This document shows positions 1 to 64,000 of a stretch of DNA of 64,000 nucleotides, one piece after another. Location of the stretch: contig CALXHR010000003.1 in assembly GCA_944388175.1 (NCBI GenBank), positions 1 to 64,000 on the forward strand, read 5' to 3'. The position numbers and the translations under genes were made by a program. The stretch is from an uncultured Gemmiger sp. GTDB taxonomy: Bacteria; Bacillota; Clostridia; Oscillospirales; Ruminococcaceae. Every line of letters starts with the position of its first letter. Positions within the stretch are counted from its first letter, which is position 1. The notes below the pieces were generated by a model, which saw nothing but the letters and a program-made list of their open reading frames with translations, did no database searches and was not told where the DNA came from.

Positions 1-910
1 AGCCGTCGGTGCAGTAGGAGCAACCCGTGCAGGGGATGGCGATGCCGGCGTTGATGATATCCACCGCGCGGGCGACGAGGGCTTCCTCCTCGGCGTTGAG
101 GGGCTGGAATTGCTGCATGTAGCCGGTGTTGTCGAGCAGCTGTTCCAGGTTGCTCATGCCGGAAAGCACCATCTTGACGTTGGGTTTGCTGGCCGCAAAG
201 CGGATGGCCCACGACGGCACCGACGCTTCGGGCGCATAGCTCTTGAACAGCTTTTCGACCGCGCCGGGCACCTTGGCCAGCGTGCCGCCCTTGACGGGCT
301 CCATGACGATGACCGGTTTGCCGTGCTTTTCGGCCACCTCATAACATTTGCGGGACTGCACGCCCTCGCTGTCCCAGTCGAGGTAGTTCAGCTGCAGCTG
401 CACGAACTCGACCTCGGGGTGTTCGGTCAGCACGCGGTCCAGCACGTCGGCGTGGTCGTGGAAGGAAAAACCCATGTGCTTGACGAGCCCCTGGCGCTTT
501 TTGTCGGCCAGCCAGGCAAAGCAGTCAAGTTCCTGGTAAATTTTGTAGTGCTCGACCCCGACGTCGTGCAGCAGGTAGTAGTCAAAGTAGCCGGCGCCGG
601 TCTTTTGCAGCTGGGTGTTGAAAATCTGGTCGCGGTCCTCTTTGCTGTGCAGGAAGCCCGCGTGCAATTTGTCGGCCAGGGTGAAACGGTCGCGCGGGTG
701 GCGGCTGGTCAGCGCGGCTTTGACGGCGTCCTCGCTCTTGAACGCGCAGTACATCCAGGCCGTGTCAAAGTAGGTGAACCCGCGCGCCAAAAAGGTATCC
801 ACCATCTGTTTGACCTGCTTGATGTCGATGCTGCCGGCGTCGTTGGGGTCGGTCAGCGGCAGGCGCATCAGGCCGAAGCCGAGTTTTTGGGCGTTGTGGA
901 AAATGTCCAT
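1..910 (-). CDS. Aldo/keto reductase with iron-sulfur tail (3' end cut by window)
   Basis: NAD(P)H-dependent oxidoreductase of the TIM-barrel aldo/keto reductase family. About 303 residues are visible. The catalytic tetrad can be seen as Asp49 and Tyr54 (YFDTAWMY), Lys81 (LADKL) and His115 (YYLLHD). The last visible residues, PCTGCSYC, are the beginning of the CxxCxxC cluster region found in the longer clostridial members of about 370-390 residues, so some 70-80 residues lie outside the window. The ATG follows GGAGG at good spacing. It is divergent from the downstream lipoprotein gene and appears to have its own promoter. The physiological substrate cannot be told from sequence. Confidence 0.9.
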
Positions 911-963
911 GGTCGTATTCCTCCGTTTTGGGGGCGGGCAGGCCGCCGCGTGCGTTTTCTTTT

Positions 964-993
964 ATAGTAAGCGCAAAACGGCCGGTGCGTCAA
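964..993 (-). promoter_or_regulatory. Putative promoter of the aldo/keto reductase gene
   Basis: On the minus strand TTGACG and TACTAT are separated by 18 bases, about 55 bases upstream of the start codon. The match is good but not perfect, and an overlapping TATAAA could serve instead. Confidence 0.45.
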
Positions 994-1048
994 GGGGACG
1001 GGGACGCTGTTTCATCATTTTTTCACTGTACTTTTTTCAAAAAGCGTG

Positions 1049-1054
1049 TATAAT
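1049..1054 (+). promoter_or_regulatory. -10 box (TATAAT) upstream of the PPIase lipoprotein
   Basis: A perfect TATAAT lies 42 bases before the ATG in an A+T-rich stretch. No convincing -35 box is seen at 17 bases; CTGTAC is the nearest sequence. Confidence 0.45.
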
Positions 1055-1096
1055 AGTAAAAGCGTATGTAATTTTGTAGAAACCTAGGAGACCACC

Positions 1097-2278
1097 ATGA
1101 AAAACAAACGTTTGTACCGCGCCGCGGCCGCTCTGCTGGCCGTGGGCATGACCGCCGTGCTGGCCGGCTGCGGCAGCACCGCCGAAGTGGAGAGCACCGC
1201 CGAAAACGCCGACACCTCCGCCACGGCCGAGACCGCGACCGCCGAGAGCGCCGACAATTCCGCCTACGACTACCTGGCGGATTTCAGCTACTCGGACGGG
1301 TTTGACGAAAACGGCTACCTGAAAGGCGTGACCGCCGCCGACTATGTCACGCTGCCCGACGACTACGCCGCCATTACCATCGACGCCGCGCTGGGCGAAG
1401 TGAGCGACGAGGACGTGAGCGCTTTTATTGAGCAGAACTACCTTTCCAACTTTGCCACCACCGAGCAGGTCACCGACCGCGCGGCGGCGGACGGCGACAC
1501 CGTCAACATTGACTACGTGGGCACCGTGGATGGCGTCGAGTTTGACGGCGGCAGCACCCAGGGCCAGGGCACCAACCTGACGCTGGGCAGCGGCGCGTAT
1601 ATCCCCGGGTTTGAGGAGCAGATCGTCGGCCACACCCCCGGCGAGACCTTTGACGTCAAGGTCACCTTCCCCGAGGAGTACACCGAGGAACTGGCCGGCA
1701 AGGACGCCGTGTTTGAGACGACACTGAACTACATCAACGAGACCGTGACCCCGGAACTGACCGACGACTGGGTGGCGGAGAACCTGGCGGAAGCGACGCC
1801 GTTTACCGACGTTGCCACCCTGAACGCCTACGCGCAACGCCAGGTCGCTTTCAACAACCAGTGCAACGACGTTTACGCCGCCCTGCGCGACAAGGCCACG
1901 TTCAGCGATACGCTGCCCGAGGAAGCGCTGGAATACTACCGCAACAACTTCCGCTATGAAATCTACAGCATGGCGCAAAGCTACGGCGTGAGCATGAACG
2001 ACGTGGCCCAGGGCAACGGCTATGACACGGTGGAAGATTTTGTGACGGCAGCCGAATCGCTGGTGGAGGCGCAGCTTCAGCAGGCGCTGCTGCTGCAGGC
2101 TGTAGCGGAAAAATCCGGTTTGCAGTGCGATACCGAGACGCTGAACGCCGAATTTTCCAACTACGCCGGCACCAACCTGGACGCCTGGGTGGCCCTGTAC
2201 GGCGAAAACTTCAACAAAAACCAGCTGCTGACCAGTATGGTGATGCAAAACCTCATCGACCAGGTGCAGTACGAATAA
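1097..2278 (+). CDS. FKBP-type peptidyl-prolyl isomerase lipoprotein (trigger-factor-like)
   Basis: A secreted folding helper predicted to be anchored outside the membrane. The 393-residue protein starts with a lipoprotein signal peptide (MKNKR, hydrophobic stretch, lipobox VLAGC with the modified cysteine at 25), followed by an Ala/Thr/Glu-rich linker to about residue 55. Around residues 125-215 sits an FKBP domain (GDTVNIDYVGTVDG, FDGGS, GSGAYIPGFE), and the helical C-terminal third resembles the trigger factor substrate-binding region. By family it should catalyse cis-trans isomerisation of Xaa-Pro bonds in exported proteins. ATG preceded by TAGGAG. A strong terminator follows directly, so it is probably transcribed alone. 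Confidence 0.9.
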   Translation: MKNKRLYRAAAALLAVGMTAVLAGCGSTAEVESTAENADTSATAETATAESADNSAYDYLADFSYSDGFDENGYLKGVTAADYVTLPDDYAAITIDAALGEVSDEDVSAFIEQNYLSNFATTEQVTDRAAADGDTVNIDYVGTVDGVEFDGGSTQGQGTNLTLGSGAYIPGFEEQIVGHTPGETFDVKVTFPEEYTEELAGKDAVFETTLNYINETVTPELTDDWVAENLAEATPFTDVATLNAYAQRQVAFNNQCNDVYAALRDKATFSDTLPEEALEYYRNNFRYEIYSMAQSYGVSMNDVAQGNGYDTVEDFVTAAESLVEAQLQQALLLQAVAEKSGLQCDTETLNAEFSNYAGTNLDAWVALYGENFNKNQLLTSMVMQNLIDQVQYE

Positions 2279-2293
2279 CGTAACCCTCCCCTT

Positions 2294-2326
2294 CCCGGCG
2301 CGGCAACCCCGCGCCGGGATTTTTTT
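2294..2326 (+). terminator. Rho-independent terminator after the PPIase gene
   Basis: A 10-bp GC-only stem (CCCGGCGCGG / CCGCGCCGGG) with a 5-base loop, followed by A and seven T. Confidence 0.9.
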
Positions 2327-2499
2327 GCGCCCCTTGCCGTTGCACTGCCGGAAACCGGACTTTTTGCGGTTCTGTCATGCGACCGTGCGGCCCCCGCGCG
2401 GGGATTTTTTTGCGCCCCGGCCCTGCCTTTGCGCCGCTGGAAACCGCTTTTTTGCGGCCACCCCACACACCGCCGTGCGGCCACCAATTTTTTTGCGCC
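2309..2499 (+). repeat. Tandem degenerate repeat with terminator-like T-runs
   Basis: In the 328 bases between the isomerase and the ArsR-type gene there are two and a fraction copies of a unit of about 85-90 bases. Each copy starts with a 25-base block (CCGCGCsGGGA, seven T, GCGCCCC) at 2309-2333 and 2394-2418, which differ at one position. Each then contains GGAAACCG with a T-run and GCGG, and ends in CCGTGCGGCC. A third partial copy (AA, seven T, GCGCC) is at 2486-2499. No open frame here looks coding. Confidence 0.7.
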
Positions 2500-2505
2500 G
2501 GGTAC

Positions 2506-2534
2506 TTGACAGGGCGCCCCGGCGGTGGTATTAT
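2506..2534 (+). promoter_or_regulatory. Promoter of the ArsR/SdpI operon
   Basis: TTGACA and TATTAT are spaced by exactly 17 bases, 73 bases upstream of the ArsR-type start codon. Confidence 0.85.
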
Positions 2535-2548
2535 GCAGGCAAGATATT

Positions 2549-2570
2549 TAGATATTTTTCTAATTATCTA
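2549..2570 (+). promoter_or_regulatory. Candidate autoregulatory operator (TAGATA-N10-TATCTA)
   Basis: An inverted repeat in an A+T-rich block just downstream of the -10 box, in an otherwise GC-rich region. ArsR-type repressors usually bind such palindromes over their own promoter, so it is a likely site for the repressor encoded next. Confidence 0.55.
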
Positions 2571-2606
2571 TTATACGGTTCCCCCTGTAAGAAAGGAGGC
2601 GGTCCC

Positions 2607-2888
2607 ATGGGGGACGCATTCAAGGCTCTGGCCGACCCGACGCGGCGGCGCATTTTGGAGCTGCTGGCCCAGGGCGACCTGACCGCGGGCGAGATCGCCG
2701 CGCAGTTTGCGATGACGAAACCCTCGGTGAGCCACCATTTGAACATCTTGAAAACCGCCGGGCTGGTGTGTGACCAGCGCAGCGGGCAGAACATCGTATA
2801 CAGCGTGAACCTGACGGTTTTTCAGGAACTGATGAAATGGTTTTACGATGTTGGCCTTACCAAAGGAGGGGCAAACGATGAAGAATAA
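2607..2888 (+). CDS. ArsR-family repressor (SdpR-like autorepressor)
   Basis: A 93-residue winged-helix repressor. The start ALADPTRRRILELL and the recognition helix region KPSVSHHLNILKTAGLV are typical of SdpR-type ArsR members. The cysteine pairs of metal-sensing ArsR proteins are absent, so a metal signal is unlikely. The frame stays open upstream, but the ATG after GAAAGGAGGCGG is the sensible start. It overlaps the next gene by 11 bases, and that gene encodes an SdpI-like membrane protein. The pair matches the Bacillus sdpRI arrangement, in which the membrane protein sequesters or signals to the repressor. Confidence 0.9.
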   Translation: MGDAFKALADPTRRRILELLAQGDLTAGEIAAQFAMTKPSVSHHLNILKTAGLVCDQRSGQNIVYSVNLTVFQELMKWFYDVGLTKGGANDEE

Positions 2889-3546
2889 AGCACTGTTCCT
2901 TGCGCTGCTGGCGCTGTGCGCCGTGAACTTTGCGGCACACCTGTTCTTTTACCCTGCCCTGCCGGAAACGGTGCCCGTCCACTGGGGGTTCGACGGCCAG
3001 GCCGACGGCTGGGGCAGCAAAGCGACCGTCCTGGTGATGGCGGCACTGCCGGCCGGCATGGTGCTGCTGATGGCGCTGATCCCCAGGATCGACCCGCACG
3101 CCAGCAATTTTACGCGGTTTGCACCGGTCTACCGCATTTTCCTGATCGCCCTCACGGTGTTTCTGTGCGGGGTCTCCTGGCTGTCGGAACTGACGGTGTA
3201 CGACGTGCTGCCCGCCGCCGGCGGCAGTTTGGTCAGTGCGCTGGTGCTGGGCGGCTGCGGCATACTGTTTGTGGTGCTGGGCAACTATATGCCGCGCATC
3301 AAGCAAAACTACACCTTCGGCTGCCGCACACCGTGGGCCTTGAACGATGAACACAACTGGAACCGCACCCAGCGCATGGGCGGCATCGTGTTTGTGGTTT
3401 CAGGCGTCGCCATGCTGCTGGCGGCGGTGTTTGCCCGCCTGCTGGGCGAGGGCGGCACGCTGGCCATGCTGCTGGTCCCGCTGCTGGGCGGCTGCGTGTG
3501 GATTTATGTATACTCGTACCTGGTGTTCCTTGGCAAAATGAAGTAA
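2878..3546 (+). CDS. SdpI-like integral membrane protein (DUF1648)
   Basis: A 222-residue membrane protein with about six hydrophobic segments. The N-terminal DUF1648 motif HWGFDGQADGW and the SdpI signature FGCRTPWALNDEHNW near residue 145 are clear. In Bacillus SdpI gives immunity to the toxin SDP and also inactivates the repressor SdpR; here it follows an SdpR-like gene in the same operon. No toxin gene is visible nearby, so general sensing of an envelope-active peptide is an inference. The start is the ATG after AAAGGAGGGG inside the end of the upstream gene. Confidence 0.88.
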   Translation: MKNKALFLALLALCAVNFAAHLFFYPALPETVPVHWGFDGQADGWGSKATVLVMAALPAGMVLLMALIPRIDPHASNFTRFAPVYRIFLIALTVFLCGVSWLSELTVYDVLPAAGGSLVSALVLGGCGILFVVLGNYMPRIKQNYTFGCRTPWALNDEHNWNRTQRMGGIVFVVSGVAMLLAAVFARLLGEGGTLAMLLVPLLGGCVWIYVYSYLVFLGKMK

Positions 3547-3557
3547 ACACCACGCGT

Positions 3558-3592
3558 AAGCGGGGCCGCCCTTTGGGGCGGCCCCGCTTGTT
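3558..3592. terminator. Strong GC hairpin between convergent genes
   Basis: AAGCGGGGCCGCCC pairs with GGGCGGCCCCGCTT around a three- to four-base loop. The T-run is short. It separates the SdpI-like gene from the convergent CarD-like gene. Confidence 0.75.
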
Positions 3593-3604
3593 GCATACCT
3601 GCTT

Positions 3605-4108
3605 TTATTCGGCCGGGTCGCGGCCCAGTTCCCGCGCGATGAGGTCCGGCACCTCCTGCGGGGTGATGCCCCAGGCGTAGGCGAACTCGCTGCGCAGCAT
3701 GGTCTGCACCTCGCGCAGGGCGCTGTCCTCAAACCCGGAAAGATGCTTGCCCTGCGCGTGGCGGTGGCGGCGCTCGGCATACAGGTCGCGCAGCATGTGC
3801 AGCAGCGCACGGCGGTCGCCGCTTTGCAGCGTGCGGCGGTAGCGCTCTTTGCGCGTTTCGCGGTCCGGTTCATGTTCAGGGGCCGGTTCCCGCAGCAGGT
3901 CCAGCAACTCCTGCCGGGTGGGCAGCGGATGCATGCGGTCCAGCAGCACCTGGCTTGTGCACGGCACACAGATTTTCATGCTGGGGTCGTAGACCGGGCG
4001 CAAAATAAAACATTCGCAGGGGCGGCCGGCCAGGCGCAGGGTGGCTTTTTCCGCAATGCGGCACACACCGCTGGTACCGTAACTGACCGCATCCCCTACC
4101 TGAAACAT
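3605..4108 (-). CDS. CarD-family RNA polymerase-binding regulator
   Basis: A 167-residue protein whose N-terminal 60 residues (MFQVGDAVSYGTSGVCRI, then FILRPVYD) match the Tudor-like CarD/CdnL/TRCF fold that contacts the RNA polymerase beta subunit. The rest is helical and basic, as in the DNA-binding half of CarD. It is expected to modulate open-complex stability at promoters. The two Cys-containing turns (RPCECF, ICVPC) are unusual but no metal site is obvious. ATG after AGGAGG; own promoter upstream. Confidence 0.85.
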   Translation of the reverse strand: MFQVGDAVSYGTSGVCRIAEKATLRLAGRPCECFILRPVYDPSMKICVPCTSQVLLDRMHPLPTRQELLDLLREPAPEHEPDRETRKERYRRTLQSGDRRALLHMLRDLYAERRHRHAQGKHLSGFEDSALREVQTMLRSEFAYAWGITPQEVPDLIARELGRDPAE

Positions 4109-4161
4109 AGCGCATCCTCCTTTTTTGCCGTTTTGGTCCGGGCACTTCCTTTTATACTATC

Positions 4162-4191
4162 AGTATAATCCTTTTCAGGGAAAAATGTCAT
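4162..4191 (-). promoter_or_regulatory. Putative promoter of the CarD-like gene
   Basis: On the minus strand ATGACA and TATACT are spaced by 18 bases, about 55 bases upstream of the start codon. Confidence 0.55.
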
Positions 4192-4246
4192 GGGCTTTTT
4201 GCACAAAAATGGCGCTGACACGCACATGGCAAATTGACACCCCACG

Positions 4247-4276
4247 CAAAAAGCGCCGCCCGGTGCCGGGCGGCGC
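4247..4276 (-). terminator. Terminator of the phosphoribosyltransferase-like gene
   Basis: AGCGCCGCCCGG pairs with CCGGGCGGCGCT around a two-base centre, followed on the minus strand by TTTTTG. Confidence 0.88.
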
Positions 4277-4294
4277 TCTCCATGGCAGAAAGTT

Positions 4295-4933
4295 CTACAG
4301 TGTGGAATATCCAAAACTGTTGACCAGGGCGTCGATCTTCTGCCCGGCCTGGCACCACGGGCAGGCATGGGCGTCAAAGCTCGCGTAGCCGGGCAGGTCG
4401 TTGGGGTCAAAGATGCTGGTGATGGGGAAGCCCGCGCACTCTTTCTGCGTGGCGAACAGCGCCGCGATGCCCACAGGGTTGCCGTCATAGTAGCGGATGG
4501 CTTCCACCGCGCCCTGCACGGTATACCCGGTGGTGACCGAAGCCGCCAGCACCAGCACGTGTTTGCCGGCGATCATGGGGGCGGTATTTTCGCGGAAAAT
4601 CAGCTGGCTGCCGACCGTATGCTCCGGCGTGAGCACGTAGATGGTCTGGTGGGCGTTCATATTGGTGTAACCGGCTTTGGTCAGCTCGCTGGCCATGCAG
4701 GCGCCGATGACCTCGGTACCGTCCAGGCAGAGGATGGTGTCCACGATGGTGTTGTGGGTGTACGCTCTGACCAGTTCCGCCGCCGCGGCCCGCGCCTCGG
4801 AAAGACGGGATTTTGTCAGCGTGACGTCGATATAATAATTGATATGGCTGTGGCTGGTGGCGAAATGCCCCTGGCTGACGCGCAGCGCCAGATGGGACTT
4901 GCCCGTAGGCAGTTTGACAAGATGCATTGCCAT
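4295..4933 (-). CDS. Phosphoribosyltransferase-like protein (orotate PRTase type)
   Basis: A 212-residue protein with the overall type-I phosphoribosyltransferase layout. A central strand leads into a loop resembling the PRPP-binding loop (VLVLAASVTTGYTVQGAVEA, residues about 145-164), and TILCLDGTEVIG lies earlier. The usual acidic pair before TTG (as in VDDVITTG) is replaced by AASVTTG. Close to the C-terminus is a CPWC pair. It may be a substrate-binding paralogue of PyrE rather than an active OPRTase. The frame is open further upstream, but the ATG after AAAGGAGG is the clear start. Own promoter and terminator: a single-gene unit. Confidence 0.7.
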   Translation of the reverse strand: MAMHLVKLPTGKSHLALRVSQGHFATSHSHINYYIDVTLTKSRLSEARAAAAELVRAYTHNTIVDTILCLDGTEVIGACMASELTKAGYTNMNAHQTIYVLTPEHTVGSQLIFRENTAPMIAGKHVLVLAASVTTGYTVQGAVEAIRYYDGNPVGIAALFATQKECAGFPITSIFDPNDLPGYASFDAHACPWCQAGQKIDALVNSFGYSTL

Positions 4934-4963
4934 GGCTTGGCCTCCTTTCGGTTCCTTAAATCT

Positions 4964-4992
4964 ATTGTAAAATGTTTGCCGGTGGATTGCAA
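4964..4992 (-). promoter_or_regulatory. Promoter of the phosphoribosyltransferase-like gene
   Basis: On the minus strand TTGCAA and TACAAT are spaced by 17 bases, about 30 bases before the start codon. Confidence 0.7.
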
Positions 4993-5046
4993 GGAACGCT
5001 TTGCCCAAAATGTCGGGTCGGTTTTTGGGCAGTTTTTGCCCCTGCC

Positions 5047-5075
5047 TTTACACTCTGCCGCCAAACTGGTATAAT
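5047..5075 (+). promoter_or_regulatory. Promoter of the DnaD-like/helicase-loader operon
   Basis: TTTACA and TATAAT are spaced by 17 bases, 34 bases before the start codon. Confidence 0.75.
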
Positions 5076-5109
5076 ACAACTAACATTGTAAAGTGGGGAG
5101 GTTTGCGGC

Positions 5110-6018
5110 ATGGTATATCAACTGGCGGCGTATAACGGCGATACGTTGGCCGTGCCGCAGACCGTGCTGCGCCACCTGCCCCAGGCCGACGGCGACGCCG
5201 TGCGCGTGGCGCTGTATATTTTGCAGACCAAAGACTGCGATGCCCGCTCGATTGCCCGCGCACTGGGGCTGCCCAGCATGGAAGCGGCGCGCCGCGCGCT
5301 GCAATACTGGGCGGGCGCCGGGCTGCTGGAACGCGCCGGCGCCGCCGCCCCCGCCCCCACGGCCGAAGAAACGACCGCCAAGGTGGACCTGGCCAGCCTG
5401 AACGACCCCTATGTGGCCGTGCTGTGTGAGGAAGCGCAGACCGCCCTGGGCAAAGCGCTGGGCCGCAGCGAATTGCAGCGGCTGGTCGCGCTGTACCTGC
5501 ACGACGGCTGGCCGCCGGATGTGATCTTACTGTGCTGCGCCGAGAGCGCGCGCCAGGGCCGCCGCAGCGTGGCCGCCATCGCCCGTGAACTGACCCGCTG
5601 GCGGGAAAACGGCGTGGAGACCGGCGAGGACGCCGAGCGGTACCTGCGCCAGGCCAAACAGCGGGAGGTTTGGTGCGCCGAAGCCGCCGCGCAGTTTGGC
5701 ATCGAACCCGCCGCCCTGACCCGCTGGGAGCGCGGGGCCATCGCCCGCTGGCACGAGGAATGGGGCGTGGGTCGCGAGATGATTGACGAAGCGCTGCTGC
5801 GCGCCGGCAGCAAAAACACCGTGCGCTATGTGGACGGCATCCTGCGCGCCTGGCGCGCCCAGGGCATCACGACGGTGGAAGCCGCCCGCGGGCAGGGCCA
5901 GCTGGCCGGCAGCAACATTTTGGCCACCGAGCGCCCGGCCGCCCCCCGCCCCGCCGCCAGCGCCCAGAAGGACCTGTTCAACCGCGACTGGGCCGCCCAG
6001 TTCAACGAGGAGGATTGA
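5110..6018 (+). CDS. DnaD-domain replication initiation protein
   Basis: A 302-residue protein of the DnaD/DnaB primosome family. The N-terminal part (residues 1-75) looks like a winged helix, and two DnaD_B-type helical repeats follow. The hallmark YxxxIxxxW motif is present as YVDGILRAW near residue 239. In Firmicutes DnaD acts with the helicase loader to place the replicative helicase at oriC, and the next gene, four bases away, encodes such a loader. The C-terminus is an Ala/Pro-rich tail ending in an acidic stretch. ATG after GGGGAGG. Confidence 0.88.
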   Translation: MVYQLAAYNGDTLAVPQTVLRHLPQADGDAVRVALYILQTKDCDARSIARALGLPSMEAARRALQYWAGAGLLERAGAAAPAPTAEETTAKVDLASLNDPYVAVLCEEAQTALGKALGRSELQRLVALYLHDGWPPDVILLCCAESARQGRRSVAAIARELTRWRENGVETGEDAERYLRQAKQREVWCAEAAAQFGIEPAALTRWERGAIARWHEEWGVGREMIDEALLRAGSKNTVRYVDGILRAWRAQGITTVEAARGQGQLAGSNILATERPAAPRPAASAQKDLFNRDWAAQFNEED

Positions 6019-6021
6019 CCG

Positions 6022-6978
6022 ATGCGCACCAAGGACGAACTGTTCCGCGCCGCCCAGCGCGAAGTGGCGGCCCGCCGCCAGCGGGCCGTGATGCAGGCCG
6101 AGGACGCGCGCCGCACCGCCTTTGCCGCCCACCCGGGCCTGGCGGCCGCCGCCGACGCCCAGATGCACGCCGGGCTGGCACTGGCCAAAGCGGCCGCCCT
6201 GGGCGGCGATGTGGAAGCGGCCCGCGCCGCGCTGACGCAGGCTGACGCCGCGCTGGCCGACGCCGCCAAAGCCGCCGGGTACGACGAAGCCGCGTTTGCC
6301 CCGGCCTTTGCCTGCCCGCTGTGCCATGACACCGGCATGTACCAGGGCGTGCCCTGCCGCTGCGTGGCCGACATTGCCCGCCGCCTGCGGCGCGAGGAGA
6401 TCAACGCCGCCAGCCCGCTGGGCCTGTGCGAGTTTGCGACGTTTGACGTCACGCGTTACCCGGCCGAGCCCGAACCGGAGCTGGGCATGCCGGTGCAGGC
6501 GTACATGGAAAAACTGCTGCATTTTTGCGAGAACTACGCCCAAAAGTTCGGCCCACAAAGCAGCAACCTGCTGTTTATGGGCCATGCCGGGCTGGGCAAA
6601 ACCCACCTGGCGCTGGCCATTGCCGGCGCGGTGCTGGACGGCGGCCACGATGTGCTGTACACCAGCGCTGCCGCCCTGGCCGCCCGCCTGGGGCGCGAAC
6701 ATTTTGACTTTGACAGCGGCGACGAATGGCTGACCGCCTGCCAGCAGGCCGACTTGTTGATTTTGGACGACCTGGGCACCGAGTACATCACCCCGCTGAC
6801 CATCAGCGTGCTGTATGAGCTCATCAACGCCCGCATGCTGGCGAACCGCCCCACGGTGTACACCACCAACATCACCGACCAGAGCGTGTTTGTGGCCCGC
6901 TATACCGAGAAAGTGGCCAGCCGCATGCTGGGCGGGTGCAAAATCTTTAAATTTTTTGGCGCCGACCAGCGCCTGTAA
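6022..6978 (+). CDS. DnaC/DnaI-type helicase loader (AAA+ ATPase)
   Basis: A 318-residue loader. After a helical Ala-rich N-terminus there is a zinc-type cysteine group (CPLCHDTG, then CRC) at about residues 94-113. The AAA+ core has Walker A GHAGLGKTH near residue 190, Walker B LLILDDLGTEY near 250 and a sensor-1 TTN. It should bind ATP and load the replicative helicase together with the upstream DnaD-like protein. ATG after GGAGGATTGACCG. A terminator follows. Confidence 0.92.
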   Translation: MRTKDELFRAAQREVAARRQRAVMQAEDARRTAFAAHPGLAAAADAQMHAGLALAKAAALGGDVEAARAALTQADAALADAAKAAGYDEAAFAPAFACPLCHDTGMYQGVPCRCVADIARRLRREEINAASPLGLCEFATFDVTRYPAEPEPELGMPVQAYMEKLLHFCENYAQKFGPQSSNLLFMGHAGLGKTHLALAIAGAVLDGGHDVLYTSAAALAARLGREHFDFDSGDEWLTACQQADLLILDDLGTEYITPLTISVLYELINARMLANRPTVYTTNITDQSVFVARYTEKVASRMLGGCKIFKFFGADQRL

Positions 6979-6983
6979 ACCGC

Positions 6984-7015
6984 AAACCGCGCAGGCCCCG
7001 GGGCCTGCGCGGTTT
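6984..7015 (+). terminator. Terminator after the helicase-loader gene
   Basis: AAACCGCGCAGGCCCC pairs with GGGGCCTGCGCGGTTT, a nearly perfect 32-base palindrome. Confidence 0.8.
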
Positions 7016-7035
7016 ATGGTTTGTCGATGAAAAGA

Positions 7036-7069
7036 AAAGACCGCCGGGCCAAAGCCTGGCGGTCTTTTT
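7036..7069. terminator. Original terminator of the tRNA-Pro transcript
   Basis: A near-perfect hairpin (AAGACCGCC ... GGCGGTCTT) with A/T runs on both sides, so it can work in both directions. It lies just outside the left att repeat. Before phage integration it would have followed the tRNA-Pro gene on the minus strand. Confidence 0.75.
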
Positions 7070-7072
7070 GCA

Positions 7073-7096
7073 AAGTCGGAGTGACGGGATTCGAAC
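7073..7096 (-). repeat. attL core (24-bp copy of the tRNA-Pro 3' end)
   Basis: Begins AAGTCGGAGTGACGGG and is identical to 39831-39854. This copy is the displaced host tRNA 3' end; the copy at the other end rebuilds the intact tRNA. Confidence 0.95.
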
Positions 7097-7136
7097 TTTC
7101 AAAAATATGGCGTAAATACGTTTAATCATCTAAAAA

Positions 7137-7153
7137 TCTAACGTCGGTCTAAC
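7137..7153 (+). repeat. Candidate integrase arm-binding repeat, left
   Basis: TCTAACGTCGGTCTAAC, a pair of TCTAAC motifs 11 bases apart. The same pattern with two substitutions lies at 39709-39725 near the other att site. It overlaps the last codons and stop of the integrase gene. Confidence 0.6.
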
Positions 7154-8226
7154 GCTTCCAGCTGCGTCCTTGCATCGTCCAGGCGGCTTTCGCGGATGTG
7201 GGTATAGATCTTCTGCGTCGTGGCGATGTCGGTGTGGCCCATGATCGTTTTGGCTGCCAGCACATCCACGCCGGCTTCGTACAGCATGGTCGCATATTCA
7301 TGCCGGATCTGGTGGCGGTCGATGCTGGGCTTCCACGGGTCCCCCGTCTGCGACTGATTGCCAAGCCCCAGGGACTTCGTGTACCGCTCCCAGTAGCGGT
7401 TCAGCGCGCTCTTGGACAGCGGTTTTTCCCCTCCGATGAGATAGCGTTCCGGGGCATCCGCCAGCGGTCTCAGCAGGGTCTCAAGCGCTGTCAAGAGCGG
7501 CACCGCACGGACCCCCGCCGCTGTTTTTGGCTTTTCGATCACGGGTGCATTGCCATGGAACACGACCGCCTTTGTGATGCTGATCTTGTGACCGGCGAAG
7601 TCAACGTCTTTCCACTGCAAGGCCAGCGCCTCCCCGCAGCGTGCGCCGGTGTACAGGATCAGCAGCGCCAGCAGGCTGCACGGCTGCCCTGCGGAGCCTT
7701 TGACCGCTTTCAGCTGTTCCGGGGTGAGCAGCTGGCGGGTCTTGTGCGCAAGGTGCGGCGGTACCGCGACATACTGACAAGGGTTTCCCTTGCAGTATCC
7801 TTTCAGCACCGCATAGCGGAAGATCATATTCAGCACAGACAGCTGGTTTGCCACCGTATTGCGGGCAGACTTCTGCCCCAACTCCACAAGGAAGGCGTCG
7901 ATCCTGTTCGGCTCTACCTCCCCTACCCTGGCCGCGCCAAACGTCTGCACGGCGCGTTCGTAGGCGGGCTTGTAGCAGCGGGTCGTTCCGTATGCGATCT
8001 CCCGCTGCTTGCCCTGCCACCATTCATCCGCTACAGCTGCAAACGAACGGCCGCGCTGAAGCTCTTCCCTTTTCTCGTCGCTGGCCCGCAGGTACTCGTT
8101 GTATTTGCGCCAGACCTCCCGCGGGTTCTTGCTGGAAAAACTCTTTTGCTTGCCGTCGATGCGGCGCACCAGTTCATAGGTGCCGTTGGCCCGGAGCGTC
8201 AGGCCGTCGGTCAGTTTTCTCGCCAT
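7138..8226 (-). CDS. int: Tyrosine-type site-specific integrase
   Basis: A 362-residue phage integrase that recombines attP with the tRNA-Pro attB. It has an N-terminal AP2-like arm-binding part (residues 1-55), a SAM-like core-binding domain (60-165) and a catalytic domain. The catalytic residues are visible: Arg197 (ARCGE), Lys234, His305/Arg308 (HQIRHE), His331 (GHTD) and nucleophile Tyr341 (IYTH). An ATG two codons upstream lies only three bases from GGAGG, so the second ATG, nine bases away, is the likelier start. The gene ends 42 bases from the left att core and no excisionase gene is adjacent. Confidence 0.95.
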   Translation of the reverse strand: MARKLTDGLTLRANGTYELVRRIDGKQKSFSSKNPREVWRKYNEYLRASDEKREELQRGRSFAAVADEWWQGKQREIAYGTTRCYKPAYERAVQTFGAARVGEVEPNRIDAFLVELGQKSARNTVANQLSVLNMIFRYAVLKGYCKGNPCQYVAVPPHLAHKTRQLLTPEQLKAVKGSAGQPCSLLALLILYTGARCGEALALQWKDVDFAGHKISITKAVVFHGNAPVIEKPKTAAGVRAVPLLTALETLLRPLADAPERYLIGGEKPLSKSALNRYWERYTKSLGLGNQSQTGDPWKPSIDRHQIRHEYATMLYEAGVDVLAAKTIMGHTDIATTQKIYTHIRESRLDDARTQLEALDRR

Positions 8227-8274
8227 AAGCATACACCTCCGAATGGGTATGACTTGCCAAGCCTACCCGGAGGT

Positions 8275-8306
8275 GGTACAATACAAGTGTCGGTCGGTAT
8301 TGTTCC
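8275..8306. promoter_or_regulatory. Inverted repeat upstream of the integrase
   Basis: GGTACAATAC and GTATTGTTCC form a 10-bp inverted repeat with one mismatch and a 12-base centre, about 50 bases upstream of int. It could be an operator or part of the int promoter region. The remaining bases to 8367 show nothing else definite. Confidence 0.4.
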
Positions 8307-8367
8307 CACACGGGGCAAGCTGATCTATTCGAACGCCCTGCCGGTTGCCGCCGACTGGGCGTTTCTG

Positions 8368-8787
8368 TTATACCAATGACCTTATAGCTGAAACGATAGA
8401 ACTTGTATTCCAACCTACTACCGTGTCGGCTTTTTCTCTTAGATATGCAGGCATATTTATTTGGCCCCAGGGCATAATTGCAATAATCGGTTTTCCAAGC
8501 CGTCTTGCCTCATCGACTTCAAACTGCATCCAACTATGATATATGCCATACATCCCGCCTAAAACTAAAACCACTTGTGCTCTTTTGATTTTATCGGAAA
8601 TTGCTTCTGCAATTTCCCTTGTTGTTGCACTTTCCCTTGAAAGAGCAAGAGGTTTTTCCTTAGGTGCCGAGTAATTGTAATATGAAAAATACGGAGCATT
8701 ATCCAGTAATGTAACAAGCCTTGAATATTCGTCGCCATACTTCCATGCATGACTAATAAAAATCCGATAAGGATATAGCGCGGGCAT
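8368..8787 (-). CDS. ThsB-like TIR-domain protein (predicted anti-phage sensor/NAD enzyme)
   Basis: A 139-residue single-domain protein. The start [15 protein letters not shown], the middle [15 protein letters not shown] and the helix [21 protein letters not shown] correspond to the TIR-like fold of the ThsB/MTH538 family. Glu90 or Glu93 after Trp86 is placed like the catalytic glutamate of NAD-consuming TIR enzymes. In Thoeris systems such proteins sense phage and make a cyclic ADP-ribose-type signal for a separate effector. Here the nearest same-strand gene encodes a SLATT-type membrane protein instead of a SIR2/SLOG ThsA. It is more A+T-rich than the phage core genes, which suggests separate acquisition. 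ATG preceded by AAGGATG. Confidence 0.82.
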
Positions 8788-8820
8788 CTTTATTTCATCC
8801 TTTCTTATGAGGTACTAAAA

Positions 8821-9006
8821 ATGAAATTTCAGAAAAAGAGAATCATCGTGGATGCATACCAAACATCTAAAGAAATGAATATCGAAACTTTGGAAGGGGT
8901 CATGCACGCATCGCCTGGAGATTGGATCATCACTGGCGTTAACGGAGAAAAATATCCTTGCAAGCCGGATATTTTCGAAAAGACTTACGAACCCGTAGAA
9001 GAATGA
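8821..9006 (+). CDS. Small phage protein ([21 protein letters not shown] family)
   Basis: A 61-residue protein beginning [14 protein letters not shown] and ending in a [16 protein letters not shown] block followed by FEKTYE. This block is common in small phage proteins of unknown function, usually about 70-110 residues, so this is a short member. It is on the plus strand between the leftward TIR and SLATT genes, and its last 22 bases overlap the 3' end of the SLATT gene. The start follows GAGGT. Its role is unknown; an effect on the surrounding pair would be speculation. Confidence 0.7.
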
Positions 9007-9443
9007 CCCCGGTTTTTTGTTGTAATGGGGTTTGAATTTGTGGCTTTCCATTTATTGCTTTCAGAGGATATAAGAAGCTCAATATTCTTTACAAACAAAC
9101 CCTCCGTTGATTCCGAATCTCCATACGGTGGTGCTTTCATCTCAAAAAGAAATTTTTCATGCCGTAGCAACTCACAGGTGGATCTGTATTCTATCCAATT
9201 CTCATGAACTTTATTGAGCGAAATATATCCTTCAATAACTGTAATTATCACCCCCAAAACTCCTATGACAAATTGCATCCAGCTAAAGCGCCCAACGTAT
9301 CCGACTAATAAGGGAATACATGCGGCCACAATTATTTCAACAAATTGAAGCCTTTTATATTGTTTCTGGGCACTTATTGCTTTCTTGTCATACCAATTTA
9401 TTTGATTTTCAACGCGGTTCTTCAAATATTCTTCTATGCTCAA
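8985..9443 (-). CDS. SLATT/DUF4231 two-helix membrane protein (predicted defence effector)
   Basis: A 152-residue protein matching the DUF4231 branch of the SLATT superfamily: a helical start ([18 protein letters not shown]), two membrane helices (about residues 34-50 and 56-74), then [25 protein letters not shown] proteins have been predicted to be pore-forming effectors of nucleotide-signal conflict systems. Pairing with the neighbouring TIR protein makes a sensor/effector arrangement plausible. The frame is open to 9512, but TTG at 9443 follows AAAGGA at proper spacing and begins the conserved domain. Low GC compared with the rest of the prophage. Confidence 0.78.
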
Positions 9444-9460
9444 ATAAATTTTCCTTTCTG

Positions 9461-9493
9461 CCCCTGGCGTGGTAACGCTGGGGGCATTTTTAT
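9461..9493 (+). terminator. Terminator-like hairpin upstream of the SLATT gene
   Basis: CCCCTGGCGT pairs with ACGCTGGGGG around GGTA, followed on the plus strand by CATTTTTATTTTT. No plus-strand gene lies directly before it, so it may shield the leftward cassette from opposing transcription. Confidence 0.6.
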
Positions 9494-9552
9494 TTTTCGG
9501 CCACCTTTTCAAAACCGCAAGATGTTCTCACAGTCCATTGTCTTGCCGGGTT

Positions 9553-10185
9553 TTATTCTATAGGGATTTTATTCAGTACTCCCTCCAGTGTGTTGATGCA
9601 CCGAGCCGCATTCTGAACAAGCAACTCATAAAAAGAACTGCCGAACTGGAGTTCTATTCCTTTTGGGTTCACTGCAAAAGTTGTGAGTGCGTTCAACTTT
9701 TTATCAAAGCTGCCGTGATTCCCGGAAAACACAATTCTATGATTGGTTATGTACAAAGTTCCTGGATAAAGTTCAGATACATTTTCCCGGATGGCCCGCG
9801 ATACACCCGTGGATCTGCCGACGCTGAGTCCCGGCATAATCCGCACACTAGCACCGCCGCCTTCCCTGACATAGCCCGTCACCCGGTTTTTGGTAACTGT
9901 ATACTGCGCCGGGGAGCAATAGACGCAGACCTCCCCCTCATCCAGAAACAGGCCGGGAGCAGGCACGGCAGACAAGGACGTAGGCTTGCTGCACAGTTCA
10001 TGCGTATAGTGTGCAGCACCAAAATAGCGCCGCCCCGACTGTACTGTGTCATAAATCCAACCAAAGCAGAACAAACCACAGGTAAAAAGATACAGCAATC
10101 CCATGCCAACTTTTCCCTGCAGGAACTTGTGGATACCAAAGGCACCGAACAAAAGGGTCACCCAAAATTCAACCGACGGGGACAT
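9553..10185 (-). CDS. TM2-domain plus PH-like domain membrane protein
   Basis: A 210-residue protein. Residues 1-50 form a TM2 unit: two hydrophobic helices joined by a turn containing FGIHKFLQGKVGMGLLYLFT. The cytosolic remainder (about 80-200) has a beta-rich PH/GRAM-like pattern (GTLYITNHRIVFSG, KLNALTTFAV). Such proteins are frequent in accessory cassettes but have no proven general function. The start ATG follows GGAG at eight bases; an in-frame start 11 codons earlier lacks a ribosome site. It belongs to a leftward group of small genes upstream of the defence-like pair. Confidence 0.7.
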   Translation of the reverse strand: MSPSVEFWVTLLFGAFGIHKFLQGKVGMGLLYLFTCGLFCFGWIYDTVQSGRRYFGAAHYTHELCSKPTSLSAVPAPGLFLDEGEVCVYCSPAQYTVTKNRVTGYVREGGGASVRIMPGLSVGRSTGVSRAIRENVSELYPGTLYITNHRIVFSGNHGSFDKKLNALTTFAVNPKGIELQFGSSFYELLVQNAARCINTLEGVLNKIPIE

Positions 10186-10272
10186 ACAGCATTCTCCTTT
10201 TCCGTCTCGCATTTGCATTTCAATCGTTAAGCCACACTCCTATGAACTCTGTCCGGCAGAGCATGGTCTTTT

Positions 10273-10533
10273 TTATATCCGCTCAAAAACCATCGTAGCC
10301 TGGACGACGTTCCCGCCCATCCCTTTATTGCCGCTGTTGGTCGTGGTGAGCGTGTGCAGCGTGTACCCCTTATCGGCTTGCTGGTTGATCACATCTTCCA
10401 ACTCGTCCAAGTTGTCGGACCCACGGCCAAGAACTTTTTCCGTAAGCATGACCTGCAGCACCACATACTTCCTCCCACTTTTCGGCTCAGGAGAAAAAGA
10501 GACTTCCTGCTTACGTCCACCTAAAATGCTCAT
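10273..10533 (-). CDS. DUF4177-like small protein
   Basis: An 86-residue soluble protein. The central KYVVLQVMLTEKVLG, ELEDVINQQADKGYTLHTL and a final strand ending in VFERI follow the ferredoxin-like DUF4177 pattern, in which a helix carries ExxINxxAxxGW/Y. Function is unknown. The frame opens 16 codons earlier, but ATG after GGGGGG is preferred. It lies between two PH-type genes on the same strand, separated from the downstream TM2/PH gene by 87 bases. Confidence 0.65.
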   Translation of the reverse strand: MSILGGRKQEVSFSPEPKSGRKYVVLQVMLTEKVLGRGSDNLDELEDVINQQADKGYTLHTLTTTNSGNKGMGGNVVQATMVFERI

Positions 10534-10577
10534 CGTGAACCCCCCTCTAGTTTTATTCGGCCGTTTTTGAAATGGCG

Positions 10578-10949
10578 TCACTTCAGAATGAAGGCGGCTA
10601 AAATTTTATCGATCTTTCGAACATCGGCAGATCGTTTTAAATTGATTTTGATGTGCCCTGCCCGCGTCCACAATTCCACTTCGGCGTTCAAGTCAAGGTG
10701 TCCGGCGTTTTCTGTCGAATACATGTCAATGGATTTATAGGGAAGCGTGTACATTTCCACCTTTTTGCCGGTAATGCCTTGGGCATCCCTGACGATCAAG
10801 CGTTTATCCGTAAAGATCGCCACATCCCGAATTGTAGAATAAGCACATATAGCGCGCTCGCCGGGGACCAGCAGGTCTTCTACATCGTCTGGCAACTTAG
10901 CTTCGTTTACAAAAGTCCACATCATGTAATGCTGCAGTTCATTTGGCAT
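10578..10949 (-). CDS. Bacterial PH-domain protein
   Basis: A 123-residue soluble protein with the bacterial PH-like pattern: LLVPGERAICAYSTIRDVAIFTDKR is followed by short strands and a final helix SADVRKIDKILAAFIL. No membrane helix. It resembles YvbH/YozB-type PH proteins, whose ligand is unknown. It is the first gene of the leftward cassette after the repressor and probably shares the leftward lysogeny promoter, which would make the cassette expressed in the lysogen. ATG after AAGGAGATCC-type sequence. Confidence 0.68.
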   Translation of the reverse strand: MPNELQHYMMWTFVNEAKLPDDVEDLLVPGERAICAYSTIRDVAIFTDKRLIVRDAQGITGKKVEMYTLPYKSIDMYSTENAGHLDLNAEVELWTRAGHIKINLKRSADVRKIDKILAAFILK

Positions 10950-10979
10950 AAATAAGGATCTCCTTCCCCGTTTTTTACT

Positions 10980-11624
10980 TTACAAGCCGCGGCACAGGCC
11001 GACGGCTTTACCTTCAATGGTCACGTCGTTCATTTCTTCCTTCCGGCGGATGATGGAGGAATAAACTGGGTTTTCCGGCCGGAGTTCGATATAGTCCTCA
11101 TGGAAATATAGGTGCTTCAGCGTAGCCTCGTCCCCGATGCGGACAGCGGCGACCTGACCGTTCTCGACCTGCACATCCTTGCGGATGGCTACCAGGTCAC
11201 CGTCGTGGATCGTGGGCTCCATGCTGTCGCCCCGGCACTGCAGGGTGAAGGTGGCATGCCAGGCCGCAGGGATAGAGACGTAACCTTCTAAGTTTTCTTC
11301 GGCCGTGATGGGCTGCCCGCAGGCGATGCGGCCGACCAGGGGGACGGATTCCATTTCGGGGAGAGGCTCGAAGCCGGGGGGAATGGCGGGCGCCGCGTCG
11401 CTTTCCATTGGCACATCGTAACCCATCAGCCATGCTTCCGTAACGCCAAGAGCCTTGGCAAGTTCATATACTGCACTTTGTTTCCCTTCCCAGTCTCCCT
11501 TAATATATCGGGAAATACTGGATTTTGAAATTCCTGAACGTTTCGCCAGTTCGGCTTGTGTCATTTCGCGAACGTCAAGACCCTCTCTAAGTCGCCGTGC
11601 AAAAGTAGCCACTTTGTCTGACAT
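10980..11624 (-). CDS. CI/LexA-type phage repressor with S24 autoprotease
   Basis: The master lysogeny repressor, 214 residues. An N-terminal XRE helix-turn-helix (MTQAELAKRSGISKSSISRY, residues 21-40) is followed by a hinge and an S24 peptidase domain. The predicted autocleavage bond is Cys102-Gly103 in GRIACGQP, with catalytic Ser134 (RGDSMEP) and Lys170. DNA damage should trigger RecA-assisted self-cleavage and induction. The in-frame ATG three codons upstream sits directly against the AAAGG ribosome site, so the second ATG is likelier. It faces a Cro-like gene across two promoters and four operators. Confidence 0.93.
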   Translation of the reverse strand: MSDKVATFARRLREGLDVREMTQAELAKRSGISKSSISRYIKGDWEGKQSAVYELAKALGVTEAWLMGYDVPMESDAAPAIPPGFEPLPEMESVPLVGRIACGQPITAEENLEGYVSIPAAWHATFTLQCRGDSMEPTIHDGDLVAIRKDVQVENGQVAAVRIGDEATLKHLYFHEDYIELRPENPVYSSIIRRKEEMNDVTIEGKAVGLCRGL

Positions 11625-11654
11625 ACTATTCATCCTTTCAGGTGGTCTACTTGC

Positions 11655-11683
11655 ATTATATATGTGGGGTTGCGAAAAATCAA
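11655..11683 (-). promoter_or_regulatory. Leftward lysogeny promoter
   Basis: On the minus strand TTGATT and TATAAT are spaced by 17 bases, driving the repressor and probably the leftward cassette. An operator covers the spacer. Confidence 0.82.
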
Positions 11684-11779
11684 TAGTTTTTCAAAAATAA
11701 ATTGCGAAATATCAAAATTAGATGTTGACATTTCGCAACCAAGGGTGTAGACTATAGTTGTGGTTGAGATACCGCAACC
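11668..11779. promoter_or_regulatory. Four repressor/Cro operators (GGTTG-N8-CAACC type)
   Basis: Four 18-bp sites of the pattern GGTTG-N8-CAACC: 11668-11685 (GGTTGCGAAAAATCAATA), 11700-11717 (AATTGCGAAATATCAAAA), 11723-11740 (TGTTGACATTTCGCAACC) and 11762-11779 (GGTTGAGATACCGCAACC). The first lies in the leftward promoter spacer and the third across the -35 and spacer of the rightward promoter, so binding would block both. Confidence 0.8.
11725..11753 (+). promoter_or_regulatory. Rightward early promoter
   Basis: TTGACA and TAGACT are spaced by 17 bases, 50 bases upstream of the Cro-like start. Operator 3 overlaps its -35 box and spacer. Confidence 0.88.
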
Positions 11780-11802
11780 TGGATGGGAAGGAGGTGATTG
11801 CC

Positions 11803-12021
11803 ATGCCGGAAGTAAACTATAACCCGCTTCGTGGTCGTATGCGTGAGTGTGGGCTTACACAGAAAGAATGTGCCGCCAAAATCGGTATTAGTGAGGGGCA
11901 GCTGAACCGCAAGCTGGCGGGAGAGTACGACTTCAAGCAGGACGAGATTCATGGTCTGTGCCGTCTCTTGAACATTGATGCGGCGGAAATTGGGCATTAT
12001 TTTTTTAGCCCTAAATGTTGA
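11803..12021 (+). CDS. Cro-like helix-turn-helix regulator
   Basis: A 72-residue single-domain protein. The sequence GLTQKECAAKIGISEGQLNR (about residues 15-34) is a helix-turn-helix of the small Cro/DUF739 kind, and the remainder (NIDAAEIGHYFF) is short and hydrophobic. First gene of the rightward early operon, opposite the repressor; it should compete for the same operators and favour the lytic state. ATG after GGAAGGAGG. Confidence 0.85.
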   Translation: MPEVNYNPLRGRMRECGLTQKECAAKIGISEGQLNRKLAGEYDFKQDEIHGLCRLLNIDAAEIGHYFFSPKC

Positions 12022-12054
12022 GAAATATCAACGACAAAAAGGAGGTGAACAGGA

Positions 12055-12210
12055 CTGCCCGCATTCGGAATCTTATTTATGTGGCTTGTCGCCCTCGTCG
12101 GGTGCATTGTTATGAAAAAAATAAGCCCGGACACCAAATGGTATCCGGCTTACGCTTTCGGAGTATGCGTTCTTGCCACTATCGTGATTGTTGGAATTTA
12201 CGCAATTTGA
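12055..12210 (+). CDS. Small two-helix membrane protein, possible CTG start
   Basis: A frame of 51 codons with hydrophobic halves (ILFMWLVALVGCIVM, then AFGVCVLATIVIVGIYAI) split by a short polar loop (KKISPDTKWYP). A perfect AAAGGAGGTGA lies nine bases before an in-frame CTG at 12055. The next ATG codons, 12079 and 12112, have no ribosome site, and starting there would lose most or all of the first helix. The sequence looks genuinely coding. The last 32 bases overlap the 3' end of the convergent gene. Function unknown; it could be a small phage membrane protein affecting the host envelope. Confidence 0.55.
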   Translation: MPAFGILFMWLVALVGCIVMKKISPDTKWYPAYAFGVCVLATIVIVGIYAI

Positions 12211-12592
12211 CGGCTATGGATGTCAAGAGTTCGCTTTTATTAACACCTGCGCCGGAAAAGATGGCGTTTTCAAGCAAAAGACTATCTTTTCTAATATCTT
12301 CAGGTGCGTAAAAAACAACAGCACCAAAATGTTCTCCATATTTTCTCACTGCGTCTACATCCGCTCGGTGTATGCAAGAACCTGCTGCACGAACATATCC
12401 TTCACAGATTTCTCGTTCGTGACGAAGTTGCTCTTCTCGCTCTAATTGTTTGTACTCCAGCTGTTTCATCACTTTTTGATGGTAGTTGTTGATAATCGCA
12501 GTAAGCACAGGAGAAACGATAGCACATACAGCAATGACGATTGTCAGAAAAGGATAAAAATCCTGCGCTGATTGAAATTCTTCGAAATTCAC
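12179..12592 (-). CDS. Membrane-anchored coiled-coil protein, unknown
   Basis: A 137-residue protein, GTG start seven bases after GGGGG. A single hydrophobic segment (about residues 14-34, FYPFLTIVIAVCAIVSPVLT) is followed by a charged coiled coil (KQLEYKQLEREEQLRHEREI) and a short globular C-terminus. I do not recognise the family. Its orientation is opposite to the early operon, and its A+T-rich codon use is like the leftward cassette, so it is probably another lysogenic accessory gene inserted into the early region. Confidence 0.65.
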   Translation of the reverse strand: MNFEEFQSAQDFYPFLTIVIAVCAIVSPVLTAIINNYHQKVMKQLEYKQLEREEQLRHEREICEGYVRAAGSCIHRADVDAVRKYGEHFGAVVFYAPEDIRKDSLLLENAIFSGAGVNKSELLTSIAVKLRKFQQSR

Positions 12593-12656
12593 TTTATCAC
12601 CCCCTTCCCACCCCTATTGTACCGCGGGAAGGTACAAACCACAAGGAGGTATCGCC

Positions 12657-12872
12657 ATGCTGGAAAGTGAAGAGATCACGATGCAAATGCGTGATCTGCG
12701 TGCGCTGGGTATGAGCGAATGGCCTACTCTGAACGAGGTGGCCAAAGTCACCAGGCGCACCGCAAAAAGTTTGAACGACCTGCCGATCTGGCAGGAAGAG
12801 GTCAAAGGCGGGCGGATATTCCGCCGCACGACGCTGCGGCGTCTGGCCCGCTTTATGGTAACAGGGAGGTAA
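12657..12872 (+). CDS. Small DNA-binding protein, excisionase/HTH-like
   Basis: 71 residues. The segment WPTLNEVAKVTRRTAKSLNDLPIW has the helix-turn-helix pattern of MerR/excisionase-type phage proteins, followed by GGRIFRRTTLRRLARFM, which resembles the wing and last helix. It could be the excisionase or an early regulator. ATG seven bases after AAGGAGG; four bases before the next gene. Confidence 0.6.
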   Translation: MLESEEITMQMRDLRALGMSEWPTLNEVAKVTRRTAKSLNDLPIWQEEVKGGRIFRRTTLRRLARFMVTGR

Positions 12873-12876
12873 CGCC

Positions 12877-13125
12877 ATGAACCAAAACAAGATGACCGCC
12901 CCGGTGCGGACACACCGGGACGGCCAAAAAGCAGAGCACTGGAAGTTGCTCATTTCTATTTTACCCCTGCTGCGCGCCGCCGTCAAGACTGCGGCGGTGA
13001 CGCTGGGGCTGTACATCCTGGCGGCCGTGGCCGCGCTTGACCTGCCGGCGGTATTGCTGGCGGTATTGCTTGAGAACGCGCTGCTGGGCGCGTACTTTGC
13101 GCTGGAGGAGGTGCGGACATGGTAA
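12877..13125 (+). CDS. Small membrane protein, unknown
   Basis: 82 residues: a polar, basic first 20 residues, then two hydrophobic stretches (LLRAAVKTAAVTLGLYILAA and LPAVLLAVLLENALLGAYFA). I do not recognise it. ATG after GGGAGG; the end overlaps the following start. Confidence 0.6.
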   Translation: MNQNKMTAPVRTHRDGQKAEHWKLLISILPLLRAAVKTAAVTLGLYILAAVAALDLPAVLLAVLLENALLGAYFALEEVRTW

Positions 13126-13430
13126 GAGGGATCCGCATTGACCCCGGCATGCCGCCGAGGATCTGCAAAGTGCCGGACACCGCCCAGGGCCTGGATGCCC
13201 TTCTGGGCGGGCACAGCATGGTCAAGTGTTTCAGCTTTAAAGATGCCGCGCTTGTGTACCTGCCGCATGACGAACGCAATACGCTGCCGACGCTGTGCTA
13301 CGACGGCCGCTGGTACTACGGCACACTGCTGGTGCTGGGCTGGAAAGGCGGCCGCGCATTGCCGTTAAAGACCGCGCTTGCCGATGAGCTCGCCGAGACA
13401 TTTGCCCGCAGGGAGGTGCCGCGTTTATGA
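13119..13430 (+). CDS. Phage protein, DUF3846-like
   Basis: 103 residues starting IRIDPGMPPRICKVPDTAQG, then LLGGHSMVKCFSFKDAALVYL. This start (basic strand, PG-x-PP, then a Gly-Gly turn and a strand) resembles DUF3846, a soluble phage/plasmid family of unknown function. The start codon overlaps the upstream stop and follows GGAGG inside that gene. Confidence in the family is modest. Confidence 0.6.
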   Translation: MVRGIRIDPGMPPRICKVPDTAQGLDALLGGHSMVKCFSFKDAALVYLPHDERNTLPTLCYDGRWYYGTLLVLGWKGGRALPLKTALADELAETFARREVPRL

Positions 13431-13621
13431 TCTACGAAAAAATTGAGGCCGCCTACCGCTACGGCCGCCCGGACGCCGACCTGCTGCTGCACGAGACCGT
13501 GCGGGACGTGCTGGAGGGCACCGGGACCGACAAGGAGATACTGTACCGGGTACGCTGCGCCTACGCTGCCGCCAAGAGCGGCCAGGCCCTGCGTAGCGCC
13601 GAGATGCGGCAGGAGGTGTGA
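13427..13621 (+). CDS. Small helical phage protein, unknown
   Basis: 64 residues, mostly helical and charged (MIYEKIEAAYRYGRPDADLL). ATGA-type overlap with the upstream stop and GGGAGG before it support translation. No family recognised. Confidence 0.55.
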   Translation: MIYEKIEAAYRYGRPDADLLLHETVRDVLEGTGTDKEILYRVRCAYAAAKSGQALRSAEMRQEV

Positions 13622-13891
13622 GTGGCCATGAAAATGTTTGAAAAGGATGGGTTTCTGCGCCTTGAGTGGACGTCCGGGTCCGGATTAAAGGTCAAGGGCC
13701 ATGGACACCCGGCCGACTTAATGCTGGCGGCCATCGCCGCGGTCAAGGACGTCATCGAAAGCAACACCCGGCCCGAAGACCACAAAGCCTGCGCACAGGA
13801 ACTGGCCGAGCTGCTCGTGAAGTTGATGGATCTGCCCATGACCACAATCGACATGGGCGCCATTATGGGGGGGGGTACGCGGCATGAGTAA
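13622..13891 (+). CDS. Small phage protein, unknown
   Basis: About 87-89 residues with LRLEWTSGSGLKVKGHGHPA and a helical C-terminal half rich in Met near the end. GTG at 13622 lies five bases from GGAGG; ATG two codons later is an alternative. It overlaps the next gene by eight bases. Not recognised. Confidence 0.55.
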   Translation: MAMKMFEKDGFLRLEWTSGSGLKVKGHGHPADLMLAAIAAVKDVIESNTRPEDHKACAQELAELLVKLMDLPMTTIDMGAIMGGGTRHE

Positions 13892-14423
13892 AGCATTTGA
13901 CCCCGCCGAGCTGGAAGAGATGCGCGCCGATCTGGAGCGCAACCCGGGCTACAAGGGGCTGGGCGTTGTTGCCCAGCTGCACGCCTGCAAGAGGGCCGAC
14001 GTGATCGACGCGCTGGGCCTGGACCCCGAGGACTATGCCCGCAAGCCGCAGCCCAAAGTGACCCCGGAGCAGCGGGCCGACGCCGTGGCCCGCGTCCTTG
14101 CTGGGGAAAACACAGCAGACATTGCTACCGAACTCGGCATCAGCAAAAACGCGGTGTATGCATGGGTGAGCAAGGCCAAGCAGGATGCCGCCGCCCAGCC
14201 CGAAAGTACCGTCAAAACGCCGCCCCAGCGGCCGGCAGTCAAGCTGTCGGCGGTGGCGCAGAGCCATTTTGAGGACCTGGACGCCGCCATTGATTACATG
14301 CGTCAGGCTGATTTGCTCAGCGAAGAAGAATTTGACGCGTTGGAACGTTTTCTGGCAACGCTGGGTGCCTTTGCCCGCGGCCTGGAATTCGCCGAAGAAC
14401 ACGCGGAAAGGAGCGCCGAATGA
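13884..14423 (+). CDS. Phage protein with internal helix-turn-helix
   Basis: 179 residues. The central segment TPEQRADAVARVLAGENTAD followed by IATELGISKNAVYAWVSKAK (about residues 60-100) is a transposase/resolvase-like HTH. It is flanked by a helical N-terminus and a C-terminus with several acidic helices. It may be an early DNA-binding regulator; the placement is not that of a terminase small subunit. Overlaps the next start by four bases. Confidence 0.6.
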   Translation: MSKAFDPAELEEMRADLERNPGYKGLGVVAQLHACKRADVIDALGLDPEDYARKPQPKVTPEQRADAVARVLAGENTADIATELGISKNAVYAWVSKAKQDAAAQPESTVKTPPQRPAVKLSAVAQSHFEDLDAAIDYMRQADLLSEEEFDALERFLATLGAFARGLEFAEEHAERSAE

Positions 14424-16417
14424 CACAGTATGTGAACGAGTACGGCACGACCTACGCTGTTCAGGAGTACAAGGGCGAGCCCAGGATCATGTGCCGGGCG
14501 AAAGACGGCAGCGACTGGCTGGTCAGCGGTACGCTGGCCGTAGTGGCCGCCGCCGCAAAGACCATTGTGGACGTACAGGATGTACTGGACAATCACGCCC
14601 GGACGCACGGCTGGCGGCCGGTGGAAGCCCCTAGCAGCGCCGAGCCGCCGGAGATCGTGGACGAGGGTAGCGGGCCGGAGGATGGATGCCCGTACCTTCA
14701 ACCCCTAGAAAACAGCCGTAAGTACACCTGCCAGTGCAGTATTTACAAAGAAAAGTTTGTGAGCAAAGAAACCTGCAACAAGTCGTACCGCACCTGCGGC
14801 TGGTATCTGGACAAGCAGGAAAAAGACGCTGCGCCCCCTGTAGCAGATGACGGTTTCCCGGACTGGGTGCAGCCCATGGCGGCGGAGTTCCTGCAATTTG
14901 ATTTTGTCCGCGCGCTCCCCGCGTTTACCGCCACTGAGCTGAAGAATAGTGATCCCGTGCAACACCATCAATGCGGGTCGATTGCGGACCACGGGTTGTA
15001 CTGTACCCGCCCCAAGGGTATTAAATTTACCGTCTTCCTCAGCAACCGGTATCTGGAAAAGTACTACACCTGGCCCGACTTTGTCCGCCGCTGCAAAGCG
15101 GCAGGGCTGGCACCCGAGCCGCTGCACCAAGACAAGGAGGATGCGCCATGCAACACGGAACCGCCTGCCCCGACCGGGGCTGCTGCTGCGACCACGGACG
15201 CGAGTGCTGCGCCGCAGCCGTCGCAGGCGGCGGAAACCTCGACCGGCTCACCGGTGAACAGCGCGGATGTAAGCAGTTGCCCCTCTGCCGAACCTGTCCG
15301 GCAAGCACCGGCCGCGTTGCCCCTTTCTGCCCCGGACACTGCCCCTACGAATCTGCCCGCGTTTGACTTTGGCGCACTGGACGCCGAGACCGCTGAAAAG
15401 CTGCGCGGCATCACCGACTGCGTGATGGAACTGTACCAGACCTACGCCTGGGGCATGGCCTACCAGGTGGGGCAGGCCCACGACCTGCTGTGCGGGGATA
15501 GCGACCGTTGTGAAACTGTTTCACAACGGTCAGAGAATGGGCAGTTTGCTAAAAAGGAAAAGACTTTCACCTCCTGGTGCGCTTACATAGGCGTGGAGCG
15601 CCGCAGCGCCTACAACCTGCTGAACGCCTACCGGCTGATCTGCAAAGCCACGCCGGAGCAGCAGCGCAACCTGCAACTGGCCCCGGCCAAGCTGCTGTAC
15701 GAGGCAGGCAAGAAAGACGTGCCCGACCAACTGGCCGACGCCGTGATGAACGGTGACATCACCAAGACTAAACAATTCCTGGACGCCAAGCGGGAGTGGC
15801 AGGCCAAACTGGACGCCGAGCGCGCCGCCCGGGAGAAAGCGGAACAGGCGCGGGAGGAATCCCGCAAGATAGCCAACACCATCGCCAACCAGCGCGACGA
15901 GGAGCGCCGCCGCGCTACCGAGGCCGAGAACCGCGCCGCCGAGGCCGAAAAGCAGCGCGACGGCGCGCGGGATGAAAACGCCAGCCTGAAAGCACAGATC
16001 CGCGAACTGGAAGCCCGCCCGGTGGAGGTAGCCGTCGCCCAGCCCGGCGAAGACCAAATCGAAGCCTGGCGCAAAGAGGGCGAAGCGCGCGCGGCGGCCG
16101 CCCTGCGGGAGAGCATCCGCAAGGCCGACCAGGCCAAGGCCGACGCGCAGCGCCAGGTGGACGCCCTGCAGAACCAGCTAGCGGCCGCCCGACCCGACGC
16201 CGACGCCTGCCAGCGCACCGTAGACACCCTGTACGAGACGACCGAAAACCTGCGCCTGCTGCTGCGCACCCAGCTGCGCCAAGCACAGCTGCCGCCCGCC
16301 ACCTACGGCACGGTCGTGGCGCATGTGCTGCAGGCCGCCGATGCCCTGCGGGACACTGTGCGCAGCTGCGCGCCCGCCGGCTACACCATGGACGATGAGG
16401 AGGATGATTTCCTGTGA
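14420..16417 (+). CDS. Large phage early protein, Cys-rich N-half plus coiled-coil C-half
   Basis: 665 residues in three parts. Residues 1-240 carry several Cys pairs (YTCQCSIYKEKF, CNKSYRTCGWY, HQCGSIADHGLYC). Residues 240-315 are an Ala/Pro/Ser/Thr-rich linker without conserved look. The C-terminal part begins FDFGALDAETAEKLRGITDC, contains SWCAYIGVERRSAYNLLNAY (similar to DUF3102-type phage proteins) and ends in a long coiled coil (about 455-550). The composition suggests that two ancestral genes were joined. A second open frame with its own ribosome site lies inside the linker. ATG after GGAGC-type site, overlapping the upstream stop. Confidence 0.65.
   Translation: MTQYVNEYGTTYAVQEYKGEPRIMCRAKDGSDWLVSGTLAVVAAAAKTIVDVQDVLDNHARTHGWRPVEAPSSAEPPEIVDEGSGPEDGCPYLQPLENSRKYTCQCSIYKEKFVSKETCNKSYRTCGWYLDKQEKDAAPPVADDGFPDWVQPMAAEFLQFDFVRALPAFTATELKNSDPVQHHQCGSIADHGLYCTRPKGIKFTVFLSNRYLEKYYTWPDFVRRCKAAGLAPEPLHQDKEDAPCNTEPPAPTGAAAATTDASAAPQPSQAAETSTGSPVNSADVSSCPSAEPVRQAPAALPLSAPDTAPTNLPAFDFGALDAETAEKLRGITDCVMELYQTYAWGMAYQVGQAHDLLCGDSDRCETVSQRSENGQFAKKEKTFTSWCAYIGVERRSAYNLLNAYRLICKATPEQQRNLQLAPAKLLYEAGKKDVPDQLADAVMNGDITKTKQFLDAKREWQAKLDAERAAREKAEQAREESRKIANTIANQRDEERRRATEAENRAAEAEKQRDGARDENASLKAQIRELEARPVEVAVAQPGEDQIEAWRKEGEARAAAALRESIRKADQAKADAQRQVDALQNQLAAARPDADACQRTVDTLYETTENLRLLLRTQLRQAQLPPATYGTVVAHVLQAADALRDTVRSCAPAGYTMDDEEDDFL
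15148..15366 (+). CDS. Nested Cys-rich small ORF with its own ribosome site
   Basis: A 72-codon frame lying inside the preceding gene in another reading frame. It encodes 11 cysteines (ACPDRGCCCDHGRECC near the start, later CRTCP and FCPGHCPY), and its ATG stands seven bases after a perfect AAGGAGG. In the host frame the same DNA gives only low-complexity linker. It may be an expressed zinc-binding protein, or a relic of a formerly separate gene now overprinted by a fusion. Confidence 0.45.
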   Translation: MQHGTACPDRGCCCDHGRECCAAAVAGGGNLDRLTGEQRGCKQLPLCRTCPASTGRVAPFCPGHCPYESARV

Positions 16418-16989
16418 ACGAAAAAGTACTGATCAAGCTGATGAAAGCCGCCTACAGGGGCGGCGGCGTGAAGCTCTGGCGCAGCACGAACGACGTGCTG
16501 TACCTGTGCGGTGCAGGCTGGGCCTGCGCCATGCTGTGGAAATACGTACCTGGCCCGGTGCTGGGGCTGATCGCAACCTGGTGCCACGGCCTGCCACGCC
16601 TGTGCCAGGGCTGGTGGTGCCTGGACGCCGCCGACGGCGAACCCGAGCCGGTGACAGGGATCCCCGAACCGCTGAACACACTGCAACACAGCGCCGTGAC
16701 CGACGAAGGGCTGTTGACGATGGACCTTGTCTGCATGGGGTACCGGGCCGTGCAGGGCAAAGACCTTTCGATTTTGTGGTTTGACGCCGCCGGCATTGAG
16801 ATGCTGGGTAAGCTGACCCGCTTTGGCGGCGACCTGACGAGCGGCCCCGACGGCATGCCCTGGGGCCGCTGGCACGACCCCGAGACCGGCACGGTGATCT
16901 ATCTGGAGACCGTCGAGCGCGTCCGCCCCGACCTGACCGCCAAACTGGGCGAGATCGACTACCACAAAGCCCCCGGAGGTGCGCAATGA
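16414..16989 (+). CDS. Phage early protein, unknown
   Basis: 191 residues, GTG start overlapping the upstream stop as GTGA. Near the N-terminus is a hydrophobic, Trp/Cys-rich stretch (VLYLCGAGWACAMLWKY), possibly a membrane-associated helix. The rest is soluble, with a motif MGYRAVQGKDLSILWFDAAG. Not recognised. Part of a tightly overlapping early operon. Confidence 0.55.
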   Translation: MNEKVLIKLMKAAYRGGGVKLWRSTNDVLYLCGAGWACAMLWKYVPGPVLGLIATWCHGLPRLCQGWWCLDAADGEPEPVTGIPEPLNTLQHSAVTDEGLLTMDLVCMGYRAVQGKDLSILWFDAAGIEMLGKLTRFGGDLTSGPDGMPWGRWHDPETGTVIYLETVERVRPDLTAKLGEIDYHKAPGGAQ

Positions 16990-17471
16990 ACGGCTACGAC
17001 GAAACCACCCTGCCCCGGGCCGTCGCCGCCTACGGGCCTTACCGGATCGAATACCGCGTCCTGCGGCGAGTGGGTGAACTGAACGACAAAACCGGCGAGC
17101 TGCAAGGCTATTTGGCCCAGCTGCTGGACGGTGAACCGGTACCCATGACCTGGGTGTCGGGCCGGATCGCCGGCGCCCGAATTGCCCTGATCGACCTGTA
17201 CGCCGAACTTACCCTGCTGGCCGAACTGCTGGGCGAACAGCCGTGCGCCGACGCGCACAACATGGTGATCACGTATGAGAACATCCTGCGCGGGCTGGAA
17301 AAGGACGTAAAGAAAATCGAACACGACCGCGCGTGCCGGTACGGCGCGCCGGCCGGCCCCGCCCCCGACACCTACCAGTACGACAAGCGCGAAGTGCTGG
17401 ACATGGTTTGCACCATGGCGGCCCGCAAGGCCGCCGAAAAAGAAAAGGAGGAACCCCATGGCACTGTTTGA
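16986..17471 (+). CDS. Helical phage early protein, unknown
   Basis: 161 residues, largely helical and acidic, with VSGRIAGARIALIDLYAELT in the middle and a lysine/glutamate-rich C-terminus. ATG overlaps the upstream stop, after GGAGG. The last 14 bases overlap the AAA NTPase gene, whose ribosome site (AAGGAGG) lies inside this gene. Not recognised. Confidence 0.55.
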   Translation: MNGYDETTLPRAVAAYGPYRIEYRVLRRVGELNDKTGELQGYLAQLLDGEPVPMTWVSGRIAGARIALIDLYAELTLLAELLGEQPCADAHNMVITYENILRGLEKDVKKIEHDRACRYGAPAGPAPDTYQYDKREVLDMVCTMAARKAAEKEKEEPHGTV

Positions 17472-18405
17472 ACCTGTGGCCCGCGAAAAAGCCAAGCTGC
17501 GCATGGCGGTGCAGGGCGTGTCCGGCGGCGGCAAGACGCTGGGCGCGCTGTACATCGCCTACGGCATGACCGGCGACTGGGGCAAGGTTGCCCTGATCGA
17601 CACCGAGCACGAGCGCGCCCGCGAGTACGCCAACCGCAGCGACCTGCCCACCCCCACCGGCACGTTCCTGTACGCCCACCTGGACCCGCCCTACAGCGTG
17701 AACAAGTACATCGACGCGGTGCGCAAGGGGGCCGAAGTTGTCGGCCCCGACGGCGTCGTCATTGTGGACAGCCTGTCCCATGCCTGGAGCGGCGAGGGCG
17801 GCGTGCTGGAATACAAGGACCAGATCGCCGCCAGCGGGCGCGGCCAGAACGGCTACACCGCCTGGAACGCCGCCGGCAAGCTGCAGAACAGCCTTGTGGA
17901 CAGCATCCTGTCGGTGCCCTGCCACACCATCTGCACGCTGCGCGTCAAGCAGGACTACGCCCTGCAGCCCAACGAGCGCGGCAAGATGGAGCCGGTCAAG
18001 CTGGGTCTGGCCCCCATCCAGCGCGATAACCTCGAATACGAGTTTGACATCGTGCTCTCCGTCGCCCGCGACCACATCGCCACTGCCAGCAAGGATGTGA
18101 CCTTTTTGGACGGGCTGCGCGCGGTCATCACGCCGGAACTGGGGCAGCAGCTGGCCGCCTGGCTGAACGACGGCAAGGAGCCGGAGCGCCCCACCTGCGC
18201 CGACTGCGGCAAGGTCATCCAGAGCGGCGTCAACCGCAAAACCGGCGAGATCATCCCCGCCGCCGACGTGGCCGCCCTGGGCGAAAAGCAGTTTGGCCGG
18301 CCGCTGTGCCGCGCCTGTTACAAGCTGGCGCTGGACGCCGCAAAACAGCAGAAAGAAGGTGCCGCCCATGATCCCGGCGAAAAAACACCGGCAGCACAGG
18401 GATAA
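17458..18405 (+). CDS. Phage AAA NTPase with C-terminal zinc finger
   Basis: 315 residues of the phage nucleotide-binding AAA_24 family, often placed next to recombination genes. Walker A is GVSGGGKTLG (residues about 20-29), Walker B VVIVDSLSHAW near 100. The C-terminus holds a four-cysteine finger (CADCGK ... CRAC) around 245-285. By gene neighbourhood it probably works as an ATPase in recombination or replication, like Sak4-type annealing-pathway ATPases. Confidence 0.8.
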   Translation: MALFEPVAREKAKLRMAVQGVSGGGKTLGALYIAYGMTGDWGKVALIDTEHERAREYANRSDLPTPTGTFLYAHLDPPYSVNKYIDAVRKGAEVVGPDGVVIVDSLSHAWSGEGGVLEYKDQIAASGRGQNGYTAWNAAGKLQNSLVDSILSVPCHTICTLRVKQDYALQPNERGKMEPVKLGLAPIQRDNLEYEFDIVLSVARDHIATASKDVTFLDGLRAVITPELGQQLAAWLNDGKEPERPTCADCGKVIQSGVNRKTGEIIPAADVAALGEKQFGRPLCRACYKLALDAAKQQKEGAAHDPGEKTPAAQG

Positions 18406-18817
18406 GCTGCAGCGCAGCCGCAGCCGTAGCGGGGCCGAATGGGAGGCTGAACTCTGTGAAGAACTGGACGCCCTGCCCCGGTCCTGGGCGCGGCGCTGGC
18501 CCAAAGCCTGGGCCGGGCAGCCCTGGGACATCAGCGCCATGGTGGAGGGCCGCGCCCTTGCCATCGAGTGCAAGAGCATCGCCCGGGGCAACCTGCCGTT
18601 TTCGGCCCTGCGCCCCAATGAAATCGAGAATTTGAGCCGGTTCGAGGATGCCGGGGGCTTCGCCCTGCTGGCGGTACGCCGCGCCGACCCGCCCGCCCGG
18701 GTGTTCGTGCCCTGGTGGACGGTGCGGCCGCACATCCTGGCCGGGGACCGCGGAAGCGTCCCCCTGGGCAGCCAGCCCCGGACGCTGGCCGAGGTGTGGG
18801 AGGTGAGCGCGCCGTGA
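18368..18817 (+). CDS. Holliday-junction resolvase-like PD-(D/E)XK nuclease
   Basis: 149 residues. The core WDISAMVEGRALAIECKSIA gives the D...ExK active-site signature, and RSRSGAEWEAELCEELDAL supplies the preceding glutamate helix. It resembles RecU/Hjc-like phage junction resolvases that process recombination intermediates. The frame is open further upstream, but the ATG after AAGAAGGTG is the likely start. It overlaps the NTPase gene by 38 bases and the helicase gene by four. Confidence 0.75.
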   Translation: MIPAKKHRQHRDKLQRSRSRSGAEWEAELCEELDALPRSWARRWPKAWAGQPWDISAMVEGRALAIECKSIARGNLPFSALRPNEIENLSRFEDAGGFALLAVRRADPPARVFVPWWTVRPHILAGDRGSVPLGSQPRTLAEVWEVSAP

Positions 18818-20256
18818 TCGTGACACTGGACGGCCGCCTGCATCTGACCGACTGCCCGGCGCCCCTGCGCCGCAAGCTGATGGAGCAGCTGACGATCCCC
18901 AACCCAGCCTACCAGCGGGCGGCAGCCATGGGCCTGCCGACCTGGGACGTGCCAAAAGACCTGATGCTGTTCCAGGTCGACCAGAACGAACTGATCTTGC
19001 CGCGCGGCATGGCCATGGAAGTCTGGCGGCAGCGCCCCAAGGGCACCACCCGCCGCGACCGTATGACGCGGTGCGCCGCGCCCCGGTGGCCGCCCGGCAG
19101 CATCACGCTGCGGGGGTACCAGCAGCGCACAGCGCAGGCCGTGCTGGACAGCAAGGTGCCGCAGGGGGTCATCGTGATGCCCTGCGGCGCGGGCAAGACC
19201 GAAACAGGGCTGTACATTGCGCGGGCCATCGGCCAGCCGGTATTGTGGATCGCCCACACGGTGGATCTGATCCGCCAGGTGTACGACCGCGCCGCCGACC
19301 GTCTGGGCCTGGCCGGCGACCAGCTGGGTATGCTGGCGGGCAGCACGCGGCGCATCGGCACCCACCTGACGGTGGCGACCGTGCAGACGCTCTACCACAT
19401 GGAGCTGGACGAACTGGCCGGGCGCTTCGGCGCGGTCATCGTGGACGAGTGCCAGCATGTGGTGGCCAACCCCGCCAACGCCGAGATGTACAACGCCGTG
19501 CTGGGCTGCCTGCCCGCCTACTACCGCTATGGCCTGACCGCCACCCCGCAGCGGGCGGACGGCCTGGCCGGGACCATCCACATGATCCTGGGCGACACGC
19601 TCGCCACCGTCAGCCAGCAGGAGCTGGTGGACGCCGGCGGCACTGTGCTGCCCGCCATCCAGCCTGTGCAGACGGAATTTCACTACAGCCCCGGCGCGCG
19701 GGAGTACGACCACATCGACCCCAACCGCCTGCGCCGCCACATGGCGGCCGACAACGCCCGCACCGCGCTGATCCTCGACCGGCTGATCCCCGACCTGCTG
19801 GCCGGGCACACCTGCATTGCCCTGGGCAGCAGCCTGGACATGCTGGCACGGCTGGAACAGGCCCTGGGTGCCGACAAGCGGCTGCAGGCAGCCGGCATCC
19901 TTTGCCGCAGCATCAACGGCAGCACCCGCGCCGCCGCCCGCGCCGAGACACTGCGCGAACTGCGCGACTCGGCAAGCCCCGTACAGTGCCTGCTGGCGAC
20001 CTACCAGCTGGCCAAGGAAGGCCTGGACATCCCGTGCGCCGACCGCCTGTTTCTGGTGCAGCCGGTGCGGGACGCCACCGCCATCCAGCAGGCCGTGGGG
20101 CGCATCATGCGCCCGGCCCCCGGCAAGCGTGATGCCATCGTCTATGACTTTGTGGACCGCTGGGTTCCCACATGCAACAACCAGTGGAACGCCCGCAAGA
20201 CCGTCTACCGCAAACTATCTGCCAATATTCTACCCATCCAGAAGGAGGACGCCTGA
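18814..20256 (+). CDS. SF2 DEAD/DEAH-box helicase
   Basis: 480 residues. Domain 1 has an ordered superfamily-2 motif set: LRGYQQRTAQAVL, Walker A PCGAGKTET, VDECQHV (DEAH-type box with Gln-His variant) and GLTATPQRADG. Domain 2 has a motif V/VI-like region LLATYQLAKEGLDIP and QAVGRIMRP. It resembles the phage UvrW/XPB-like group that unwinds replication or recombination intermediates. GTG start, ten bases after GGGAGG, overlapping the nuclease stop. The upstream frame extension lacks a start signal. Confidence 0.85.
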   Translation: MIVTLDGRLHLTDCPAPLRRKLMEQLTIPNPAYQRAAAMGLPTWDVPKDLMLFQVDQNELILPRGMAMEVWRQRPKGTTRRDRMTRCAAPRWPPGSITLRGYQQRTAQAVLDSKVPQGVIVMPCGAGKTETGLYIARAIGQPVLWIAHTVDLIRQVYDRAADRLGLAGDQLGMLAGSTRRIGTHLTVATVQTLYHMELDELAGRFGAVIVDECQHVVANPANAEMYNAVLGCLPAYYRYGLTATPQRADGLAGTIHMILGDTLATVSQQELVDAGGTVLPAIQPVQTEFHYSPGAREYDHIDPNRLRRHMAADNARTALILDRLIPDLLAGHTCIALGSSLDMLARLEQALGADKRLQAAGILCRSINGSTRAAARAETLRELRDSASPVQCLLATYQLAKEGLDIPCADRLFLVQPVRDATAIQQAVGRIMRPAPGKRDAIVYDFVDRWVPTCNNQWNARKTVYRKLSANILPIQKEDA

Positions 20257-20258
20257 CC

Positions 20259-20765
20259 ATGGAAACCATCAACAATTACGATTACCTGAACGCGCTGGAA
20301 AGCGACTACCAGCAGGCTGACACCGCCGAGACCGGCGGCCGGCTGCCCAATGGCCGGTATGTGGCCATCCTGAACGAGGCGCGGCTCTACCCGCCCGACG
20401 AAAAGAAGGGATACCCCCGCTTTTCCACCAGCTGGATCGTGACGGACGGCGAGTACAAGGGCCGGTACATCTACCTGTCCTTCAACTTCACGCCCCAGGG
20501 CTTTCCCTACTACAAGGCCTTCGCCAAGGGCGTCGGCGTCGAGCTGCCCCACCTGGCCATGCTGCCCGACCATCTGGCCGACTTTACCGGCAAGATCGCG
20601 CAGCTGACGCTGGCGGAACAGAAAAACGACCCGCGCTACCAGAACGTCTACTTTGACCGCCTGCTGGGCGCCGGCAACATCGAGGACTACCGCAAACCCA
20701 AGACCGAGCAGGCCGACGCGCCGCAGTACGAGCCGGTCAGCGACGAAGAGGATATGCCGTTTTAA
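20259..20765 (+). CDS. Single-stranded-DNA-binding-like phage protein
   Basis: 168 residues. The middle (GRYVAILNEARLY, STSWIVTDGEYKGRYIYLSF) fits an OB-fold ssDNA-binding protein of the DUF669 type. The C-terminus SDEEDMPF closely resembles the acidic SSB tail (DDDIPF) by which SSB recruits partner proteins. It sits between the helicase and the primase/helicase, as expected for a replication SSB. ATG after AAGGAGG. Confidence 0.72.
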   Translation: METINNYDYLNALESDYQQADTAETGGRLPNGRYVAILNEARLYPPDEKKGYPRFSTSWIVTDGEYKGRYIYLSFNFTPQGFPYYKAFAKGVGVELPHLAMLPDHLADFTGKIAQLTLAEQKNDPRYQNVYFDRLLGAGNIEDYRKPKTEQADAPQYEPVSDEEDMPF

Positions 20766-20774
20766 GGAGGCAGC

Positions 20775-23219
20775 ATGCGCATCCCACAGGAACTACTGAA
20801 TATCCCGCGGTGGGTATGCTGCACAGCCAACAAGCTGCCCATTGACCCCAAGACCGGCAAGGCTGCCGACAGCACCGACCCGGCCACTTGGGCCGACTAT
20901 GCCACGGCGGCCGCAGCGGTCACCCCGCTGGGCTGCCGCGGCGTCGGCTTTGTGCTGGGCGACGGATTCGCCGGCATCGACATCGACCACTGCATCGACC
21001 CCGCCACCGGCGTCGTGGACGACACGGCGCTGGACATCGTGGACGCCATGCAGAGCTATACCGAGATCAGCCCCAGCGGCACCGGGCTGCACATCCTGTG
21101 GCGCGGCGAAAAGGCCGGCAAGGCCTGCCGGCGCGCCCTGGGCAGCGGCGTGGGGCTGGAAATGTACGACGGAGGCCGCTACTTTACCGTGACCGGCCGC
21201 AGCTGGCACGACCCGCCGCTGCCGCTGGCAGAGCGCACGGCCGAAGCTGCGCAGATCTACCGGCAGTACCTGGACCGCCCCAAGCCCGCCGCGCCCACAG
21301 CTGCACAGGCCCGCCCTGTGCAGCCCCGGCCGGCCGGGGCGCAAAGCGACGCCGAGATTCTCGAGATAGCCAAGCAGGCCAAAGGCGGCGACAAGCTGGC
21401 CGCCCTGCTGGCGGGCAACTGGCAGCCCTACGCTGCCAGCCACAGCGAGGCAGACCTTGCCCTGTGCAACCTGCTGGCCTTCTGGCTGGGGGCCGACAAG
21501 GCCCGCATGGACGCAGCCTTCCGCGCGAGCGGGCTCTACCGCAAAAAGTGGGACGAGCGCCGCGGCGCCGATACCTACGGCCACATCACGCTGGACCGCG
21601 CCATTGCCGACTGCCAGGACGTCTACGCCCCCGAACGCGCGCAGCCGCTGCCGCAGGAAGCCCCGCCCGGCGACGAGGTGGAGGCGCTGCTGCGCAGCAT
21701 GGGCGTGCACCGGCCGGCCGCAGCCGCACCGCAGACGCCACCCGCCAAAGCAGCCCCCGGCCGCAAGACCTACAGTATGGACGACACCGGCAACGCCCGG
21801 CGCTTCCGCGACCTGTACGGCGACCGGGTGCGCTACAACTATACGCAAAAGGTCTGGATGCTGTGGGACGGCAAGGTCTGGCGCCAGGACGAGACCGCCG
21901 CCGTCAAGCAGCTGGCCGACGAGATGCTGGACGGTATGGAGAAGAACCTGTTCGGCATCCATGACCCGCAGCAGGCGGCCGCCATGCGCAAGTTTATTGC
22001 CAAAAGCCGCGGCAGCCATGCCAAGGACAACCTGCTCAAAGAGGTACAGCACCTGACGGGCATACCGACCACCGACGCCGATTTTGACAAAGCCGGCAGC
22101 GCCCTCAACGTGCAGAACGGGTTCCTCAAACTGCGCAGCGGCAAGCTGTACCCCCATGACCGCGCCAGGCTGATCACCCGCCTGGCCGGCGCCGCCTACG
22201 AACCCGACGCCACCGCGCCCACCTGGCTGCGTTTTCTGGACGACGTGACCGGCGGCGACAAGGCGCTGCAAACCTACCTGCAGTGCATGGTGGGCTACAT
22301 GCTGACCGGCTCGACGCGGGAACAGTGTATCTTTTTCCTGTACGGCGACGGCTCCAACGGAAAGAGCACCTTTCTGGAGGTGCTGGCCGAGCTGATGGGC
22401 AGCTACGCCATGAACGCCCAGAGCGAAACGATCACCGCGCGCCGCCAGTCCGACAGCCCGCGGGCCGATATCGCCCGGCTGAAGGGCGCGCGGCTGGTGA
22501 CAATCAGCGAGTGCCCGGCCGACGTCTGGCTGGATGAGGCCATCGTCAAGCAGCTGACCGGCGGCGACGTCGTCACGGCCCGCTACCTGTACGGCCGCGA
22601 ATTTGAGTTTAGACCCGAGTTCAAGCTCATCATGGCCACCAACCATAAACCGCGCATCCGCGGCACGGATTCCGGCATCTGGCGGCGCATCCGGCTGGTG
22701 CCGTTTACCCAGCGCATCCCGGACGACAAGCAGGATCTGCAGCTGCCGGACAAGCTGCGCGCCGAGCTGCCGGGCATCCTCAACTGGGCGCTGGAGGGCC
22801 TGCGCCAATGGCTGGCTGCCAGCGCCGGCGGCAAACGCCGCGGCATGCCGCACTGCCCCGCCGTGGACAGCGCCACCGCCGAATACCGCGGCGAGCAGGA
22901 CCGGCTCAAGCAGTTTTTGGAGGACTGCACCGAGCCGGCCGCCAGCTATACTATCCAGGCAGGCGTGCTGTACCAGGTCTATCGCCGCTGGTGCGAGGAA
23001 AACGGAGAGCGATACCCGCTGACGGGTACCAAGTTCGGCCGCGAGGTGGCAAAGGGCCTAAAACGGGTCAAAACGCGCACCTCGTTTGAATACTGCGACC
23101 TGCGCCTGACCGACGAGGGCAACCGGCTCATGGTCTGCGCTTTGCAGGGCGGCAGCCGCCCCCGATCCGGCACGCCGCTGTACGAACAGCAGCGCATGGA
23201 TACGCTGCCCCGTTCCTGA
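20775..23219 (+). CDS. PrimPol-SF3 helicase replication initiator (P4/D5 type)
   Basis: 814 residues, the main replication protein of the phage. The N-terminal 200 residues form an archaeo-eukaryotic-type primase/polymerase module with Asp69 and Asp71 (FAGIDIDHC) and the SPSGTGLHI motif containing His106. The C-terminal half is a D5_N region followed by a superfamily-3 helicase with Walker A FLYGDGSNGKST near residue 525 and SF3 motif region VTISECPADVWLDEA. It probably recognises the iterated repeats just downstream, unwinds there and primes synthesis. ATG after AAGGAGG. Confidence 0.9.
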   Translation: MRIPQELLNIPRWVCCTANKLPIDPKTGKAADSTDPATWADYATAAAAVTPLGCRGVGFVLGDGFAGIDIDHCIDPATGVVDDTALDIVDAMQSYTEISPSGTGLHILWRGEKAGKACRRALGSGVGLEMYDGGRYFTVTGRSWHDPPLPLAERTAEAAQIYRQYLDRPKPAAPTAAQARPVQPRPAGAQSDAEILEIAKQAKGGDKLAALLAGNWQPYAASHSEADLALCNLLAFWLGADKARMDAAFRASGLYRKKWDERRGADTYGHITLDRAIADCQDVYAPERAQPLPQEAPPGDEVEALLRSMGVHRPAAAAPQTPPAKAAPGRKTYSMDDTGNARRFRDLYGDRVRYNYTQKVWMLWDGKVWRQDETAAVKQLADEMLDGMEKNLFGIHDPQQAAAMRKFIAKSRGSHAKDNLLKEVQHLTGIPTTDADFDKAGSALNVQNGFLKLRSGKLYPHDRARLITRLAGAAYEPDATAPTWLRFLDDVTGGDKALQTYLQCMVGYMLTGSTREQCIFFLYGDGSNGKSTFLEVLAELMGSYAMNAQSETITARRQSDSPRADIARLKGARLVTISECPADVWLDEAIVKQLTGGDVVTARYLYGREFEFRPEFKLIMATNHKPRIRGTDSGIWRRIRLVPFTQRIPDDKQDLQLPDKLRAELPGILNWALEGLRQWLAASAGGKRRGMPHCPAVDSATAEYRGEQDRLKQFLEDCTEPAASYTIQAGVLYQVYRRWCEENGERYPLTGTKFGREVAKGLKRVKTRTSFEYCDLRLTDEGNRLMVCALQGGSRPRSGTPLYEQQRMDTLPRS

Positions 23220-23228
23220 CGGGCTTTG

Positions 23229-23441
23229 TGTGGTGGGTTTGTGGTGGGTTGTGGTGAGTTTTTCGCCAAACCCACCACAGCCCCTAAAGCCTGTTGTTAT
23301 GCGGGTTTATTGTGCTTTTTTTATTCTCTTGTGGTGGGTGTGGTGGGTTTTGCAGAAAAAAGTCCCATACGAGAAAATAGAAAAAAATAAAAGCTATAGA
23401 AAGATTTTCAAAACGCCCCAAACCAACCACAACCCACCACA
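23229..23441. repeat. Iteron-like cluster, probable phage replication origin
   Basis: Eight copies of TGTGGTGGGT: direct at 23229-23238, 23240-23249, 23250-23259 (one change), 23330-23339 and 23339-23348; inverted at 23270-23279, 23422-23431 (one change) and 23432-23441. Neighbours are spaced 9-11 bases, about one helical turn. The stretch between 23280 and 23421 is strikingly A+T-rich for this genome. It follows the replication gene directly and contains no convincing gene. Confidence 0.7.
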
Positions 23442-23457
23442 GAAAGGAGAGTGTCTG

Positions 23458-23628
23458 ATGAAACCGAACACGAACCCCTGCCTGGGTCACGGCTGCTACG
23501 ACCCGGATCTGGGCTGCACGATACCGTCCATTGACCGCTGGTACGCCTGCCCGCTGATACCGGAACCGGGGCCTGAAGATTTTGAAGGATTGGAGGTCGT
23601 ACACAATGCCGAGAAACCTGACGTATGA
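23458..23628 (+). CDS. Small Cys-containing phage protein, unknown
   Basis: 56 residues with four cysteines (CLGHGCYDPDLGC, later YACPL), possibly a metal site. ATG after AGAAAGGAGAG. The frame runs open upstream through the repeat cluster, but that part encodes repetitive Trp/Val and is not credible. Confidence 0.6.
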   Translation: MKPNTNPCLGHGCYDPDLGCTIPSIDRWYACPLIPEPGPEDFEGLEVVHNAEKPDV

Positions 23629-23839
23629 CAACACGCGGGCCTGCTGTGTGCCCTACGACAGCCCGCCGCCGGGCCTGACGGCGCAGCTGCAGAGGCTGGT
23701 GACGGAGGAACGGCCGGGGGCTTGCCTGGGCTGCGGTTTTGAGCACAACTGCCGCTGGGACGGCTGCGCGGTGCTGCGCAAGATCAGCCGCATCGTGGCT
23801 GTGATCGGAGGAACTACCCATGAAAAAACTGACCATTGA
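23606..23839 (+). CDS. Small Cys-rich phage protein, unknown
   Basis: 77 residues containing GACLGCGFEHNCRWDGCAVL, a four-cysteine arrangement that could bind zinc, plus an earlier CC. ATG nine bases after GGAGG, inside the end of the previous gene. Not recognised. Confidence 0.6.
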   Translation: MPRNLTYDNTRACCVPYDSPPPGLTAQLQRLVTEERPGACLGCGFEHNCRWDGCAVLRKISRIVAVIGGTTHEKTDH

Positions 23840-23990
23840 CTTTGACGTCACCGCACAAAGCGGCGACGTGGTGAACATGAGCATCGTCTGCCGGGACGCG
23901 CGCGACATCCGGTCCGTGAAAGCCCAGCTGGAGGAATGTCTCGAAAACCTGGCCCGCCGGGCTGAAATCGAAGAAGGGGGCGGCATCTGA
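23820..23990 (+). CDS. Small phage protein, 56 residues, unknown
   Basis: A short gene beginning MKKLTIDFDVTAQSGDVVNM, with a helical Glu-rich end. It starts after GGAGGAACTACCC inside the previous gene and ends in TGATG, sharing its last base with the next start. The tight operon spacing supports it. Not recognised. Confidence 0.55.
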   Translation: MKKLTIDFDVTAQSGDVVNMSIVCRDARDIRSVKAQLEECLENLARRAEIEEGGGI

Positions 23991-24217
23991 TGGGCAACGA
24001 TCTCAAGGAATACATCTCCCCTGCCGAACTCGACGCGCTGCTGGTACGCTTGCGCTGCGGTGTGGACACCGTCGACGCTGTACACGTCGCCATGACCGAG
24101 AGCCACTGCGGTGCGGATGCGTACACGGATGCACTGTTTGGCGCAATCGAGGGGCTGTACGCTACCGTGGACCAACTCAACGCCCTGTGCTATGTGAAAG
24201 GAGACAAGGATGCTTGA
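23990..24217 (+). CDS. Small helical phage protein, unknown
   Basis: 75 residues, helical, beginning MGNDLKEYISPAELDALLVR. Start overlaps the previous stop (TGATG) and is preceded by GGGGGC-type sequence. Overlaps the next gene by eight bases. Not recognised. Confidence 0.55.
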   Translation: MGNDLKEYISPAELDALLVRLRCGVDTVDAVHVAMTESHCGADAYTDALFGAIEGLYATVDQLNALCYVKGDKDA

Positions 24218-24383
24218 GTTTCTGCATCTGTTCCAACTGCTTGCGGTGGGGCTCATTTCCTCAGCGCTGACCGTCGCGTGGATCTCCGGTTCAGACGTAC
24301 GCCACAATACACCGCGCGAGCCGCTTGACCGCCCGATCCCGATGGAGCATAAGCACGGGGGTGAGGATCGTGACGTACAGTGA
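24210..24383 (+). CDS. Small membrane phage protein, 57 residues
   Basis: One hydrophobic helix at the N-terminus (FLHLFQLLAVGLISSALTVA) followed by a polar tail rich in Arg, Pro and His. ATG after AAAGGAGACAAGG. The last 14 bases overlap the following regulator. Not recognised. Confidence 0.5.
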   Translation: MLEFLHLFQLLAVGLISSALTVAWISGSDVRHNTPREPLDRPIPMEHKHGGEDRDVQ

Positions 24384-24795
24384 AAAAAAGGCCTGGCTCT
24401 CCCGCTATCAAATCAGCCTGCGCCGCGAGCGTGAACTGACCGAGGAAGTCAAGCAGCAGGAAGCCCGCGCCCAGGCTGTCACGCCGCGGCTTTCCGGCAT
24501 GCCTGGCGGCCCCAGCGATGGCCAGAACCTTGCCCGCGCTGTGGAAAGCATCGTGCAGGCCCAACAGGAACTTCAAGCTCAGATCGACCTGTGCGGGTAT
24601 ATCCGGCGCGAGGTCGTCGCCGCGCTGGAGCAGGTCACCAATGCACGTGACCATGAGATTTTGCGCCGGCGGTACATACTGGGGCAGCGGTGGGAGCAGA
24701 TCGCTGTGGAGATGCACATAGAGTACCGCTGGGTGACGCGCCGGCACCGTCATACGGTCGAAAACATGATTTTGACCCCGGAAAGCCCCAAATGA
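24370..24795 (+). CDS. ArpU/DUF1492-type late transcription regulator (copy 1)
   Basis: 141 residues. A helical N-terminus (VTYSEKKAWLSRYQ) leads to a sigma-70 region-4-like HTH: LRRRYILGQRWEQIAVEMHI and YRWVTRRHRHTVENM. Proteins of this kind sit upstream of the terminase in many Firmicute phages and switch on the late genes. GTG start after GGGGGTGAGG. The second, diverged copy follows 235 bases downstream with the same layout. Confidence 0.75.
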   Translation: MTYSEKKAWLSRYQISLRRERELTEEVKQQEARAQAVTPRLSGMPGGPSDGQNLARAVESIVQAQQELQAQIDLCGYIRREVVAALEQVTNARDHEILRRRYILGQRWEQIAVEMHIEYRWVTRRHRHTVENMILTPESPK

Positions 24796-24797
24796 AA

Positions 24798-24811
24798 GTG
24801 CTATACTGATA
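24798..24811 (+). promoter_or_regulatory. Extended -10 promoter candidate
   Basis: GTGCTATACTGATA contains TGCTATACT, an extended -10 box, directly after the first ArpU-like gene. No good -35 box is seen. It could start transcription of the noncoding stretch and the second regulator. Confidence 0.4.
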
Positions 24812-24812
24812 T

Positions 24813-25030
24813 TGCCGGAGCACGGGGATGCAGCAAGGCTCCGGCATGGGGACGCGAAAGGATCGTGGTACTGCCTGCCATGTCGAGGTTCCAGATCAAT
24901 GGCGGATTACTCCTAAGGACACGGCCCCAGCGCACACGCGCCGTCCTGTATATGGGCGCCACCCGCCGGCTGCAATGCCGGCATCTGCCCTCGGCTTTGC
25001 CGGGGGCGTTTCCGTTGGAGGACAAACGCT
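24813..25030 (+). other. Noncoding stretch with hairpins between the two regulators
   Basis: No credible gene. GCCGGAG (24814-24820) and CTCCGGC (24838-24844) form one hairpin; GCCCTCGGC with GCCGGGGGC near 24985-25008 forms another. The second hairpin lies just before the ribosome site (TTGGAGG) of the next gene. It may be a structured leader or a small RNA. Confidence 0.35.
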
Positions 25031-25456
25031 ATGACCTACGATGATAAAATCACCTGGCTGCGGCGCTACCGCGCCGCCCGGCGCAAAGAAAAGCTGCTGG
25101 AAGCCCGTGTGCAGAGCGCACGGGAGCGCGCGTTGTCCCTGAGCCAGAGCCTGCGGCCGATCTTGGTCCAGACAAACAAGATCGCCAATGTTGTCGAGGA
25201 GGCCGCCGTCAAGGCGGATGAACTGCAGCAGGCATTGGCGCGCCAGGTGATGGAGACCTTTGCCATCCAGTATGAGATTGAGGACGCCCTGAGCCTGCTG
25301 GACGAGCGCGAAGCCGCCGTGCTGCAGATGCGCTACATCGAGTGCAAGGACTACAACGAGATCGCCGACGCTATGGCCTGCGTGACGCGCCGTGTTTATC
25401 AGCTGCATCACGCCGGCGTAGAACACCTGCATACCGAGCCGGACGCCTCCGCATGA
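25031..25456 (+). CDS. ArpU/DUF1492-type late transcription regulator (copy 2)
   Basis: 141 residues, the same length as copy 1 and clearly related in layout: MTYDDKITWLRRYRAARRKE at the start, a long helical middle, then LQMRYIECKDYNEIADAMAC and VTRRVYQLHHAG as the region-4-like HTH. Having two adjacent members suggests either two target promoters or a regulator/antagonist pair. ATG after TTGGAGG. Confidence 0.72.
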   Translation: MTYDDKITWLRRYRAARRKEKLLEARVQSARERALSLSQSLRPILVQTNKIANVVEEAAVKADELQQALARQVMETFAIQYEIEDALSLLDEREAAVLQMRYIECKDYNEIADAMACVTRRVYQLHHAGVEHLHTEPDASA

Positions 25457-25555
25457 GGGGACGCTCGGCACCACCCCGGCACGAGGGCGAAGCTCACCAA
25501 CAACAGACCCACTCTTCCCCCCCCTGCGATGCCGGGGATCTTCTTTGATATTTCC

Positions 25556-25584
25556 ACCCCTGACATTCGTCGGGGGTATTTTTA
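25556..25584 (+). terminator. Terminator before the terminase genes
   Basis: ACCCCTGAC pairs with GTCGGGGGT around ATTC, followed by ATTTTTAT. It separates early from packaging genes. The 156 bases between the regulator and the next gene, which are C-rich around 25510-25525, could also hold the packaging recognition site, but none can be identified. Confidence 0.82.
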
Positions 25585-25612
25585 TAGAGTTTTGTTTTGA
25601 GAGGTGGTGACG

Positions 25613-25972
25613 ATGCCGAACGAGGAAAACCTGATTCCCATGAGCCAGAGAAGCGAGAGCGAAGTGAGAGAATTGGGCAAAAAGGGCGGCATCGCATCCG
25701 GGGAGGCCAGGCGGCGCAGGCGCAGCCTGAAGGAAGCCGCCGACCTCTACCTGTCCCTGCCGGTGACCGACCGGCGCCGGGCCAATAAACTGCTGCGGCG
25801 GCAGGTGGACCCGGAGGACATCGACAACCAGATGGCCATGATCGCCGGCCTGGCTGACGCCGCTACCGACGGCGACGCCCGCGCGGCCGCCGTGCTGGTC
25901 AAGCTGCTAGGCGAAGAAACGCCGCCCGCCGGGGCGCAGGATGGGGAGGTGCGCATCATTGACGACCTGTAA
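25613..25972 (+). CDS. Terminase small-subunit-like packaging protein
   Basis: 119 residues: SQRSESEVRELGKKGGIASG followed by an Arg-rich run and a helical middle (YLSLPVTDRRRANKLLRRQ). The KKGG-x-ASG-x-ARR block is common in proteins coded directly before phage terminase large subunits, so the packaging role is inferred from position. A GTG three codons earlier (GTGACGATG) is an alternative start. It overlaps the next gene by 14 bases. Confidence 0.6.
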   Translation: MPNEENLIPMSQRSESEVRELGKKGGIASGEARRRRRSLKEAADLYLSLPVTDRRRANKLLRRQVDPEDIDNQMAMIAGLADAATDGDARAAAVLVKLLGEETPPAGAQDGEVRIIDDL

Positions 25973-27200
25973 GTTGTCGGAGCTGTTCTCCCCTGCTTTT
26001 TACGACGTACACCGCCAGATCAAGGCGGGCAAGGCGACCGAGCTGGTGGCGAAAGGCGGGCGCGGCTCGGCCAAGTCCAGCTACATCAGCCTGGAATTGA
26101 TCCTGCTGCTTCTGCGCCGGCCGGACTGCAACGCCGTGGTCGTGCGCCGGGTGGATAAGACCCTGCGCACCAGTGTCTACGCACAGGTGTGCTGGGCCAT
26201 TGGCGCGCTGGGGCTTTCGGCAAAGTTCAAGTGCACCGTCAGCCCGATGGAATGCACCTACCTGCCGACCGGGCAAAAGATCTTCTTTTTTGGCCTGGAC
26301 GACCCCGGAAAGCTCAAAAGTTTGAAAGCCCCACACGGCTATATCGGCCTGCTGTGGTTTGAGGAGTTGGACCAGTTCGACGGCCCCGAACAGGTGCGCA
26401 ATGTGGAGCAGAGCTGCCTGCGCGGCGGACCGGACGCGTTCACCTTCAAGAGTTTTAACCCTCCGCCGTCGGCGCGCAACTGGGCCAACCGCTACGCGCG
26501 GGAAGAACGCCCCGGTAAGCTGGTGCACCACTCCACCTACCAGACGACCCCGCCCGCCTGGCTGGGGCCGCGCTTTCTGGCCGACGCCGAACATCTGCAA
26601 AAGGCCAACCCGACCGCCTACCGCAACGAGTACGGCGGCGAGGTCGTGGGCAGCGGCACCGCCGTGTTTGAGAACCTGGCGTTGGAGCCGATCCCCGACG
26701 AACAGCTGGCCGCGTTCGACCGGCGATTGTACGGCGTGGACTGGGGCTGGTACCCGGACCCCTGGGCCTTCAACGGCGTGCAGTACGACGCTGCCCGCGG
26801 CACGCTGTATATCTTTGACGAATTGACCCGGCGGCGCACCTCCAACCGCGATACCGCCAGCCTGCTGCTGGACCGAGGCCTGACCGCCGCCGACTGGATC
26901 ACGGCGGATTCGGCCGAACCGAAAAGCGTGCAGGATTACAAGGCGTACGGCCTGGGCTGCCGTGCCGCCAAGAAGGGCCCCGGCAGCGTAGAAGCGGGCA
27001 TGAAGTGGCTGCAATCGTTAGCGCGGATCGTGATCGACCCGGCGCGCTGCCCGGACACAGCGGCTGAGTTCAGCGAGTATGAGTACGAGCGCGACCCCCG
27101 CAGCGGCGAGGTGCTGCCGGGCTACCCCGACCTGAACAACCACCACATCGACGCGGTGCGCTACGCCACTGAAGTGATCTGGAAGCGGAGAGGCGCATGA
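25959..27200 (+). CDS. Terminase large subunit (PBSX type)
   Basis: 413 residues. Packages phage DNA into proheads using ATP and cuts it with a C-terminal nuclease. Walker A is VAKGGRGSAKSS near residue 35, Walker B YIGLLWFEELDQF near 130, and the nuclease part has GVDWGWYPDPWAF (about 255), ADSAEPK and NNHHIDAVRYA. TTG at 25959 stands nine bases from GGGGAGG and is the best start; an in-frame ATG six codons upstream lacks a site. Length is typical for the family. Confidence 0.93.
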   Translation: MTTCKLSELFSPAFYDVHRQIKAGKATELVAKGGRGSAKSSYISLELILLLLRRPDCNAVVVRRVDKTLRTSVYAQVCWAIGALGLSAKFKCTVSPMECTYLPTGQKIFFFGLDDPGKLKSLKAPHGYIGLLWFEELDQFDGPEQVRNVEQSCLRGGPDAFTFKSFNPPPSARNWANRYAREERPGKLVHHSTYQTTPPAWLGPRFLADAEHLQKANPTAYRNEYGGEVVGSGTAVFENLALEPIPDEQLAAFDRRLYGVDWGWYPDPWAFNGVQYDAARGTLYIFDELTRRRTSNRDTASLLLDRGLTAADWITADSAEPKSVQDYKAYGLGCRAAKKGPGSVEAGMKWLQSLARIVIDPARCPDTAAEFSEYEYERDPRSGEVLPGYPDLNNHHIDAVRYATEVIWKRRGA

Positions 27201-28591
27201 ATATTCTGAACACACTGAGAGGGGCTATCATGAAACTGCTGAACATGCGCGACGCCCGCGCCCTGGGCTGCGACATGACGCCGGCCATGGCCGATGCGGT
27301 GCGCCAGTGGGACGACCTGTTTTACTTGACGAACCAGCCGCAGCACAGCTTGAAGATGGCCGCCACCCTGACCAGCACCATGGCCACGCTGGCCACCAGC
27401 GAACTGACGCTTTCCGCCGGGGCCGGTGCGCGCGCCGACTGGATGCAGGCCCAACTGGACGCCAACCTGCTGCCCAACCTGTTCGAGGCGGTACAGCTGG
27501 CAGGTGCGGGCGGCATGGCGGCTGTCAAGCCGTATGTGGATGGCGGCAGCATCTATGTGGAGATCATCCCCCGCGGCCGCATCTTCCCGGAGTACTGGGG
27601 CCCCAACCGCCGCCTGGATGCCGGGTACTTCACCGACTTTGACAAGCTGGACGACGGCACGGCCGTGGTGCGGGTGGAACACTTTGCCATGGAGGACGGC
27701 GGCCTGCATATCACCAACAAGGCCTACCGGCTGAAAGAGGCCGGGTTTATGGGCAGCGAGATCCCGTTGATCGACGTGCCCCGCTGGGCCGGCCTGCAGT
27801 CTGATTTGCTGGTGGGCGGTGTGGACCGGCCGCACTTTGGCCTGCTGCGGATGCCGGGCGTCAACACGGTGGACGGCAGCGCCTACCCGGTGAGCCTGTA
27901 CGCCAATGCAGTAGACAGCATCCGGGAGCTGGACGCCACCTACTATGACTTTTTCTGGGAGCGCAGCACCGGCAAGCGGCGCATGATCCTGGACCGAGCT
28001 GCCGCGATGAAAGACCCCGTCAGCGGCAAACCGGCTGTCAATTTCAAAGAACTGGCCAGCGATTACTACATGACGCTGGACATGCCGGACGAAAAGCCCT
28101 GGGACGACTACACCCCGAATTTTCGCTTTGCCGAGTACAAGACGGCCATGGAGACCCAGCTGCGCATGCTGGAGATGCAGGTCGGGTTCAGCCAGGGCAC
28201 CTTTGCCATCGACCCCAAAACCGGCCGCGTGACCGCCACGCAGATCATCAGCGACGATAAAACCACCTACAACACCATCAAGGCGATCCAGGACCGCGGT
28301 ATGGTCACTGGTCTGCAGGACGTGCTTTACTGGTACGACGCCTATGCCACGCTGTACCACCTGGCGCCCGCCGGCAGCTTTGCGCCGTCGGTCAGCTTCG
28401 GCGACAGCATCTTTGAGGACACCGGCACCGAATTTGCGCGCCGCATGCAGATGGCCGATGCCAAGTACCTGCGCCCCGAACTGCTGATCGCCTGGTACTT
28501 TGGCGTCAGCGAGGACAAGGCCCGCGAGATGATGCCCGCCGACACCGGCGACACGTTGACCTTTGCCGGCCTGCCGACGGGTAGAGCCTGA
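27197..28591 (+). CDS. Portal protein (SPP1/A118-like)
   Basis: 464 residues, forms the dodecameric DNA channel at a capsid vertex. MRDARALGCDMTPAMADAVR, AVKPYVDGGSIYVEIIPRGR and FSQGTFAIDPKTGRVTATQI are typical of the Listeria A118/SPP1-like portal family. ATG start overlaps the terminase stop by four bases; the end abuts the MuF gene (TGATG). Confidence 0.9.
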   Translation: MNILNTLRGAIMKLLNMRDARALGCDMTPAMADAVRQWDDLFYLTNQPQHSLKMAATLTSTMATLATSELTLSAGAGARADWMQAQLDANLLPNLFEAVQLAGAGGMAAVKPYVDGGSIYVEIIPRGRIFPEYWGPNRRLDAGYFTDFDKLDDGTAVVRVEHFAMEDGGLHITNKAYRLKEAGFMGSEIPLIDVPRWAGLQSDLLVGGVDRPHFGLLRMPGVNTVDGSAYPVSLYANAVDSIRELDATYYDFFWERSTGKRRMILDRAAAMKDPVSGKPAVNFKELASDYYMTLDMPDEKPWDDYTPNFRFAEYKTAMETQLRMLEMQVGFSQGTFAIDPKTGRVTATQIISDDKTTYNTIKAIQDRGMVTGLQDVLYWYDAYATLYHLAPAGSFAPSVSFGDSIFEDTGTEFARRMQMADAKYLRPELLIAWYFGVSEDKAREMMPADTGDTLTFAGLPTGRA

Positions 28592-30135
28592 TGCTGACCC
28601 CCGACTACCTCGACACGCTACCCGACGCCGTCGTAGAGCTTTGGCAGCAGGTCGAGGACGATATCCTGCGGGACATTGCCCGGCGCATCGGCACGATGGC
28701 CGAGTTGGACCGGCTGACAGACACTGCCGCCTGGCAGGCCTGGCGGCTGGAGCAGGTGCAGGCCTGCCACCAGGACGCCGTCCGCCTGCTGGCCAAGTAC
28801 AGCGGCAAGAGCAAGGCGGCCATCCGGCGGGCCCTGCTGGACGCCGGGCTCACGACGCTGGCCAGCGACGACGCGCTGTACAGCGCGCTGGGGTTTGCGC
28901 CCTCGGCCATTGACACAAACGAGGCGCTCAACAACCTACTCAACGCCGGGTACCGCCAGACGCTGGGCAGCTGGCAGAACCTGACCGCCACCACGGCCCA
29001 CACCGTGTCCGGCGAGTTCGAGCGCGCGCTGGACCGTGCCTGGCTGCAGGTATCGTCCGGCGCGTTCGACTACAAGACCGCGATACACCGCGCCGTTGAC
29101 AGCCTGGCCGACCACATGGCCGGCGTCACCTACCCCAGCGGCCACCGCGACACGCTGGAGGTCGCCGTCCGCCGGGCGGTGCTGACCGGCGTCAACCAGA
29201 CCTGCGCCAAATTGCAGCTGGCCCGCGCCGAAGAGATGGGCTGCGAGTTCGTGGAAGTCACAGCCCATGAGGGCGCGCGGCCCGAGCACGCCGTCTGGCA
29301 GGGCAAGGTCTACCACATCGGCGGCGCCGTCGAACTGGACGGTGTATGGTATGAGGATTTCGCAACCGCCACCGGCTACGGCACCGGCCCGGGGCTGTGC
29401 GGGTGGAACTGCCGGCACAACTTTTACCCATTCATCCCCGGCGTGTCGGTGCGCAACTACACCGACGAGCGCCTGGCCGAACTGAACGCCCGCAACGTCG
29501 AGTACAACGGCCAGAAGTACACCCGGTATGAGATCCGCCAGATGCAGCGCGAACGGGAGCGCGAGGTGCGCAAGTACAAGCGCCGCTACCTGGCCGAAGA
29601 TGCCGCCGGGGTGGATACCACCGCTTCGGCGGTACGTCTGCGCGCGGCGCGGCGCGACCTGGCCGCGTTCGTGCGCGACACCGGCGGCCGCAACGACAGC
29701 GCCCGAACCGGCGTGGCCGGGTTCGGGCACAGCCAGGCCAGCAAGGCGACGGCGCAGGCAAAGGCCTATGAAAAAGAGCAGGAACGTGCTATACTGATAG
29801 AGAGGCTCCGCAATGCCGGGAACCTGCCCAAAACAGCGCAGATCCATCTGACGCCCACCGCCATCGATGTGGATTCTTTGGGATTTGACGATGAACACAT
29901 CAACGGACAAAGGGAACATGGTGTGACCAGTGCGCAGGCAAAGGAATGGATAAAAAACGCCAAAATATCAATTACCGTTTGGAACCAACACTATGAACGC
30001 TATATTGGCGAGGAAGGCGCGGTATATGTCAATTTGGAGCAAAACGAAATCCGCACCGCGTTCAGTAGTGATGAATTTGAGGGGGCTTTGCCCCCTTTGA
30101 TCGAGGAGATGAGGAAAAATGGCCTTCTTAGGTGA
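28591..30135 (+). CDS. MuF-type minor head protein with C-terminal nuclease-like toxin domain
   Basis: 514 residues. Residues 1-330 are a phage minor capsid protein 2/MuF domain, including LEVAVRRAVLTGVNQTCAKL, TAHEGARPEHAVWQGKVYH and CGWNCRHNFYPFIPG. After a basic hinge (QREREREVRKYKRR), the last ~100 residues (SLGFDDEHINGQREHGVTS, YIGEEGAVYVNLEQNEIRTA) look like a small nuclease of the Barnase-EndoU-ColicinE5/D-RelE group found at MuF C-termini. The DNA encoding this tail is much lower in GC than the head domain, suggesting domain exchange. Such toxins may be delivered with phage DNA to act on rivals or the host. Confidence 0.82.
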   Translation: MLTPDYLDTLPDAVVELWQQVEDDILRDIARRIGTMAELDRLTDTAAWQAWRLEQVQACHQDAVRLLAKYSGKSKAAIRRALLDAGLTTLASDDALYSALGFAPSAIDTNEALNNLLNAGYRQTLGSWQNLTATTAHTVSGEFERALDRAWLQVSSGAFDYKTAIHRAVDSLADHMAGVTYPSGHRDTLEVAVRRAVLTGVNQTCAKLQLARAEEMGCEFVEVTAHEGARPEHAVWQGKVYHIGGAVELDGVWYEDFATATGYGTGPGLCGWNCRHNFYPFIPGVSVRNYTDERLAELNARNVEYNGQKYTRYEIRQMQREREREVRKYKRRYLAEDAAGVDTTASAVRLRAARRDLAAFVRDTGGRNDSARTGVAGFGHSQASKATAQAKAYEKEQERAILIERLRNAGNLPKTAQIHLTPTAIDVDSLGFDDEHINGQREHGVTSAQAKEWIKNAKISITVWNQHYERYIGEEGAVYVNLEQNEIRTAFSSDEFEGALPPLIEEMRKNGLLR

Positions 30136-30322
30136 TGTTGAGTACCAACCCGATGCAAAGGGAACTGCCGAAGCCGTAAAGTGCCCCCTGGTAGACGACT
30201 GGATCACTCCTGTAGACTGCATGGAAAACCAGGCGATCAAGGAACAGTATATTCCCGCCCGGTTTAAGGTGAAGCCTGACTGGAAGGAGATTTGCAGTTC
30301 CTGCCCGTTCCGCGACTATTGA
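30119..30322 (+). CDS. Small protein after the MuF toxin, possible immunity or metal-binding protein
   Basis: 67 residues starting MAFLGDVEYQPDAKGTAEAV. It has four cysteines (KCPLVDDW, VDCMEN, and C-x-x-C in ICSSCPF), fitting a small zinc-binding unit. It begins 17 bases before the toxin gene ends, with GAGGAGATGAGG upstream, and shares its lower GC. Position suggests an immunity partner, but its Cys pattern is also compatible with an unrelated phage protein. Not recognised. Confidence 0.6.
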   Translation: MAFLGDVEYQPDAKGTAEAVKCPLVDDWITPVDCMENQAIKEQYIPARFKVKPDWKEICSSCPFRDY

Positions 30323-30337
30323 CCTTTTTTGATACCG

Positions 30338-30369
30338 AAAGCACGATGCAAACCGCACCGTGCTTTTTT
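30338..30369 (+). terminator. Terminator after the MuF toxin/partner genes
   Basis: AAAGCACG pairs with CGTGCTTT around a 13-base loop, followed by T's. Confidence 0.8.
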
Positions 30370-30400
30370 CATGCCTGTTTTCCATGAGGTGCCAAGAAAA

Positions 30401-30535
30401 ATGCTCTATTATGTTTTACTTTGGATGATCGGGGAGCAGATCCAGATGCAGACGCCCTATTTTGTGGTGCTGACCGTTTGCATTGGGATCTCTATTATCA
30501 AGATTATCCTGGAATTGATCTCAAAAATGCGCTGA
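30401..30535 (+). CDS. Very small membrane protein, unknown
   Basis: 44 residues, mostly hydrophobic (MLYYVLLWMIGEQ, then FVVLTVCIGISIIKIILELI). ATG after GAGGTGCCAAGAAAA, a weak site. It lies alone between two terminators in a lower-GC patch, next to the toxin tail. Coding status is uncertain. Confidence 0.4.
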   Translation: MLYYVLLWMIGEQIQMQTPYFVVLTVCIGISIIKIILELISKMR

Positions 30536-30554
30536 AAATTCTTTTGATCCCGGC

Positions 30555-30577
30555 AGCGCTCTACAAGAGCGCTTTTC
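30555..30577 (+). terminator. Terminator before the scaffold gene
   Basis: AGCGCTCT pairs with AGAGCGCT around ACA, followed by TTTCT. Confidence 0.75.
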
Positions 30578-30708
30578 TATGCCTGTTTGCCCTGCATGAG
30601 GGGCGGACGGGCACTTTTTATGCAAATTTTGCCCCGGCCAGGGCGTAACAAACAGGCCATCCCGTGGGAGCGACCCCGTACAAAAGCGTAGGGACAGAAA
30701 GGACCGAT

Positions 30709-31251
30709 ATGAAACGCGAGGACTTGAGGGAGTTCAACCTGAGCGACGAGCAGGTGCAGAAGATCATGGACCTGCACGGCGCCGATCTGGAACGCCAGAA
30801 GCAGAGCATCACCACGCTGACCGCCGAGCGGGACGCCGCCCGGACCCAACTGGCCGACGCCAACAAAAAGCTGGAGGGCTACGACCCCGACTGGAAGCAG
30901 AAGGCCGCCGACGCCGAGCAGAAAGCCGCCGCCCAGGTCAGCGCCCTGAAGGCCGACTACGCCGCCGAGAACGCAGCCGCCGGGCTGAAATTTTCCAGCA
31001 CGTCTGCCAAAAAGGCGTTCCTGGCCGACCTCAAGGCTAAGGGCCTGGCCCTGCAGGACGACGGCAAGCTGCTGGGGTTTGAGGACTTCGTGAAGGAGTA
31101 CAAGACCACCGACCCCGACGCCTTTGCCCCGGACAAGCCCGCGCCCACCATCACGGTGCCCGGCAAGGGCGGCGCCCCCGCCAAGACCGGCCGGGCCTAC
31201 ACCGACGACAAGTACAAAAACAACCCCTTCTACCACCCGAAAGGAGAATGA
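30709..31251 (+). CDS. Capsid scaffold protein (GP20 type)
   Basis: 180 residues. A coiled-coil N-terminal half (REFNLSDEQVQKIMDLHGAD, then alternating Ala/Gln/Lys heptads) and a short C-terminal domain ending in YKNNPFYHP match the phage minor structural GP20/scaffold family. These proteins guide assembly of the major capsid protein, coded next. ATG after GAAAGGACCGAT. Confidence 0.85.
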   Translation: MKREDLREFNLSDEQVQKIMDLHGADLERQKQSITTLTAERDAARTQLADANKKLEGYDPDWKQKAADAEQKAAAQVSALKADYAAENAAAGLKFSSTSAKKAFLADLKAKGLALQDDGKLLGFEDFVKEYKTTDPDAFAPDKPAPTITVPGKGGAPAKTGRAYTDDKYKNNPFYHPKGE

Positions 31252-31254
31252 TCC

Positions 31255-32112
31255 ATGGCGATCAAGTACAACAGCCTGAATGTGGATGAAAAGTATTCCG
31301 GCATTCTGGAACCCAACCTCTACTACAACCCCGTGCTGGTGCCCGGCGTGACCTGCACCGACAAGTACGAGACCGGCCCCGCCGGCCAGATCTATGTCCA
31401 CAAGATCACCACCAGCGCCGTGGAGCCCGGCACCCCCGGCCGCGACTTCACCGACACCGCCGTGGCCGACACGCTGATCCCCATCCAGCTGAACAACAAC
31501 TTCCAGCGCAGCTACAAGCTGTACGGCGTGCAGGCGGCCGCCGTTGACTTTGCCCTGGGCGAGGAAGCCCTGTCCACCGCCACCCAGGAATGCCGCGAGG
31601 GCTGGATGCAGTCCGGCCTTGGCTGCCTGGTGCAGGAGGGCACCGCGGCCACCCTGACCACCGCCATCACCGACGTCAAGGACGACATTGTCAAGACCCG
31701 CGCCGAGATCGTCAAGGCCAAGGGCCGCGCCAACGTGGTCATGTGCAGCCCGGACTTCTACGCCCAGGTGCTGCTGGCCGCCGGCAAGGAGTTCACCCCC
31801 ACCCGCAACGACCGCATTGCCGACGAGGGCAACGTGGGCGTCTGGCTGGGCATGACCTTTGTGGAAGCCAACGGCCTGACCGGCAGCATCAAGTACTACG
31901 ACAGCACCGGCACCCTCAAGACGGTGGACTGCAGCAAGGTGCAGTACATCATGTACTACGATGAGACGCTGAGCGTCATCACCAACTTTGAGGCCGCCCG
32001 CATCGTGGACAGTGAGAACTTCATCGGCTCCAAGGCCCAGGTGGAGATGAACACCGGCTACAAGGTCACCAACGCCGTGCTGACCCGCGTGCGCAAGGTG
32101 GCCACCGGCTGA
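31255..32112 (+). CDS. Major capsid protein
   Basis: 285 residues, coded right after the scaffold gene. The beginning MAIKYNSLNVDEKYSGILEP and later stretches (VVMCSPDFYAQVLLAAG, VWLGMTFVEANGL, GYKVTNAVLTRVRKVA) are typical of HK97-fold capsid proteins of Firmicute siphoviruses. ATG after AAAGGAG. Codon use is strongly biased to GC-ending codons, as expected for an abundant protein. Confidence 0.88.
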   Translation: MAIKYNSLNVDEKYSGILEPNLYYNPVLVPGVTCTDKYETGPAGQIYVHKITTSAVEPGTPGRDFTDTAVADTLIPIQLNNNFQRSYKLYGVQAAAVDFALGEEALSTATQECREGWMQSGLGCLVQEGTAATLTTAITDVKDDIVKTRAEIVKAKGRANVVMCSPDFYAQVLLAAGKEFTPTRNDRIADEGNVGVWLGMTFVEANGLTGSIKYYDSTGTLKTVDCSKVQYIMYYDETLSVITNFEAARIVDSENFIGSKAQVEMNTGYKVTNAVLTRVRKVATG

Positions 32113-32125
32113 TCGGAGGCGGGCT

Positions 32126-32485
32126 ATGTACAGCAGCTATGAACAGTACCAGGCCAATGGCGGCACGCTGCCGGAAAGCCGGTACAACATCCTGGCCAAA
32201 CAGGCGGGGTATCTCATTGACTCCGCCACCATGGGCCGGGCGCGGGATGCGCCCGATTCCATGGCCGAGCCGCTGGCCGACTGCGAGTGCGCCCTGGTGG
32301 ACAGCCTGGCGGCCGGGGCCTTCAACGCCGGTCAGACCGGCGGCGTGCAGTCCTTTACCAACGATGGATACAGCGAGACCCGGGCCACCGCCGCCGAAAG
32401 CAAAGCCGCGCTGCGCAGCCTGCTGGGGCGCTACCTGACCCAGCCGGTCAACCTGCTGGCGGCGGCCGGATATGCCTATGTCTGA
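32126..32485 (+). CDS. Head-tail connector protein (gp6-like)
   Basis: 119 residues, helical, starting MYSSYEQYQANGGTLPESRY. Position after the capsid gene and the all-helical pattern match the gp6/gp15 adaptor of the neck. Start after GGAGGCGGGCT. Overlap is avoided by moving the next start to GTG. Confidence 0.72.
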   Translation: MYSSYEQYQANGGTLPESRYNILAKQAGYLIDSATMGRARDAPDSMAEPLADCECALVDSLAAGAFNAGQTGGVQSFTNDGYSETRATAAESKAALRSLLGRYLTQPVNLLAAAGYAYV

Positions 32486-32498
32486 GGGAGGTGGGAAG

Positions 32499-32810
32499 GT
32501 GTTTGGCTGTGACAAGACCGTGACCGTCACCCACCTGACCTATGACGGTGACAACGACAAAGACGTGGAGCGGGTTCAGACCTTTGCGGGCTGCAGCTGG
32601 TACGGCCAGACCAAGGCGGCTGTGACCAACGAGGGCCTGAAAGCTGCCAGCGTATACAAGTGCCGCATCCCGGAAGATGCCACCGGCGGCGCGCCGCTGG
32701 TATGTGCCCGCGGCGACAAGATCACCTGCGGGGACGTGACGGCGACGGTGCTGGACGTACACGACAACCGGGGCAAGCCCGCCCCGCACTGGTATGTGGA
32801 GGCAAGCTGA
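32499..32810 (+). CDS. Head-closure/neck protein
   Basis: 103 residues, beta-rich (VTVTHLTYDGDNDKDVERVQ, GDKITCGDVTATVLDVHDN). Position and composition fit a phage head-tail stopper. GTG seven bases after GGGAGG is the best start; an in-frame ATG nine codons earlier would overlap the upstream gene and lacks a ribosome site. Shares its last base with the next ATG. Confidence 0.68.
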   Translation: MFGCDKTVTVTHLTYDGDNDKDVERVQTFAGCSWYGQTKAAVTNEGLKAASVYKCRIPEDATGGAPLVCARGDKITCGDVTATVLDVHDNRGKPAPHWYVEAS

Positions 32811-33181
32811 TGGCGATCAACTTCGAGTTTGACGCGCGCCTGGACCTGGACGACCTGAACGAGGTCCTGGCCCGGCGCGGGCTGACCCCCGGCGGGCGGG
32901 TGCAGAAGGTCGTGGACAACGCCGTGCTGCGCTACTGTGACCCGAAAGTGCCTATGGACACCGGCATGCTGAAGGACAGCGGCCCCATGGCGTCCGCGGT
33001 CGGCGACGGCCTGTTGGTGTACGCCACGCCCTACGCCGCCAAAATGTTCACGAACCCGCAATACAATTTCCAGGGTGCGCCGGAGCGCGGTGCATACTGG
33101 TTCCAGCGCGCCATGGCGGAGCACCGCGACGACGTGGTGCGGGAAGCGGCAGCCGCCGCAGGAGGGAGGCCCGGCAAATGA
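32810..33181 (+). CDS. Minor capsid/tail-joining protein (HK97 gp10-like)
   Basis: 123 residues. VPMDTGMLKDSGPMAS and YATPYAAKMFTNPQYNFQGA, then GAYWFQRAMAEHRDDVV, are the conserved core of phage minor capsid/gp10-like proteins that join head and tail. ATG abuts the previous stop (TGATG), after GGAGG. Confidence 0.78.
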   Translation: MAINFEFDARLDLDDLNEVLARRGLTPGGRVQKVVDNAVLRYCDPKVPMDTGMLKDSGPMASAVGDGLLVYATPYAAKMFTNPQYNFQGAPERGAYWFQRAMAEHRDDVVREAAAAAGGRPGK

Positions 33182-33600
33182 CCGGCAGCAGCGTGCTGGC
33201 GCAGTTCCGCGCCTGGCTGCGGGAAAACTGCCCGCTGATCGACAAAGACGACAAGTTCAATGCTAACTACATCGGGGCGACCGCCACCGAGTACACCATC
33301 CGTACCGCAGGCGACCGCCACCGGTACGACATCACGGGCAAAGACAGCCCCACCTACAACCTGACGTTTGAGGCGCGGCTGCCCTTCGGGGCGGCCGTAG
33401 CCGCAAACATCGACGCCGCCGACTTCTTTGACCGGCTGGCCAGCTGGCTGAATGTGCAGAACCGCATCCGCAACTGGCCGGAGATCGACGGCTATATGGT
33501 CAACAAGATGATAGCCTCCAACGCGGGGCTGATCAACCAGGCTGACGCCGGGACCGCCCGGTATCAGCTGCAAATTTCCCTTGAAATGGAGGATTTGTAA
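33178..33600 (+). CDS. Tail terminator/completion protein
   Basis: 140 residues. It follows the gp10-like protein and precedes the tail tube, the normal place for a tail terminator. FRAWLRENCPLIDKDDKFNA and SWLNVQNRIRNWPEIDGY are seen. ATG overlaps the upstream stop (ATGA). Confidence 0.7.
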   Translation: MTGSSVLAQFRAWLRENCPLIDKDDKFNANYIGATATEYTIRTAGDRHRYDITGKDSPTYNLTFEARLPFGAAVAANIDAADFFDRLASWLNVQNRIRNWPEIDGYMVNKMIASNAGLINQADAGTARYQLQISLEMEDL

Positions 33601-34157
33601 TGGCAGATGTGACCCAAATCACGGTCGAAAACGGCAAAACCGACCAGAAGGTAGAACGCAAGCTCTACATGGCGTTCGTGGACGTTTCCGCCACGGACGA
33701 CAGCCCGTCCTGGGAGCTGATCGGCCGCGGCGTCGAGGACGCCAGCATGGAGTACAATTTCGATGTGGAACAGCGCACCGACATCCTCGGCGGCGTCGAC
33801 ACCGACATCAGCGCCGCCAAGCCGACCATGACCTTTGACCCCAATACGCTGCGCGTCGGCCAGAAGCTCAACGCGAAACTGGTGGACATCATCCGCCGCG
33901 GCGCTACCAGCGAGCTGGGCAACTTTACGGTGCTGATCGTGTACATGTTCCTGTCCACGAGCGGTACCGGCCCGTATGAGGCCGACCAGTACACGGGCTG
34001 CAGCATCGTGCCCACCAGCATGGGCGGCAGCGACTACGTCGGCCTGCCGTTTGACCTGTATCTGTCCGGTGACCGCACCGCCGGCACCGCGACGATCACC
34101 CCGGGTACCGACGGCAAGCTGGCGACCGCCAGCTTTACGCCCAAAGGTGCGGCCTGA
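33600..34157 (+). CDS. Major tail tube protein
   Basis: 185 residues. The pattern VERKLYMAFVDVSATDDSPS, WELIGRGVEDASMEYNFDVE and ILGGVDTDISAAKPTMTFDP is that of the Gram-positive siphovirus tail tube family. Position and size agree. ATG directly at the previous stop (TAATG). Confidence 0.85.
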   Translation: MADVTQITVENGKTDQKVERKLYMAFVDVSATDDSPSWELIGRGVEDASMEYNFDVEQRTDILGGVDTDISAAKPTMTFDPNTLRVGQKLNAKLVDIIRRGATSELGNFTVLIVYMFLSTSGTGPYEADQYTGCSIVPTSMGGSDYVGLPFDLYLSGDRTAGTATITPGTDGKLATASFTPKGAA

Positions 34158-34178
34158 AGCCTGAAGGAGGTGGACTTT

Positions 34179-34673
34179 ATGGTTGAACAACTTACCCTTG
34201 ATCTCGGCCTTAAAACGTTTGAGATTTTGGACATTGACGGCAATGTCGCCGGCACGATCCGCTTCAACCCCGCAGACCCCGGCTTCGTCGGGCGCTGGAA
34301 GCAGGCCGAGGAGAAGATCCAGAGCTACCAGCAGAAAATCACCGACCTGGCGGCTTCCGGCACGCCGGAGATTGACCAGTGGCCGGTGCTGATGGAAGCC
34401 AGCGACGCCGTCAAACAGGCGCTGGACTACGCCTTTGCCTCGCCGGTCAGCGCGGTGCTGTTTGGCGGCAACAGCGCGTTTGCCATGACGGACAGCGGCG
34501 GCATGGTGCTGGAAAACGTGATGGAGGGCCTGGCCCCCGTTATGGAGAAGGCGATCCAGGACGCCGCCGGCAAGGCGCAGCAGCGTATGCAGAGCCACAC
34601 GGCGCCTTACCAGGGCACAACCAAAGGCCTGGCGCCGGGCCAGCCTGCGCGCCCCGACGAGGCCGCGCAGTGA
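34179..34673 (+). CDS. Tail assembly protein (gpG-like chaperone)
   Basis: 164 residues, helical with a Gln/Pro-rich end. It lies between tail tube and Gp15-like gene, where gpG-type tape-measure chaperones are coded. ATG at eight bases from GGAGG is preferred over the GTG three codons upstream. Overlaps the next start as GTGA-type. Confidence 0.68.
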   Translation: MVEQLTLDLGLKTFEILDIDGNVAGTIRFNPADPGFVGRWKQAEEKIQSYQQKITDLAASGTPEIDQWPVLMEASDAVKQALDYAFASPVSAVLFGGNSAFAMTDSGGMVLENVMEGLAPVMEKAIQDAAGKAQQRMQSHTAPYQGTTKGLAPGQPARPDEAAQ

Positions 34674-35224
34674 GCGGCTGGGGCCTGCCCACAGCGCTGG
34701 ACGTAGCCGGGCAACCCTTTGCCGTGCGCAGCGATTTCCGCGCCGTGCTGGATGCGCTGGCGGCCCTGAATGACACCGCCCTGCCCGAGCAGGCGCGGTG
34801 TCTTGCTTTTTTGCAGATCTTTTACCCGGACTGGCAACACCTGCTCGACGCCAACGAGGCACTGCAGCAGGCCATGGTTTTTATTAACCTGGGCCAGCCG
34901 GTGCCGGCTTCCCTGCCACACAAGCCCGCGCTGGTCCACTGGGACACCGATGTGCAGCTGATCGCCCCGGCCGTGGACAAGGTGCTGGGGTACAGCTGCC
35001 GCCGGTGCGCCTACCTGCATTGGTGGGACTTCGTCGGCGCGTTTCAGAATATCGGCGAGGGGCTGTTTGCCAGCGTGGTCAACATCCGCAGCAAGCGGCT
35101 CAAAGGGCAAAAGCTGGACAAGGCCGAACGGGAGTTTGCCCGCGAAAACGCCGACCTGATCGGCAGCACCTCCAACCTGAGCGCGGCGGAAGAGGAATTT
35201 TTCAAACGACTGGGGGTGACGTAA
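34670..35224 (+). CDS. Gp15-like tail assembly protein
   Basis: 184 residues, GTG start overlapping the previous stop. LGYSCRRCAYLHWWDFVGAF and ENADLIGSTSNLSAAEEEFF are close to the bacteriophage Gp15 family (downstream half of the tail-chaperone pair). Because the two chaperones overlap by only four bases, no obvious slippery heptamer for a frameshift fusion is seen here. Confidence 0.8.
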   Translation: MSGWGLPTALDVAGQPFAVRSDFRAVLDALAALNDTALPEQARCLAFLQIFYPDWQHLLDANEALQQAMVFINLGQPVPASLPHKPALVHWDTDVQLIAPAVDKVLGYSCRRCAYLHWWDFVGAFQNIGEGLFASVVNIRSKRLKGQKLDKAEREFARENADLIGSTSNLSAAEEEFFKRLGVT

Positions 35225-38017
35225 TTGCCGCAGGCGGATGGGTCGATCATCATTGACACCCGCATCAACAACAAGGACGCCGAAGCGCAGTTGAAGGCCC
35301 TGCAGGCCAAAGCCAAGAGCACGGCGCAGCAGATCAGCGCGCTGGACAAGGAGCTGACCGCAGCCACCGGCAAGCGCAGCAAACTGGCCGACGACCTGGC
35401 AGCCGCCAAGCAGCAGGCCGAAGCGACGGCAAGGGCGCTGGATGAGGTCAATGCGCAGCTGGACGAGGCGCGCACCAAAAACCTTGCAGCGGTGCAAAAG
35501 GAATTTCCCGGTATGTCTGCCGCGACCGCTGCCAGCATCGCCGGCAGCCGCACCAAAGGGCAGTATGCCTCGGTCTATGCGCAAAGCGACAAGCTCGCAT
35601 CGGACTATGCCCAGCAGCAGGCCGCCATTGAGAAGCTGAATGCAGAATACGCACAGCAGGGCCAGGTCGTAGCGGGCTTGACACAGCAGCGGGCCGGGCT
35701 TGCGCAGCAGCTTGAGCAGGAAACGTCCGCCTTTACCCGGTCCGCGTCGGCGCTGTCGCTGATGAACCGCGCCTCGGCCGCCGCCAAGGCGTTTGGCGTT
35801 TCGCTGCGCCAGGCATTCAGCGGGGTGGCCGCGCTGGGCAAGCGCGCCCTGCAATCGGTGGGCGGCATCGCCAGCCGCATCAAAGCCGCCACGGCGGGTA
35901 TGCGCCGGTTCGGCCGGCGTATTGCCGAGATCGCCGCCGGCGCGCTGTTTTTCAATTTGATTTCGGCCGGGTTGCGCAACGTCACGGTGTATATGGGCAA
36001 CGCCCTGACGGCTTCCGGCGCGCTGCGCACCGCGCTGGGCAACCTGGCAGGCGCCGCGCAAACGGCAGCCGCGCCGCTGATCCAGGTGCTGACCCCGGCG
36101 CTTGCCGCGCTGGCTAATGCAGCGGCGACCGTGATGAGCTACATTGCCCAGCTGGTCGCCTTCCTGACGGGGACGACTGTTTCGGCTGCGTCCAGTGCGG
36201 CCGCCGGCATTGCCGCGGTCGGCAGCGCCGCATCCGGGACGGCTGCCGACGTGAAAAAGGCGACGCGCAGCCTGGCGGGCTTTGATGAAATCACCAGATT
36301 GGACGCGCCGCAAAGTGACGCATCCGGCGGCGGTGGCGGTGGCAACTCCGCCATCACGCCGAACTTTGGATTCACCGGGCAAAGCCCTTTCCTGGACAGC
36401 CTGCTGGATGCCATCGAGGCGGGGCAATGGTTCCAGGTCGGCCGCCTGATCGGCGAAAAGCTGCGGGACAGCCTGAACGCGATCCCCTGGCCGGACATCC
36501 AGGCAAAGGCCGTGCAGTGGGCCTCGAATATCGCCACCACGATCAACGGCGCAGTCACCACGCCCGGCATGTGGGAAGCCATCGGGCACACCATTGCCCA
36601 GGGGCTGAACACCGCCACCGCGTTTGTGGATACCTTCTTCCAGGGCGTCTGGTGGACAGACATCGGCGCGGGGCTGGCCCGCGGGCTGACCCAGCTGGTG
36701 GAGGAAGTGGACTGGCCCCAGCTGGGGCGCACGCTGACCGACGGCATGCGGGCCGCGCTGCTGGTGCTGCACGGCTTTGTGACCACTTACACCGGTTGGA
36801 CGGACCTGGGCATGAGCATTGCCGCCATGATCGGCGCGGCGCTGTGCAACATTGACTGGGTGCAGGCGGCCGGCGATTTGAGCGCGCTGGCCATCGGCAT
36901 TTTGACCACCGTCAACACCAGCCTGGCCCAGGTGGATTGGGGTGTCGTCGGGCAGACGGTCGTCGACATGCTGGCCGCCGTCGACTGGCTCGGCTTGCTG
37001 AGCCAGCTGGGGCAGCTGCTGGCAAACACCTGGCCGCTGGTTTTGACCACCGTCGTGCTTCCTGCGATCTTGACGTGGATCGGCGGAACGCTGCTCACGG
37101 CGTTGTCGCAGGCGATCGTGACATCGCTGGCAACGTGGTTTAGCACGGTAGCCATTCCGGCTGTACTCAGCGGCATCGGCAGCGCCCTTTCGGCCATCGT
37201 TGCCGCCATTGGCGGCTGGCCGGTGGTACTGATCGCCGCTGTTGTGGCCGTGTTTGCCGCGGTCGTTGCGGTCGTCGTTGCCAACTGGGACGAGCTCTGC
37301 GCCTGGTTCTCCAGCGCATGGGACAGCTTCGTCGCGGGATGGAATGAGTTCTGGAGTTCGGTCGCGGCCAATGCGCGGAACTGGTGGAGCAGTGTCACCT
37401 CCGACTGGTCCGCCTTCTGGAACGGCCTTGTCTCCAGGTTCAATGCGCTCAAGGGCAGCCTGAGCAATGCGTGGACGTCGTTCTGGTCGGGGCTTGCTTC
37501 CGGCGTGGCCTCGATTTGGAACGGGATCGTAAACACGGTCAAAGGCGCGATCAATTCGCTGATCAGCCTGATCAACGGCATGCTCTCCTCCATCTGCCGC
37601 GGCATAAACGGAGCGATTGACCTCCTGAACGGGTTGTCTATCGACGTCCCTGACTGGGCTCAGGGTGCATTCGGCAGCAAGATCGGATTTAACGTAAGCC
37701 ACATCTCTGCTCCTCGGATTCCCTACCTGGCCCAGGGCGCGGTCATCCCGCCGAACAAAGAGTTCCTGGCAGTCTTGGGCGACCAGCGCAGCGGCACCAA
37801 CGTCGAAGCGCCGCTGGCCACCATCCAGCAGGCGGTGGCCGCCGTCATGCAGGACAACCTCGACGGCGAGCTGGCCGCGCTGGAGCAGGTCGAAAAAACG
37901 CTTCAGCAAATTCTGGAAGCCGTCTACGGCATCCACATCGGCGACGATACCATTGGCCGGGCGGCGGCCCGTTACAGACAGCGCCAGGCCGGCATGACGG
38001 GAAGGATGACGTTGTGA
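35225..38017 (+). CDS. Tape measure protein
   Basis: 930 residues, sets tail length and may aid DNA entry. N-terminal 180 residues are coiled coil (DAEAQLKALQAKAKSTAQQI). Several hydrophobic segments follow, notably around 640-680 (VVLIAAVVAVFAAVVAVVVA). The C-terminal part carries repeated Trp-rich units and IPYLAQGAVIPPNKEFLAVL, typical of tape measures. TTG start eight bases after GGGGG, right at the previous stop. A tail of about 130-140 nm would be expected from the length (about 1.5 A per residue, family knowledge). Confidence 0.92.
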   Translation: MPQADGSIIIDTRINNKDAEAQLKALQAKAKSTAQQISALDKELTAATGKRSKLADDLAAAKQQAEATARALDEVNAQLDEARTKNLAAVQKEFPGMSAATAASIAGSRTKGQYASVYAQSDKLASDYAQQQAAIEKLNAEYAQQGQVVAGLTQQRAGLAQQLEQETSAFTRSASALSLMNRASAAAKAFGVSLRQAFSGVAALGKRALQSVGGIASRIKAATAGMRRFGRRIAEIAAGALFFNLISAGLRNVTVYMGNALTASGALRTALGNLAGAAQTAAAPLIQVLTPALAALANAAATVMSYIAQLVAFLTGTTVSAASSAAAGIAAVGSAASGTAADVKKATRSLAGFDEITRLDAPQSDASGGGGGGNSAITPNFGFTGQSPFLDSLLDAIEAGQWFQVGRLIGEKLRDSLNAIPWPDIQAKAVQWASNIATTINGAVTTPGMWEAIGHTIAQGLNTATAFVDTFFQGVWWTDIGAGLARGLTQLVEEVDWPQLGRTLTDGMRAALLVLHGFVTTYTGWTDLGMSIAAMIGAALCNIDWVQAAGDLSALAIGILTTVNTSLAQVDWGVVGQTVVDMLAAVDWLGLLSQLGQLLANTWPLVLTTVVLPAILTWIGGTLLTALSQAIVTSLATWFSTVAIPAVLSGIGSALSAIVAAIGGWPVVLIAAVVAVFAAVVAVVVANWDELCAWFSSAWDSFVAGWNEFWSSVAANARNWWSSVTSDWSAFWNGLVSRFNALKGSLSNAWTSFWSGLASGVASIWNGIVNTVKGAINSLISLINGMLSSICRGINGAIDLLNGLSIDVPDWAQGAFGSKIGFNVSHISAPRIPYLAQGAVIPPNKEFLAVLGDQRSGTNVEAPLATIQQAVAAVMQDNLDGELAALEQVEKTLQQILEAVYGIHIGDDTIGRAAARYRQRQAGMTGRMTL

Positions 38018-38043
38018 ATTTGGCGCACGCAGTGATCCGCTGA
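38014..38043 (+). pseudogene. Nine-codon stub of a deleted distal-tail gene
   Basis: GTG overlaps the tape measure stop as GTGA, the same junction style as other genes of this operon, and reads MNLAHAVIR before a stop. It looks like the first codons of the next tail gene, cut off by a deletion. Normal distal-tail proteins have about 250-300 residues. Confidence 0.5.
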
Positions 38044-38097
38044 TGTCGTCAGATGAACCCCTTTTGGATTACACCACCTAAATCCACACCCAGTTGT

Positions 38098-38266
38098 CTT
38101 TTGCGGGCAGGTAAATAGCTGCAAACCCCCGCACCGACCGGGTTTGCAGTCAAATGCAAAATGGTAAACTTGTATACTTTTGTGGATGTTAAAACGGAAC
38201 CCCTAAAAAGTATACAAGTTTTCCGGTCCGGTGCGCGCAAAAGTCGTCACCTAAAGCCCGCAAAAG
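38098..38266. repeat. Nested inverted-repeat element at the tail deletion site
   Basis: An outer 11-bp inverted repeat (CTTTTGCGGGC at 38098-38108, GCCCGCAAAAG at 38256-38266) encloses a 10-bp hairpin (CTGCAAACCC 38119-38128, GGGTTTGCAG 38140-38149) and a perfect 16-bp inverted repeat (AAACTTGTATACTTTT 38166-38181, its complement 38206-38221). Direct repeats CGTCACCTAAA and CGTCACTTAAA border the right outer repeat. No gene is seen in the 276-base gap. It could be a small non-autonomous element or a recombination site. Confidence 0.6.
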
Positions 38267-38293
38267 CGTCACTTAAAAAGAGAGGATGATCAA

Positions 38294-39172
38294 ATGGATC
38301 TGTATGCCATCGATGTGAGCAAATGGCAGGGAGCGGTCGACTGGGCCGCCGTGAAGAATGCCAGGGTGACCCACGCCATGCTGCGCGCCGGGTACGGCGC
38401 CGGCACGGTGGACCCGCAGTTCAAGCGCAACGTGGCCAACTGCGAGCTGCACGGCATCCATTGGGGGTGCTACTGGTACAGCTACGCCGCCAGCCCTGCC
38501 GAGGCGCGCCAGGAAGCGCGCGCCTGCCTGGACGTGATCAAAGGCCTCCGCCCCACGATGCCCGTCGCCTATGATATCGAGTATGAGCCGTGTATTCTGG
38601 CGCTGGACAACGACACCCGTACCGAGATGGTCCAGGCGTTTCTCGGCGAGATCGAGGCGGCCGGGTATTATGGCATCCTGTACGCCAGCCGGGATTTTAT
38701 CGCCAACCGTCTCAACTGGCGCGCACTGGCGCAGTACGACGTCTGGTGCGCCCAGTATAGTGCCGCCTGCACCTGCCCGCTGCCTTACGGCATGTGGCAG
38801 TACAGCAGCGCGAATGCGCTGGGCATTCCCGGCTTTGGTAAAAGCCTGGACTGCAACCGGGTGTACAAGGACTATCCTCAGATCATCCGCAACGCCGGTC
38901 TCAACGGGTGGGCGGAAACTTCGACCACGCCGGAGCCGGAGCCCGAACCCGAGCCGGAACCTGCCGACCCGCCCGTAGCCGCGCAGCTGCAAACGCTGTG
39001 CATCCTGGACGCGGGCGGCGACATCGTCGCCAAAGCGCAGGCGCTGGGTCTGCCGGTGCACGCCGTGCAAGGGTACGAGATCGGCCCGGCGTCCAGCGGC
39101 GACGCCATGACATTGTGGGGCATGGCGCAGGCCGCGGGCAAGCCCTACTACGCAAGTTACACGGAGGAATAA
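38294..39172 (+). CDS. Endolysin, GH25 lysozyme
   Basis: 292 residues. Muramidase that cuts peptidoglycan at the end of the lytic cycle. The GH25 domain (1-205) begins MDLYAIDVSKWQG (Asp7) and has the catalytic pair region VAYDIEYE (Asp94, Glu96) and WQYSS near 180. A (Pro-Glu) repeat linker at about 216-228 leads to a 60-residue C-terminal domain (LQTLCILDAGGDIVAKAQAL) that may bind the cell wall. ATG after AGAGAGGATG. The holin gene follows by one base. Confidence 0.92.
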   Translation: MDLYAIDVSKWQGAVDWAAVKNARVTHAMLRAGYGAGTVDPQFKRNVANCELHGIHWGCYWYSYAASPAEARQEARACLDVIKGLRPTMPVAYDIEYEPCILALDNDTRTEMVQAFLGEIEAAGYYGILYASRDFIANRLNWRALAQYDVWCAQYSAACTCPLPYGMWQYSSANALGIPGFGKSLDCNRVYKDYPQIIRNAGLNGWAETSTTPEPEPEPEPEPADPPVAAQLQTLCILDAGGDIVAKAQALGLPVHAVQGYEIGPASSGDAMTLWGMAQAAGKPYYASYTEE

Positions 39173-39173
39173 G

Positions 39174-39650
39174 ATGGAAAACAGCAACGTATTTTTGTGG
39201 GTCAAGGCCGCCATCGCGGCCGCGGCCGGGGCGTTTGGCGCGGCGTTCGGCTGGCTGGGCTGGCTGGTGCTGGCCTGGGTGGGCTGCATGGCGCTGGACT
39301 ACCTCACCGGCAGCGCGGCGGCCGCCGCCAAAGGCAGCTGGTCCAGCGCCGCGGCGCGCGCGGGCATCTGGCACAAGGGCGGCATGATCGTCGTCGTGCT
39401 GGTGGCCGCCGTGACCGACTGCGTGCTGAGCATGGCCGTCGAGCACCTGCCCGGCCTGGGGCTGGACTACACGGTGCTGGTGCTGCCGGTGATCCTGGTG
39501 TGGTATATCTTTACCGAGCTCGGCTCCATTGCCGAGAACGCCACCGACATGGGCGCACCGGTGCCCGCCTGGCTGACGAAGCTGCTGGCAGCGGGTAAAT
39601 CGGCGGCGGAAGCTGCTATGCCGGATGACGACAACGACGACGAGCAGTAA
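39174..39650 (+). CDS. Holin (phage_holin_4/toxin-secretion type)
   Basis: 158 residues with three to four hydrophobic segments (AAIAAAAGAFGAAFGWLGWL; VLAWVGCMALDYLTG; GGMIVVVLVAAVTDCVL; LPVILVWYIFTELGSI). The DYLTG and the order of segments match the holin family 4 of Firmicute phages. It should form membrane holes that release the endolysin. ATG after GGAGGAATAAG. The C-terminus is acidic (DDDNDDEQ). Confidence 0.88.
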   Translation: MENSNVFLWVKAAIAAAAGAFGAAFGWLGWLVLAWVGCMALDYLTGSAAAAAKGSWSSAAARAGIWHKGGMIVVVLVAAVTDCVLSMAVEHLPGLGLDYTVLVLPVILVWYIFTELGSIAENATDMGAPVPAWLTKLLAAGKSAAEAAMPDDDNDDEQ

Positions 39651-39658
39651 TACATAGA

Positions 39659-39707
39659 AAGACCCCTGGTAGACTGGGATGAACCAGCCTGCCAAGGGTC
39701 TTATTTA
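39659..39707 (+). terminator. Terminator of the phage late/lysis operon
   Basis: AAGACCC pairs with GGGTCTT with inner pairing TGG/CCA, followed by a T-rich stretch. It ends rightward late transcription before the att site. The rest to the tRNA genes holds the arm-type repeat and a leftward terminator only. Confidence 0.75.
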
Positions 39708-39708
39708 G

Positions 39709-39725
39709 TCTAACGCCAGTCTAAC
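39709..39725 (+). repeat. Candidate integrase arm-binding repeat, right
   Basis: TCTAACGCCAGTCTAAC, matching the left copy (7137-7153) at 15 of 17 positions and in the same orientation. Confidence 0.6.
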
Positions 39726-39781
39726 ATGTAATGCAAGAACATGGCAAAACCCGGTCGAACAAAAACAAACCAGAAATAGAA

Positions 39782-39821
39782 GAAAAAGGCGAAGATACAT
39801 TGTTTTTAATGTATCTTCGCC
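39782..39821 (-). terminator. Phage-supplied terminator for the tRNA transcript
   Basis: GGCGAAGATACAT pairs with ATGTATCTTCGCC (39788-39821), followed on the minus strand by TTTTTCTTC. After integration this hairpin replaces the host terminator now left at 7036-7069. Confidence 0.82.
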
Positions 39822-39830
39822 AATAATTAG

Positions 39831-39854
39831 AAGTCGGAGTGACGGGATTCGAAC
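39831..39854 (-). repeat. attR core within tRNA-Pro
   Basis: Identical over 24 bases to 7073-7096; covers the T-arm and acceptor 3' end of the tRNA. Confidence 0.95.
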
Positions 39855-39906
39855 CCACGGCCTCTTGGTCCCGAACCAAGCGCGCTACCAACTGCGCTAC
39901 ACCCCG
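39834..39906 (-). tRNA. tRNA-Pro (anticodon CGG), prophage attachment gene
   Basis: The minus strand folds into a full cloverleaf: acceptor CGGGGTG/CACTCCG, anticodon stem CTTGG/CCAAG with loop TTCGGGA, T-loop TTCGAAT. CCA is not encoded. The last 21 bases belong to the att core, so the gene is whole after integration. Confidence 0.95.
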
Positions 39907-39939
39907 ACAAAAAACCGCAGCAGCGCTGCTGCTGCGGTG

Positions 39940-40013
39940 TGGTTGGGGATGAGAGGATCGAACTCCCACGGGCGGAGTCAGAGTCCGCTGCACTACCATT
40001 ATGCGAATCCCCA
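39940..40013 (-). tRNA. tRNA-Gln (anticodon CTG)
   Basis: Acceptor TGGGGAT/ATCCCCA, anticodon stem GCGGA/TCCGC with loop CTCTGAC, discriminator A and encoded CCA. First gene of the leftward tRNA transcript. Confidence 0.95.
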
Positions 40014-40050
40014 ATAGGTGGTTGCGGGCGCTTGCCCTCAACGCTTATCT

Positions 40051-40079
40051 ATTATAGCGGCTCAAGCCCCGTTTGTCAA
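40051..40079 (-). promoter_or_regulatory. Consensus promoter of the tRNA-Gln/tRNA-Pro unit
   Basis: On the minus strand TTGACA and TATAAT, both perfect, are spaced by 17 bases, 38 bases upstream of tRNA-Gln. Confidence 0.92.
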
Positions 40080-40147
40080 CAGATTTTTTACCGGTTTTTT
40101 CATCTTTTTGCCCCTTGCGCAGCATCGCGCTTTTTTGGGGCGCAGGG

Positions 40148-40176
40148 TTGACAAGCCGCCCCTGGTGGCGTACATT
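40148..40176 (+). promoter_or_regulatory. Putative pfkA promoter
   Basis: TTGACA and TACATT are spaced by 17 bases, 67 bases upstream of the start codon. Confidence 0.6.
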
Positions 40177-40243
40177 TATAGTAACCGGTGCGGCCGCGGC
40201 CGTACCCAACCCCCGCGTGCGGCGCGGTATAGGAGGTATTTGT

Positions 40244-41320
40244 ATGGCAATTCGTGTTGGCATCCTGACATCCGGCGGCGACTGCCCCGGCCTGAACGCA
40301 ACCATCCGCGGCGCGGCCAAGGCGCTGTACCAGCGCATGGGCGACAAAGTGGAGATCGTCGGCATCCAAAACGGCTATGACGGCCTGATTAACGGCCATT
40401 ACCGCACGATGCACCCCAGCGAGTTTTCCGGCATTTTGACGGTGGGCGGCACCATTTTGGGCACCAAGCGCACGCCGTTTAAAAAGATGCGCGTGATTGA
40501 GGACGACAAGGTGGATAAGGTCGCCGCCATGAAAAAGACCTACAAAGAGGCCAAGCTGGACTGCCTGCTGTGCCTGGGCGGCAACGGCACCCACAAGACG
40601 GCGAACCTGCTCAGCCAGGAGGGGCTCAACATCATCGGCCTGCCCAAGACCATCGACAACGACATCTACGGCACCGACGTGACGTTCGGCTTCCACACGG
40701 CGGTGGACATTGCCACCGAGGTCATCGACCGCATCCACACCACGGCCGGCAGCCACAGCCGCGTGATGTGCATTGAGATCATGGGCAACAAGGCCGGCTG
40801 GCTGACGCTGTACTCCGGCATTGCGGGCGGCGCCGACATCATCCTGATCCCCGAGCACCCCTACGATATCGAGAAAGTCGCTTCGGCCGTGGAAAAACGC
40901 GCCAAGGCCGGCAAGAACTTCTCGATTCTGGCGGTGGCCGAGGGCGCGTTCTCGGTCGAAGAGGGCAAGATGAAACGCAAGGAGTGGACGGCCAAGCGCG
41001 CTGAAGCCGGCTACACCACCGCGACCAACCGCATCGCCCAACAGATTGAGAAAATGACGGGCGCCGAGACGCGCATCTGCGTGCCCGGCCACATGCAGCG
41101 CGGCGGCAGCCCCAGCGCCTACGACCGCGTGCTGGCCACCCAGTTTGGCTCCTACGCGGCCAGCCTGGTGGCGGACGAGCATTACGGCGTGACGGTGGCC
41201 ATGGTCAACCGCCATGTCACCAGCAACCCGCTGGCCGACATTGCCGGCAAGTCCCGCCTGGTGCCCGACGACTGCGATATGCTCAACGTCGCCCGCTCTA
41301 TGGGCATCAGCCTGGGTTGA
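40244..41320 (+). CDS. pfkA: 6-phosphofructokinase (group with Gly/Lys specificity pair)
   Basis: 358 residues. Phosphorylates fructose-6-phosphate to fructose-1,6-bisphosphate in glycolysis. MAIRVGILTSGGDCPGLNA is the nucleotide loop; GGNGTHKTA (112-120) and PKTIDND (134-140, catalytic Asp) are the active-site segments; RIGH-like CVPGHMQRGG closes the substrate site. Gly115 is typical of ATP use, Lys135 of pyrophosphate use, so it is the mixed G/K type, usually ATP-dependent. ATG after TAGGAGG. The frame is open upstream but only this start has a ribosome site. Confidence 0.92.
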   Translation: MAIRVGILTSGGDCPGLNATIRGAAKALYQRMGDKVEIVGIQNGYDGLINGHYRTMHPSEFSGILTVGGTILGTKRTPFKKMRVIEDDKVDKVAAMKKTYKEAKLDCLLCLGGNGTHKTANLLSQEGLNIIGLPKTIDNDIYGTDVTFGFHTAVDIATEVIDRIHTTAGSHSRVMCIEIMGNKAGWLTLYSGIAGGADIILIPEHPYDIEKVASAVEKRAKAGKNFSILAVAEGAFSVEEGKMKRKEWTAKRAEAGYTTATNRIAQQIEKMTGAETRICVPGHMQRGGSPSAYDRVLATQFGSYAASLVADEHYGVTVAMVNRHVTSNPLADIAGKSRLVPDDCDMLNVARSMGISLG

Positions 41321-41343
41321 GCCTGCCGCCCTTTCTCAACAGC

Positions 41344-41376
41344 AAACGCCCTGTCTGCCGACAGGGCGTTTTTTTG
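41344..41376. terminator. Terminator between pfkA and the convergent phosphatase
   Basis: AACGCCCTGTC pairs with GACAGGGCGTT around TGCC, followed by T's on the plus strand. Confidence 0.9.
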
Positions 41377-41382
41377 TTGCGT

Positions 41383-42189
41383 TTACTCCAAGTAAAAATC
41401 CCGCAGCGCCTGCAGGCGCGCGGCGTCCAGGCCGTATTCGGCCGCAAAGTAGGCTTCAAAACTGCCGAACCGCCGCAAAATTTCGTCCAGCGTGCCCTCG
41501 GCCATCGGACGGCTGACCCCCTCGACCGAGAGCAGCAGTTTGCGCTCCTGCGCCGTCTTGCCGCGCAGCGAGGACGCAATGATTGCGCGCCGGTACCGGT
41601 TGGTGAGCATATAGTCGGTCAGTGCGTCGGCGCGGCCCACGCCCAGCGCCAGTAAAATCAGCATGGCGGCGATGCCGGTGCGGTCCTTGCCGCAGGTGCA
41701 GTGGAACAAGAGCGGCGCGCGGTGCTGTTCCAGCAGCGTGAACAGCGTGTGGTACGCCGGGTTGCCGAACGGCATCTGGCGGTAGAGCGCGGCGAACCAC
41801 TCGTAGTCGTGCACGGGGCGGCCCAGCGCTTTTTCGTAGGCGGCTTTCTCGGCCGCCAGGCGCGTGATGCCGGCGGCGGAAAAGTCCATCTCGCTGCCGT
41901 CGGCCATGCGCATGGCGCACACACGCCGGTACTGCGCGCCCGGCAGCGGCGGGTCGGGATGCTGGGCGGCTTCGCCCGCGCTGCGCAGGTCCAGCACCTC
42001 GCACAAACGCCAGCTTTGCAGCGCCGCCCGGTCCGCCGGGGTGCGCAGCGCATCCATGTTGCCGCCGCGGTACAAAAGGCCGTAGCGCACCGTGCGGCCG
42101 TCGGCGGCCGGGTAGCCGCCCAGTTCCCGGAAATTGACCGCGCCCTGCAGCGCGATCTCGCTGCCCGGCGCGGGGTGTTGCTGCGGCAT
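41383..42189 (-). CDS. Tyrosine-protein phosphatase (PTP-like)
   Basis: 268 residues. The P-loop HCTCGKDRTG (Cys of the CX5R motif near residue 165) and the start VNFRELGGYPAADGRTVRYG, followed by LYRGG, are typical of the bacterial Tyr/phosphoinositide phosphatase family (Y_phosphatase3). It removes phosphate from phosphotyrosine or a lipid/sugar phosphate; the substrate is unknown. ATG after GGGGAGGGGG. The open frame upstream belongs to the shadow of the kinase gene. Confidence 0.85.
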   Translation of the reverse strand: MPQQHPAPGSEIALQGAVNFRELGGYPAADGRTVRYGLLYRGGNMDALRTPADRAALQSWRLCEVLDLRSAGEAAQHPDPPLPGAQYRRVCAMRMADGSEMDFSAAGITRLAAEKAAYEKALGRPVHDYEWFAALYRQMPFGNPAYHTLFTLLEQHRAPLLFHCTCGKDRTGIAAMLILLALGVGRADALTDYMLTNRYRRAIIASSLRGKTAQERKLLLSVEGVSRPMAEGTLDEILRRFGSFEAYFAAEYGLDAARLQALRDFYLE

Positions 42190-42283
42190 GCCGCGCCCCC
42201 CTCCCCTGTTGATGGTTTGCCTGTCTATCTTACCACAACGCCCCGGCGCAGGGCAAGCATCCTGTGCCAGGGCGTCCTGTTTT

Positions 42284-43192
42284 TTATGGCAGCTGCGCAA
42301 GCAGGCGGTCGATGTCGGCCCGCGCGGCCAGCCCGACGCTGAACGCCGTGGCGCTGCCGCAGGCGGTGCCAAGACGTAGGGCCTGCCGGTAAGAACCGCT
42401 TTGCTGCCAGCCTGCCAGAAAACCGGCCAGCATGCTGTCGCCCGCGCCGACGCTGTTGACGACCGTGCCCCGGGGCGCGCAGACGCGGTGCACGGCGCCG
42501 GTCTCGTCCAGCAACAGCGCGCCGTCGCCGGCCATGCTGACCAGCACGTTGCGCGCGCCCCGGGCCTGCAGCGCCCGCGCAGCGGCTTCAATTTCGCCGT
42601 CGCCGTGCAGCGCCCGCCCCGCCAGTTCGGCCAGTTCGTGGTGGTTGGGCTTGATGAGGAACGGCCCGTAGGGCAGCACTTTGGCCAGCAGCGGCCCGGC
42701 GGCGTCCACCACGGCGTCCACGCCCCGGCCCTGCAGCCGGGCCAGAATGTCCTCATAGGTATCGGCGGGCAGGCTGGGCGGGATGCTGCCCGCCAGCACC
42801 AGCACATCCCCCGCTTGCAGCGCGTCGAGCTTCTGGTACAGCGCTTCCCTTGCGGCCGGCGGGATGGCCGGCCCCGCGCCGTTGAGTTCGGTCTCCTGCC
42901 CGGCCTTGATCTTGACGTTGATGCGGGTCATGCCGTGCGGCAGGCGGATGAGATCGGTCTGCAGGCCCTGGGCGGCCAGCCCCCGTTCCAGCCAGACGCC
43001 GGTCTCGCCGGCCACAAAGCCCAGCGCCACGCTGGGGCAGCCCAGCCGGGCCAGCACGCCGGACACATTGATGCCCTTGCCGCCCAGCACATATTCCTCC
43101 CCCGCCGCGCGGTTGACGGTCCCCGCCTGCAGCGGGGCGTTCAGCCGCACCACACAGTCGATGGCCGGGTTAAAGGTCACGGTATAGATCAT
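42284..43192 (-). CDS. 1-phosphofructokinase family sugar-phosphate kinase
   Basis: 302 residues of the PfkB fold. MIYTVTFNPAIDCVVRL at the start, GGKGINVSGVLARLG (sugar site) and GAGDSMLAGFLAGW with the catalytic Asp near residue 252 are diagnostic of the FruK/LacC group. FruK converts fructose-1-phosphate to fructose-1,6-bisphosphate; LacC uses tagatose-6-phosphate. No fructose PTS gene is adjacent, so the substrate is not settled. ATG after AAGGGAAC. Confidence 0.85.
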   Translation of the reverse strand: MIYTVTFNPAIDCVVRLNAPLQAGTVNRAAGEEYVLGGKGINVSGVLARLGCPSVALGFVAGETGVWLERGLAAQGLQTDLIRLPHGMTRINVKIKAGQETELNGAGPAIPPAAREALYQKLDALQAGDVLVLAGSIPPSLPADTYEDILARLQGRGVDAVVDAAGPLLAKVLPYGPFLIKPNHHELAELAGRALHGDGEIEAAARALQARGARNVLVSMAGDGALLLDETGAVHRVCAPRGTVVNSVGAGDSMLAGFLAGWQQSGSYRQALRLGTACGSATAFSVGLAARADIDRLLAQLP

Positions 43193-43327
43193 GGGGCGTT
43201 CCCTTCTTTATTTTGGTTTGCGTGGTTCAGGCGGCGCCGGGCCGGGTGACCGGCGTCAGCGGAATGCTTTCGTCCAACAGCGCGCCGCGGCTGGCGATGG
43301 CATAGCGGGTGTACCCGTCGGTTCCGT

Positions 43328-44608
43328 TCAGTTGCCGTCGTCGTAGGCTACCACCGGCACACCGGCGTAGGGGTCCGGGGTTTCGGGCGGCAGCGCCTGC
43401 ATGTACGCGTGCATAGCTTCGGCCACCTTTTTGCTGTAGGCCACCGCTTCCACCACGGTGCGCGCGCCCTTGACGGCGTCGCCGCTGGCAAAAATGCCGG
43501 GCACGTTGGTGCGGCCGCACTCGTCGGTGACAAACAGGCCGCGCTCGTTGGTCTTAAGGTCTTTCTCGTCCTCGGTGATCGTCGTGCAGGGGCCCTGGCT
43601 GACCGAGACAATAACGCTGTCCGCCGGGTAAAGTTTTTCGCTGCCGGAAATCTCGGTCAGCGTGCCGTCCTCTGCTTCCGCCAGGTCGCAAAAGACGACG
43701 CCCTGCCCGGTGATCTCCAGCGGTTTTTTGTTGTAGTGGAACCGCACGCCTTCCAGCCTGGCATAGCTGGCTTCGTAGTCGCTGGCCGCAAGTTTCCGCG
43801 TCAGAGAGAAACACTCGACATGGCGGGTGCCGTGGCGCAGCGCCGTGCGGCAGACGTCCATGGCCGCGTTGCCCGCCCCAATGACGATGAGCCGGCTGCC
43901 CAGGTGGTAGACGTCGGGGTTTTGCAGGTAGTTGATGGCAAAATGCACGTTGCCCAGGCTTTCGCCCCTGATGCGCAGCGTGTTGGGCCGCCACACGCCG
44001 GTGCCGATGAAGATGGCCCTGTAGCCGTCGCGGAACAGGTCCTCGATCCGCAGGGCCTTGCCGACGTCGGTGTTGGGGCGGACCTTGATGTCCTTCAGGC
44101 GCAGGTGGCGGTACTCAAAATCGTCGAGCACGCTTTTGGGCAGGCGGAACTCGGGGATGCCGTAGCGCAGCACGCCGCCGATTTTGTCGTGGCTTTCAAA
44201 AATCGTGACGTCGTAACCGTAGCGCGCCAGAATGACAGCGATGGTCAGCCCCGCCGGGCCGGAACCGATGATGGCCGCTTTTTTGCCGTTGGGCTTTGCC
44301 GGGCCCTGGGTCATCTGGCTGGCATAGGTCGAGGAAATGTAGTTTTCAATGACCGAAAAATGCACCGGCGCGCCCTTGATGCCCTGCACGCAGTGGCCTT
44401 CGCACTGGTTCTCATGGTTGCAGACAAGCGAGCAGACCGTCGTTAAGGGGTTGTTCTCAAACAACATGCGGCCTGCTTCGTTGAGTTTGTTGGCCTTGAG
44501 CAGGCGGATGACCTCCGGGATGTTGGTGTGGATGGGGCAGCCCTGCTGGCAGCGCGGATTTTTGCACCCCAGGCAGTGGTTGGCTTCGTCCATAACGTGC
44601 AGCGCCAT
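43328..44608 (-). CDS. GltD-like NAD(P)-linked FAD/FeS oxidoreductase
   Basis: 426 residues of the glutamate-synthase-small-subunit family. The N-terminus binds iron-sulfur clusters (CLGCKNPRCQQGCPIHTNIP; CNHENQCEGHC), then FAD (IGSGPAGLTIA near 116) and NAD(P) (VIGAGNAAMDVC near 240). It can pass electrons from NAD(P)H to a partner subunit. No glutamate synthase large subunit is adjacent, so it may act with NfnA-, DPD- or other partners coded elsewhere. ATG after GGAAGTTGACT. Confidence 0.88.
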   Translation of the reverse strand: MALHVMDEANHCLGCKNPRCQQGCPIHTNIPEVIRLLKANKLNEAGRMLFENNPLTTVCSLVCNHENQCEGHCVQGIKGAPVHFSVIENYISSTYASQMTQGPAKPNGKKAAIIGSGPAGLTIAVILARYGYDVTIFESHDKIGGVLRYGIPEFRLPKSVLDDFEYRHLRLKDIKVRPNTDVGKALRIEDLFRDGYRAIFIGTGVWRPNTLRIRGESLGNVHFAINYLQNPDVYHLGSRLIVIGAGNAAMDVCRTALRHGTRHVECFSLTRKLAASDYEASYARLEGVRFHYNKKPLEITGQGVVFCDLAEAEDGTLTEISGSEKLYPADSVIVSVSQGPCTTITEDEKDLKTNERGLFVTDECGRTNVPGIFASGDAVKGARTVVEAVAYSKKVAEAMHAYMQALPPETPDPYAGVPVVAYDDGN

Positions 44609-44698
44609 AGTCAACTTCCTTTCCGTGTGGTGGCAGCGTACCGATTTTGTTCGTGAAAAAGGCAACAAAGTTCCCGTTTGCGCGCTTTTTCTCCATAA

Positions 44699-44726
44699 AT
44701 TATACTACCACCGGTTTGGCGGTAAA
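44699..44726 (-). promoter_or_regulatory. Putative promoter of the GltD-like gene
   Basis: On the minus strand TTTACC and TATAAT are spaced by 16 bases, overlapping the end of the upstream tmcAL gene. Confidence 0.5.
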
Positions 44727-45866
44727 CGCAAGCCCCATCGGCAGGATTTTTTTGCGGCATAGGGCGCTCAAATCCACAACCCGGCTGTGCAGCGCGCCGA
44801 CGCGCTGTGCCGCGGCCCCGGTGCGCATCAAATCGGCCAGCGAGGTGCCGGCCGGCAGCGCGGCGTGTTTCAGGCAGGGTAGCGCTTCTTTCCGTGCGCC
44901 CAGCACCAGCAAAAACGGCGGGGCGGGCAGGTCGGGCGGGGTGCCCAGCGCGGCGTCCCACACCAGGCGGCGCAGCCGGGCATGGGGGTAGCGCTTGGTT
45001 TTTAAGCGGGTGTAGAGGTCCTCCAGCCCGGTGGCTGCGCGCACGGCGGCGGCCAGGCGGTGTTCCAGCCCCTCGCTGACGCCGCGCACGGCGGCAAAGT
45101 CTGCTTCCGGGCGCGCGCGCAGCAGCGCCAGCAGCGCGGTCTCCAGCCGGGCCGGGCTCAACAGCAGGCCATCGGCCTGCGCCTGTGTATAAAGCGCCTG
45201 GGCGGCGGGCGGCACGTACGGCGCCCAGGTTTGTACCGGCTGGGCGCGCAGGTGGCTGGCGCTGGCCATGGCCGTGCCCGCGTGCCAACCCGGCGCGCCG
45301 CCGTGCGCCGCACCCCAGCGCGGCAGGGCCAGCGGCGTCAAGGGCGCGTTTTGGGCGCGGATGGCCTTGCAGTACTCAATGCCCAAAATGTTGTTGGGCG
45401 TGCGCAGCAGCGCGCCCAGGCCCGGTTCCAGCGTTTCGGCCGCCGCGGCGCGGGCGGCGGCGTACGTCCTGCCGGCGGCCAGGTGTTGGCGCACCAGCGG
45501 CTGCAGCGCTTCGCTTTGCAGCACGCCGGCCGCGTGCAGCAGCCGCGCGGCGTGCGGCGTTTCGGCCCCAAAGGCCAGCGTGTCGCACCCCAGCGCCGCC
45601 AGCAGCGCGACGCCGGCGGCGGCAAACTGCTCGGCCGTAGCGCAGGCGTAGGGCGCGGGCAGCGCCACGACGAGGTCTACCCCGGCCGTCAGCGCCGCAC
45701 GCACGCGCACGCTTTCCGGCAAAATGGGCGCGCCGCCGCGCTGCACCGCGCCGCTGCTCAGGCAGACGGCGATGCGCTGCGCCCCGGCCCGGCGCACGGC
45801 AGCCAGCTGGGCCGCGTGCCCGTTGTGGAAAGGATCGTATTCGGCAATGATACCGGCGAACTCCAT
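44700..45866 (-). CDS. tmcAL: tRNA(Met) cytidine acetate ligase TmcAL (YlbM type)
   Basis: 388 residues. GIIAEYDPFHNGH at the N-terminus holds the nucleotidyltransferase HxGH motif, and SSGAVQRGGAPILP follows as in YlbM/TmcAL. In Bacillus TmcAL uses acetate and ATP to form N4-acetylcytidine at the wobble base of elongator tRNA-Met. The C-terminal half is very Ala-rich. ATG after GGGAGGTTAT; an upstream open frame has no ribosome site. Divergent from ackA with a short shared region, which fits a common link to acetate. Confidence 0.85.
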   Translation of the reverse strand: MEFAGIIAEYDPFHNGHAAQLAAVRRAGAQRIAVCLSSGAVQRGGAPILPESVRVRAALTAGVDLVVALPAPYACATAEQFAAAGVALLAALGCDTLAFGAETPHAARLLHAAGVLQSEALQPLVRQHLAAGRTYAAARAAAAETLEPGLGALLRTPNNILGIEYCKAIRAQNAPLTPLALPRWGAAHGGAPGWHAGTAMASASHLRAQPVQTWAPYVPPAAQALYTQAQADGLLLSPARLETALLALLRARPEADFAAVRGVSEGLEHRLAAAVRAATGLEDLYTRLKTKRYPHARLRRLVWDAALGTPPDLPAPPFLLVLGARKEALPCLKHAALPAGTSLADLMRTGAAAQRVGALHSRVVDLSALCRKKILPMGLAFTAKPVVV

Positions 45867-45917
45867 ATAACCTCCCTGCAGGTGTGCAAAAAATGTTTGA
45901 TTCTGCGGTTCTTGTCC

Positions 45918-45946
45918 TTGCAAATCGCCTGACCCCATTATATAAT
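45918..45946 (+). promoter_or_regulatory. ackA promoter
   Basis: TTGCAA and a perfect TATAAT are spaced by 17 bases, 57 bases upstream of the start codon. Confidence 0.85.
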
Positions 45947-46003
45947 AAAATCAACGATACGAAAAGGGCGCTGTTGCCCTATTGCTTTAAAGGAGGATCC
46001 CCC

Positions 46004-47233
46004 ATGAAAATTCTGGTCATTAACTGCGGTTCTTCGAGCCTGAAATACCAGCTCATCGACATGGACGGCGAAAAGGTGCTGTGCAAGGGCCTGTGCGAGC
46101 GCATTGGCATGGAGAGCAGCATGATTACCCATGACGCCAACGGCGAAAAGCGCACGACGCCCGCCATCTTCCCCACCCACAACGAGGCGTTCCTGGAAGT
46201 CGTCAAGAAGATGACCACCGGCGACGGCAAGGTGATCGAGGATGTGAGCGAGATCGACGCCATCGGCCACCGCGTCGTGCACGGCGGTGAAAAGTTCAAA
46301 AAGAGCTGCCTGATTACGCCGGAAGTCGTGCAGGCCATCCGCGAACTGTCCCCGCTGGCCCCGCTGCACAACCCGGCGGCCATCCTGGGCATCGAAGCTT
46401 CCTACAAAGTGTTTGGCGCGGACAAGCCCAACGTTGCGGTGTTCGACACGGCGTTCCATTCCACCATGCCGCCCAAAGCCTACATGTACGCCATCCCCTA
46501 TGAGTATTACGAGAAGTACGGCGTGCGCCGCTACGGCTTCCACGGCACCAGCCACAAATACGTCAGCCACCGCGCCGCGCAGTTTCTGGAAGAGCCCATT
46601 GAGCGCCTGAAGCTCATCACCTGCCACCTGGGCAACGGTTCCTCCATCGCCGCGGTCGACCAGGGCCGCGTCGTCGACACCTCGATGGGCATGACCCCGC
46701 TGGCCGGCCTGATGATGGGCACCCGCTGCGGCGACCTGGACCCCTCGGTGGTCAACTACCTCAAATACACGCTGGATATCACCGGCCACCAGCTGGATGA
46801 AATTCTGAACAAGAAATCCGGCCTGCTGGGCATTTCCGGCGTTTCCAGCGACAAGCGCGACGTCGAGGCCGCCGCCAAAGAGGGCAACCCCCGCGCGCAG
46901 CTGGCCAGCGATATGCTGAACTACCAGATCAAAAAGACCATCGGCAGCTACATTGCGGCGATGGGCGGCGTGGACGCCATCGTCTTTACCGGCGGCATCG
47001 GCGAGCATGACGCCGACTCCCGCGCCAAAATCTGCCACCACATGGACTGGCTGGGCATCCGCATCGACACCGACAAGAACCGCGACGCCCACAACCAGCA
47101 CAAGGACGTGGTGGAGATTACGGCCTGGGGCGCGCGCGTGCGCACGCTGATTATTGAGACGAACGAGGAACTGATGATTGCCCGCGACACCCAGGAAGTG
47201 CTGCAGGCCCCCGCCGAGGGCGAAGAGGACTGA
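46004..47233 (+). CDS. ackA: Acetate kinase
   Basis: 409 residues. Makes ATP and acetate from acetyl phosphate in fermentation. Diagnostic segments: MKILVINCGSSSLKYQLID at the start, GHRVVHGG, RYGFHGTSHKYVS, HLGNGSS, and FTGGIGEHDADSR near the end. Length normal for the family. ATG after AAAGGAGG. No pta gene lies next to it in this window. Flanked by its own promoter and terminator. Confidence 0.97.
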   Translation: MKILVINCGSSSLKYQLIDMDGEKVLCKGLCERIGMESSMITHDANGEKRTTPAIFPTHNEAFLEVVKKMTTGDGKVIEDVSEIDAIGHRVVHGGEKFKKSCLITPEVVQAIRELSPLAPLHNPAAILGIEASYKVFGADKPNVAVFDTAFHSTMPPKAYMYAIPYEYYEKYGVRRYGFHGTSHKYVSHRAAQFLEEPIERLKLITCHLGNGSSIAAVDQGRVVDTSMGMTPLAGLMMGTRCGDLDPSVVNYLKYTLDITGHQLDEILNKKSGLLGISGVSSDKRDVEAAAKEGNPRAQLASDMLNYQIKKTIGSYIAAMGGVDAIVFTGGIGEHDADSRAKICHHMDWLGIRIDTDKNRDAHNQHKDVVEITAWGARVRTLIIETNEELMIARDTQEVLQAPAEGEED

Positions 47234-47278
47234 CCTCTCCCCTGCCCGGCCGGGCAGAAACACAAAAAAGACAAAGAA

Positions 47279-47314
47279 CCGGGCGGCTCCCAAAAGGGAG
47301 CCGCCCGGCTTTTT
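47279..47314. terminator. Terminator between ackA and pnp
   Basis: CCGGGCGGCTCCC pairs with GGGAGCCGCCCGG around AAAA, followed by CTTTTTG. Confidence 0.92.
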
Positions 47315-47340
47315 GTGTATGCCGATGGGTTGCGGCCGGC

Positions 47341-49494
47341 TTACTGCTGCGCGGCGCGCTTTTTGGCGATGGCCGCCAGCGCGTCCTTACGCGAGAGGTT
47401 GATGCGGCCCTGCTGGTCGATATCGGTGACCATGACGAAGATGGGGTCGCCGACGGCGACGACGTCCTCGACACGCTCGACGCGGTGGTCGTCCAGCTTG
47501 GAGATGTGGACGAGCCCCTCTTTGCCGGGGGCGATCTCAACAAACGCGCCGAAGTTCATCAGGCGGGTCACGCGGCCTTTGTAGATGGCACCGATCTCGG
47601 GGTCCTCGACGATGGTCTTGATGGTGCCGATGGCGCGCTTGGCGTCCTCGGCGTCGATGGCCGAGATAAAGACGTGGCCGTCCTCCTCAATATCAATCTT
47701 GCAGTTGCAGTTGGCGCAGATTTCCTGGATGACCTTGCCGCCCTTGCCGATGACGTCCTTGATCTTATCCACAGGGATGACCATGCTGAACATCTTGGGC
47801 GCGTACTTGGAAAGCTCGGCGCGCGGCGTGGCGATGCAGGGTTTGATGATCTCATCGAGGATATACAGGCGGCCTTTGCGGCATTTTTCCAGCGCGTCCT
47901 CGACGATCTCATAGGTCAGGCCGTCGACTTTGATATCCATCTGGATGGCAGTGATGCCGCGGCGGGTGCCGCCGACCTTGAAGTCCATGTCGCCGTGGAA
48001 GTCCTCGACGCCCTGGATATCAAGCATCGTCATCCAGCGGCCGCCGTGCAGCGGGTCACCGTCGGTGATGAGGCCGCAGGAGATGCCGGCCACCGGGGCT
48101 TTGATGGGCACGCCGGCGTCCATAAGCGCCAGGGTGGAACCGCAGATGGAAGCCTGCGAGGTGGAACCGTTGGAGGAGAGAACCTCCGACACGCAGCGGA
48201 TGGTGTAGGGGAACTCGCTCTGGTCGGGCAGGACGGGCACGAGCGCGCGCTCGGCCAGGTTGCCGTGGCCGATCTCGCGGCGGCCGGGGCTGCGCGGGGC
48301 GCGGGCTTCGCCGACGGAGTACGGCGGGAAGTTGTAGTGGTGGATGTAGCGCTTGTACTGGGTGTCGGACAGGTCGTCCATCAGCTGCGCGTCCTTGGTG
48401 GAGCCCAGCGTGCAGACGGTGAGCACCTGGGTCTGGCCGCGGGTGAACATGCCGGAACCGTGCACGCGGGGCAGCAGGCCGACCTCGGCGGCCAGGGGGC
48501 GAATTTCATTGATGCCGCGGCCGTCGACGCGCTTGCCATCCTCCAGCAGCCAGGTGCGCACGACCTTCTTTTGCAGCTTGTAGCTGATGAGGTCGATGTC
48601 GGCGGGCGTCAGGTCGGGGTGTTCCTCGGCAATCTTGTCCATAATGGGCAGCAGCGCCGCGTCGCGCACATTCTTGTCGTCGGTGTCCATCGCGGCCTTG
48701 ACTTCGTCCAGGTGGTTGGCGTAGACGTCGGCCAGCAGGGCGTGGTCCAGCTCGACCGGGGTGAAGGTCTTTTTGGGTTTGCCGATCTCGGCCACGATGC
48801 TGTTGATGAAGGCCAGCATCTTTTTGATCTCGGCATGGCCGGCCTTGATGGCCTGCATCATCGTGGCTTCGTCGACCTCGTTGGCGCCGGCTTCGATCAT
48901 GACGATCTTTTCTTCCGACGCGGCCAGCGTCAGCGAGAGGTCGCTCTTTTCGCGCTGCTCGGCCGTGGGGTTGAGCACGATCTCGCCATCCACCAGGCCG
49001 ACCGAGATGCCGGCGATGGGGCCGTTCCAGGGAATATCGGACATGGCGATGACGAGCGACGCGCCGTTCATGCCGGTGATCTCGGCCGAGTTGTCGGGGT
49101 CAAGGCTCATGACGGTCATCGTGACGCAGACGTCGTTGCGCATATCCTTGGGGAACAGCGGGCGGATGGGGCGGTCGACGACGCGCGAGGAGAGGATCGC
49201 GTGTTCGCCGGGACGGCCCTCGCGGCGCATAAAGCTGCCGGGGATGCGGCCCGCCGCGTAGAGTTTTTCTTCAAACTCAACGCTCAACGGGAAGAAATCG
49301 ACGCCTTCGCGCGGTTTCTCGCTCATCGTGACGTTGCACAGCACGCAGGTCTCGCCGTAGCGCACCATGGCGCTGCCGTTGGCCAGGCCGCACATTTTGC
49401 CGGTCTCGACCACGAGCGGGCGGCCGGCGAACGTCGTCTCAAACTTGCGGTAGTGGGGGAACGTTTCCAGCCGGGAAGCAAATTCGTAAGCCAT
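47341..49494 (-). CDS. pnp: Polynucleotide phosphorylase
   Basis: 717 residues. 3'-5' phosphorolytic exoribonuclease for mRNA decay. Two RNase PH domains (about 10-225 and 310-545), a KH domain with VIGKGGKVIQEI near 575, and a C-terminal S1 domain (GAIYKGRVTRLMNFGAFVEI near 625-690). Full length. ATG after GAAGGAGAATCTCT. It lies downstream of rpsO as in many bacteria. Confidence 0.97.
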   Translation of the reverse strand: MAYEFASRLETFPHYRKFETTFAGRPLVVETGKMCGLANGSAMVRYGETCVLCNVTMSEKPREGVDFFPLSVEFEEKLYAAGRIPGSFMRREGRPGEHAILSSRVVDRPIRPLFPKDMRNDVCVTMTVMSLDPDNSAEITGMNGASLVIAMSDIPWNGPIAGISVGLVDGEIVLNPTAEQREKSDLSLTLAASEEKIVMIEAGANEVDEATMMQAIKAGHAEIKKMLAFINSIVAEIGKPKKTFTPVELDHALLADVYANHLDEVKAAMDTDDKNVRDAALLPIMDKIAEEHPDLTPADIDLISYKLQKKVVRTWLLEDGKRVDGRGINEIRPLAAEVGLLPRVHGSGMFTRGQTQVLTVCTLGSTKDAQLMDDLSDTQYKRYIHHYNFPPYSVGEARAPRSPGRREIGHGNLAERALVPVLPDQSEFPYTIRCVSEVLSSNGSTSQASICGSTLALMDAGVPIKAPVAGISCGLITDGDPLHGGRWMTMLDIQGVEDFHGDMDFKVGGTRRGITAIQMDIKVDGLTYEIVEDALEKCRKGRLYILDEIIKPCIATPRAELSKYAPKMFSMVIPVDKIKDVIGKGGKVIQEICANCNCKIDIEEDGHVFISAIDAEDAKRAIGTIKTIVEDPEIGAIYKGRVTRLMNFGAFVEIAPGKEGLVHISKLDDHRVERVEDVVAVGDPIFVMVTDIDQQGRINLSRKDALAAIAKKRAAQQ

Positions 49495-49644
49495 AGAGAT
49501 TCTCCTTCATTGGGTTTTTATACCATGGCCGCGTCCTTTGCCCGGTTTTGAGCAATAAAGCCAGCAGCCAAGCCGGGTGCTTGGGTGCTCGATTTACTGC
49601 GCAAAACGGCAGGCAGGCGCGGCCGAAAGCCACAAAAAGGCAAA

Positions 49645-49682
49645 ACGGACAGGGCGCTTGTGTAGCACCCTGCCCGTTTTTG
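49645..49682 (-). terminator. Hairpin between rpsO and pnp
   Basis: On the minus strand ACGGGCAGGG pairs with CCCTGTCCGT, followed by TTTG. It could partly terminate or serve as an RNA-processing site, as at the rpsO-pnp border of other bacteria. Confidence 0.65.
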
Positions 49683-49688
49683 CGGAAA

Positions 49689-49961
49689 TTACTTGCGCAG
49701 ACCCAGCTCAGCGATCAGGGCACGATAACGGTTGATGTCCTTCTTTTGCAGATAGGCCAGCAGATTGCGGCGGCGGCCGACCATCTTGAACAGGCCGCGG
49801 CGGCTGTGGTTGTCATGCTTGTTGGTCTTGAGATGCTCGGTCAGGTGGTTGATGCGCGCGGTCAGCAGCGCGACCTGGACCTCCGGCGAGCCGGTGTCGC
49901 CCTCATGCAGGGCGGCCTTGGCGATGATGGGCTGCTTTTCGATAGCAGATTTCTGGCTCAT
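49689..49961 (-). CDS. rpsO: 30S ribosomal protein S15
   Basis: 90 residues. Binds 16S rRNA early in 30S assembly. [20 protein letters not shown] and the end [17 protein letters not shown], with [18 protein letters not shown], are nearly invariant S15 motifs. ATG after GAAAGAGG. The open frame upstream is not part of the protein. Confidence 0.98.
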
Positions 49962-50061
49962 GTTACATACCTCTTTCAAAATAAGATTTGCCGGCAGCGC
50001 AGTGCGGGGTAACTGCGGGGTTGAGGCATACGCCCCGTACCGGGCCGCGGTAGCAGACAAT

Positions 50062-50090
50062 AGTATACCACACCCGCGCCGCAAATACAA
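50062..50090 (-). promoter_or_regulatory. rpsO promoter
   Basis: On the minus strand TTGTAT and TATACT are spaced by 17 bases; the bases before the -10 box (GGTGTGG) equal those in the rimP promoter. Confidence 0.72.
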
Positions 50091-50175
50091 GGGCGCGGGG
50101 CGGTGTTTTTGGCATTTATTTTTGCCGTGCCGGGCAGGAAAGCCTCGTCTCCATCGGCTTTCTCTATGGCCAGGC

Positions 50176-51108
50176 TTATTGTACGGTCTGCGCGGCAAAA
50201 TAGGCCTGGCTGTCCGCCGCCGCGCTGCGGATGAGCGCAGCCAGTTCCTCCAGCGTGCGGAACTTGCGCACCGGGCACAGGTAGCGGTGAAATTCCAGCA
50301 CAGGGGCCTGCCCGTACAGATCGCCGCAAAAATCCGGCACATACGTCTCGCAGGTCACCGGCGCGTTGGCGTCGCTTTCCACCGTGGGGCGGCGGCTGAT
50401 GCCGGTGGCGGCCGGCCACCAGGCGTCCTGCAGGCGGATGCGCGTCAGGTAGACGCCGGTGCAGGGCTGCAGTGCGTCGGGCGGGTAGTTCTGGTTGACC
50501 GTCGGCGTGCCCAGGCGGCCCGCGCCGATGCCTTTGCCGTGGGTGACCGGCCAGTCGATGGCATAGGGCGCGCCGAGCATGGCGTTGGCGTCGTCAAGGC
50601 GCCCCTCCTCCAGTGCGGCGCGGATGCGCGTGGACGACACCGCCTGCGCGCCGTACTGCGCCATGGGCACGATGTGCACCGCAATGCCCTGCGCGGCGCA
50701 GAGCGTGCGCAGCAGCTCGACATTGCCGGCCGCCCGCGCGCCAAAGGTAAAGTTATCGCCGCAAAAGACCGCTTTGGCCGCAAAGCAGCCCGCCAGCACC
50801 GTCTGCACAAAATCCTGCGGCGAGAGGGTGCGGAACGCTTCAAACGGGGGTTCCAGGTACTGCGCGACGCCCAGCGCCGCGATGCGGGCGTGCTTTTGCG
50901 CCAGCGAGAGGATGCGCCCGCCCTTGAGCGTCTGGTTGCCGGGCAGTTCAAACGTGAACGCCGCCGGCATCAGGCCGTGCTGCGCGGCGTACTGCACGGC
51001 GCTGCCCAGCACCATGCGGTGCCCGCAGTGCACGCCGTCAAAGTAGCCCAGCGCCACGGCGCTGCCCTGCGGCGCGGCGACCGGCGTCAGCGCGCGGTAA
51101 ATCTGCAT
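50176..51108 (-). CDS. ribF: Bifunctional riboflavin kinase/FAD synthetase
   Basis: 310 residues. Converts riboflavin to FMN and FAD. N-terminal FAD synthetase with [11 protein letters not shown] and [15 protein letters not shown]-terminal riboflavin kinase (about 185-310) with [20 protein letters not shown]. In many Firmicutes ribF follows truB, as here. Six bases after truB. No riboswitch-like leader is seen. Confidence 0.93.
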
Positions 51109-51114
51109 CGGCGG

Positions 51115-52008
51115 TCACGTCCTTTCACAAAAGAGTTTTTCGACCCGCAGCACGCCGCCGTCGACGCCCGCCAGGCCCAAAAACGCGCCGCTCTCGTCAT
51201 AGACGCGGTAGCGCCCGTCGGCCGCGGCGTAATGGCTGGTGGGGCAGCCGTTGAACAGGTGCGCCTTGACGCCGTCGTTGACGGTGAGCGCCGGCAGCGG
51301 GGCGAAGGCGGTATCCACCGGCAGCACCCAGCCGTTTTGGGCCAGCGCGCCGCTTTGGGCGGCCTGCAAAATATCCGGCAGCGTATGGCACTGCTCCAGC
51401 GTGAACACGCCCGCGCGGGTGCGGCGCAGCGCGGCCAGCGTGGCCGGCACGCCGAGGGCCGCGCCGATCTCCTCGGCCAAAACGCGGATATAGGTGCCTT
51501 TGGAGCAGGCGATGCGCAGCGTATAGTCCCCCGGCGCGGGGCTGCCGAGGTAGTCGATGCCATACACGGTGATGGGCCGCGGCGTGCGCGCCACGGTCTG
51601 GCCTTTGCGGGCGGCTTTGTACAGCGGCTGCCCGCCCACCTTGACGGCGCTGTACATGGGCGGCAGCTGCTGCTGCGGGCCCACAAACTGCGGCAATACC
51701 GCGCGCAGGCCCCCCTCCCCCACTGTGACGGGGGCGGTTTCCAGCGGCGTGCCGGTGATATCGCCGGTGTCGGTGCGCAGGCCTAAGCGCAGCGTCGCCT
51801 CGTAGGTTTTATCGTGGTCCAGCTGGCGGTCGGCCGCCGCCGTAGCGCGGCCGATAAACACGGCGAGCACACCGGTCGCCATAGGGTCCAGTGTGCCCGC
51901 ATGCCCCAGCTTGCGTGTGCCCAGCGCGCCGCGCAGCTTGGCCAGCACATCAAAGCTGGTCCAGCCGGCAGGCTTATCCACGGGCAGGATGCCGTTTGGC
52001 GTTTGCAT
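51115..52008 (-). CDS. truB: tRNA pseudouridine-55 synthase
   Basis: 297 residues. Isomerises U55 in the tRNA T-loop. GILPVDKPAGWTSFDVLAKL and KLGHAGTLDPMATGVL with catalytic Asp41 are diagnostic; the PUA-like C-terminus is present. ATG after AAAGGAAC. Part of the rimP-to-ribF operon. Confidence 0.95.
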   Translation of the reverse strand: MQTPNGILPVDKPAGWTSFDVLAKLRGALGTRKLGHAGTLDPMATGVLAVFIGRATAAADRQLDHDKTYEATLRLGLRTDTGDITGTPLETAPVTVGEGGLRAVLPQFVGPQQQLPPMYSAVKVGGQPLYKAARKGQTVARTPRPITVYGIDYLGSPAPGDYTLRIACSKGTYIRVLAEEIGAALGVPATLAALRRTRAGVFTLEQCHTLPDILQAAQSGALAQNGWVLPVDTAFAPLPALTVNDGVKAHLFNGCPTSHYAAADGRYRVYDESGAFLGLAGVDGGVLRVEKLFCERT

Positions 52009-52037
52009 GGTGGGGGTTCCTTTTCTTTCGTTGTGCG

Positions 52038-53030
52038 TTATGCGTCGGGCTCCGCCGCCGTCTGGGCGGCGCGGTCCAGTTCCTTTTTGACTTCGTCCAA
52101 AATGGCATGTTTGGCGTTGTCCAAATTGCCGCTGATCTCACAGCCGGCCGCGCGCGGATGCCCGCCGCCGCCCAACCGCCGCGCAATGCTGCAGGCGTTG
52201 GTCTGGTTGCCGGTGCGCACGCTGATTTTATAGCTGCCGTCCTTTTGCTGGCGCAGCGTCAGGCCGACCTCGACCCCCTCAATGGAACGCGGCAGGCTGG
52301 TCAGGTCCTCGAGCTCGGCCCCGGCCACACCGGCCGCCTGAATCTGGTCCCAGGTCAGGCAGATCATGGCGCAGCGGTCGCCGTAGTAATACTCAAGGCT
52401 TTCCAGCGCCATGCGCTCGGCTTCCATCCGCGCGTGGGAGCGGCACTCGAACAAACGCTCGTTGAGGGTGGCCACATCGGCCCCCGCTTCAATCAGCGCA
52501 GCCGCCGCGCGGTGGGTGGCCGCCGTGGTGTTGGTGAAGCGGAAGCACCCTGTGTCGGTAGCCAGGCCGGTGTACAGGCAGGCCGCGATATCCGGCGTGA
52601 GCTCGACGCCCAGTTCGGGGATCAGCGACGTCAGCAGCTCGGCGGCCGCAGCGGCGCTGCCGTCCACCAGCGATTCATAGGCATAGCCGCTGTTGGAAGC
52701 ATGGTGGTCGATGCAAAGGTCGACATGCTCGGCATACCGGGGCATGTTGTTTTTTTCGCCGAACAGCTGGATGCCGGCCACGTCCACCGCCACCACAAAG
52801 CGCGGCGCAAAGCTGCCGTCAAACACCGTGATGGGCAAAAAGGCGTACATGGCGGGGATCGGGTCGCTGCAAAGCACGGCGGCCGTCTTGCCCAGGCGGC
52901 GCAGCGCCAGGCACAGCGCCGCGCCCGAGCCGAGGGTGTCGCCGTCGGGGTTTTTATGGCATAAGATCAGGATGTCGTCCGCACCCAGCAGGCGCGAAAC
53001 AACGGTTTCGTGGTCCACAGATTGTGTCAT
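52038..53030 (-). CDS. nrnA: DHH-family oligoribonuclease/pAp phosphatase
   Basis: 330 residues. Degrades very short RNAs and dephosphorylates pAp. DHH domain: HKNPDGDTLGSG, AVDVAG and IDHHASN; DHHA1 domain: RLGGGGHPRAAG near 295. Located between rbfA and truB as is usual in Firmicutes. ATG after GGAGGGTCCGT. Confidence 0.9.
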   Translation of the reverse strand: MTQSVDHETVVSRLLGADDILILCHKNPDGDTLGSGAALCLALRRLGKTAAVLCSDPIPAMYAFLPITVFDGSFAPRFVVAVDVAGIQLFGEKNNMPRYAEHVDLCIDHHASNSGYAYESLVDGSAAAAAELLTSLIPELGVELTPDIAACLYTGLATDTGCFRFTNTTAATHRAAAALIEAGADVATLNERLFECRSHARMEAERMALESLEYYYGDRCAMICLTWDQIQAAGVAGAELEDLTSLPRSIEGVEVGLTLRQQKDGSYKISVRTGNQTNACSIARRLGGGGHPRAAGCEISGNLDNAKHAILDEVKKELDRAAQTAAEPDA

Positions 53031-53069
53031 ACGGACCCTCCTTTCACGCCCCGTCCCGGTTGGGCGGGG

Positions 53070-53453
53070 TCATTCGCCGTCGCTGGCGTCCGGCGCGCCG
53101 GGGGCGGGCTCTGCAGCCAGTTCCCCCAGCAGCTGGTTGATGCGCGCGGCGTAGGCGGCGCCTTCGTCCGCTACAAAGACAAAGCGCGGCGCTTTGCGGA
53201 TATGCATGCGGCGGCTGACTTCGGTGCGGACGTGGCCCGACGCCTTGTTGAGCGCCTTGACGACCGGTTCCGGCCCGCCTTCGCGCCCCATGACGCTGAT
53301 ATACACTTTGGCCTGGTCCAGGTCGGGCGTCACGTCCAGCCGCGTGACGGTCAGCAGACCGCCGGTCACGCGCGGGTCCTTCATCTCGCCAATGATGGCG
53401 ATGAGTTCCCGTTTCATATCCTGTGCCATACGGCCATGGTTTTTGCTTGGCAT
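53070..53453 (-). CDS. rbfA: Ribosome-binding factor A
   Basis: 127 residues. KH-like protein needed for 16S rRNA maturation and cold growth. DMKRELIAIIGEMKDPRV, LDVTPDLDQAKVYISVMG and VRTEVSRRMHIRKAPRFVF are conserved. C-terminal acidic extension. ATG after GAGGAAACGATACT. Confidence 0.93.
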   Translation of the reverse strand: MPSKNHGRMAQDMKRELIAIIGEMKDPRVTGGLLTVTRLDVTPDLDQAKVYISVMGREGGPEPVVKALNKASGHVRTEVSRRMHIRKAPRFVFVADEGAAYAARINQLLGELAAEPAPGAPDASDGE

Positions 53454-53548
53454 AGTATCGTTTCCTCAAACTGCTGCGGCCCCGGCCCACTGCCGGGGCC
53501 CGGCGCCGCTGGCCGGGCCGCCCCCGCAGGCGCGGTGCCGGGTCAGGT

Positions 53549-55927
53549 TCAATCGCGGTATTCCTCCATCTTGAAGCACTCGAACACGTCGCCCTCTTTG
53601 ATGTCGGAGAATTTTTCCAGCGTGATGCCGCACTCGAAGCCTTCGGCAACTTCCTTGACGTCGTCCTTGAAGCGGCGCAGGCTGGCGATGGCGTCCTCGC
53701 AGATGACGATGCCGTCGCGCACCAGGCGCAGCTGGGCGTCGCGGGTGATCTTGCCGCTGGTGACACGGCAGCCGGCCACCATGCCGACGCTGGAAATCTT
53801 GTAGACCTGGCGCACCTGCGCTTCGCCCAGGGCGACCTCGCGCACTTTGGGCGCCAGCATGCCTTTCATGGCGTCGGAGACGTCGTTGATGGCGTCGTAA
53901 ATGACGCGGTACATGCGCATCTCAACGCCGGTCTGCTCGGCTTCGGCCTTGGCGACGGCGTCGGGGCGGACATTGAAGCCGATGATGATGGCGTTGGAAG
54001 CGTCGGCCAGCGAGACGTCGGACTTGGAGACCGCGCCGACGCCCGCATGGATGACGCGGACGCGGACTTCCTCGTTGGAGAGTTTTTCAAGGCTTTGCTT
54101 GACGGCTTCGGCCGAGCCCTGCACGTCGGCTTTGACGACGATGGGCAGTTCTTTCATATCGTTGGCGGCCATCTGGTCAAACAGGTTATCCAGCGTGACC
54201 TTGGTGTAGCTGGCGAACTGGCGCTCCTTCGCTTCGTTGGTGCGCTTGTCGGCCAACTCGCGGGCCAGCTTCTCGTCCTCAACGGCTTCAAACAGTTCGC
54301 CGGCTTCGGGCACTTCGGTCAGGCCGGTGATCTCAACAGGCGTCGAGGGGCCGGCCTCGGTGATCTCACGGCCTTTGTCGTCGCGCATCGTGCGCACACG
54401 GCCGACGGCGGTGCCGGCAATCAGGCAATCGCCCTTATGCAGCGTGCCGTTCTGCACCAGCAGCGTCGCCACGGGGCCCTGGCCTTTGTCGAGACGGGCT
54501 TCGATGACGGCGCCCTTGCCGCGGCGGCTGGGGTTGGCCTTGAGTTCCATGACTTCGGCTTCCAGCGCGATGCGCTCGAGCAGTTCGCTGATGCCCATGC
54601 CGGTGGCGGCCGAAGTGGGGATGCAGGCGGTTTCGCCGCCCCAGTCCTCGGGCACGATCTCGTACTGGGTCAGCTGTTCCTTGACGCGCTCGGGGTTGGC
54701 GGTGGGTTTATCCATCTTGTTGACGGCGACGATGAGCTTGACACCCGCCGCCTTGGCATGGTTGATGGACTCGATGGTCTGCGGCATGATGCCGTCGTCG
54801 GCCGCCACCACCAGCACGGCGATGTCGGTCATGTTGGCGCCGCGGGCACGCATGGCGGTGAACGCCTCGTGGCCGGGGGTGTCCAGGAAGGTAATCAGGC
54901 TGTCGCCGCTCTTGACCTGGTAGGCGCCGATGGCTTGGGTGATGCCGCCGGCTTCGCCCGCCGTGACGTTGGACTTGCGGATGGCGTCCAGGATGGAGGT
55001 CTTGCCGTGGTCGACGTGGCCCATGACGACGACGACCGGCGGGCGGGAGACGAGGTCGGCCTCGTTGTCCTGCTCCTGCACAAAGAGACGTTCCTCGATA
55101 GAGACGTGGACCTCGTGCTCGACTTTGGCGTGGAACTCCTCGGCCACCAGGGCGGCGGTGTCAAAATCCACCACGTCGGAGACCGAGTGCATCTCGCCCA
55201 TCTGCATGAACTTGGCCACGACTTTGGCGGCCGTTTGTTTCAGGCGGGAAGCCAGTTCACCGACGGTGATCTCATCGGGGATGGAGATTTTGAGCTGCGC
55301 GTTGCGGGCTTTCTCCAGCTGGATGCGCTGCAGGCGCTCGGCTTCGGTCTCGCGGCGGCGGCCGAACTGCTGGCCGCGGCGGTTGTTGCGGTTGTTGAAT
55401 TTTTCTTTTTTGCCGGCGGGCTGCTTTTTGCGCTTGCCGGGCATGTTGCGGCTGTCGGCCAGGTCGTCGTAACGCGCGTTGAATTTATCGACGTTGACGT
55501 CGACGGTGCGGGTATCCACCGACACCTGCGCGCGGTCGACCTTGATCTGCTCGGTCGCCTTGACAGGCTCCTTGATGCCGGTGTTGGCCGCCAGCTCCTG
55601 CAGGGTGACGCGCTTTTCGGTGCGCTTTTCGGCCTGCTTTTCGGGCTTGCGGGGCTCGCGGCGCGGCTCCTGCTTTTTGGGCGCAGGCTTGGCCTGTTCC
55701 GCCGGTTTGGCGGGTTCTTTGGGCGTGCGGCTGGCCAGGTAGGCGTCCAGGCTGGTCTCGGCGTTGGCGCGGGTCAGCGTCTCCAGCAGCAGGTCCAGTT
55801 CTTTTTCGCCAAAGGTGCCGCCGGTCTTGTAGGCTTCGCCGGTCAGCGGCGCGACGGTCTCGATGACTTTTTTGGCCGGCACGCCGAAATCCTTGGCAAC
55901 TTCTGCGATCTTATATTTAAAATCCAT
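53549..55927 (-). CDS. infB: Translation initiation factor IF-2
   Basis: 792 residues. GTPase that positions initiator tRNA. It begins with the IF2_N helix bundle ([18 protein letters not shown]), followed by a Lys/Glu/Pro-rich linker to about 290. G domain motifs: G1 GHVDHGKTS (about 305), G3 DTPGHEAF, G4 NKMDKP, G5 SAATGMG; then domains II-IV. Within the family size range. A GC-rich gap of 95 bases with a hairpin (53478-53500, without T-run) separates it from rbfA. Confidence 0.97.
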
Positions 55928-55948
55928 ATACTGTGGTCCTCCTCTGCA

Positions 55949-56254
55949 TCAGGCAAGATGTTTTGCGCACAGCTGCGCAAGGTGTTCGTCCGTTATGCCA
56001 AACACGGCGGCCGGTTTGGGGGTAAGCACCGCCAGGTCGGCGGTGGCCAGCGGCATACGCCGGCAGGGCACGACCCCCTCGCAGGCGGCTTGCATGTGGG
56101 TCACGGTACGCTCGCTGGCGTCGGCGGCCAGCAGCACCAGCGCCACCTTACCGCGCAGGGCGTTTTCCTGCACGCGGTCGTACCCGTGCAGCAGTTTGCC
56201 GGCTTTGCGGCACAGCCCCAGCGCGCCCAGCAGCGGGTGTTGGTCATTCGCCAT
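55949..56254 (-). CDS. ylxQ: L7Ae-like RNA-binding protein (YlxQ)
   Basis: 101 residues. LLGALGLCRKAGKLLHGYD at the start is typical of the YlxQ/L7Ae kink-turn-binding fold. Role in translation is presumed from its constant place between ylxR and infB. ATG overlaps the end of ylxR by 11 bases. Confidence 0.88.
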   Translation of the reverse strand: MANDQHPLLGALGLCRKAGKLLHGYDRVQENALRGKVALVLLAADASERTVTHMQAACEGVVPCRRMPLATADLAVLTPKPAAVFGITDEHLAQLCAKHLA

Positions 56255-56555
56255 GGTCTGCCGCCCCCTTTGCCGTTTGTTCTGCGCACTGGATCTCCTC
56301 GGTCAGGCGGTCGTAGATCTCGCCGGGGATGGGGACCTCAAACGTGCGTTCCAGCCGTTTGGCCTTGCGGGCTTTGGCCAGGCACGCGGCCGAGGGGCAA
56401 AGGTACGCCCCCCGCCCCGGGGCCTTGCCGCGCAGATCGATGCTGATTTCGCCTTCGGGGCTGCGCACAACGCGCACCAGTTCCCGCTTGGGGCGCTGGG
56501 CGTTGCAGCCGATACAGCGGCGCATCGGGACTTTTTTTTGCTTTTGCTGCTGCAA
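56244..56555 (-). CDS. rnpM: RNase P modulator RnpM (YlxR)
   Basis: 103 residues. RRCIGCNAQRPKRELVRVV and GKAPGRGAYLCP are the YlxR signature. In Bacillus the protein binds the RNase P RNA and modulates its activity. Usual position between nusA and ylxQ. Short overlap with the next gene. Confidence 0.88.
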   Translation of the reverse strand: MQQQKQKKVPMRRCIGCNAQRPKRELVRVVRSPEGEISIDLRGKAPGRGAYLCPSAACLAKARKAKRLERTFEVPIPGEIYDRLTEEIQCAEQTAKGAADHGE

Positions 56556-56622
56556 GTAGCCGACCTCTTTTCACATAGGGTCCGGGCCGGCGGCGGGGCC
56601 GCCCGGTGGGAAGAATGCCGCC

Positions 56623-57696
56623 TTAGTCCTCGTCCTCGCCGTAGTAGCCGGACTCGGGGCGGATGTCGATATTGTAGCCCGTCAGGTGGGCGCACAGGCG
56701 GACGTTCTGGCCCTTGTTGCCGATGGCCAGGCTGAGCTGGTGGTCGGGTACCGTGACGCGGCAGCTCTTACTTTCGCCGGGCAGCAGGTCGACCTTGACG
56801 ACCTTGGCCGGGGACAGCGCGGCCGAGATGAACTCGGTGATATCCTCGCTCCAGCGGATGACGTCGATTTTTTCGCCGCCGAGCTCCTGCACGATCTTTT
56901 CCACACGCGCGCCGCGGGCGCCGATGCAGGCGCCGACGGGGTCGACGTCGGGGTTCTTGCTCCACACAGCCAGCTTGGTGCGGGCGCCAGCCTCACGGGC
57001 GATGGCCTTGATCTCGACGGTGCCGTCGTAGACTTCGGGCACTTCCAGCTCAAACATGCGCTTGACCAGGCCCGGGTGGGTGCGGCTGATCGTCACGCGC
57101 GGGCCGCGGTCGGTGGCCAGCACATCGACGACATAGACCTGCACGGTCTCGCCCTCGCGGAAAGTCTCGCCGGGGACCTGCTCGTTGCGGGGCAGCACGG
57201 CGCTGCCGCCTTTGCCCAGATCCAGCACGATGTTGCCGCGCTCGGGGTCGATGGAGACGACGGTGGCGGTGATGAGCTCATGCGCGCGGGACTGCATCTC
57301 GCTGCACTGCAGGTTGCGCTCGCCCTCGCGCAGGCCCTGGCGGATGACGTGCTTGGCGGTCTGCGCCGCAATGCGGCCGAATTCTTTGGTCTTGAGCACC
57401 GTCGTCATGCGCTGGCCGACCTTGTAGGTCTTGCGGACTTTCTGCGCGTCCTCCAGGCTGACCTGGGTATGGGGGTTCTCGACCTCCTCGACGATGTCGC
57501 GCAGCAGCGTGACGCGGAACGAGGCCGTCACCGGGTCGATGTCCACGGCGACGTTGTCGTCCTCAACTTCATAGTCCTTTTTGACGGCGATGACGATGGC
57601 TGCCTTGATCTTTTCGATCAGGTAGTCGGCCGGCAGGCCGCGCTCTTTTTCCAGGTCTGCCAGGGATGCAAAAAATTCGTTGTTCGCAGTAGCCAT
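56623..57696 (-). CDS. nusA: Transcription termination/antitermination factor NusA
   Basis: 357 residues. N-terminal RNA polymerase-binding domain, S1 domain (VLDLGKGGSAVLPRNEQVPG near 150) and two KH domains (GACIGARGARVEKIVQELGG; IGNKGQNVRLCAHLTGY). No C-terminal acidic repeats, as in Gram-positives. ATG after GGGAGG at eleven bases; an open frame upstream crosses the intergenic region without a good start. Confidence 0.95.
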   Translation of the reverse strand: MATANNEFFASLADLEKERGLPADYLIEKIKAAIVIAVKKDYEVEDDNVAVDIDPVTASFRVTLLRDIVEEVENPHTQVSLEDAQKVRKTYKVGQRMTTVLKTKEFGRIAAQTAKHVIRQGLREGERNLQCSEMQSRAHELITATVVSIDPERGNIVLDLGKGGSAVLPRNEQVPGETFREGETVQVYVVDVLATDRGPRVTISRTHPGLVKRMFELEVPEVYDGTVEIKAIAREAGARTKLAVWSKNPDVDPVGACIGARGARVEKIVQELGGEKIDVIRWSEDITEFISAALSPAKVVKVDLLPGESKSCRVTVPDHQLSLAIGNKGQNVRLCAHLTGYNIDIRPESGYYGEDED

Positions 57697-57759
57697 TTTT
57701 ATGGTATCCTCCCAAGTATTGGTTTGGTATTTTGGGTCATACATTGCGGGGCGCGGCGC

Positions 57760-58251
57760 TCAGCCAAACAGGTCCTCATCGTCGCAGAGCTTGACATACC
57801 CCGCCGCTTTTACGGGGAAGGTATAGCGCTCCTCCCCTTCTTGCAGCGTGACGTTGCCGTCGGCGTCCAGCCCCTGCAAAATGCCGGCCACGTCGCGGCG
57901 GCCCGCCTCGTCGGGGCGGATAAGGTGCGCCGCGCATTTCTGCCCGCGCAGCGCCTCGTAGTGTTCGGGGCGGGTCAGCCGGCGGCCCAGGCCGGGGCTG
58001 CCGACCTCGAGGTAATAGCTCTGCTCGATGGGGTCGGCTTCGTCCAGCAGCGGGTCAATAGCGCGGGAGACCGCCTCGCAGGTGTCGGTGTCCAGCGGCG
58101 CGTCGCGGTCGATGAGCACGCGCAGGAACCAGTCCGGCCCTTCTTTTTCAAAGCGGACGTCCCACAGGCGCAGGCCCATGCCCTCGACCGTGGGGCGCAC
58201 GAGCGCTTCGACCGTTTTGGCCGCGCCGCCGCTGTTTTGCTGTTTTGCCAT
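57760..58251 (-). CDS. rimP: Ribosome maturation factor RimP
   Basis: 163 residues. Needed for 30S subunit maturation. VEGMGLRLWDVRFEKEGPDW and YYLEVGSPGLGRRLTRPEHY are diagnostic. First gene of the leftward operon reaching to ribF. ATG after GGAGCAACTGC. Confidence 0.94.
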   Translation of the reverse strand: MAKQQNSGGAAKTVEALVRPTVEGMGLRLWDVRFEKEGPDWFLRVLIDRDAPLDTDTCEAVSRAIDPLLDEADPIEQSYYLEVGSPGLGRRLTRPEHYEALRGQKCAAHLIRPDEAGRRDVAGILQGLDADGNVTLQEGEERYTFPVKAAGYVKLCDDEDLFG

Positions 58252-58335
58252 GCAGTTGCTCCTTACAGTTGCCTATCATAAAAAGAAAGCGGACCTTGGC
58301 GGCCCACTTTCCAAAAACGATCATCGAACAGTAAG

Positions 58336-58364
58336 ACTATACCACACCGCCGCGCAAAATGCAA
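58336..58364 (-). promoter_or_regulatory. Promoter of the rimP-nusA-infB operon
   Basis: On the minus strand TTGCAT and TATAGT are spaced by 17 bases, 85 bases upstream of rimP; GGTGTGG precedes the -10 box. Confidence 0.78.
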
Positions 58365-58438
58365 GCCCTTGCGGCCGAAAAATGCGCCGCAAGCGGCATT
58401 TTGCGGCGTTTTGGGGGCTTCAGACCACCCGTTTGCGG

Positions 58439-58483
58439 TTGACGGCGGCATGATATCGTATTATAATATCATTAAACGATATT
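58439..58483 (+). promoter_or_regulatory. Promoter and operator of the PadR operon
   Basis: TTGACG and TATAAT are spaced by 17 bases. AATATC-N7-GATATT (58465-58483) overlaps the -10 box and is a likely binding site for the PadR-type repressor. Confidence 0.78.
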
Positions 58484-58502
58484 GTTATACGAGGTGAACC
58501 CC

Positions 58503-58904
58503 ATGCCGAAACAGGCGCTGGAAAATTTGACGGAGTCGATGTTTTATGTGCTGATGGCTCTGACGCGCGGCGACGCCTGCGGGGCCGAGATCACCGCCTT
58601 TGCGGCCCAGGTATCCGGCGGGGCGGTGCGGCTGGGCCCGGCCACGCTGTACACGCTGCTGGCCCGCTTTGAAAAAGAGGGCTTTTTGACCGAGGCCGGT
58701 ACGGTGGGCTGCAAGCGTTACTACCGCCTGACGGCCGCCGGCAAAGCCGCCTATGAGGGCGAGCGCGCGCGCTTGCAGCGCTGCCTGGACGACGCCGCAC
58801 GGGCGGACATCACCGCCCCGGCCAGCCTGACGAAAGGAGCCGAGCACAATGAAAACGAGCGAGAGACAAACCGTGCGCCGTCTGCCGCCCTGCCCGCTGT
58901 ATGA
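58503..58904 (+). CDS. PadR-family transcriptional repressor
   Basis: 133 residues. FYVLMALTRGDACGAEITAF, LGPATLYTLLARFEKEGFLT and RYYRLTAAGKAAYE form the PadR winged helix. It probably represses its own operon via the palindrome over the -10 box. ATG after ACGAGGTGAACCCC. The C-terminus overlaps the next gene by 56 bases. Confidence 0.9.
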   Translation: MPKQALENLTESMFYVLMALTRGDACGAEITAFAAQVSGGAVRLGPATLYTLLARFEKEGFLTEAGTVGCKRYYRLTAAGKAAYEGERARLQRCLDDAARADITAPASLTKGAEHNENERETNRAPSAALPAV

Positions 58905-60039
58905 TGTAGAGCGCTACGAGAGTTGGCTGAACGACATGGCCGCCGTCGGGCTGTTTTTGCAGGCGCAGGGCGTGTTGGCGCGGTTTCGGCGCGGTACGCC
59001 CGCCCCGGTGCGCTACCGCTTGACGGCCGCCCGGCTGAAAGGCAGCGCGTTCGACTTTTTGCCCACCGCCCCGCTGCAGGAAGAACGCACCCTGTATGCC
59101 GAGAGCGGCTGGCAGTTCGTCTGCGCACGCGGGGAATTTTTCATCTACGGCTGCCTGGACCCCGACGCGCCCGAACTGCACACCGACCCCGCCGTACAGG
59201 CGCTGAGCCTGAAAATGGCAAGGCGCACCGCCTGGAGTTCCTTTGCGGGCGTACTGCTCAATGTGGTGGTGCAGGCCGTGTTGTGGTCCCGCCGCACGCC
59301 GCTTTTGCTGCTGGTGGAGCAGCCGCTGCCCGTCGTCTGCCTGCTGCTGTTCTGCTGCTGCATGCTGGGCCTGGCGCTGCGCGACCTGTACGCCGTTTTG
59401 CGCCTGACCCGCCGCCTGCGCCGCGGGCTGCCGCCCGACCACCGCCGCCCCTGGCGTGCGGCGGCCTGGCGGCACTATCTGGGTCTGGGGATCTCCTGGG
59501 CCTGCTTTCTGGCGGTGCTAGTTTCGCTGTTGGCCGCCTGGGCACAGCCTGACCCGCGCCGCCCGCTGGCCGAAAACGACGGGCCGTTCCCCTTTGCGCG
59601 GCTGACCGACCTGGCCGAAGGCACGCTGCTGGACAGTGAGACCGCCGCCGGGCAGAACACCATCGAGCGGCGCGCCTCGCCGCTGGCGCCGGTGATCTGG
59701 GAATGCCACGAGGACGGCATGCTACTGCAGGACGGCGAGCCGGCGCTGAACACCGTGCTGTCGACGGTGTACTACGAGACGGCAGCCCCCTGGATCGCCC
59801 GGCGGTTAGCGCCCGAGCTGTACCGGCGCGTCGAGGTCCTGGCCAGCGAGGCGCAGCCCCTGGCGCCGCTGCCCGGCATCGACGCCGCCTACGCCTACCG
59901 CGACGGCGACAGCGCTTTTTGCGTGTTGGTCCTGGTACAGGGCCGCCGCGTGGCGTGCAGCTGGTGGACCGACCCCGACGGCACGCTGGGGTTCGACCGG
60001 CTGGCCCCCAAGATGGCGGCGGTGTTTGCGCAGGGGTGA
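58849..60039 (+). CDS. DUF2812-family membrane protein
   Basis: 396 residues. The N-terminal part (PLYDVERYESWLNDMAAVGL, then PVRYRLT) is the DUF2812 pattern, often coded after PadR regulators. Three membrane segments lie near residues 125-150, 160-180 and 205-232. The remainder is an external or cytosolic domain of unknown function. PadR/DUF2812 pairs are thought to respond to envelope stress, but this is not established. ATG after GAAAGGAG inside the PadR gene. Confidence 0.82.
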   Translation: MKTSERQTVRRLPPCPLYDVERYESWLNDMAAVGLFLQAQGVLARFRRGTPAPVRYRLTAARLKGSAFDFLPTAPLQEERTLYAESGWQFVCARGEFFIYGCLDPDAPELHTDPAVQALSLKMARRTAWSSFAGVLLNVVVQAVLWSRRTPLLLLVEQPLPVVCLLLFCCCMLGLALRDLYAVLRLTRRLRRGLPPDHRRPWRAAAWRHYLGLGISWACFLAVLVSLLAAWAQPDPRRPLAENDGPFPFARLTDLAEGTLLDSETAAGQNTIERRASPLAPVIWECHEDGMLLQDGEPALNTVLSTVYYETAAPWIARRLAPELYRRVEVLASEAQPLAPLPGIDAAYAYRDGDSAFCVLVLVQGRRVACSWWTDPDGTLGFDRLAPKMAAVFAQG

Positions 60040-60077
60040 TGCCAAAGCCGCCCTGCGCCCTTGCTGGCGATACACGA

Positions 60078-60116
60078 ACACGCCCGCCCGGGCCGTTGGC
60101 CCGGGCGGGCGTGTTT
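60078..60116. terminator. Bidirectional terminator between DUF2812 gene and aminopeptidase
   Basis: AACACGCCCGCCCGGGCC pairs with its complement around GTTG, followed by TTTTC. Confidence 0.9.
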
Positions 60117-60139
60117 TCACTTTTTATAGGGGCAGGCCA

Positions 60140-61375
60140 TCAAAACGCCCACTCGCCGTTCTCGAAGATAGTGACCTCGCGGCCGTCTTTGGTCACGCCG
60201 GTGACGTGGGTGTCGGGCGCGCCGATCATGACATCCTCGTGGATGGCGGAGTCGTTGAGGCCTTTTTCCAGCAGCTGGGCGCGCGTCAGCGAAGCGCCGC
60301 CCTTGATGTTGGTGGGGTAGCCCGCGCCGAACGCGATGTGGCAGGCGGCGTTTTCGTCAAACAGCGTGTTATAGAACAGCACGCCGCTGCGGTTGATGGG
60401 GCTGGACGCCGGGACGAGCGCGATCTCGCCGATGCGGTCGGCGTTTTCGTCGGTGGCCAGCAGCTCGGCCAGCAGGGCGGCGTTTTTCTCGGCCCCGTGC
60501 TCGACGACTTTGCCGTCCTTAAAGGTGACGTGCCAGCCCTCGATGAGCTGCCCGTTGTAGGCGTAGGGTTTGGTGCCGTAGACGATGCCGTCGACGCGGG
60601 CGCGGTCCGGCGCGCAGAAGACTTCCTCGGTCGGGACGTTGGCGATGAACTCGATGCCGCGCTCCGACTTGCTGGACGCGCCCTCCCAGGTGGCGTCCTG
60701 CGCCAGGCCGATGGTCAGGTCGGTGCCGTTGCCGCTGGTGATGTGCACGCGGTCGAGGTCCCAGGCGTTGAGCTGGTCGCGGCGGGCCGACGTTTTGGCG
60801 ACATGTTCACGCCAGGCGGCGACGGGGTCGCCGGTGGAAACGCGGCAGACGTCAAAGATGACTTCCCACAGTTTTTCCATCGCTTCTTCGACGGGCAGGC
60901 CGGGGAACACCTTGGCCGCCCAGCCGGGGGCCGGCACCGCGACGACGCACCACTGCACGCGGTCGTTCATCGTGTACTCCTGCCAGGGTTTCATGGCGGT
61001 GCGGCGCGCCAGGTTGACGCGGTTGACCTTGCCGGCGTCCAGCCCCGCCAAAGCCTCGGGGTCCGCCGCATGGATGGCCAGCGTACAGCAGCCGTCGGGG
61101 TCCTCGGCATAATCGAGGTAGCTGCGCAGCTCGTAGGGTTTGAGCTCGCAGAGGTCGCTTTCCTGCGCAAGTTCCATGTGCAGGCGGGTGAGCTGGTCAT
61201 CCTCCCACCGGACAACGACGTGCTTGGCGCCGGCTTCGTACCCGGCGCGCACGCAGGCGTGGGCAAACGCCGGCATGGTGACCGGGCAGCGCACAATAAA
61301 GTTCTGGCGCGGGCGTACGTTGACGCCCACCTTGACGATAAAATCAGCATACAGCTGCAAATACTGCTGGTTCAT
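60140..61375 (-). CDS. M29-family aminopeptidase
   Basis: 411 residues. Metal-dependent aminopeptidase (AmpS/aminopeptidase T type) that trims peptides in the cytosol. NRSGVLFYNTLFDENAACHI, AFGAGYPTN, VPTEEVFCAPDR and DGREVTIFENGEW are conserved family segments containing the metal-binding residues. ATG after AAAAAGGAG; a longer open frame upstream lacks a start signal. Confidence 0.92.
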   Translation of the reverse strand: MNQQYLQLYADFIVKVGVNVRPRQNFIVRCPVTMPAFAHACVRAGYEAGAKHVVVRWEDDQLTRLHMELAQESDLCELKPYELRSYLDYAEDPDGCCTLAIHAADPEALAGLDAGKVNRVNLARRTAMKPWQEYTMNDRVQWCVVAVPAPGWAAKVFPGLPVEEAMEKLWEVIFDVCRVSTGDPVAAWREHVAKTSARRDQLNAWDLDRVHITSGNGTDLTIGLAQDATWEGASSKSERGIEFIANVPTEEVFCAPDRARVDGIVYGTKPYAYNGQLIEGWHVTFKDGKVVEHGAEKNAALLAELLATDENADRIGEIALVPASSPINRSGVLFYNTLFDENAACHIAFGAGYPTNIKGGASLTRAQLLEKGLNDSAIHEDVMIGAPDTHVTGVTKDGREVTIFENGEWAF

Positions 61376-61447
61376 GGGTGCAAACTCCTTTTTGTTCTTT
61401 TCATTTTCCTTAGTATACACCATTTGCCGCCAAAAGTGTAGCGCCGC

Positions 61448-61482
61448 ACAAAAAAAGCAGGCTGCCCCGCCGGGCAGCCTGC
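61448..61482 (-). terminator. murC terminator
   Basis: GCAGGCTGCCC pairs with GGGCAGCCTGC around CGCC, followed on the minus strand by seven or more T. Confidence 0.93.
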
Positions 61483-61501
61483 CGCAAAATCCATCGTTGT
61501 G

Positions 61502-62869
61502 TTATTGGACCATGAGGTCGGCGGCTTTGTAGAGGTCGCCGCAGCTCATGCAGACGACGAGGTCGCCCTCGCCGGCGTTCTGTTTGACCCAGTTGGCCGC
61601 GCCTTCCAGCCCGTCGACGACGACGCTGCCGGGGATTTTGGCCGCCAGCTGCTGCGAAGTCACGGTGCCGTCGTCCGTCTCGCGCCCGCCCATGATGGGC
61701 AGCAGCACGGTCTGGTCGGCCTGGCGCAGCACTGTGGCAAAATCGTCCATCAGCATCTTGGTGCGGCTGTAGGTGAACGGCTGGTGCACGGCGATGACGC
61801 GCTTATAGCCCATCTTTTTGGCGGTGGCCAGCGTGGCGGTCAGTTCCGCCGGGTGGTGGGCGTAATCGTCGACGATGACGGCACCGTTGCACTCGCCCTT
61901 GATCTCGAACCGGCGGCCGGTGCCGTGGAACGCTTCGGCCGCGCGGGCGGCGTCCTCGGGCTTAAGGCCCAGCGGGCGCACGCAGCAGCACATGGCCAGC
62001 GCGTTATAAATGTTGTGGTAGCCCGGCACGCCCAGGCGGATGTGCGCAAAATTCTCGCCCAGTTCCAGCACGTCGAACTCATAGAACCCGGGCTTATACT
62101 CGCCGATGTTGACGGCGCGGAAGCGCGCTTCCTCATGGATGCCGAAGCTGAGGACCGGACGGTCGATGGAGTTCATGACGTCCAGCGTGTTGCGGTCGTC
62201 CATGTTGAACACGACGTTGCGGGACAGCAGCGCGAACTTTTGGAACGCGAGCTTGAGCTGGCCCATGGTACCGTAGTACTCCAGATGGTCGTTGTCGATG
62301 TTGAGGATGACGCCGACGGCGCAGGTCAGGTGCAAAAAGGTCTCGTGGTACTCGCACGCTTCGATGACGGCGCTGGGGCCGTTGCCGGCCTTGCCGTACC
62401 CGCCGATAAGCGGCAGCTTGCCGCCGATGACGGCGGCCGGGTCGCGCCCGGCAAGTTCCAGCATGGTGGTAATCATGCCGGAGGTTGTGGTTTTGCCGTG
62501 GGTGCCGGCCACGCCGACGGTCTGCGAATGCATGCGGCTGACATAGCCCAGCAGGATGCTGCGCTCGACCGCCTTGATGCCGCGCGCACGGGCGGCTTTG
62601 AGTTCGGGGTTATCGTCGTGGATGGCGGCGCTGTACACCACCAGCTGCGCGTCGCCCAGGTTGGCCGCGTCGTGGCCGATGGTCACCGTGACGCCCAGCG
62701 CGCGCTCGGCCTCGGTGTTTTTGGTTTCCTCGACGTCGGAGCCGGTGATGGTATACCCGCGTGCGTGCAGGATCTGGATCAGCGGAAAGGTACCGGAACC
62801 GCCGCAGCCGATAAAATGGACGGTCTTGACGCCGTCGAGCAGTTTCGGGTCGAACATCATATAGTTCAT
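61502..62869 (-). CDS. murC: UDP-N-acetylmuramate--L-alanine ligase
   Basis: 455 residues. Adds L-alanine to UDP-MurNAc in peptidoglycan synthesis. HFIGCGGSGTFPLIQIL (UDP-binding Gly-rich loop), GTHGKTTTSGM (ATP loop near 115), NIDNDHLEYYG and DDYAHHPAEL are diagnostic. ATG after GAGGTGACCGTTCC. No other mur gene is adjacent. Confidence 0.95.
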   Translation of the reverse strand: MNYMMFDPKLLDGVKTVHFIGCGGSGTFPLIQILHARGYTITGSDVEETKNTEAERALGVTVTIGHDAANLGDAQLVVYSAAIHDDNPELKAARARGIKAVERSILLGYVSRMHSQTVGVAGTHGKTTTSGMITTMLELAGRDPAAVIGGKLPLIGGYGKAGNGPSAVIEACEYHETFLHLTCAVGVILNIDNDHLEYYGTMGQLKLAFQKFALLSRNVVFNMDDRNTLDVMNSIDRPVLSFGIHEEARFRAVNIGEYKPGFYEFDVLELGENFAHIRLGVPGYHNIYNALAMCCCVRPLGLKPEDAARAAEAFHGTGRRFEIKGECNGAVIVDDYAHHPAELTATLATAKKMGYKRVIAVHQPFTYSRTKMLMDDFATVLRQADQTVLLPIMGGRETDDGTVTSQQLAAKIPGSVVVDGLEGAANWVKQNAGEGDLVVCMSCGDLYKAADLMVQ

Positions 62870-62913
62870 GGAACGGTCACCTCAAAGCCTGTCTTACGTT
62901 TACGCAGCAATAT

Positions 62914-62942
62914 GGTATAATTATAATCTTTTTTTTGTGCAA
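62914..62942 (-). promoter_or_regulatory. Putative murC promoter
   Basis: On the minus strand TTGCAC and TATACC are spaced by 17 bases, 45 bases upstream of murC, in an A+T-rich gap. A TATAAT also lies within the spacer. Confidence 0.6.
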
Positions 62943-62968
62943 AAGAAACACTTTCCCAAAATTTTTGG

Positions 62969-62974
62969 TATAAT
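62969..62974 (+). promoter_or_regulatory. -10 box (TATAAT) upstream of the small gene
   Basis: A perfect TATAAT 53 bases before the start of the next plus-strand gene; no clear -35 box. Confidence 0.45.
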
Positions 62975-63026
62975 AACAGAAAAGATTTCCACAATTCGGG
63001 TATTTTGACAAGTGGGAGGGTTCTGT

Positions 63027-63248
63027 ATGGCAAAAATCGTGTGGGGCACCGACCCCCTGGCTTTGCAGCGGCTGGGGCAGGCGGAACACCCCTGCCCGCT
63101 GTCCGTTGCGGAATTGGCCCGCCTGGGCATCCCGGCGCGCAAAATCCCCCGCGTGCGGGCCGAGCTGGCCCGCCTGGCCGCCGACGACGCTGTGCCGCGC
63201 GCCGCGCTACCGGCGTTAGCGCTGCGCATTGCCCGGCAGTTGCTGTAA
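63027..63248 (+). CDS. Small helical protein, unknown
   Basis: 73 residues, with HPCPLSVAELARLGIPARKI followed by an Arg/Ala-rich helix. ATG after GTGGGAGGG. A -10 box lies upstream and the 3' end overlaps the convergent membrane protein gene by 33 bases. No family recognised; the order PLSVAELARLGIPxRKIPRVR hints at a small nucleic-acid-binding helix bundle, which is a guess. Confidence 0.6.
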   Translation: MAKIVWGTDPLALQRLGQAEHPCPLSVAELARLGIPARKIPRVRAELARLAADDAVPRAALPALALRIARQLL

Positions 63249-64000
63249 CGGCCGTTTTTTGCGTTTTTCGCGCAGCCAGAACACCAGCAGGCCGCCGAGC
63301 GTCGCCAGCGAGACCAGTTCGGCCGCCCGCCACAGGGGCGGTTCCTGGTAGGTCACCGTGAAAGAACCGCTGTACCCGCCGGGCACCGTCAGCACGATCA
63401 AACCGTTTTCGTCCGTCGTCAGCGGCCACGGCGCGCCTTGCGCATCGACGGCGCGGTAATGGTTGTAGTGGAAAATGGGCAACGCGACGCTGGCTTCGCT
63501 GTCGCCGGTATTTTCCAGCGTGATATGCGCCGCGCCCTGCGTTTTGTCATACCACTTGACCAACAGCGCTTCGTCCTGCGGCTGCGGGCGGGGATAGTTC
63601 AGGTCCACCTCGCGGGAAAGGAGGTACTCCCCCACGCCCACCGCGTTGCGGTCATTTTCCGACAGCGTATAGCAGGGGTCCAGGTCCCGCAGCTGGTACA
63701 CCGTATGGTACATCATGCCGGATACGACGACCGCCGCCGACAGCAGGACCGACAGTGCCGGGGCATACAGCGCCCTTTTGTACCGGCGGAGCAGTTCCAG
63801 CGCCGCCGCCGTTGCGACCGCCAGGCAGACCGACGCGATCGTCAGATACCGCCAGGGGAACTGCACCGCCGTCGCCAGGCGGTGCGCCTGCGTCTGGTAG
63901 AGATGGCTCAAAAGCGCATCCCAGGGGAATTTATCCCACGCCAGCACAACCGCAACCCCGCCCAGCAATACGCTGTAGTGCAAAACGCCCTGCAGCGTTT
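63216..64000 (-). CDS. YfhO-like/PTPS-related membrane protein (5' part outside window)
   Basis: The visible C-terminal 261 residues include membrane helices near the start and end and the segment TAVQFPWRYLTIASVCLAVA. The QFPWR motif is characteristic of the polytopic YfhO/6-pyruvoyl-tetrahydropterin-synthase-related family linked to cell-surface glycan modification. After an extracytoplasmic beta-rich domain (VALPIFHYNHYRAVD, GGYSGSFTVTY) it ends in one helix and a basic tail (LREKRKKR). The frame stays open to the window edge, so the start is not seen. Confidence 0.78.
   Translation of the reverse strand, partial: TLQGVLHYSVLLGGVAVVLAWDKFPWDALLSHLYQTQAHRLATAVQFPWRYLTIASVCLAVATAAALELLRRYKRALYAPALSVLLSAAVVVSGMMYHTVYQLRDLDPCYTLSENDRNAVGVGEYLLSREVDLNYPRPQPQDEALLVKWYDKTQGAAHITLENTGDSEASVALPIFHYNHYRAVDAQGAPWPLTTDENGLIVLTVPGGYSGSFTVTYQEPPLWRAAELVSLATLGGLLVFWLREKRKKRPLQQLPGNAQR

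Follow-up and report, generated by a model that had tools for sequence, protein, structure and literature searches.

A prophage-borne TIR-SLATT gene pair with a constant PGDYG-family neighbour, a candidate three-gene abortive-infection module

Results

Genes and features of the locus

The window, i.e. the whole 64,000-nucleotide stretch of DNA analysed here, comes from an uncultured Gemmiger sp. and contains a prophage whose span was taken as positions 7073 to 39854 (32.8 kb), with a perfect 24-bp repeat at either end. Three small genes, coding for a TIR protein, a PGDYG-family protein and a SLATT protein, lie just inside the left end of the prophage, with the integrase gene on one side and the gene of a CI/LexA-type repressor on the other. 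The features are as follows:

7073..7096, no strand: attL, 24-bp direct repeat
7138..8232, minus strand: tyrosine integrase of the prophage (PF00589, E 4.9e-21; phrog_1)
8368..8787, minus strand: ThsB-type TIR protein of 139 aa, P0001 (PF08937, E 2.1e-11)
8821..9006, plus strand: PGDYG-family small protein of 61 aa, P0003, antisense, between SLATT and TIR
8985..9443, minus strand: SLATT/DUF4231 two-helix membrane protein of 152 aa with a TTG start, P0002 (PF14015, E 9.5e-24)
9459..9486, plus strand: terminator-like hairpin pointing rightward, with 12 pairs followed by TTTTTATTTT, directly upstream of the start of SLATT
10980..11633, minus strand: CI/LexA-type prophage repressor (Peptidase_S24 and HTH_3)
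39831..39854, no strand: attR, the repeat's other copy, which overlaps the tRNA-Pro(cgg) gene at its end
39833..39906, minus strand: tRNA-Pro(cgg)

Besides the integrase and repressor genes, the prophage contains genes for a terminase, a portal, a head protein and a holin; these four and the att repeats mark the TIR-SLATT pair as prophage-encoded. The G+C content of all three small genes is 37-40% (39.8% for TIR and 37.3% for SLATT), whereas that of the whole prophage is 61.5% and that of the integrase gene 61.1%. The source genome assembly comprises 1.75 Mb in 14 contigs and is 69% complete. The region between the SLATT and repressor genes (9553-10949) codes for a TM2-domain protein, which also gave a sub-threshold GRAM match, a DUF4177-like protein and a bacterial PH-domain protein. 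A PH-domain gene similarly lies directly upstream of the SLATT gene in phage X2.

The TIR gene

The TIR protein matched the Pfam family ThsB_TIR (PF08937) with 44.6 bits, for a cut-off of 21.2, and the PADLOC ThsB model with an E-value of 2.7e-13. Its W-x(3)-E stretch, which we take to contain the catalytic Glu of NAD-using TIR proteins, reads S85-W86-M-Q-F-E90. W86 and E90 are invariant in all 23 aligned TIR sequences (that of the window and 22 relatives; a split frame, L003, and a short frame, L074, were left out of this alignment, A2) and line up with the W and E in the solved structures 8fz9, 8wcf, 6lhy and 9b7d, of which 6lhy and 9b7d are ThsB proteins. In 1eiw (MTH538), which scored best among solved structures against the TIR profile, the W and E are missing. 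The window protein, of ThsB type, retains the presumed catalytic Trp and Glu and is predicted to be an NAD-using messenger synthase. At L003 (4803-5430), a viral contig, the TIR match is divided between two overlapping frames.

In a TIR tree, from which identical rows and rows with fewer than 110 matched residues had been removed beforehand, the window TIR was found inside a supported group of 12, every member of which is SLATT-type. All nine caspase-type rows and five of the six 8xMP-type rows formed a separate part of the tree (support 96/85). The relatives of the window TIR adjoin three effector types, namely SLATT, a caspase-like protease and the 8xMP membrane protein. Short ThsB-type TIR genes adjoin 8xMP membrane-protein genes at L055, L182 and L209 (by Pfam) and at L186, L012 and L015 (by eye); neither SLATT nor PGDYG was found at these loci, which may represent another TIR-membrane pairing. 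An M78 (IrrE-like) metallopeptidase gene adjoins the TIR gene at L181 (4001-4965), where SLATT was not found, and another is located upstream of the SLATT gene at L010 (2585-3025), in agreement with the zincin association described in PMC9503650.

The SLATT gene and the upstream hairpin

The SLATT and TIR genes are in the same orientation and 197 bp apart. The TTG start codon of the SLATT gene is at position 9443, with AGAAAGGA 8 nt upstream. The protein was above the curated cut-off for DUF4231 and matched SLATT_1 of Pfam (E 4.8e-14) and of NCBIfam (6.7e-35). It has two hydrophobic stretches, from residues 32 to 50 and 58 to 76, and is predicted to be a pore effector. A SLATT profile (alignment of 22 sequences) searched against solved structures gave non-significant matches only, the best with an E-value of 0.2.

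The rightward hairpin terminator upstream of the SLATT gene is one of 6 terminator-like sites in the region; shuffled versions of the region had 4.1 on average. A hairpin in similar position is present in the close relatives L062 and L063. Upstream of the SLATT frame or start it was detected in 7 of 47 modules compared (the window, L062, L063, L050, L084, L101 and L112). Termination of the PGDYG transcript upstream of the SLATT gene is therefore not a general feature.

An initial annotation of this DNA had described two leftward low-GC genes between integrase and repressor, coding for a ThsB-like TIR protein and a DUF4231/SLATT two-helix membrane protein. Place, strand and G+C content are as it stated, and the matches to PF08937 and PADLOC ThsB for the one protein, and to PF14015 and SLATT_1 together with the two hydrophobic stretches for the other, bear out both identifications.

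The PGDYG gene

The third gene is oriented against the other two. It shares 22 bp with the 3' end of the SLATT gene, and 33 bp separate its start codon from that of the TIR gene. Candidate ribosome-binding sites for P0003 and for the TIR gene were read by eye on both strands. P0003 matched the PGDYG family (PF14083) with an E-value of 3.9e-4 and 21.1 bits, under the Pfam cut-off of 27 bits, and phrog_419 with 6.9e-25; copies above the PF14083 cut-off are a tandem copy in genome G573 (51.1) and a Natrinema plasmid copy (29.7). P0003 shares the core of 57 aligned PGDYG sequences, in which K5, T23, E25, G26, G33, D34, G39, E43, P46, F52 and Y56 are invariant.

One of the loci nearest to the window module is found in a Ruminococcus MAG. 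Between the window and L062, amino-acid identity is 92% for PGDYG, 69% for TIR and 56% for SLATT, and for P0003 the proportions of synonymous and non-synonymous differences are 0.83 (pS) and 0.05 (pN). PGDYG is therefore not a chance frame, as its identity to L062 is 92% despite saturated synonymous sites; it is the best-conserved gene of the module and is under purifying selection. A PGDYG profile gave only non-significant matches to solved structures (2a7y, E 0.7), and no Pfam match to anti-Thoeris or messenger-sponge families was obtained for the PGDYG proteins tested.

Association of TIR, SLATT and PGDYG

With the window SLATT (P0002) alone, 33 phage records were matched, a set that is independent of PGDYG and contains many near-identical or duplicate records (22 from Staphylococcus, 9 from Streptococcus and 2 from Enterococcus). 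PGDYG lies opposite SLATT in 33 of 33; this was established by coordinates for 31, by reading for L050 and by inference for KT945994.2, judged from its identical length and coordinates to be a duplicate of the L050 record. A TIR was seen in all 27 of the 33 records that were checked for it, in 23 by scanning and in 4 by reading. A single-protein scan of viral contigs with P0002 gave no matches and a SLATT profile was therefore used. It detected 27 IMG/VR contigs, in all of which PGDYG is opposite SLATT and TIR shares the SLATT strand; with near copies taken out, this was so in 21 of 21. Seventeen of the 27 contigs are outside and 10 inside the PGDYG-found set (80 of 597 loci), but this count is not fully independent, since the profile (A3) was built mostly from loci reached via PGDYG or TIR queries. 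Three TIR sequence types occur in these contigs, ThsB-like, Javan-type and X2-type, all of PF08937. TIR_2 is a further type found beside SLATT-PGDYG, so that TIR types swap while SLATT-PGDYG is constant.

The converse scan, with a TIR profile, gave 46 loci. SLATT and PGDYG are both present at 28 of them, 1 has PGDYG at a contig end, 7 have a caspase-like gene and no PGDYG (0/7; 5 loci after removal of near copies), 2 have SLATT without PGDYG (L189 and L211, where the SLATT gene runs off the contig) and 8 have none of these, one of which (L213) is cut by the contig end. At L189 (3986-5238), a SLOG-like gene (PF18306, E 1.9e-5, just under the cut-off) holds the convergent place beside TIR and SLATT. 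SLOG domains act on nucleotides (PMC9503650).

When modules with differing SLATT proteins were counted, their distinctness being judged solely by differences in the last 80 SLATT residues, PGDYG was opposite SLATT in 47 of 47. Three gene orders were found (arrowheads indicate orientation): SLATT>PGDYG<TIR>, as in the window, SLATT>TIR>PGDYG<, under which L076 was placed owing to its long TIR frame, and TIR>SLATT>PGDYG<. Among 391 genomes of the class, DUF4231 was above cut-off in 10 and ThsB_TIR in 64. PGDYG adjoins 7 of the 10 DUF4231 loci, namely those of the window, of G348 and of five genomes of one genus; at four of the latter five loci a TIR gene was seen, of the TIR_2 family (Pfam-tested on one). 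Next to the long SLATT genes carried by Rhizobium and Klebsiella plasmids, PGDYG was not found. In G573, from the phylum sample, a SLATT gene adjoins a tandem double PGDYG (L247, 3454-4364), and no TIR was found within 8 kb with our own profiles.

The co-occurrence check strongly supports the initial proposal that TIR and SLATT form a linked pair, a same-strand TIR being present in 27 of 27 SLATT-profile viral contigs. The proposed two-gene composition did not hold, as the opposite-strand PGDYG gene is about as constant as the pair itself. The module consists of three genes, not two, and the association and the strand rule were observed in the sets examined. That PGDYG is a true third component is supported by this association and by the purifying selection on the gene.

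PGDYG outside the module

P0003 matched 788 of 50,697 phage records, against 33 for SLATT (P0002). In 63 of 80 PGDYG contigs (80 of 597 confirmed loci) neither TIR nor SLATT lies within 1.2 kb, and these free copies sit partly in head, lysis and replication regions, by annotation or by eye. In the 391 genomes there are 17 PGDYG places. Seven are the SLATT neighbours mentioned above, and three lie within proteins of about 500 aa that also contain DHH and DHHA1 domains and whose genes all adjoin a TIR gene; among the remaining seven, the six that were read gave no TIR or SLATT match with the profiles used.

DHH-DHHA1 enzymes cut small nucleotides. A search with one DHH protein gave 28 full-length relatives, 15 of which are within 5 kb of a ThsB_TIR hit; this is a raw count, obtained by comparing the coordinates of every ThsB_TIR row from those genomes that had a full-length DHH match. 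PGDYG was recognisable in 25 of the 27 full-length relatives read and in none of three short ones read. The phylum sample contributed three further DHH-PGDYG proteins that were read, one with TIR nearby. No SLATT was found by HMM beside DHH-PGDYG in 6 stretches scanned whole. DHH-DHHA1-PGDYG with TIR is possibly a separate chromosomal TIR system. The DHH-DHHA1-PGDYG proteins, in which PGDYG forms the end of the chain, are located at L214, L215, L216 and L262-L291.

In a tree of 108 PGDYG sequences, which is poorly resolved as it has few columns, module and free copies are mixed, with 13 changes between the two states, at least four of them forced by well-supported branches. PGDYG therefore probably joined the module more than once.

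Two free copies have neighbours linked to anti-defence. In Curtobacterium phage AddiRose (L253, 2050-3114), a gene annotated as nicotinate ribosyltransferase codes for a hydrophobic, apparently membrane-spanning stretch (by eye) followed by a PGDYG match, which was obtained by tblastn only, with no Pfam match; this gene adjoins an Acb2/Tad1-domain gene. In vB_KsaM-C1, PGDYG is beside a Cas4-family gene noted as anti-defence by the annotators. A survey of 11 annotated records, from 10 phages and one plasmid, gave little support for a general placing of free PGDYG in anti-defence islands, because neighbours were family-tested in two of them (AddiRose and Pmp10, one protein each) and most are unannotated.

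Discussion

Proposed function of the module

The explanation that we consider best, with a probability of roughly one half, is that TIR, SLATT and PGDYG form a prophage-borne three-gene abortive-infection module in which PGDYG restrains the other two. Infection by another phage would activate the TIR protein, which, to judge from its family, would convert NAD+ into an ADP-ribose-type messenger. The messenger would then make the two-helix SLATT protein permeabilise the membrane, as predicted by others, and the infected cell would die or halt before phage release.

PGDYG is most likely the off-switch of TIR-SLATT, and the restraint may have two layers. The gene is embedded antisense between SLATT and TIR, and its transcription should therefore oppose that of the pair. 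Given the position of the hairpin in the window, the PGDYG transcript could cross the entire SLATT gene in antisense before ending; since the hairpin was found in only 7 of 47 modules, this long-antisense reading is not general. At the protein level, PGDYG would probably act either as a trap for the messenger or through binding to SLATT. Such restraint would prevent accidental killing of the lysogen and allow the prophage's own lytic growth.

Alternative explanations

PGDYG might instead be a classical antitoxin-like binder of SLATT with no nucleotide link, SLATT-PGDYG being the core and the TIRs exchangeable triggers. This is possible, if on the unlikely side. It accords with PGDYG tracking SLATT rather than TIR, as seen from its absence at all seven caspase-TIR loci (5 non-redundant), with the exchange of TIR types while SLATT-PGDYG persists, and with the G573 SLATT gene, whose neighbour is a tandem double PGDYG and around which our own profiles detected no TIR in 8 kb. 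It fits less well with the occurrence of PGDYG on DHH phosphoesterases near large TIRs, where no SLATT was found in the 6 stretches scanned, and with the excess of free PGDYG over SLATT in phage records (788 versus 33).

The DHH fusions, the SLOG-like gene of L189 and the AddiRose neighbour are indirect hints that favour a nucleotide-related role of PGDYG. A more specific and rather doubtful version of such a role is that the PGDYG domain serves to bind ADP-ribose messengers produced by TIR proteins, in the module, in the DHH fusions and as free genes. If so, the module PGDYG would be a built-in sponge that sets the firing threshold, the PGDYG on DHH-DHHA1 beside large TIR proteins would be part of a messenger eraser, and the free PGDYG of hundreds of phages would be a widespread unrecognised anti-TIR sponge.

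It is improbable that PGDYG is a passenger with no defence role, i.e. a common phage gene that happens to lie at the att-site end of lysogeny modules. The gene is indeed common (788 of 50,697 phage records), and lysis or head genes surround some of the free copies. However, its association with SLATT spans three gene orders, at least three TIR types, several phage groups and chromosomal copies, with the opposite strand kept in 47 of 47 modules, and the 13 module/free changes in the tree, at least four of them forced, point to probable repeated joining, albeit in a weakly resolved tree.

Alternatively, the TIR protein could itself be the toxic effector, by NAD+ depletion, with SLATT merely sensing or localising it. 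NAD+ depletion is the mode of some bacterial TIRs according to PMC12847820, but the TIRs of Thoeris types I, II and IV produce messengers for separate effectors (PMC12847820), and relatives of the window TIR adjoin SLATT, a caspase-like protease or 8xMP, so that we give this idea little credence. Least credible is a bait function, in which the module would guard a copied phage protein and fire when the PGDYG of an infecting phage displaces the copy: free PGDYG is common in phages, in some cases among lysis genes by eye, and interleaves with module PGDYG in the tree, but the DHH fusions would be left unexplained.

Comparison with known systems

The reading as a module restrained by PGDYG can be set against several described systems. 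SLATT had earlier been tied to nucleotide-related effectors (PMC7159879), and TIR with SLATT was reported in the Firmicute phages Javan281 and SN10 by Iyer et al. (2022, Viruses 14:1977, PMC9503650), who predicted for TIR-SLATT a membrane effector under the control of an ADP-ribose derivative. The pairing of TIR with SLATT has thus been known since 2022 (PMC9503650), and the constant third gene is the new element; the word PGDYG is absent from the main text of that article. Both domains and a phage or satellite setting are common to those systems and to ours. The window TIR is of the ThsB-like type, however, and a protein search with P0001 gave no link to the phage TIRs of Iyer et al., matching one record, from Salmonella. 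In the literature searched, which left most subscription papers outside, no paper was found with the word PGDYG, nor any that tested anti-phage activity or the messenger of a TIR-SLATT pair.

Thoeris of types I, II and IV relies on a TIR-made messenger that acts on a separate effector (PMC12847820). The module has in common with types I and II (TIR with ThsA) a ThsB-family TIR, the conserved W and E and the presumed messenger logic, and type II likewise ends in membrane damage, via a TM-macro effector (PMC12847820). In contrast to these types, it carries SLATT instead of a SIR2-type or TM-macro effector. ThsA-type SIR2_2 or STALD was not found in the host's own 69%-complete genome, in line with the initial remark that ThsA is absent; the STALD search matched no control genome.

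Type IV Thoeris consists of a TIR and a caspase-like protease, with N7-cADPR as messenger (PMC12847820). The TIRs of L057 and L047, 39% and 41% identical to that of the window, adjoin caspase-like genes as in type IV. In the module the effector is SLATT and not a caspase, PGDYG is absent at the 7 caspase loci, and no caspase-like protease was found among the 9 window proteins scanned. As the caspase-type TIRs group apart from the window group in the tree, the messenger of the module cannot be read from type IV Thoeris, and N7-cADPR was not kept as a candidate. Across Thoeris, the TIR product that activates the effector is a cADPR isomer or His-ADPR.

A P2-like phage, AC1, carries TIR and transmembrane proteins that are protective in E. 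coli (Rousset et al. 2022, PMC9122126). Judged from its description, this system resembles ours in being prophage-borne and in having three genes with a TIR and membrane proteins; where PMC9122126 describes these membrane proteins, they are not termed SLATT. Tad1, Tad2 and Acb2 are small phage proteins that capture immune messengers (PMC12043709) and offer a possible analogy for PGDYG.

Implications

These TIR-SLATT systems are recast as three-gene rather than two-gene systems, and PGDYG, a phage protein family that is very common but has no known function, receives a first testable role. Should PGDYG indeed act as a restraint on TIR signalling, a counter-defence that has so far escaped notice may be present in many phages. 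The module also illustrates how a prophage could hold its own suicide system in check.
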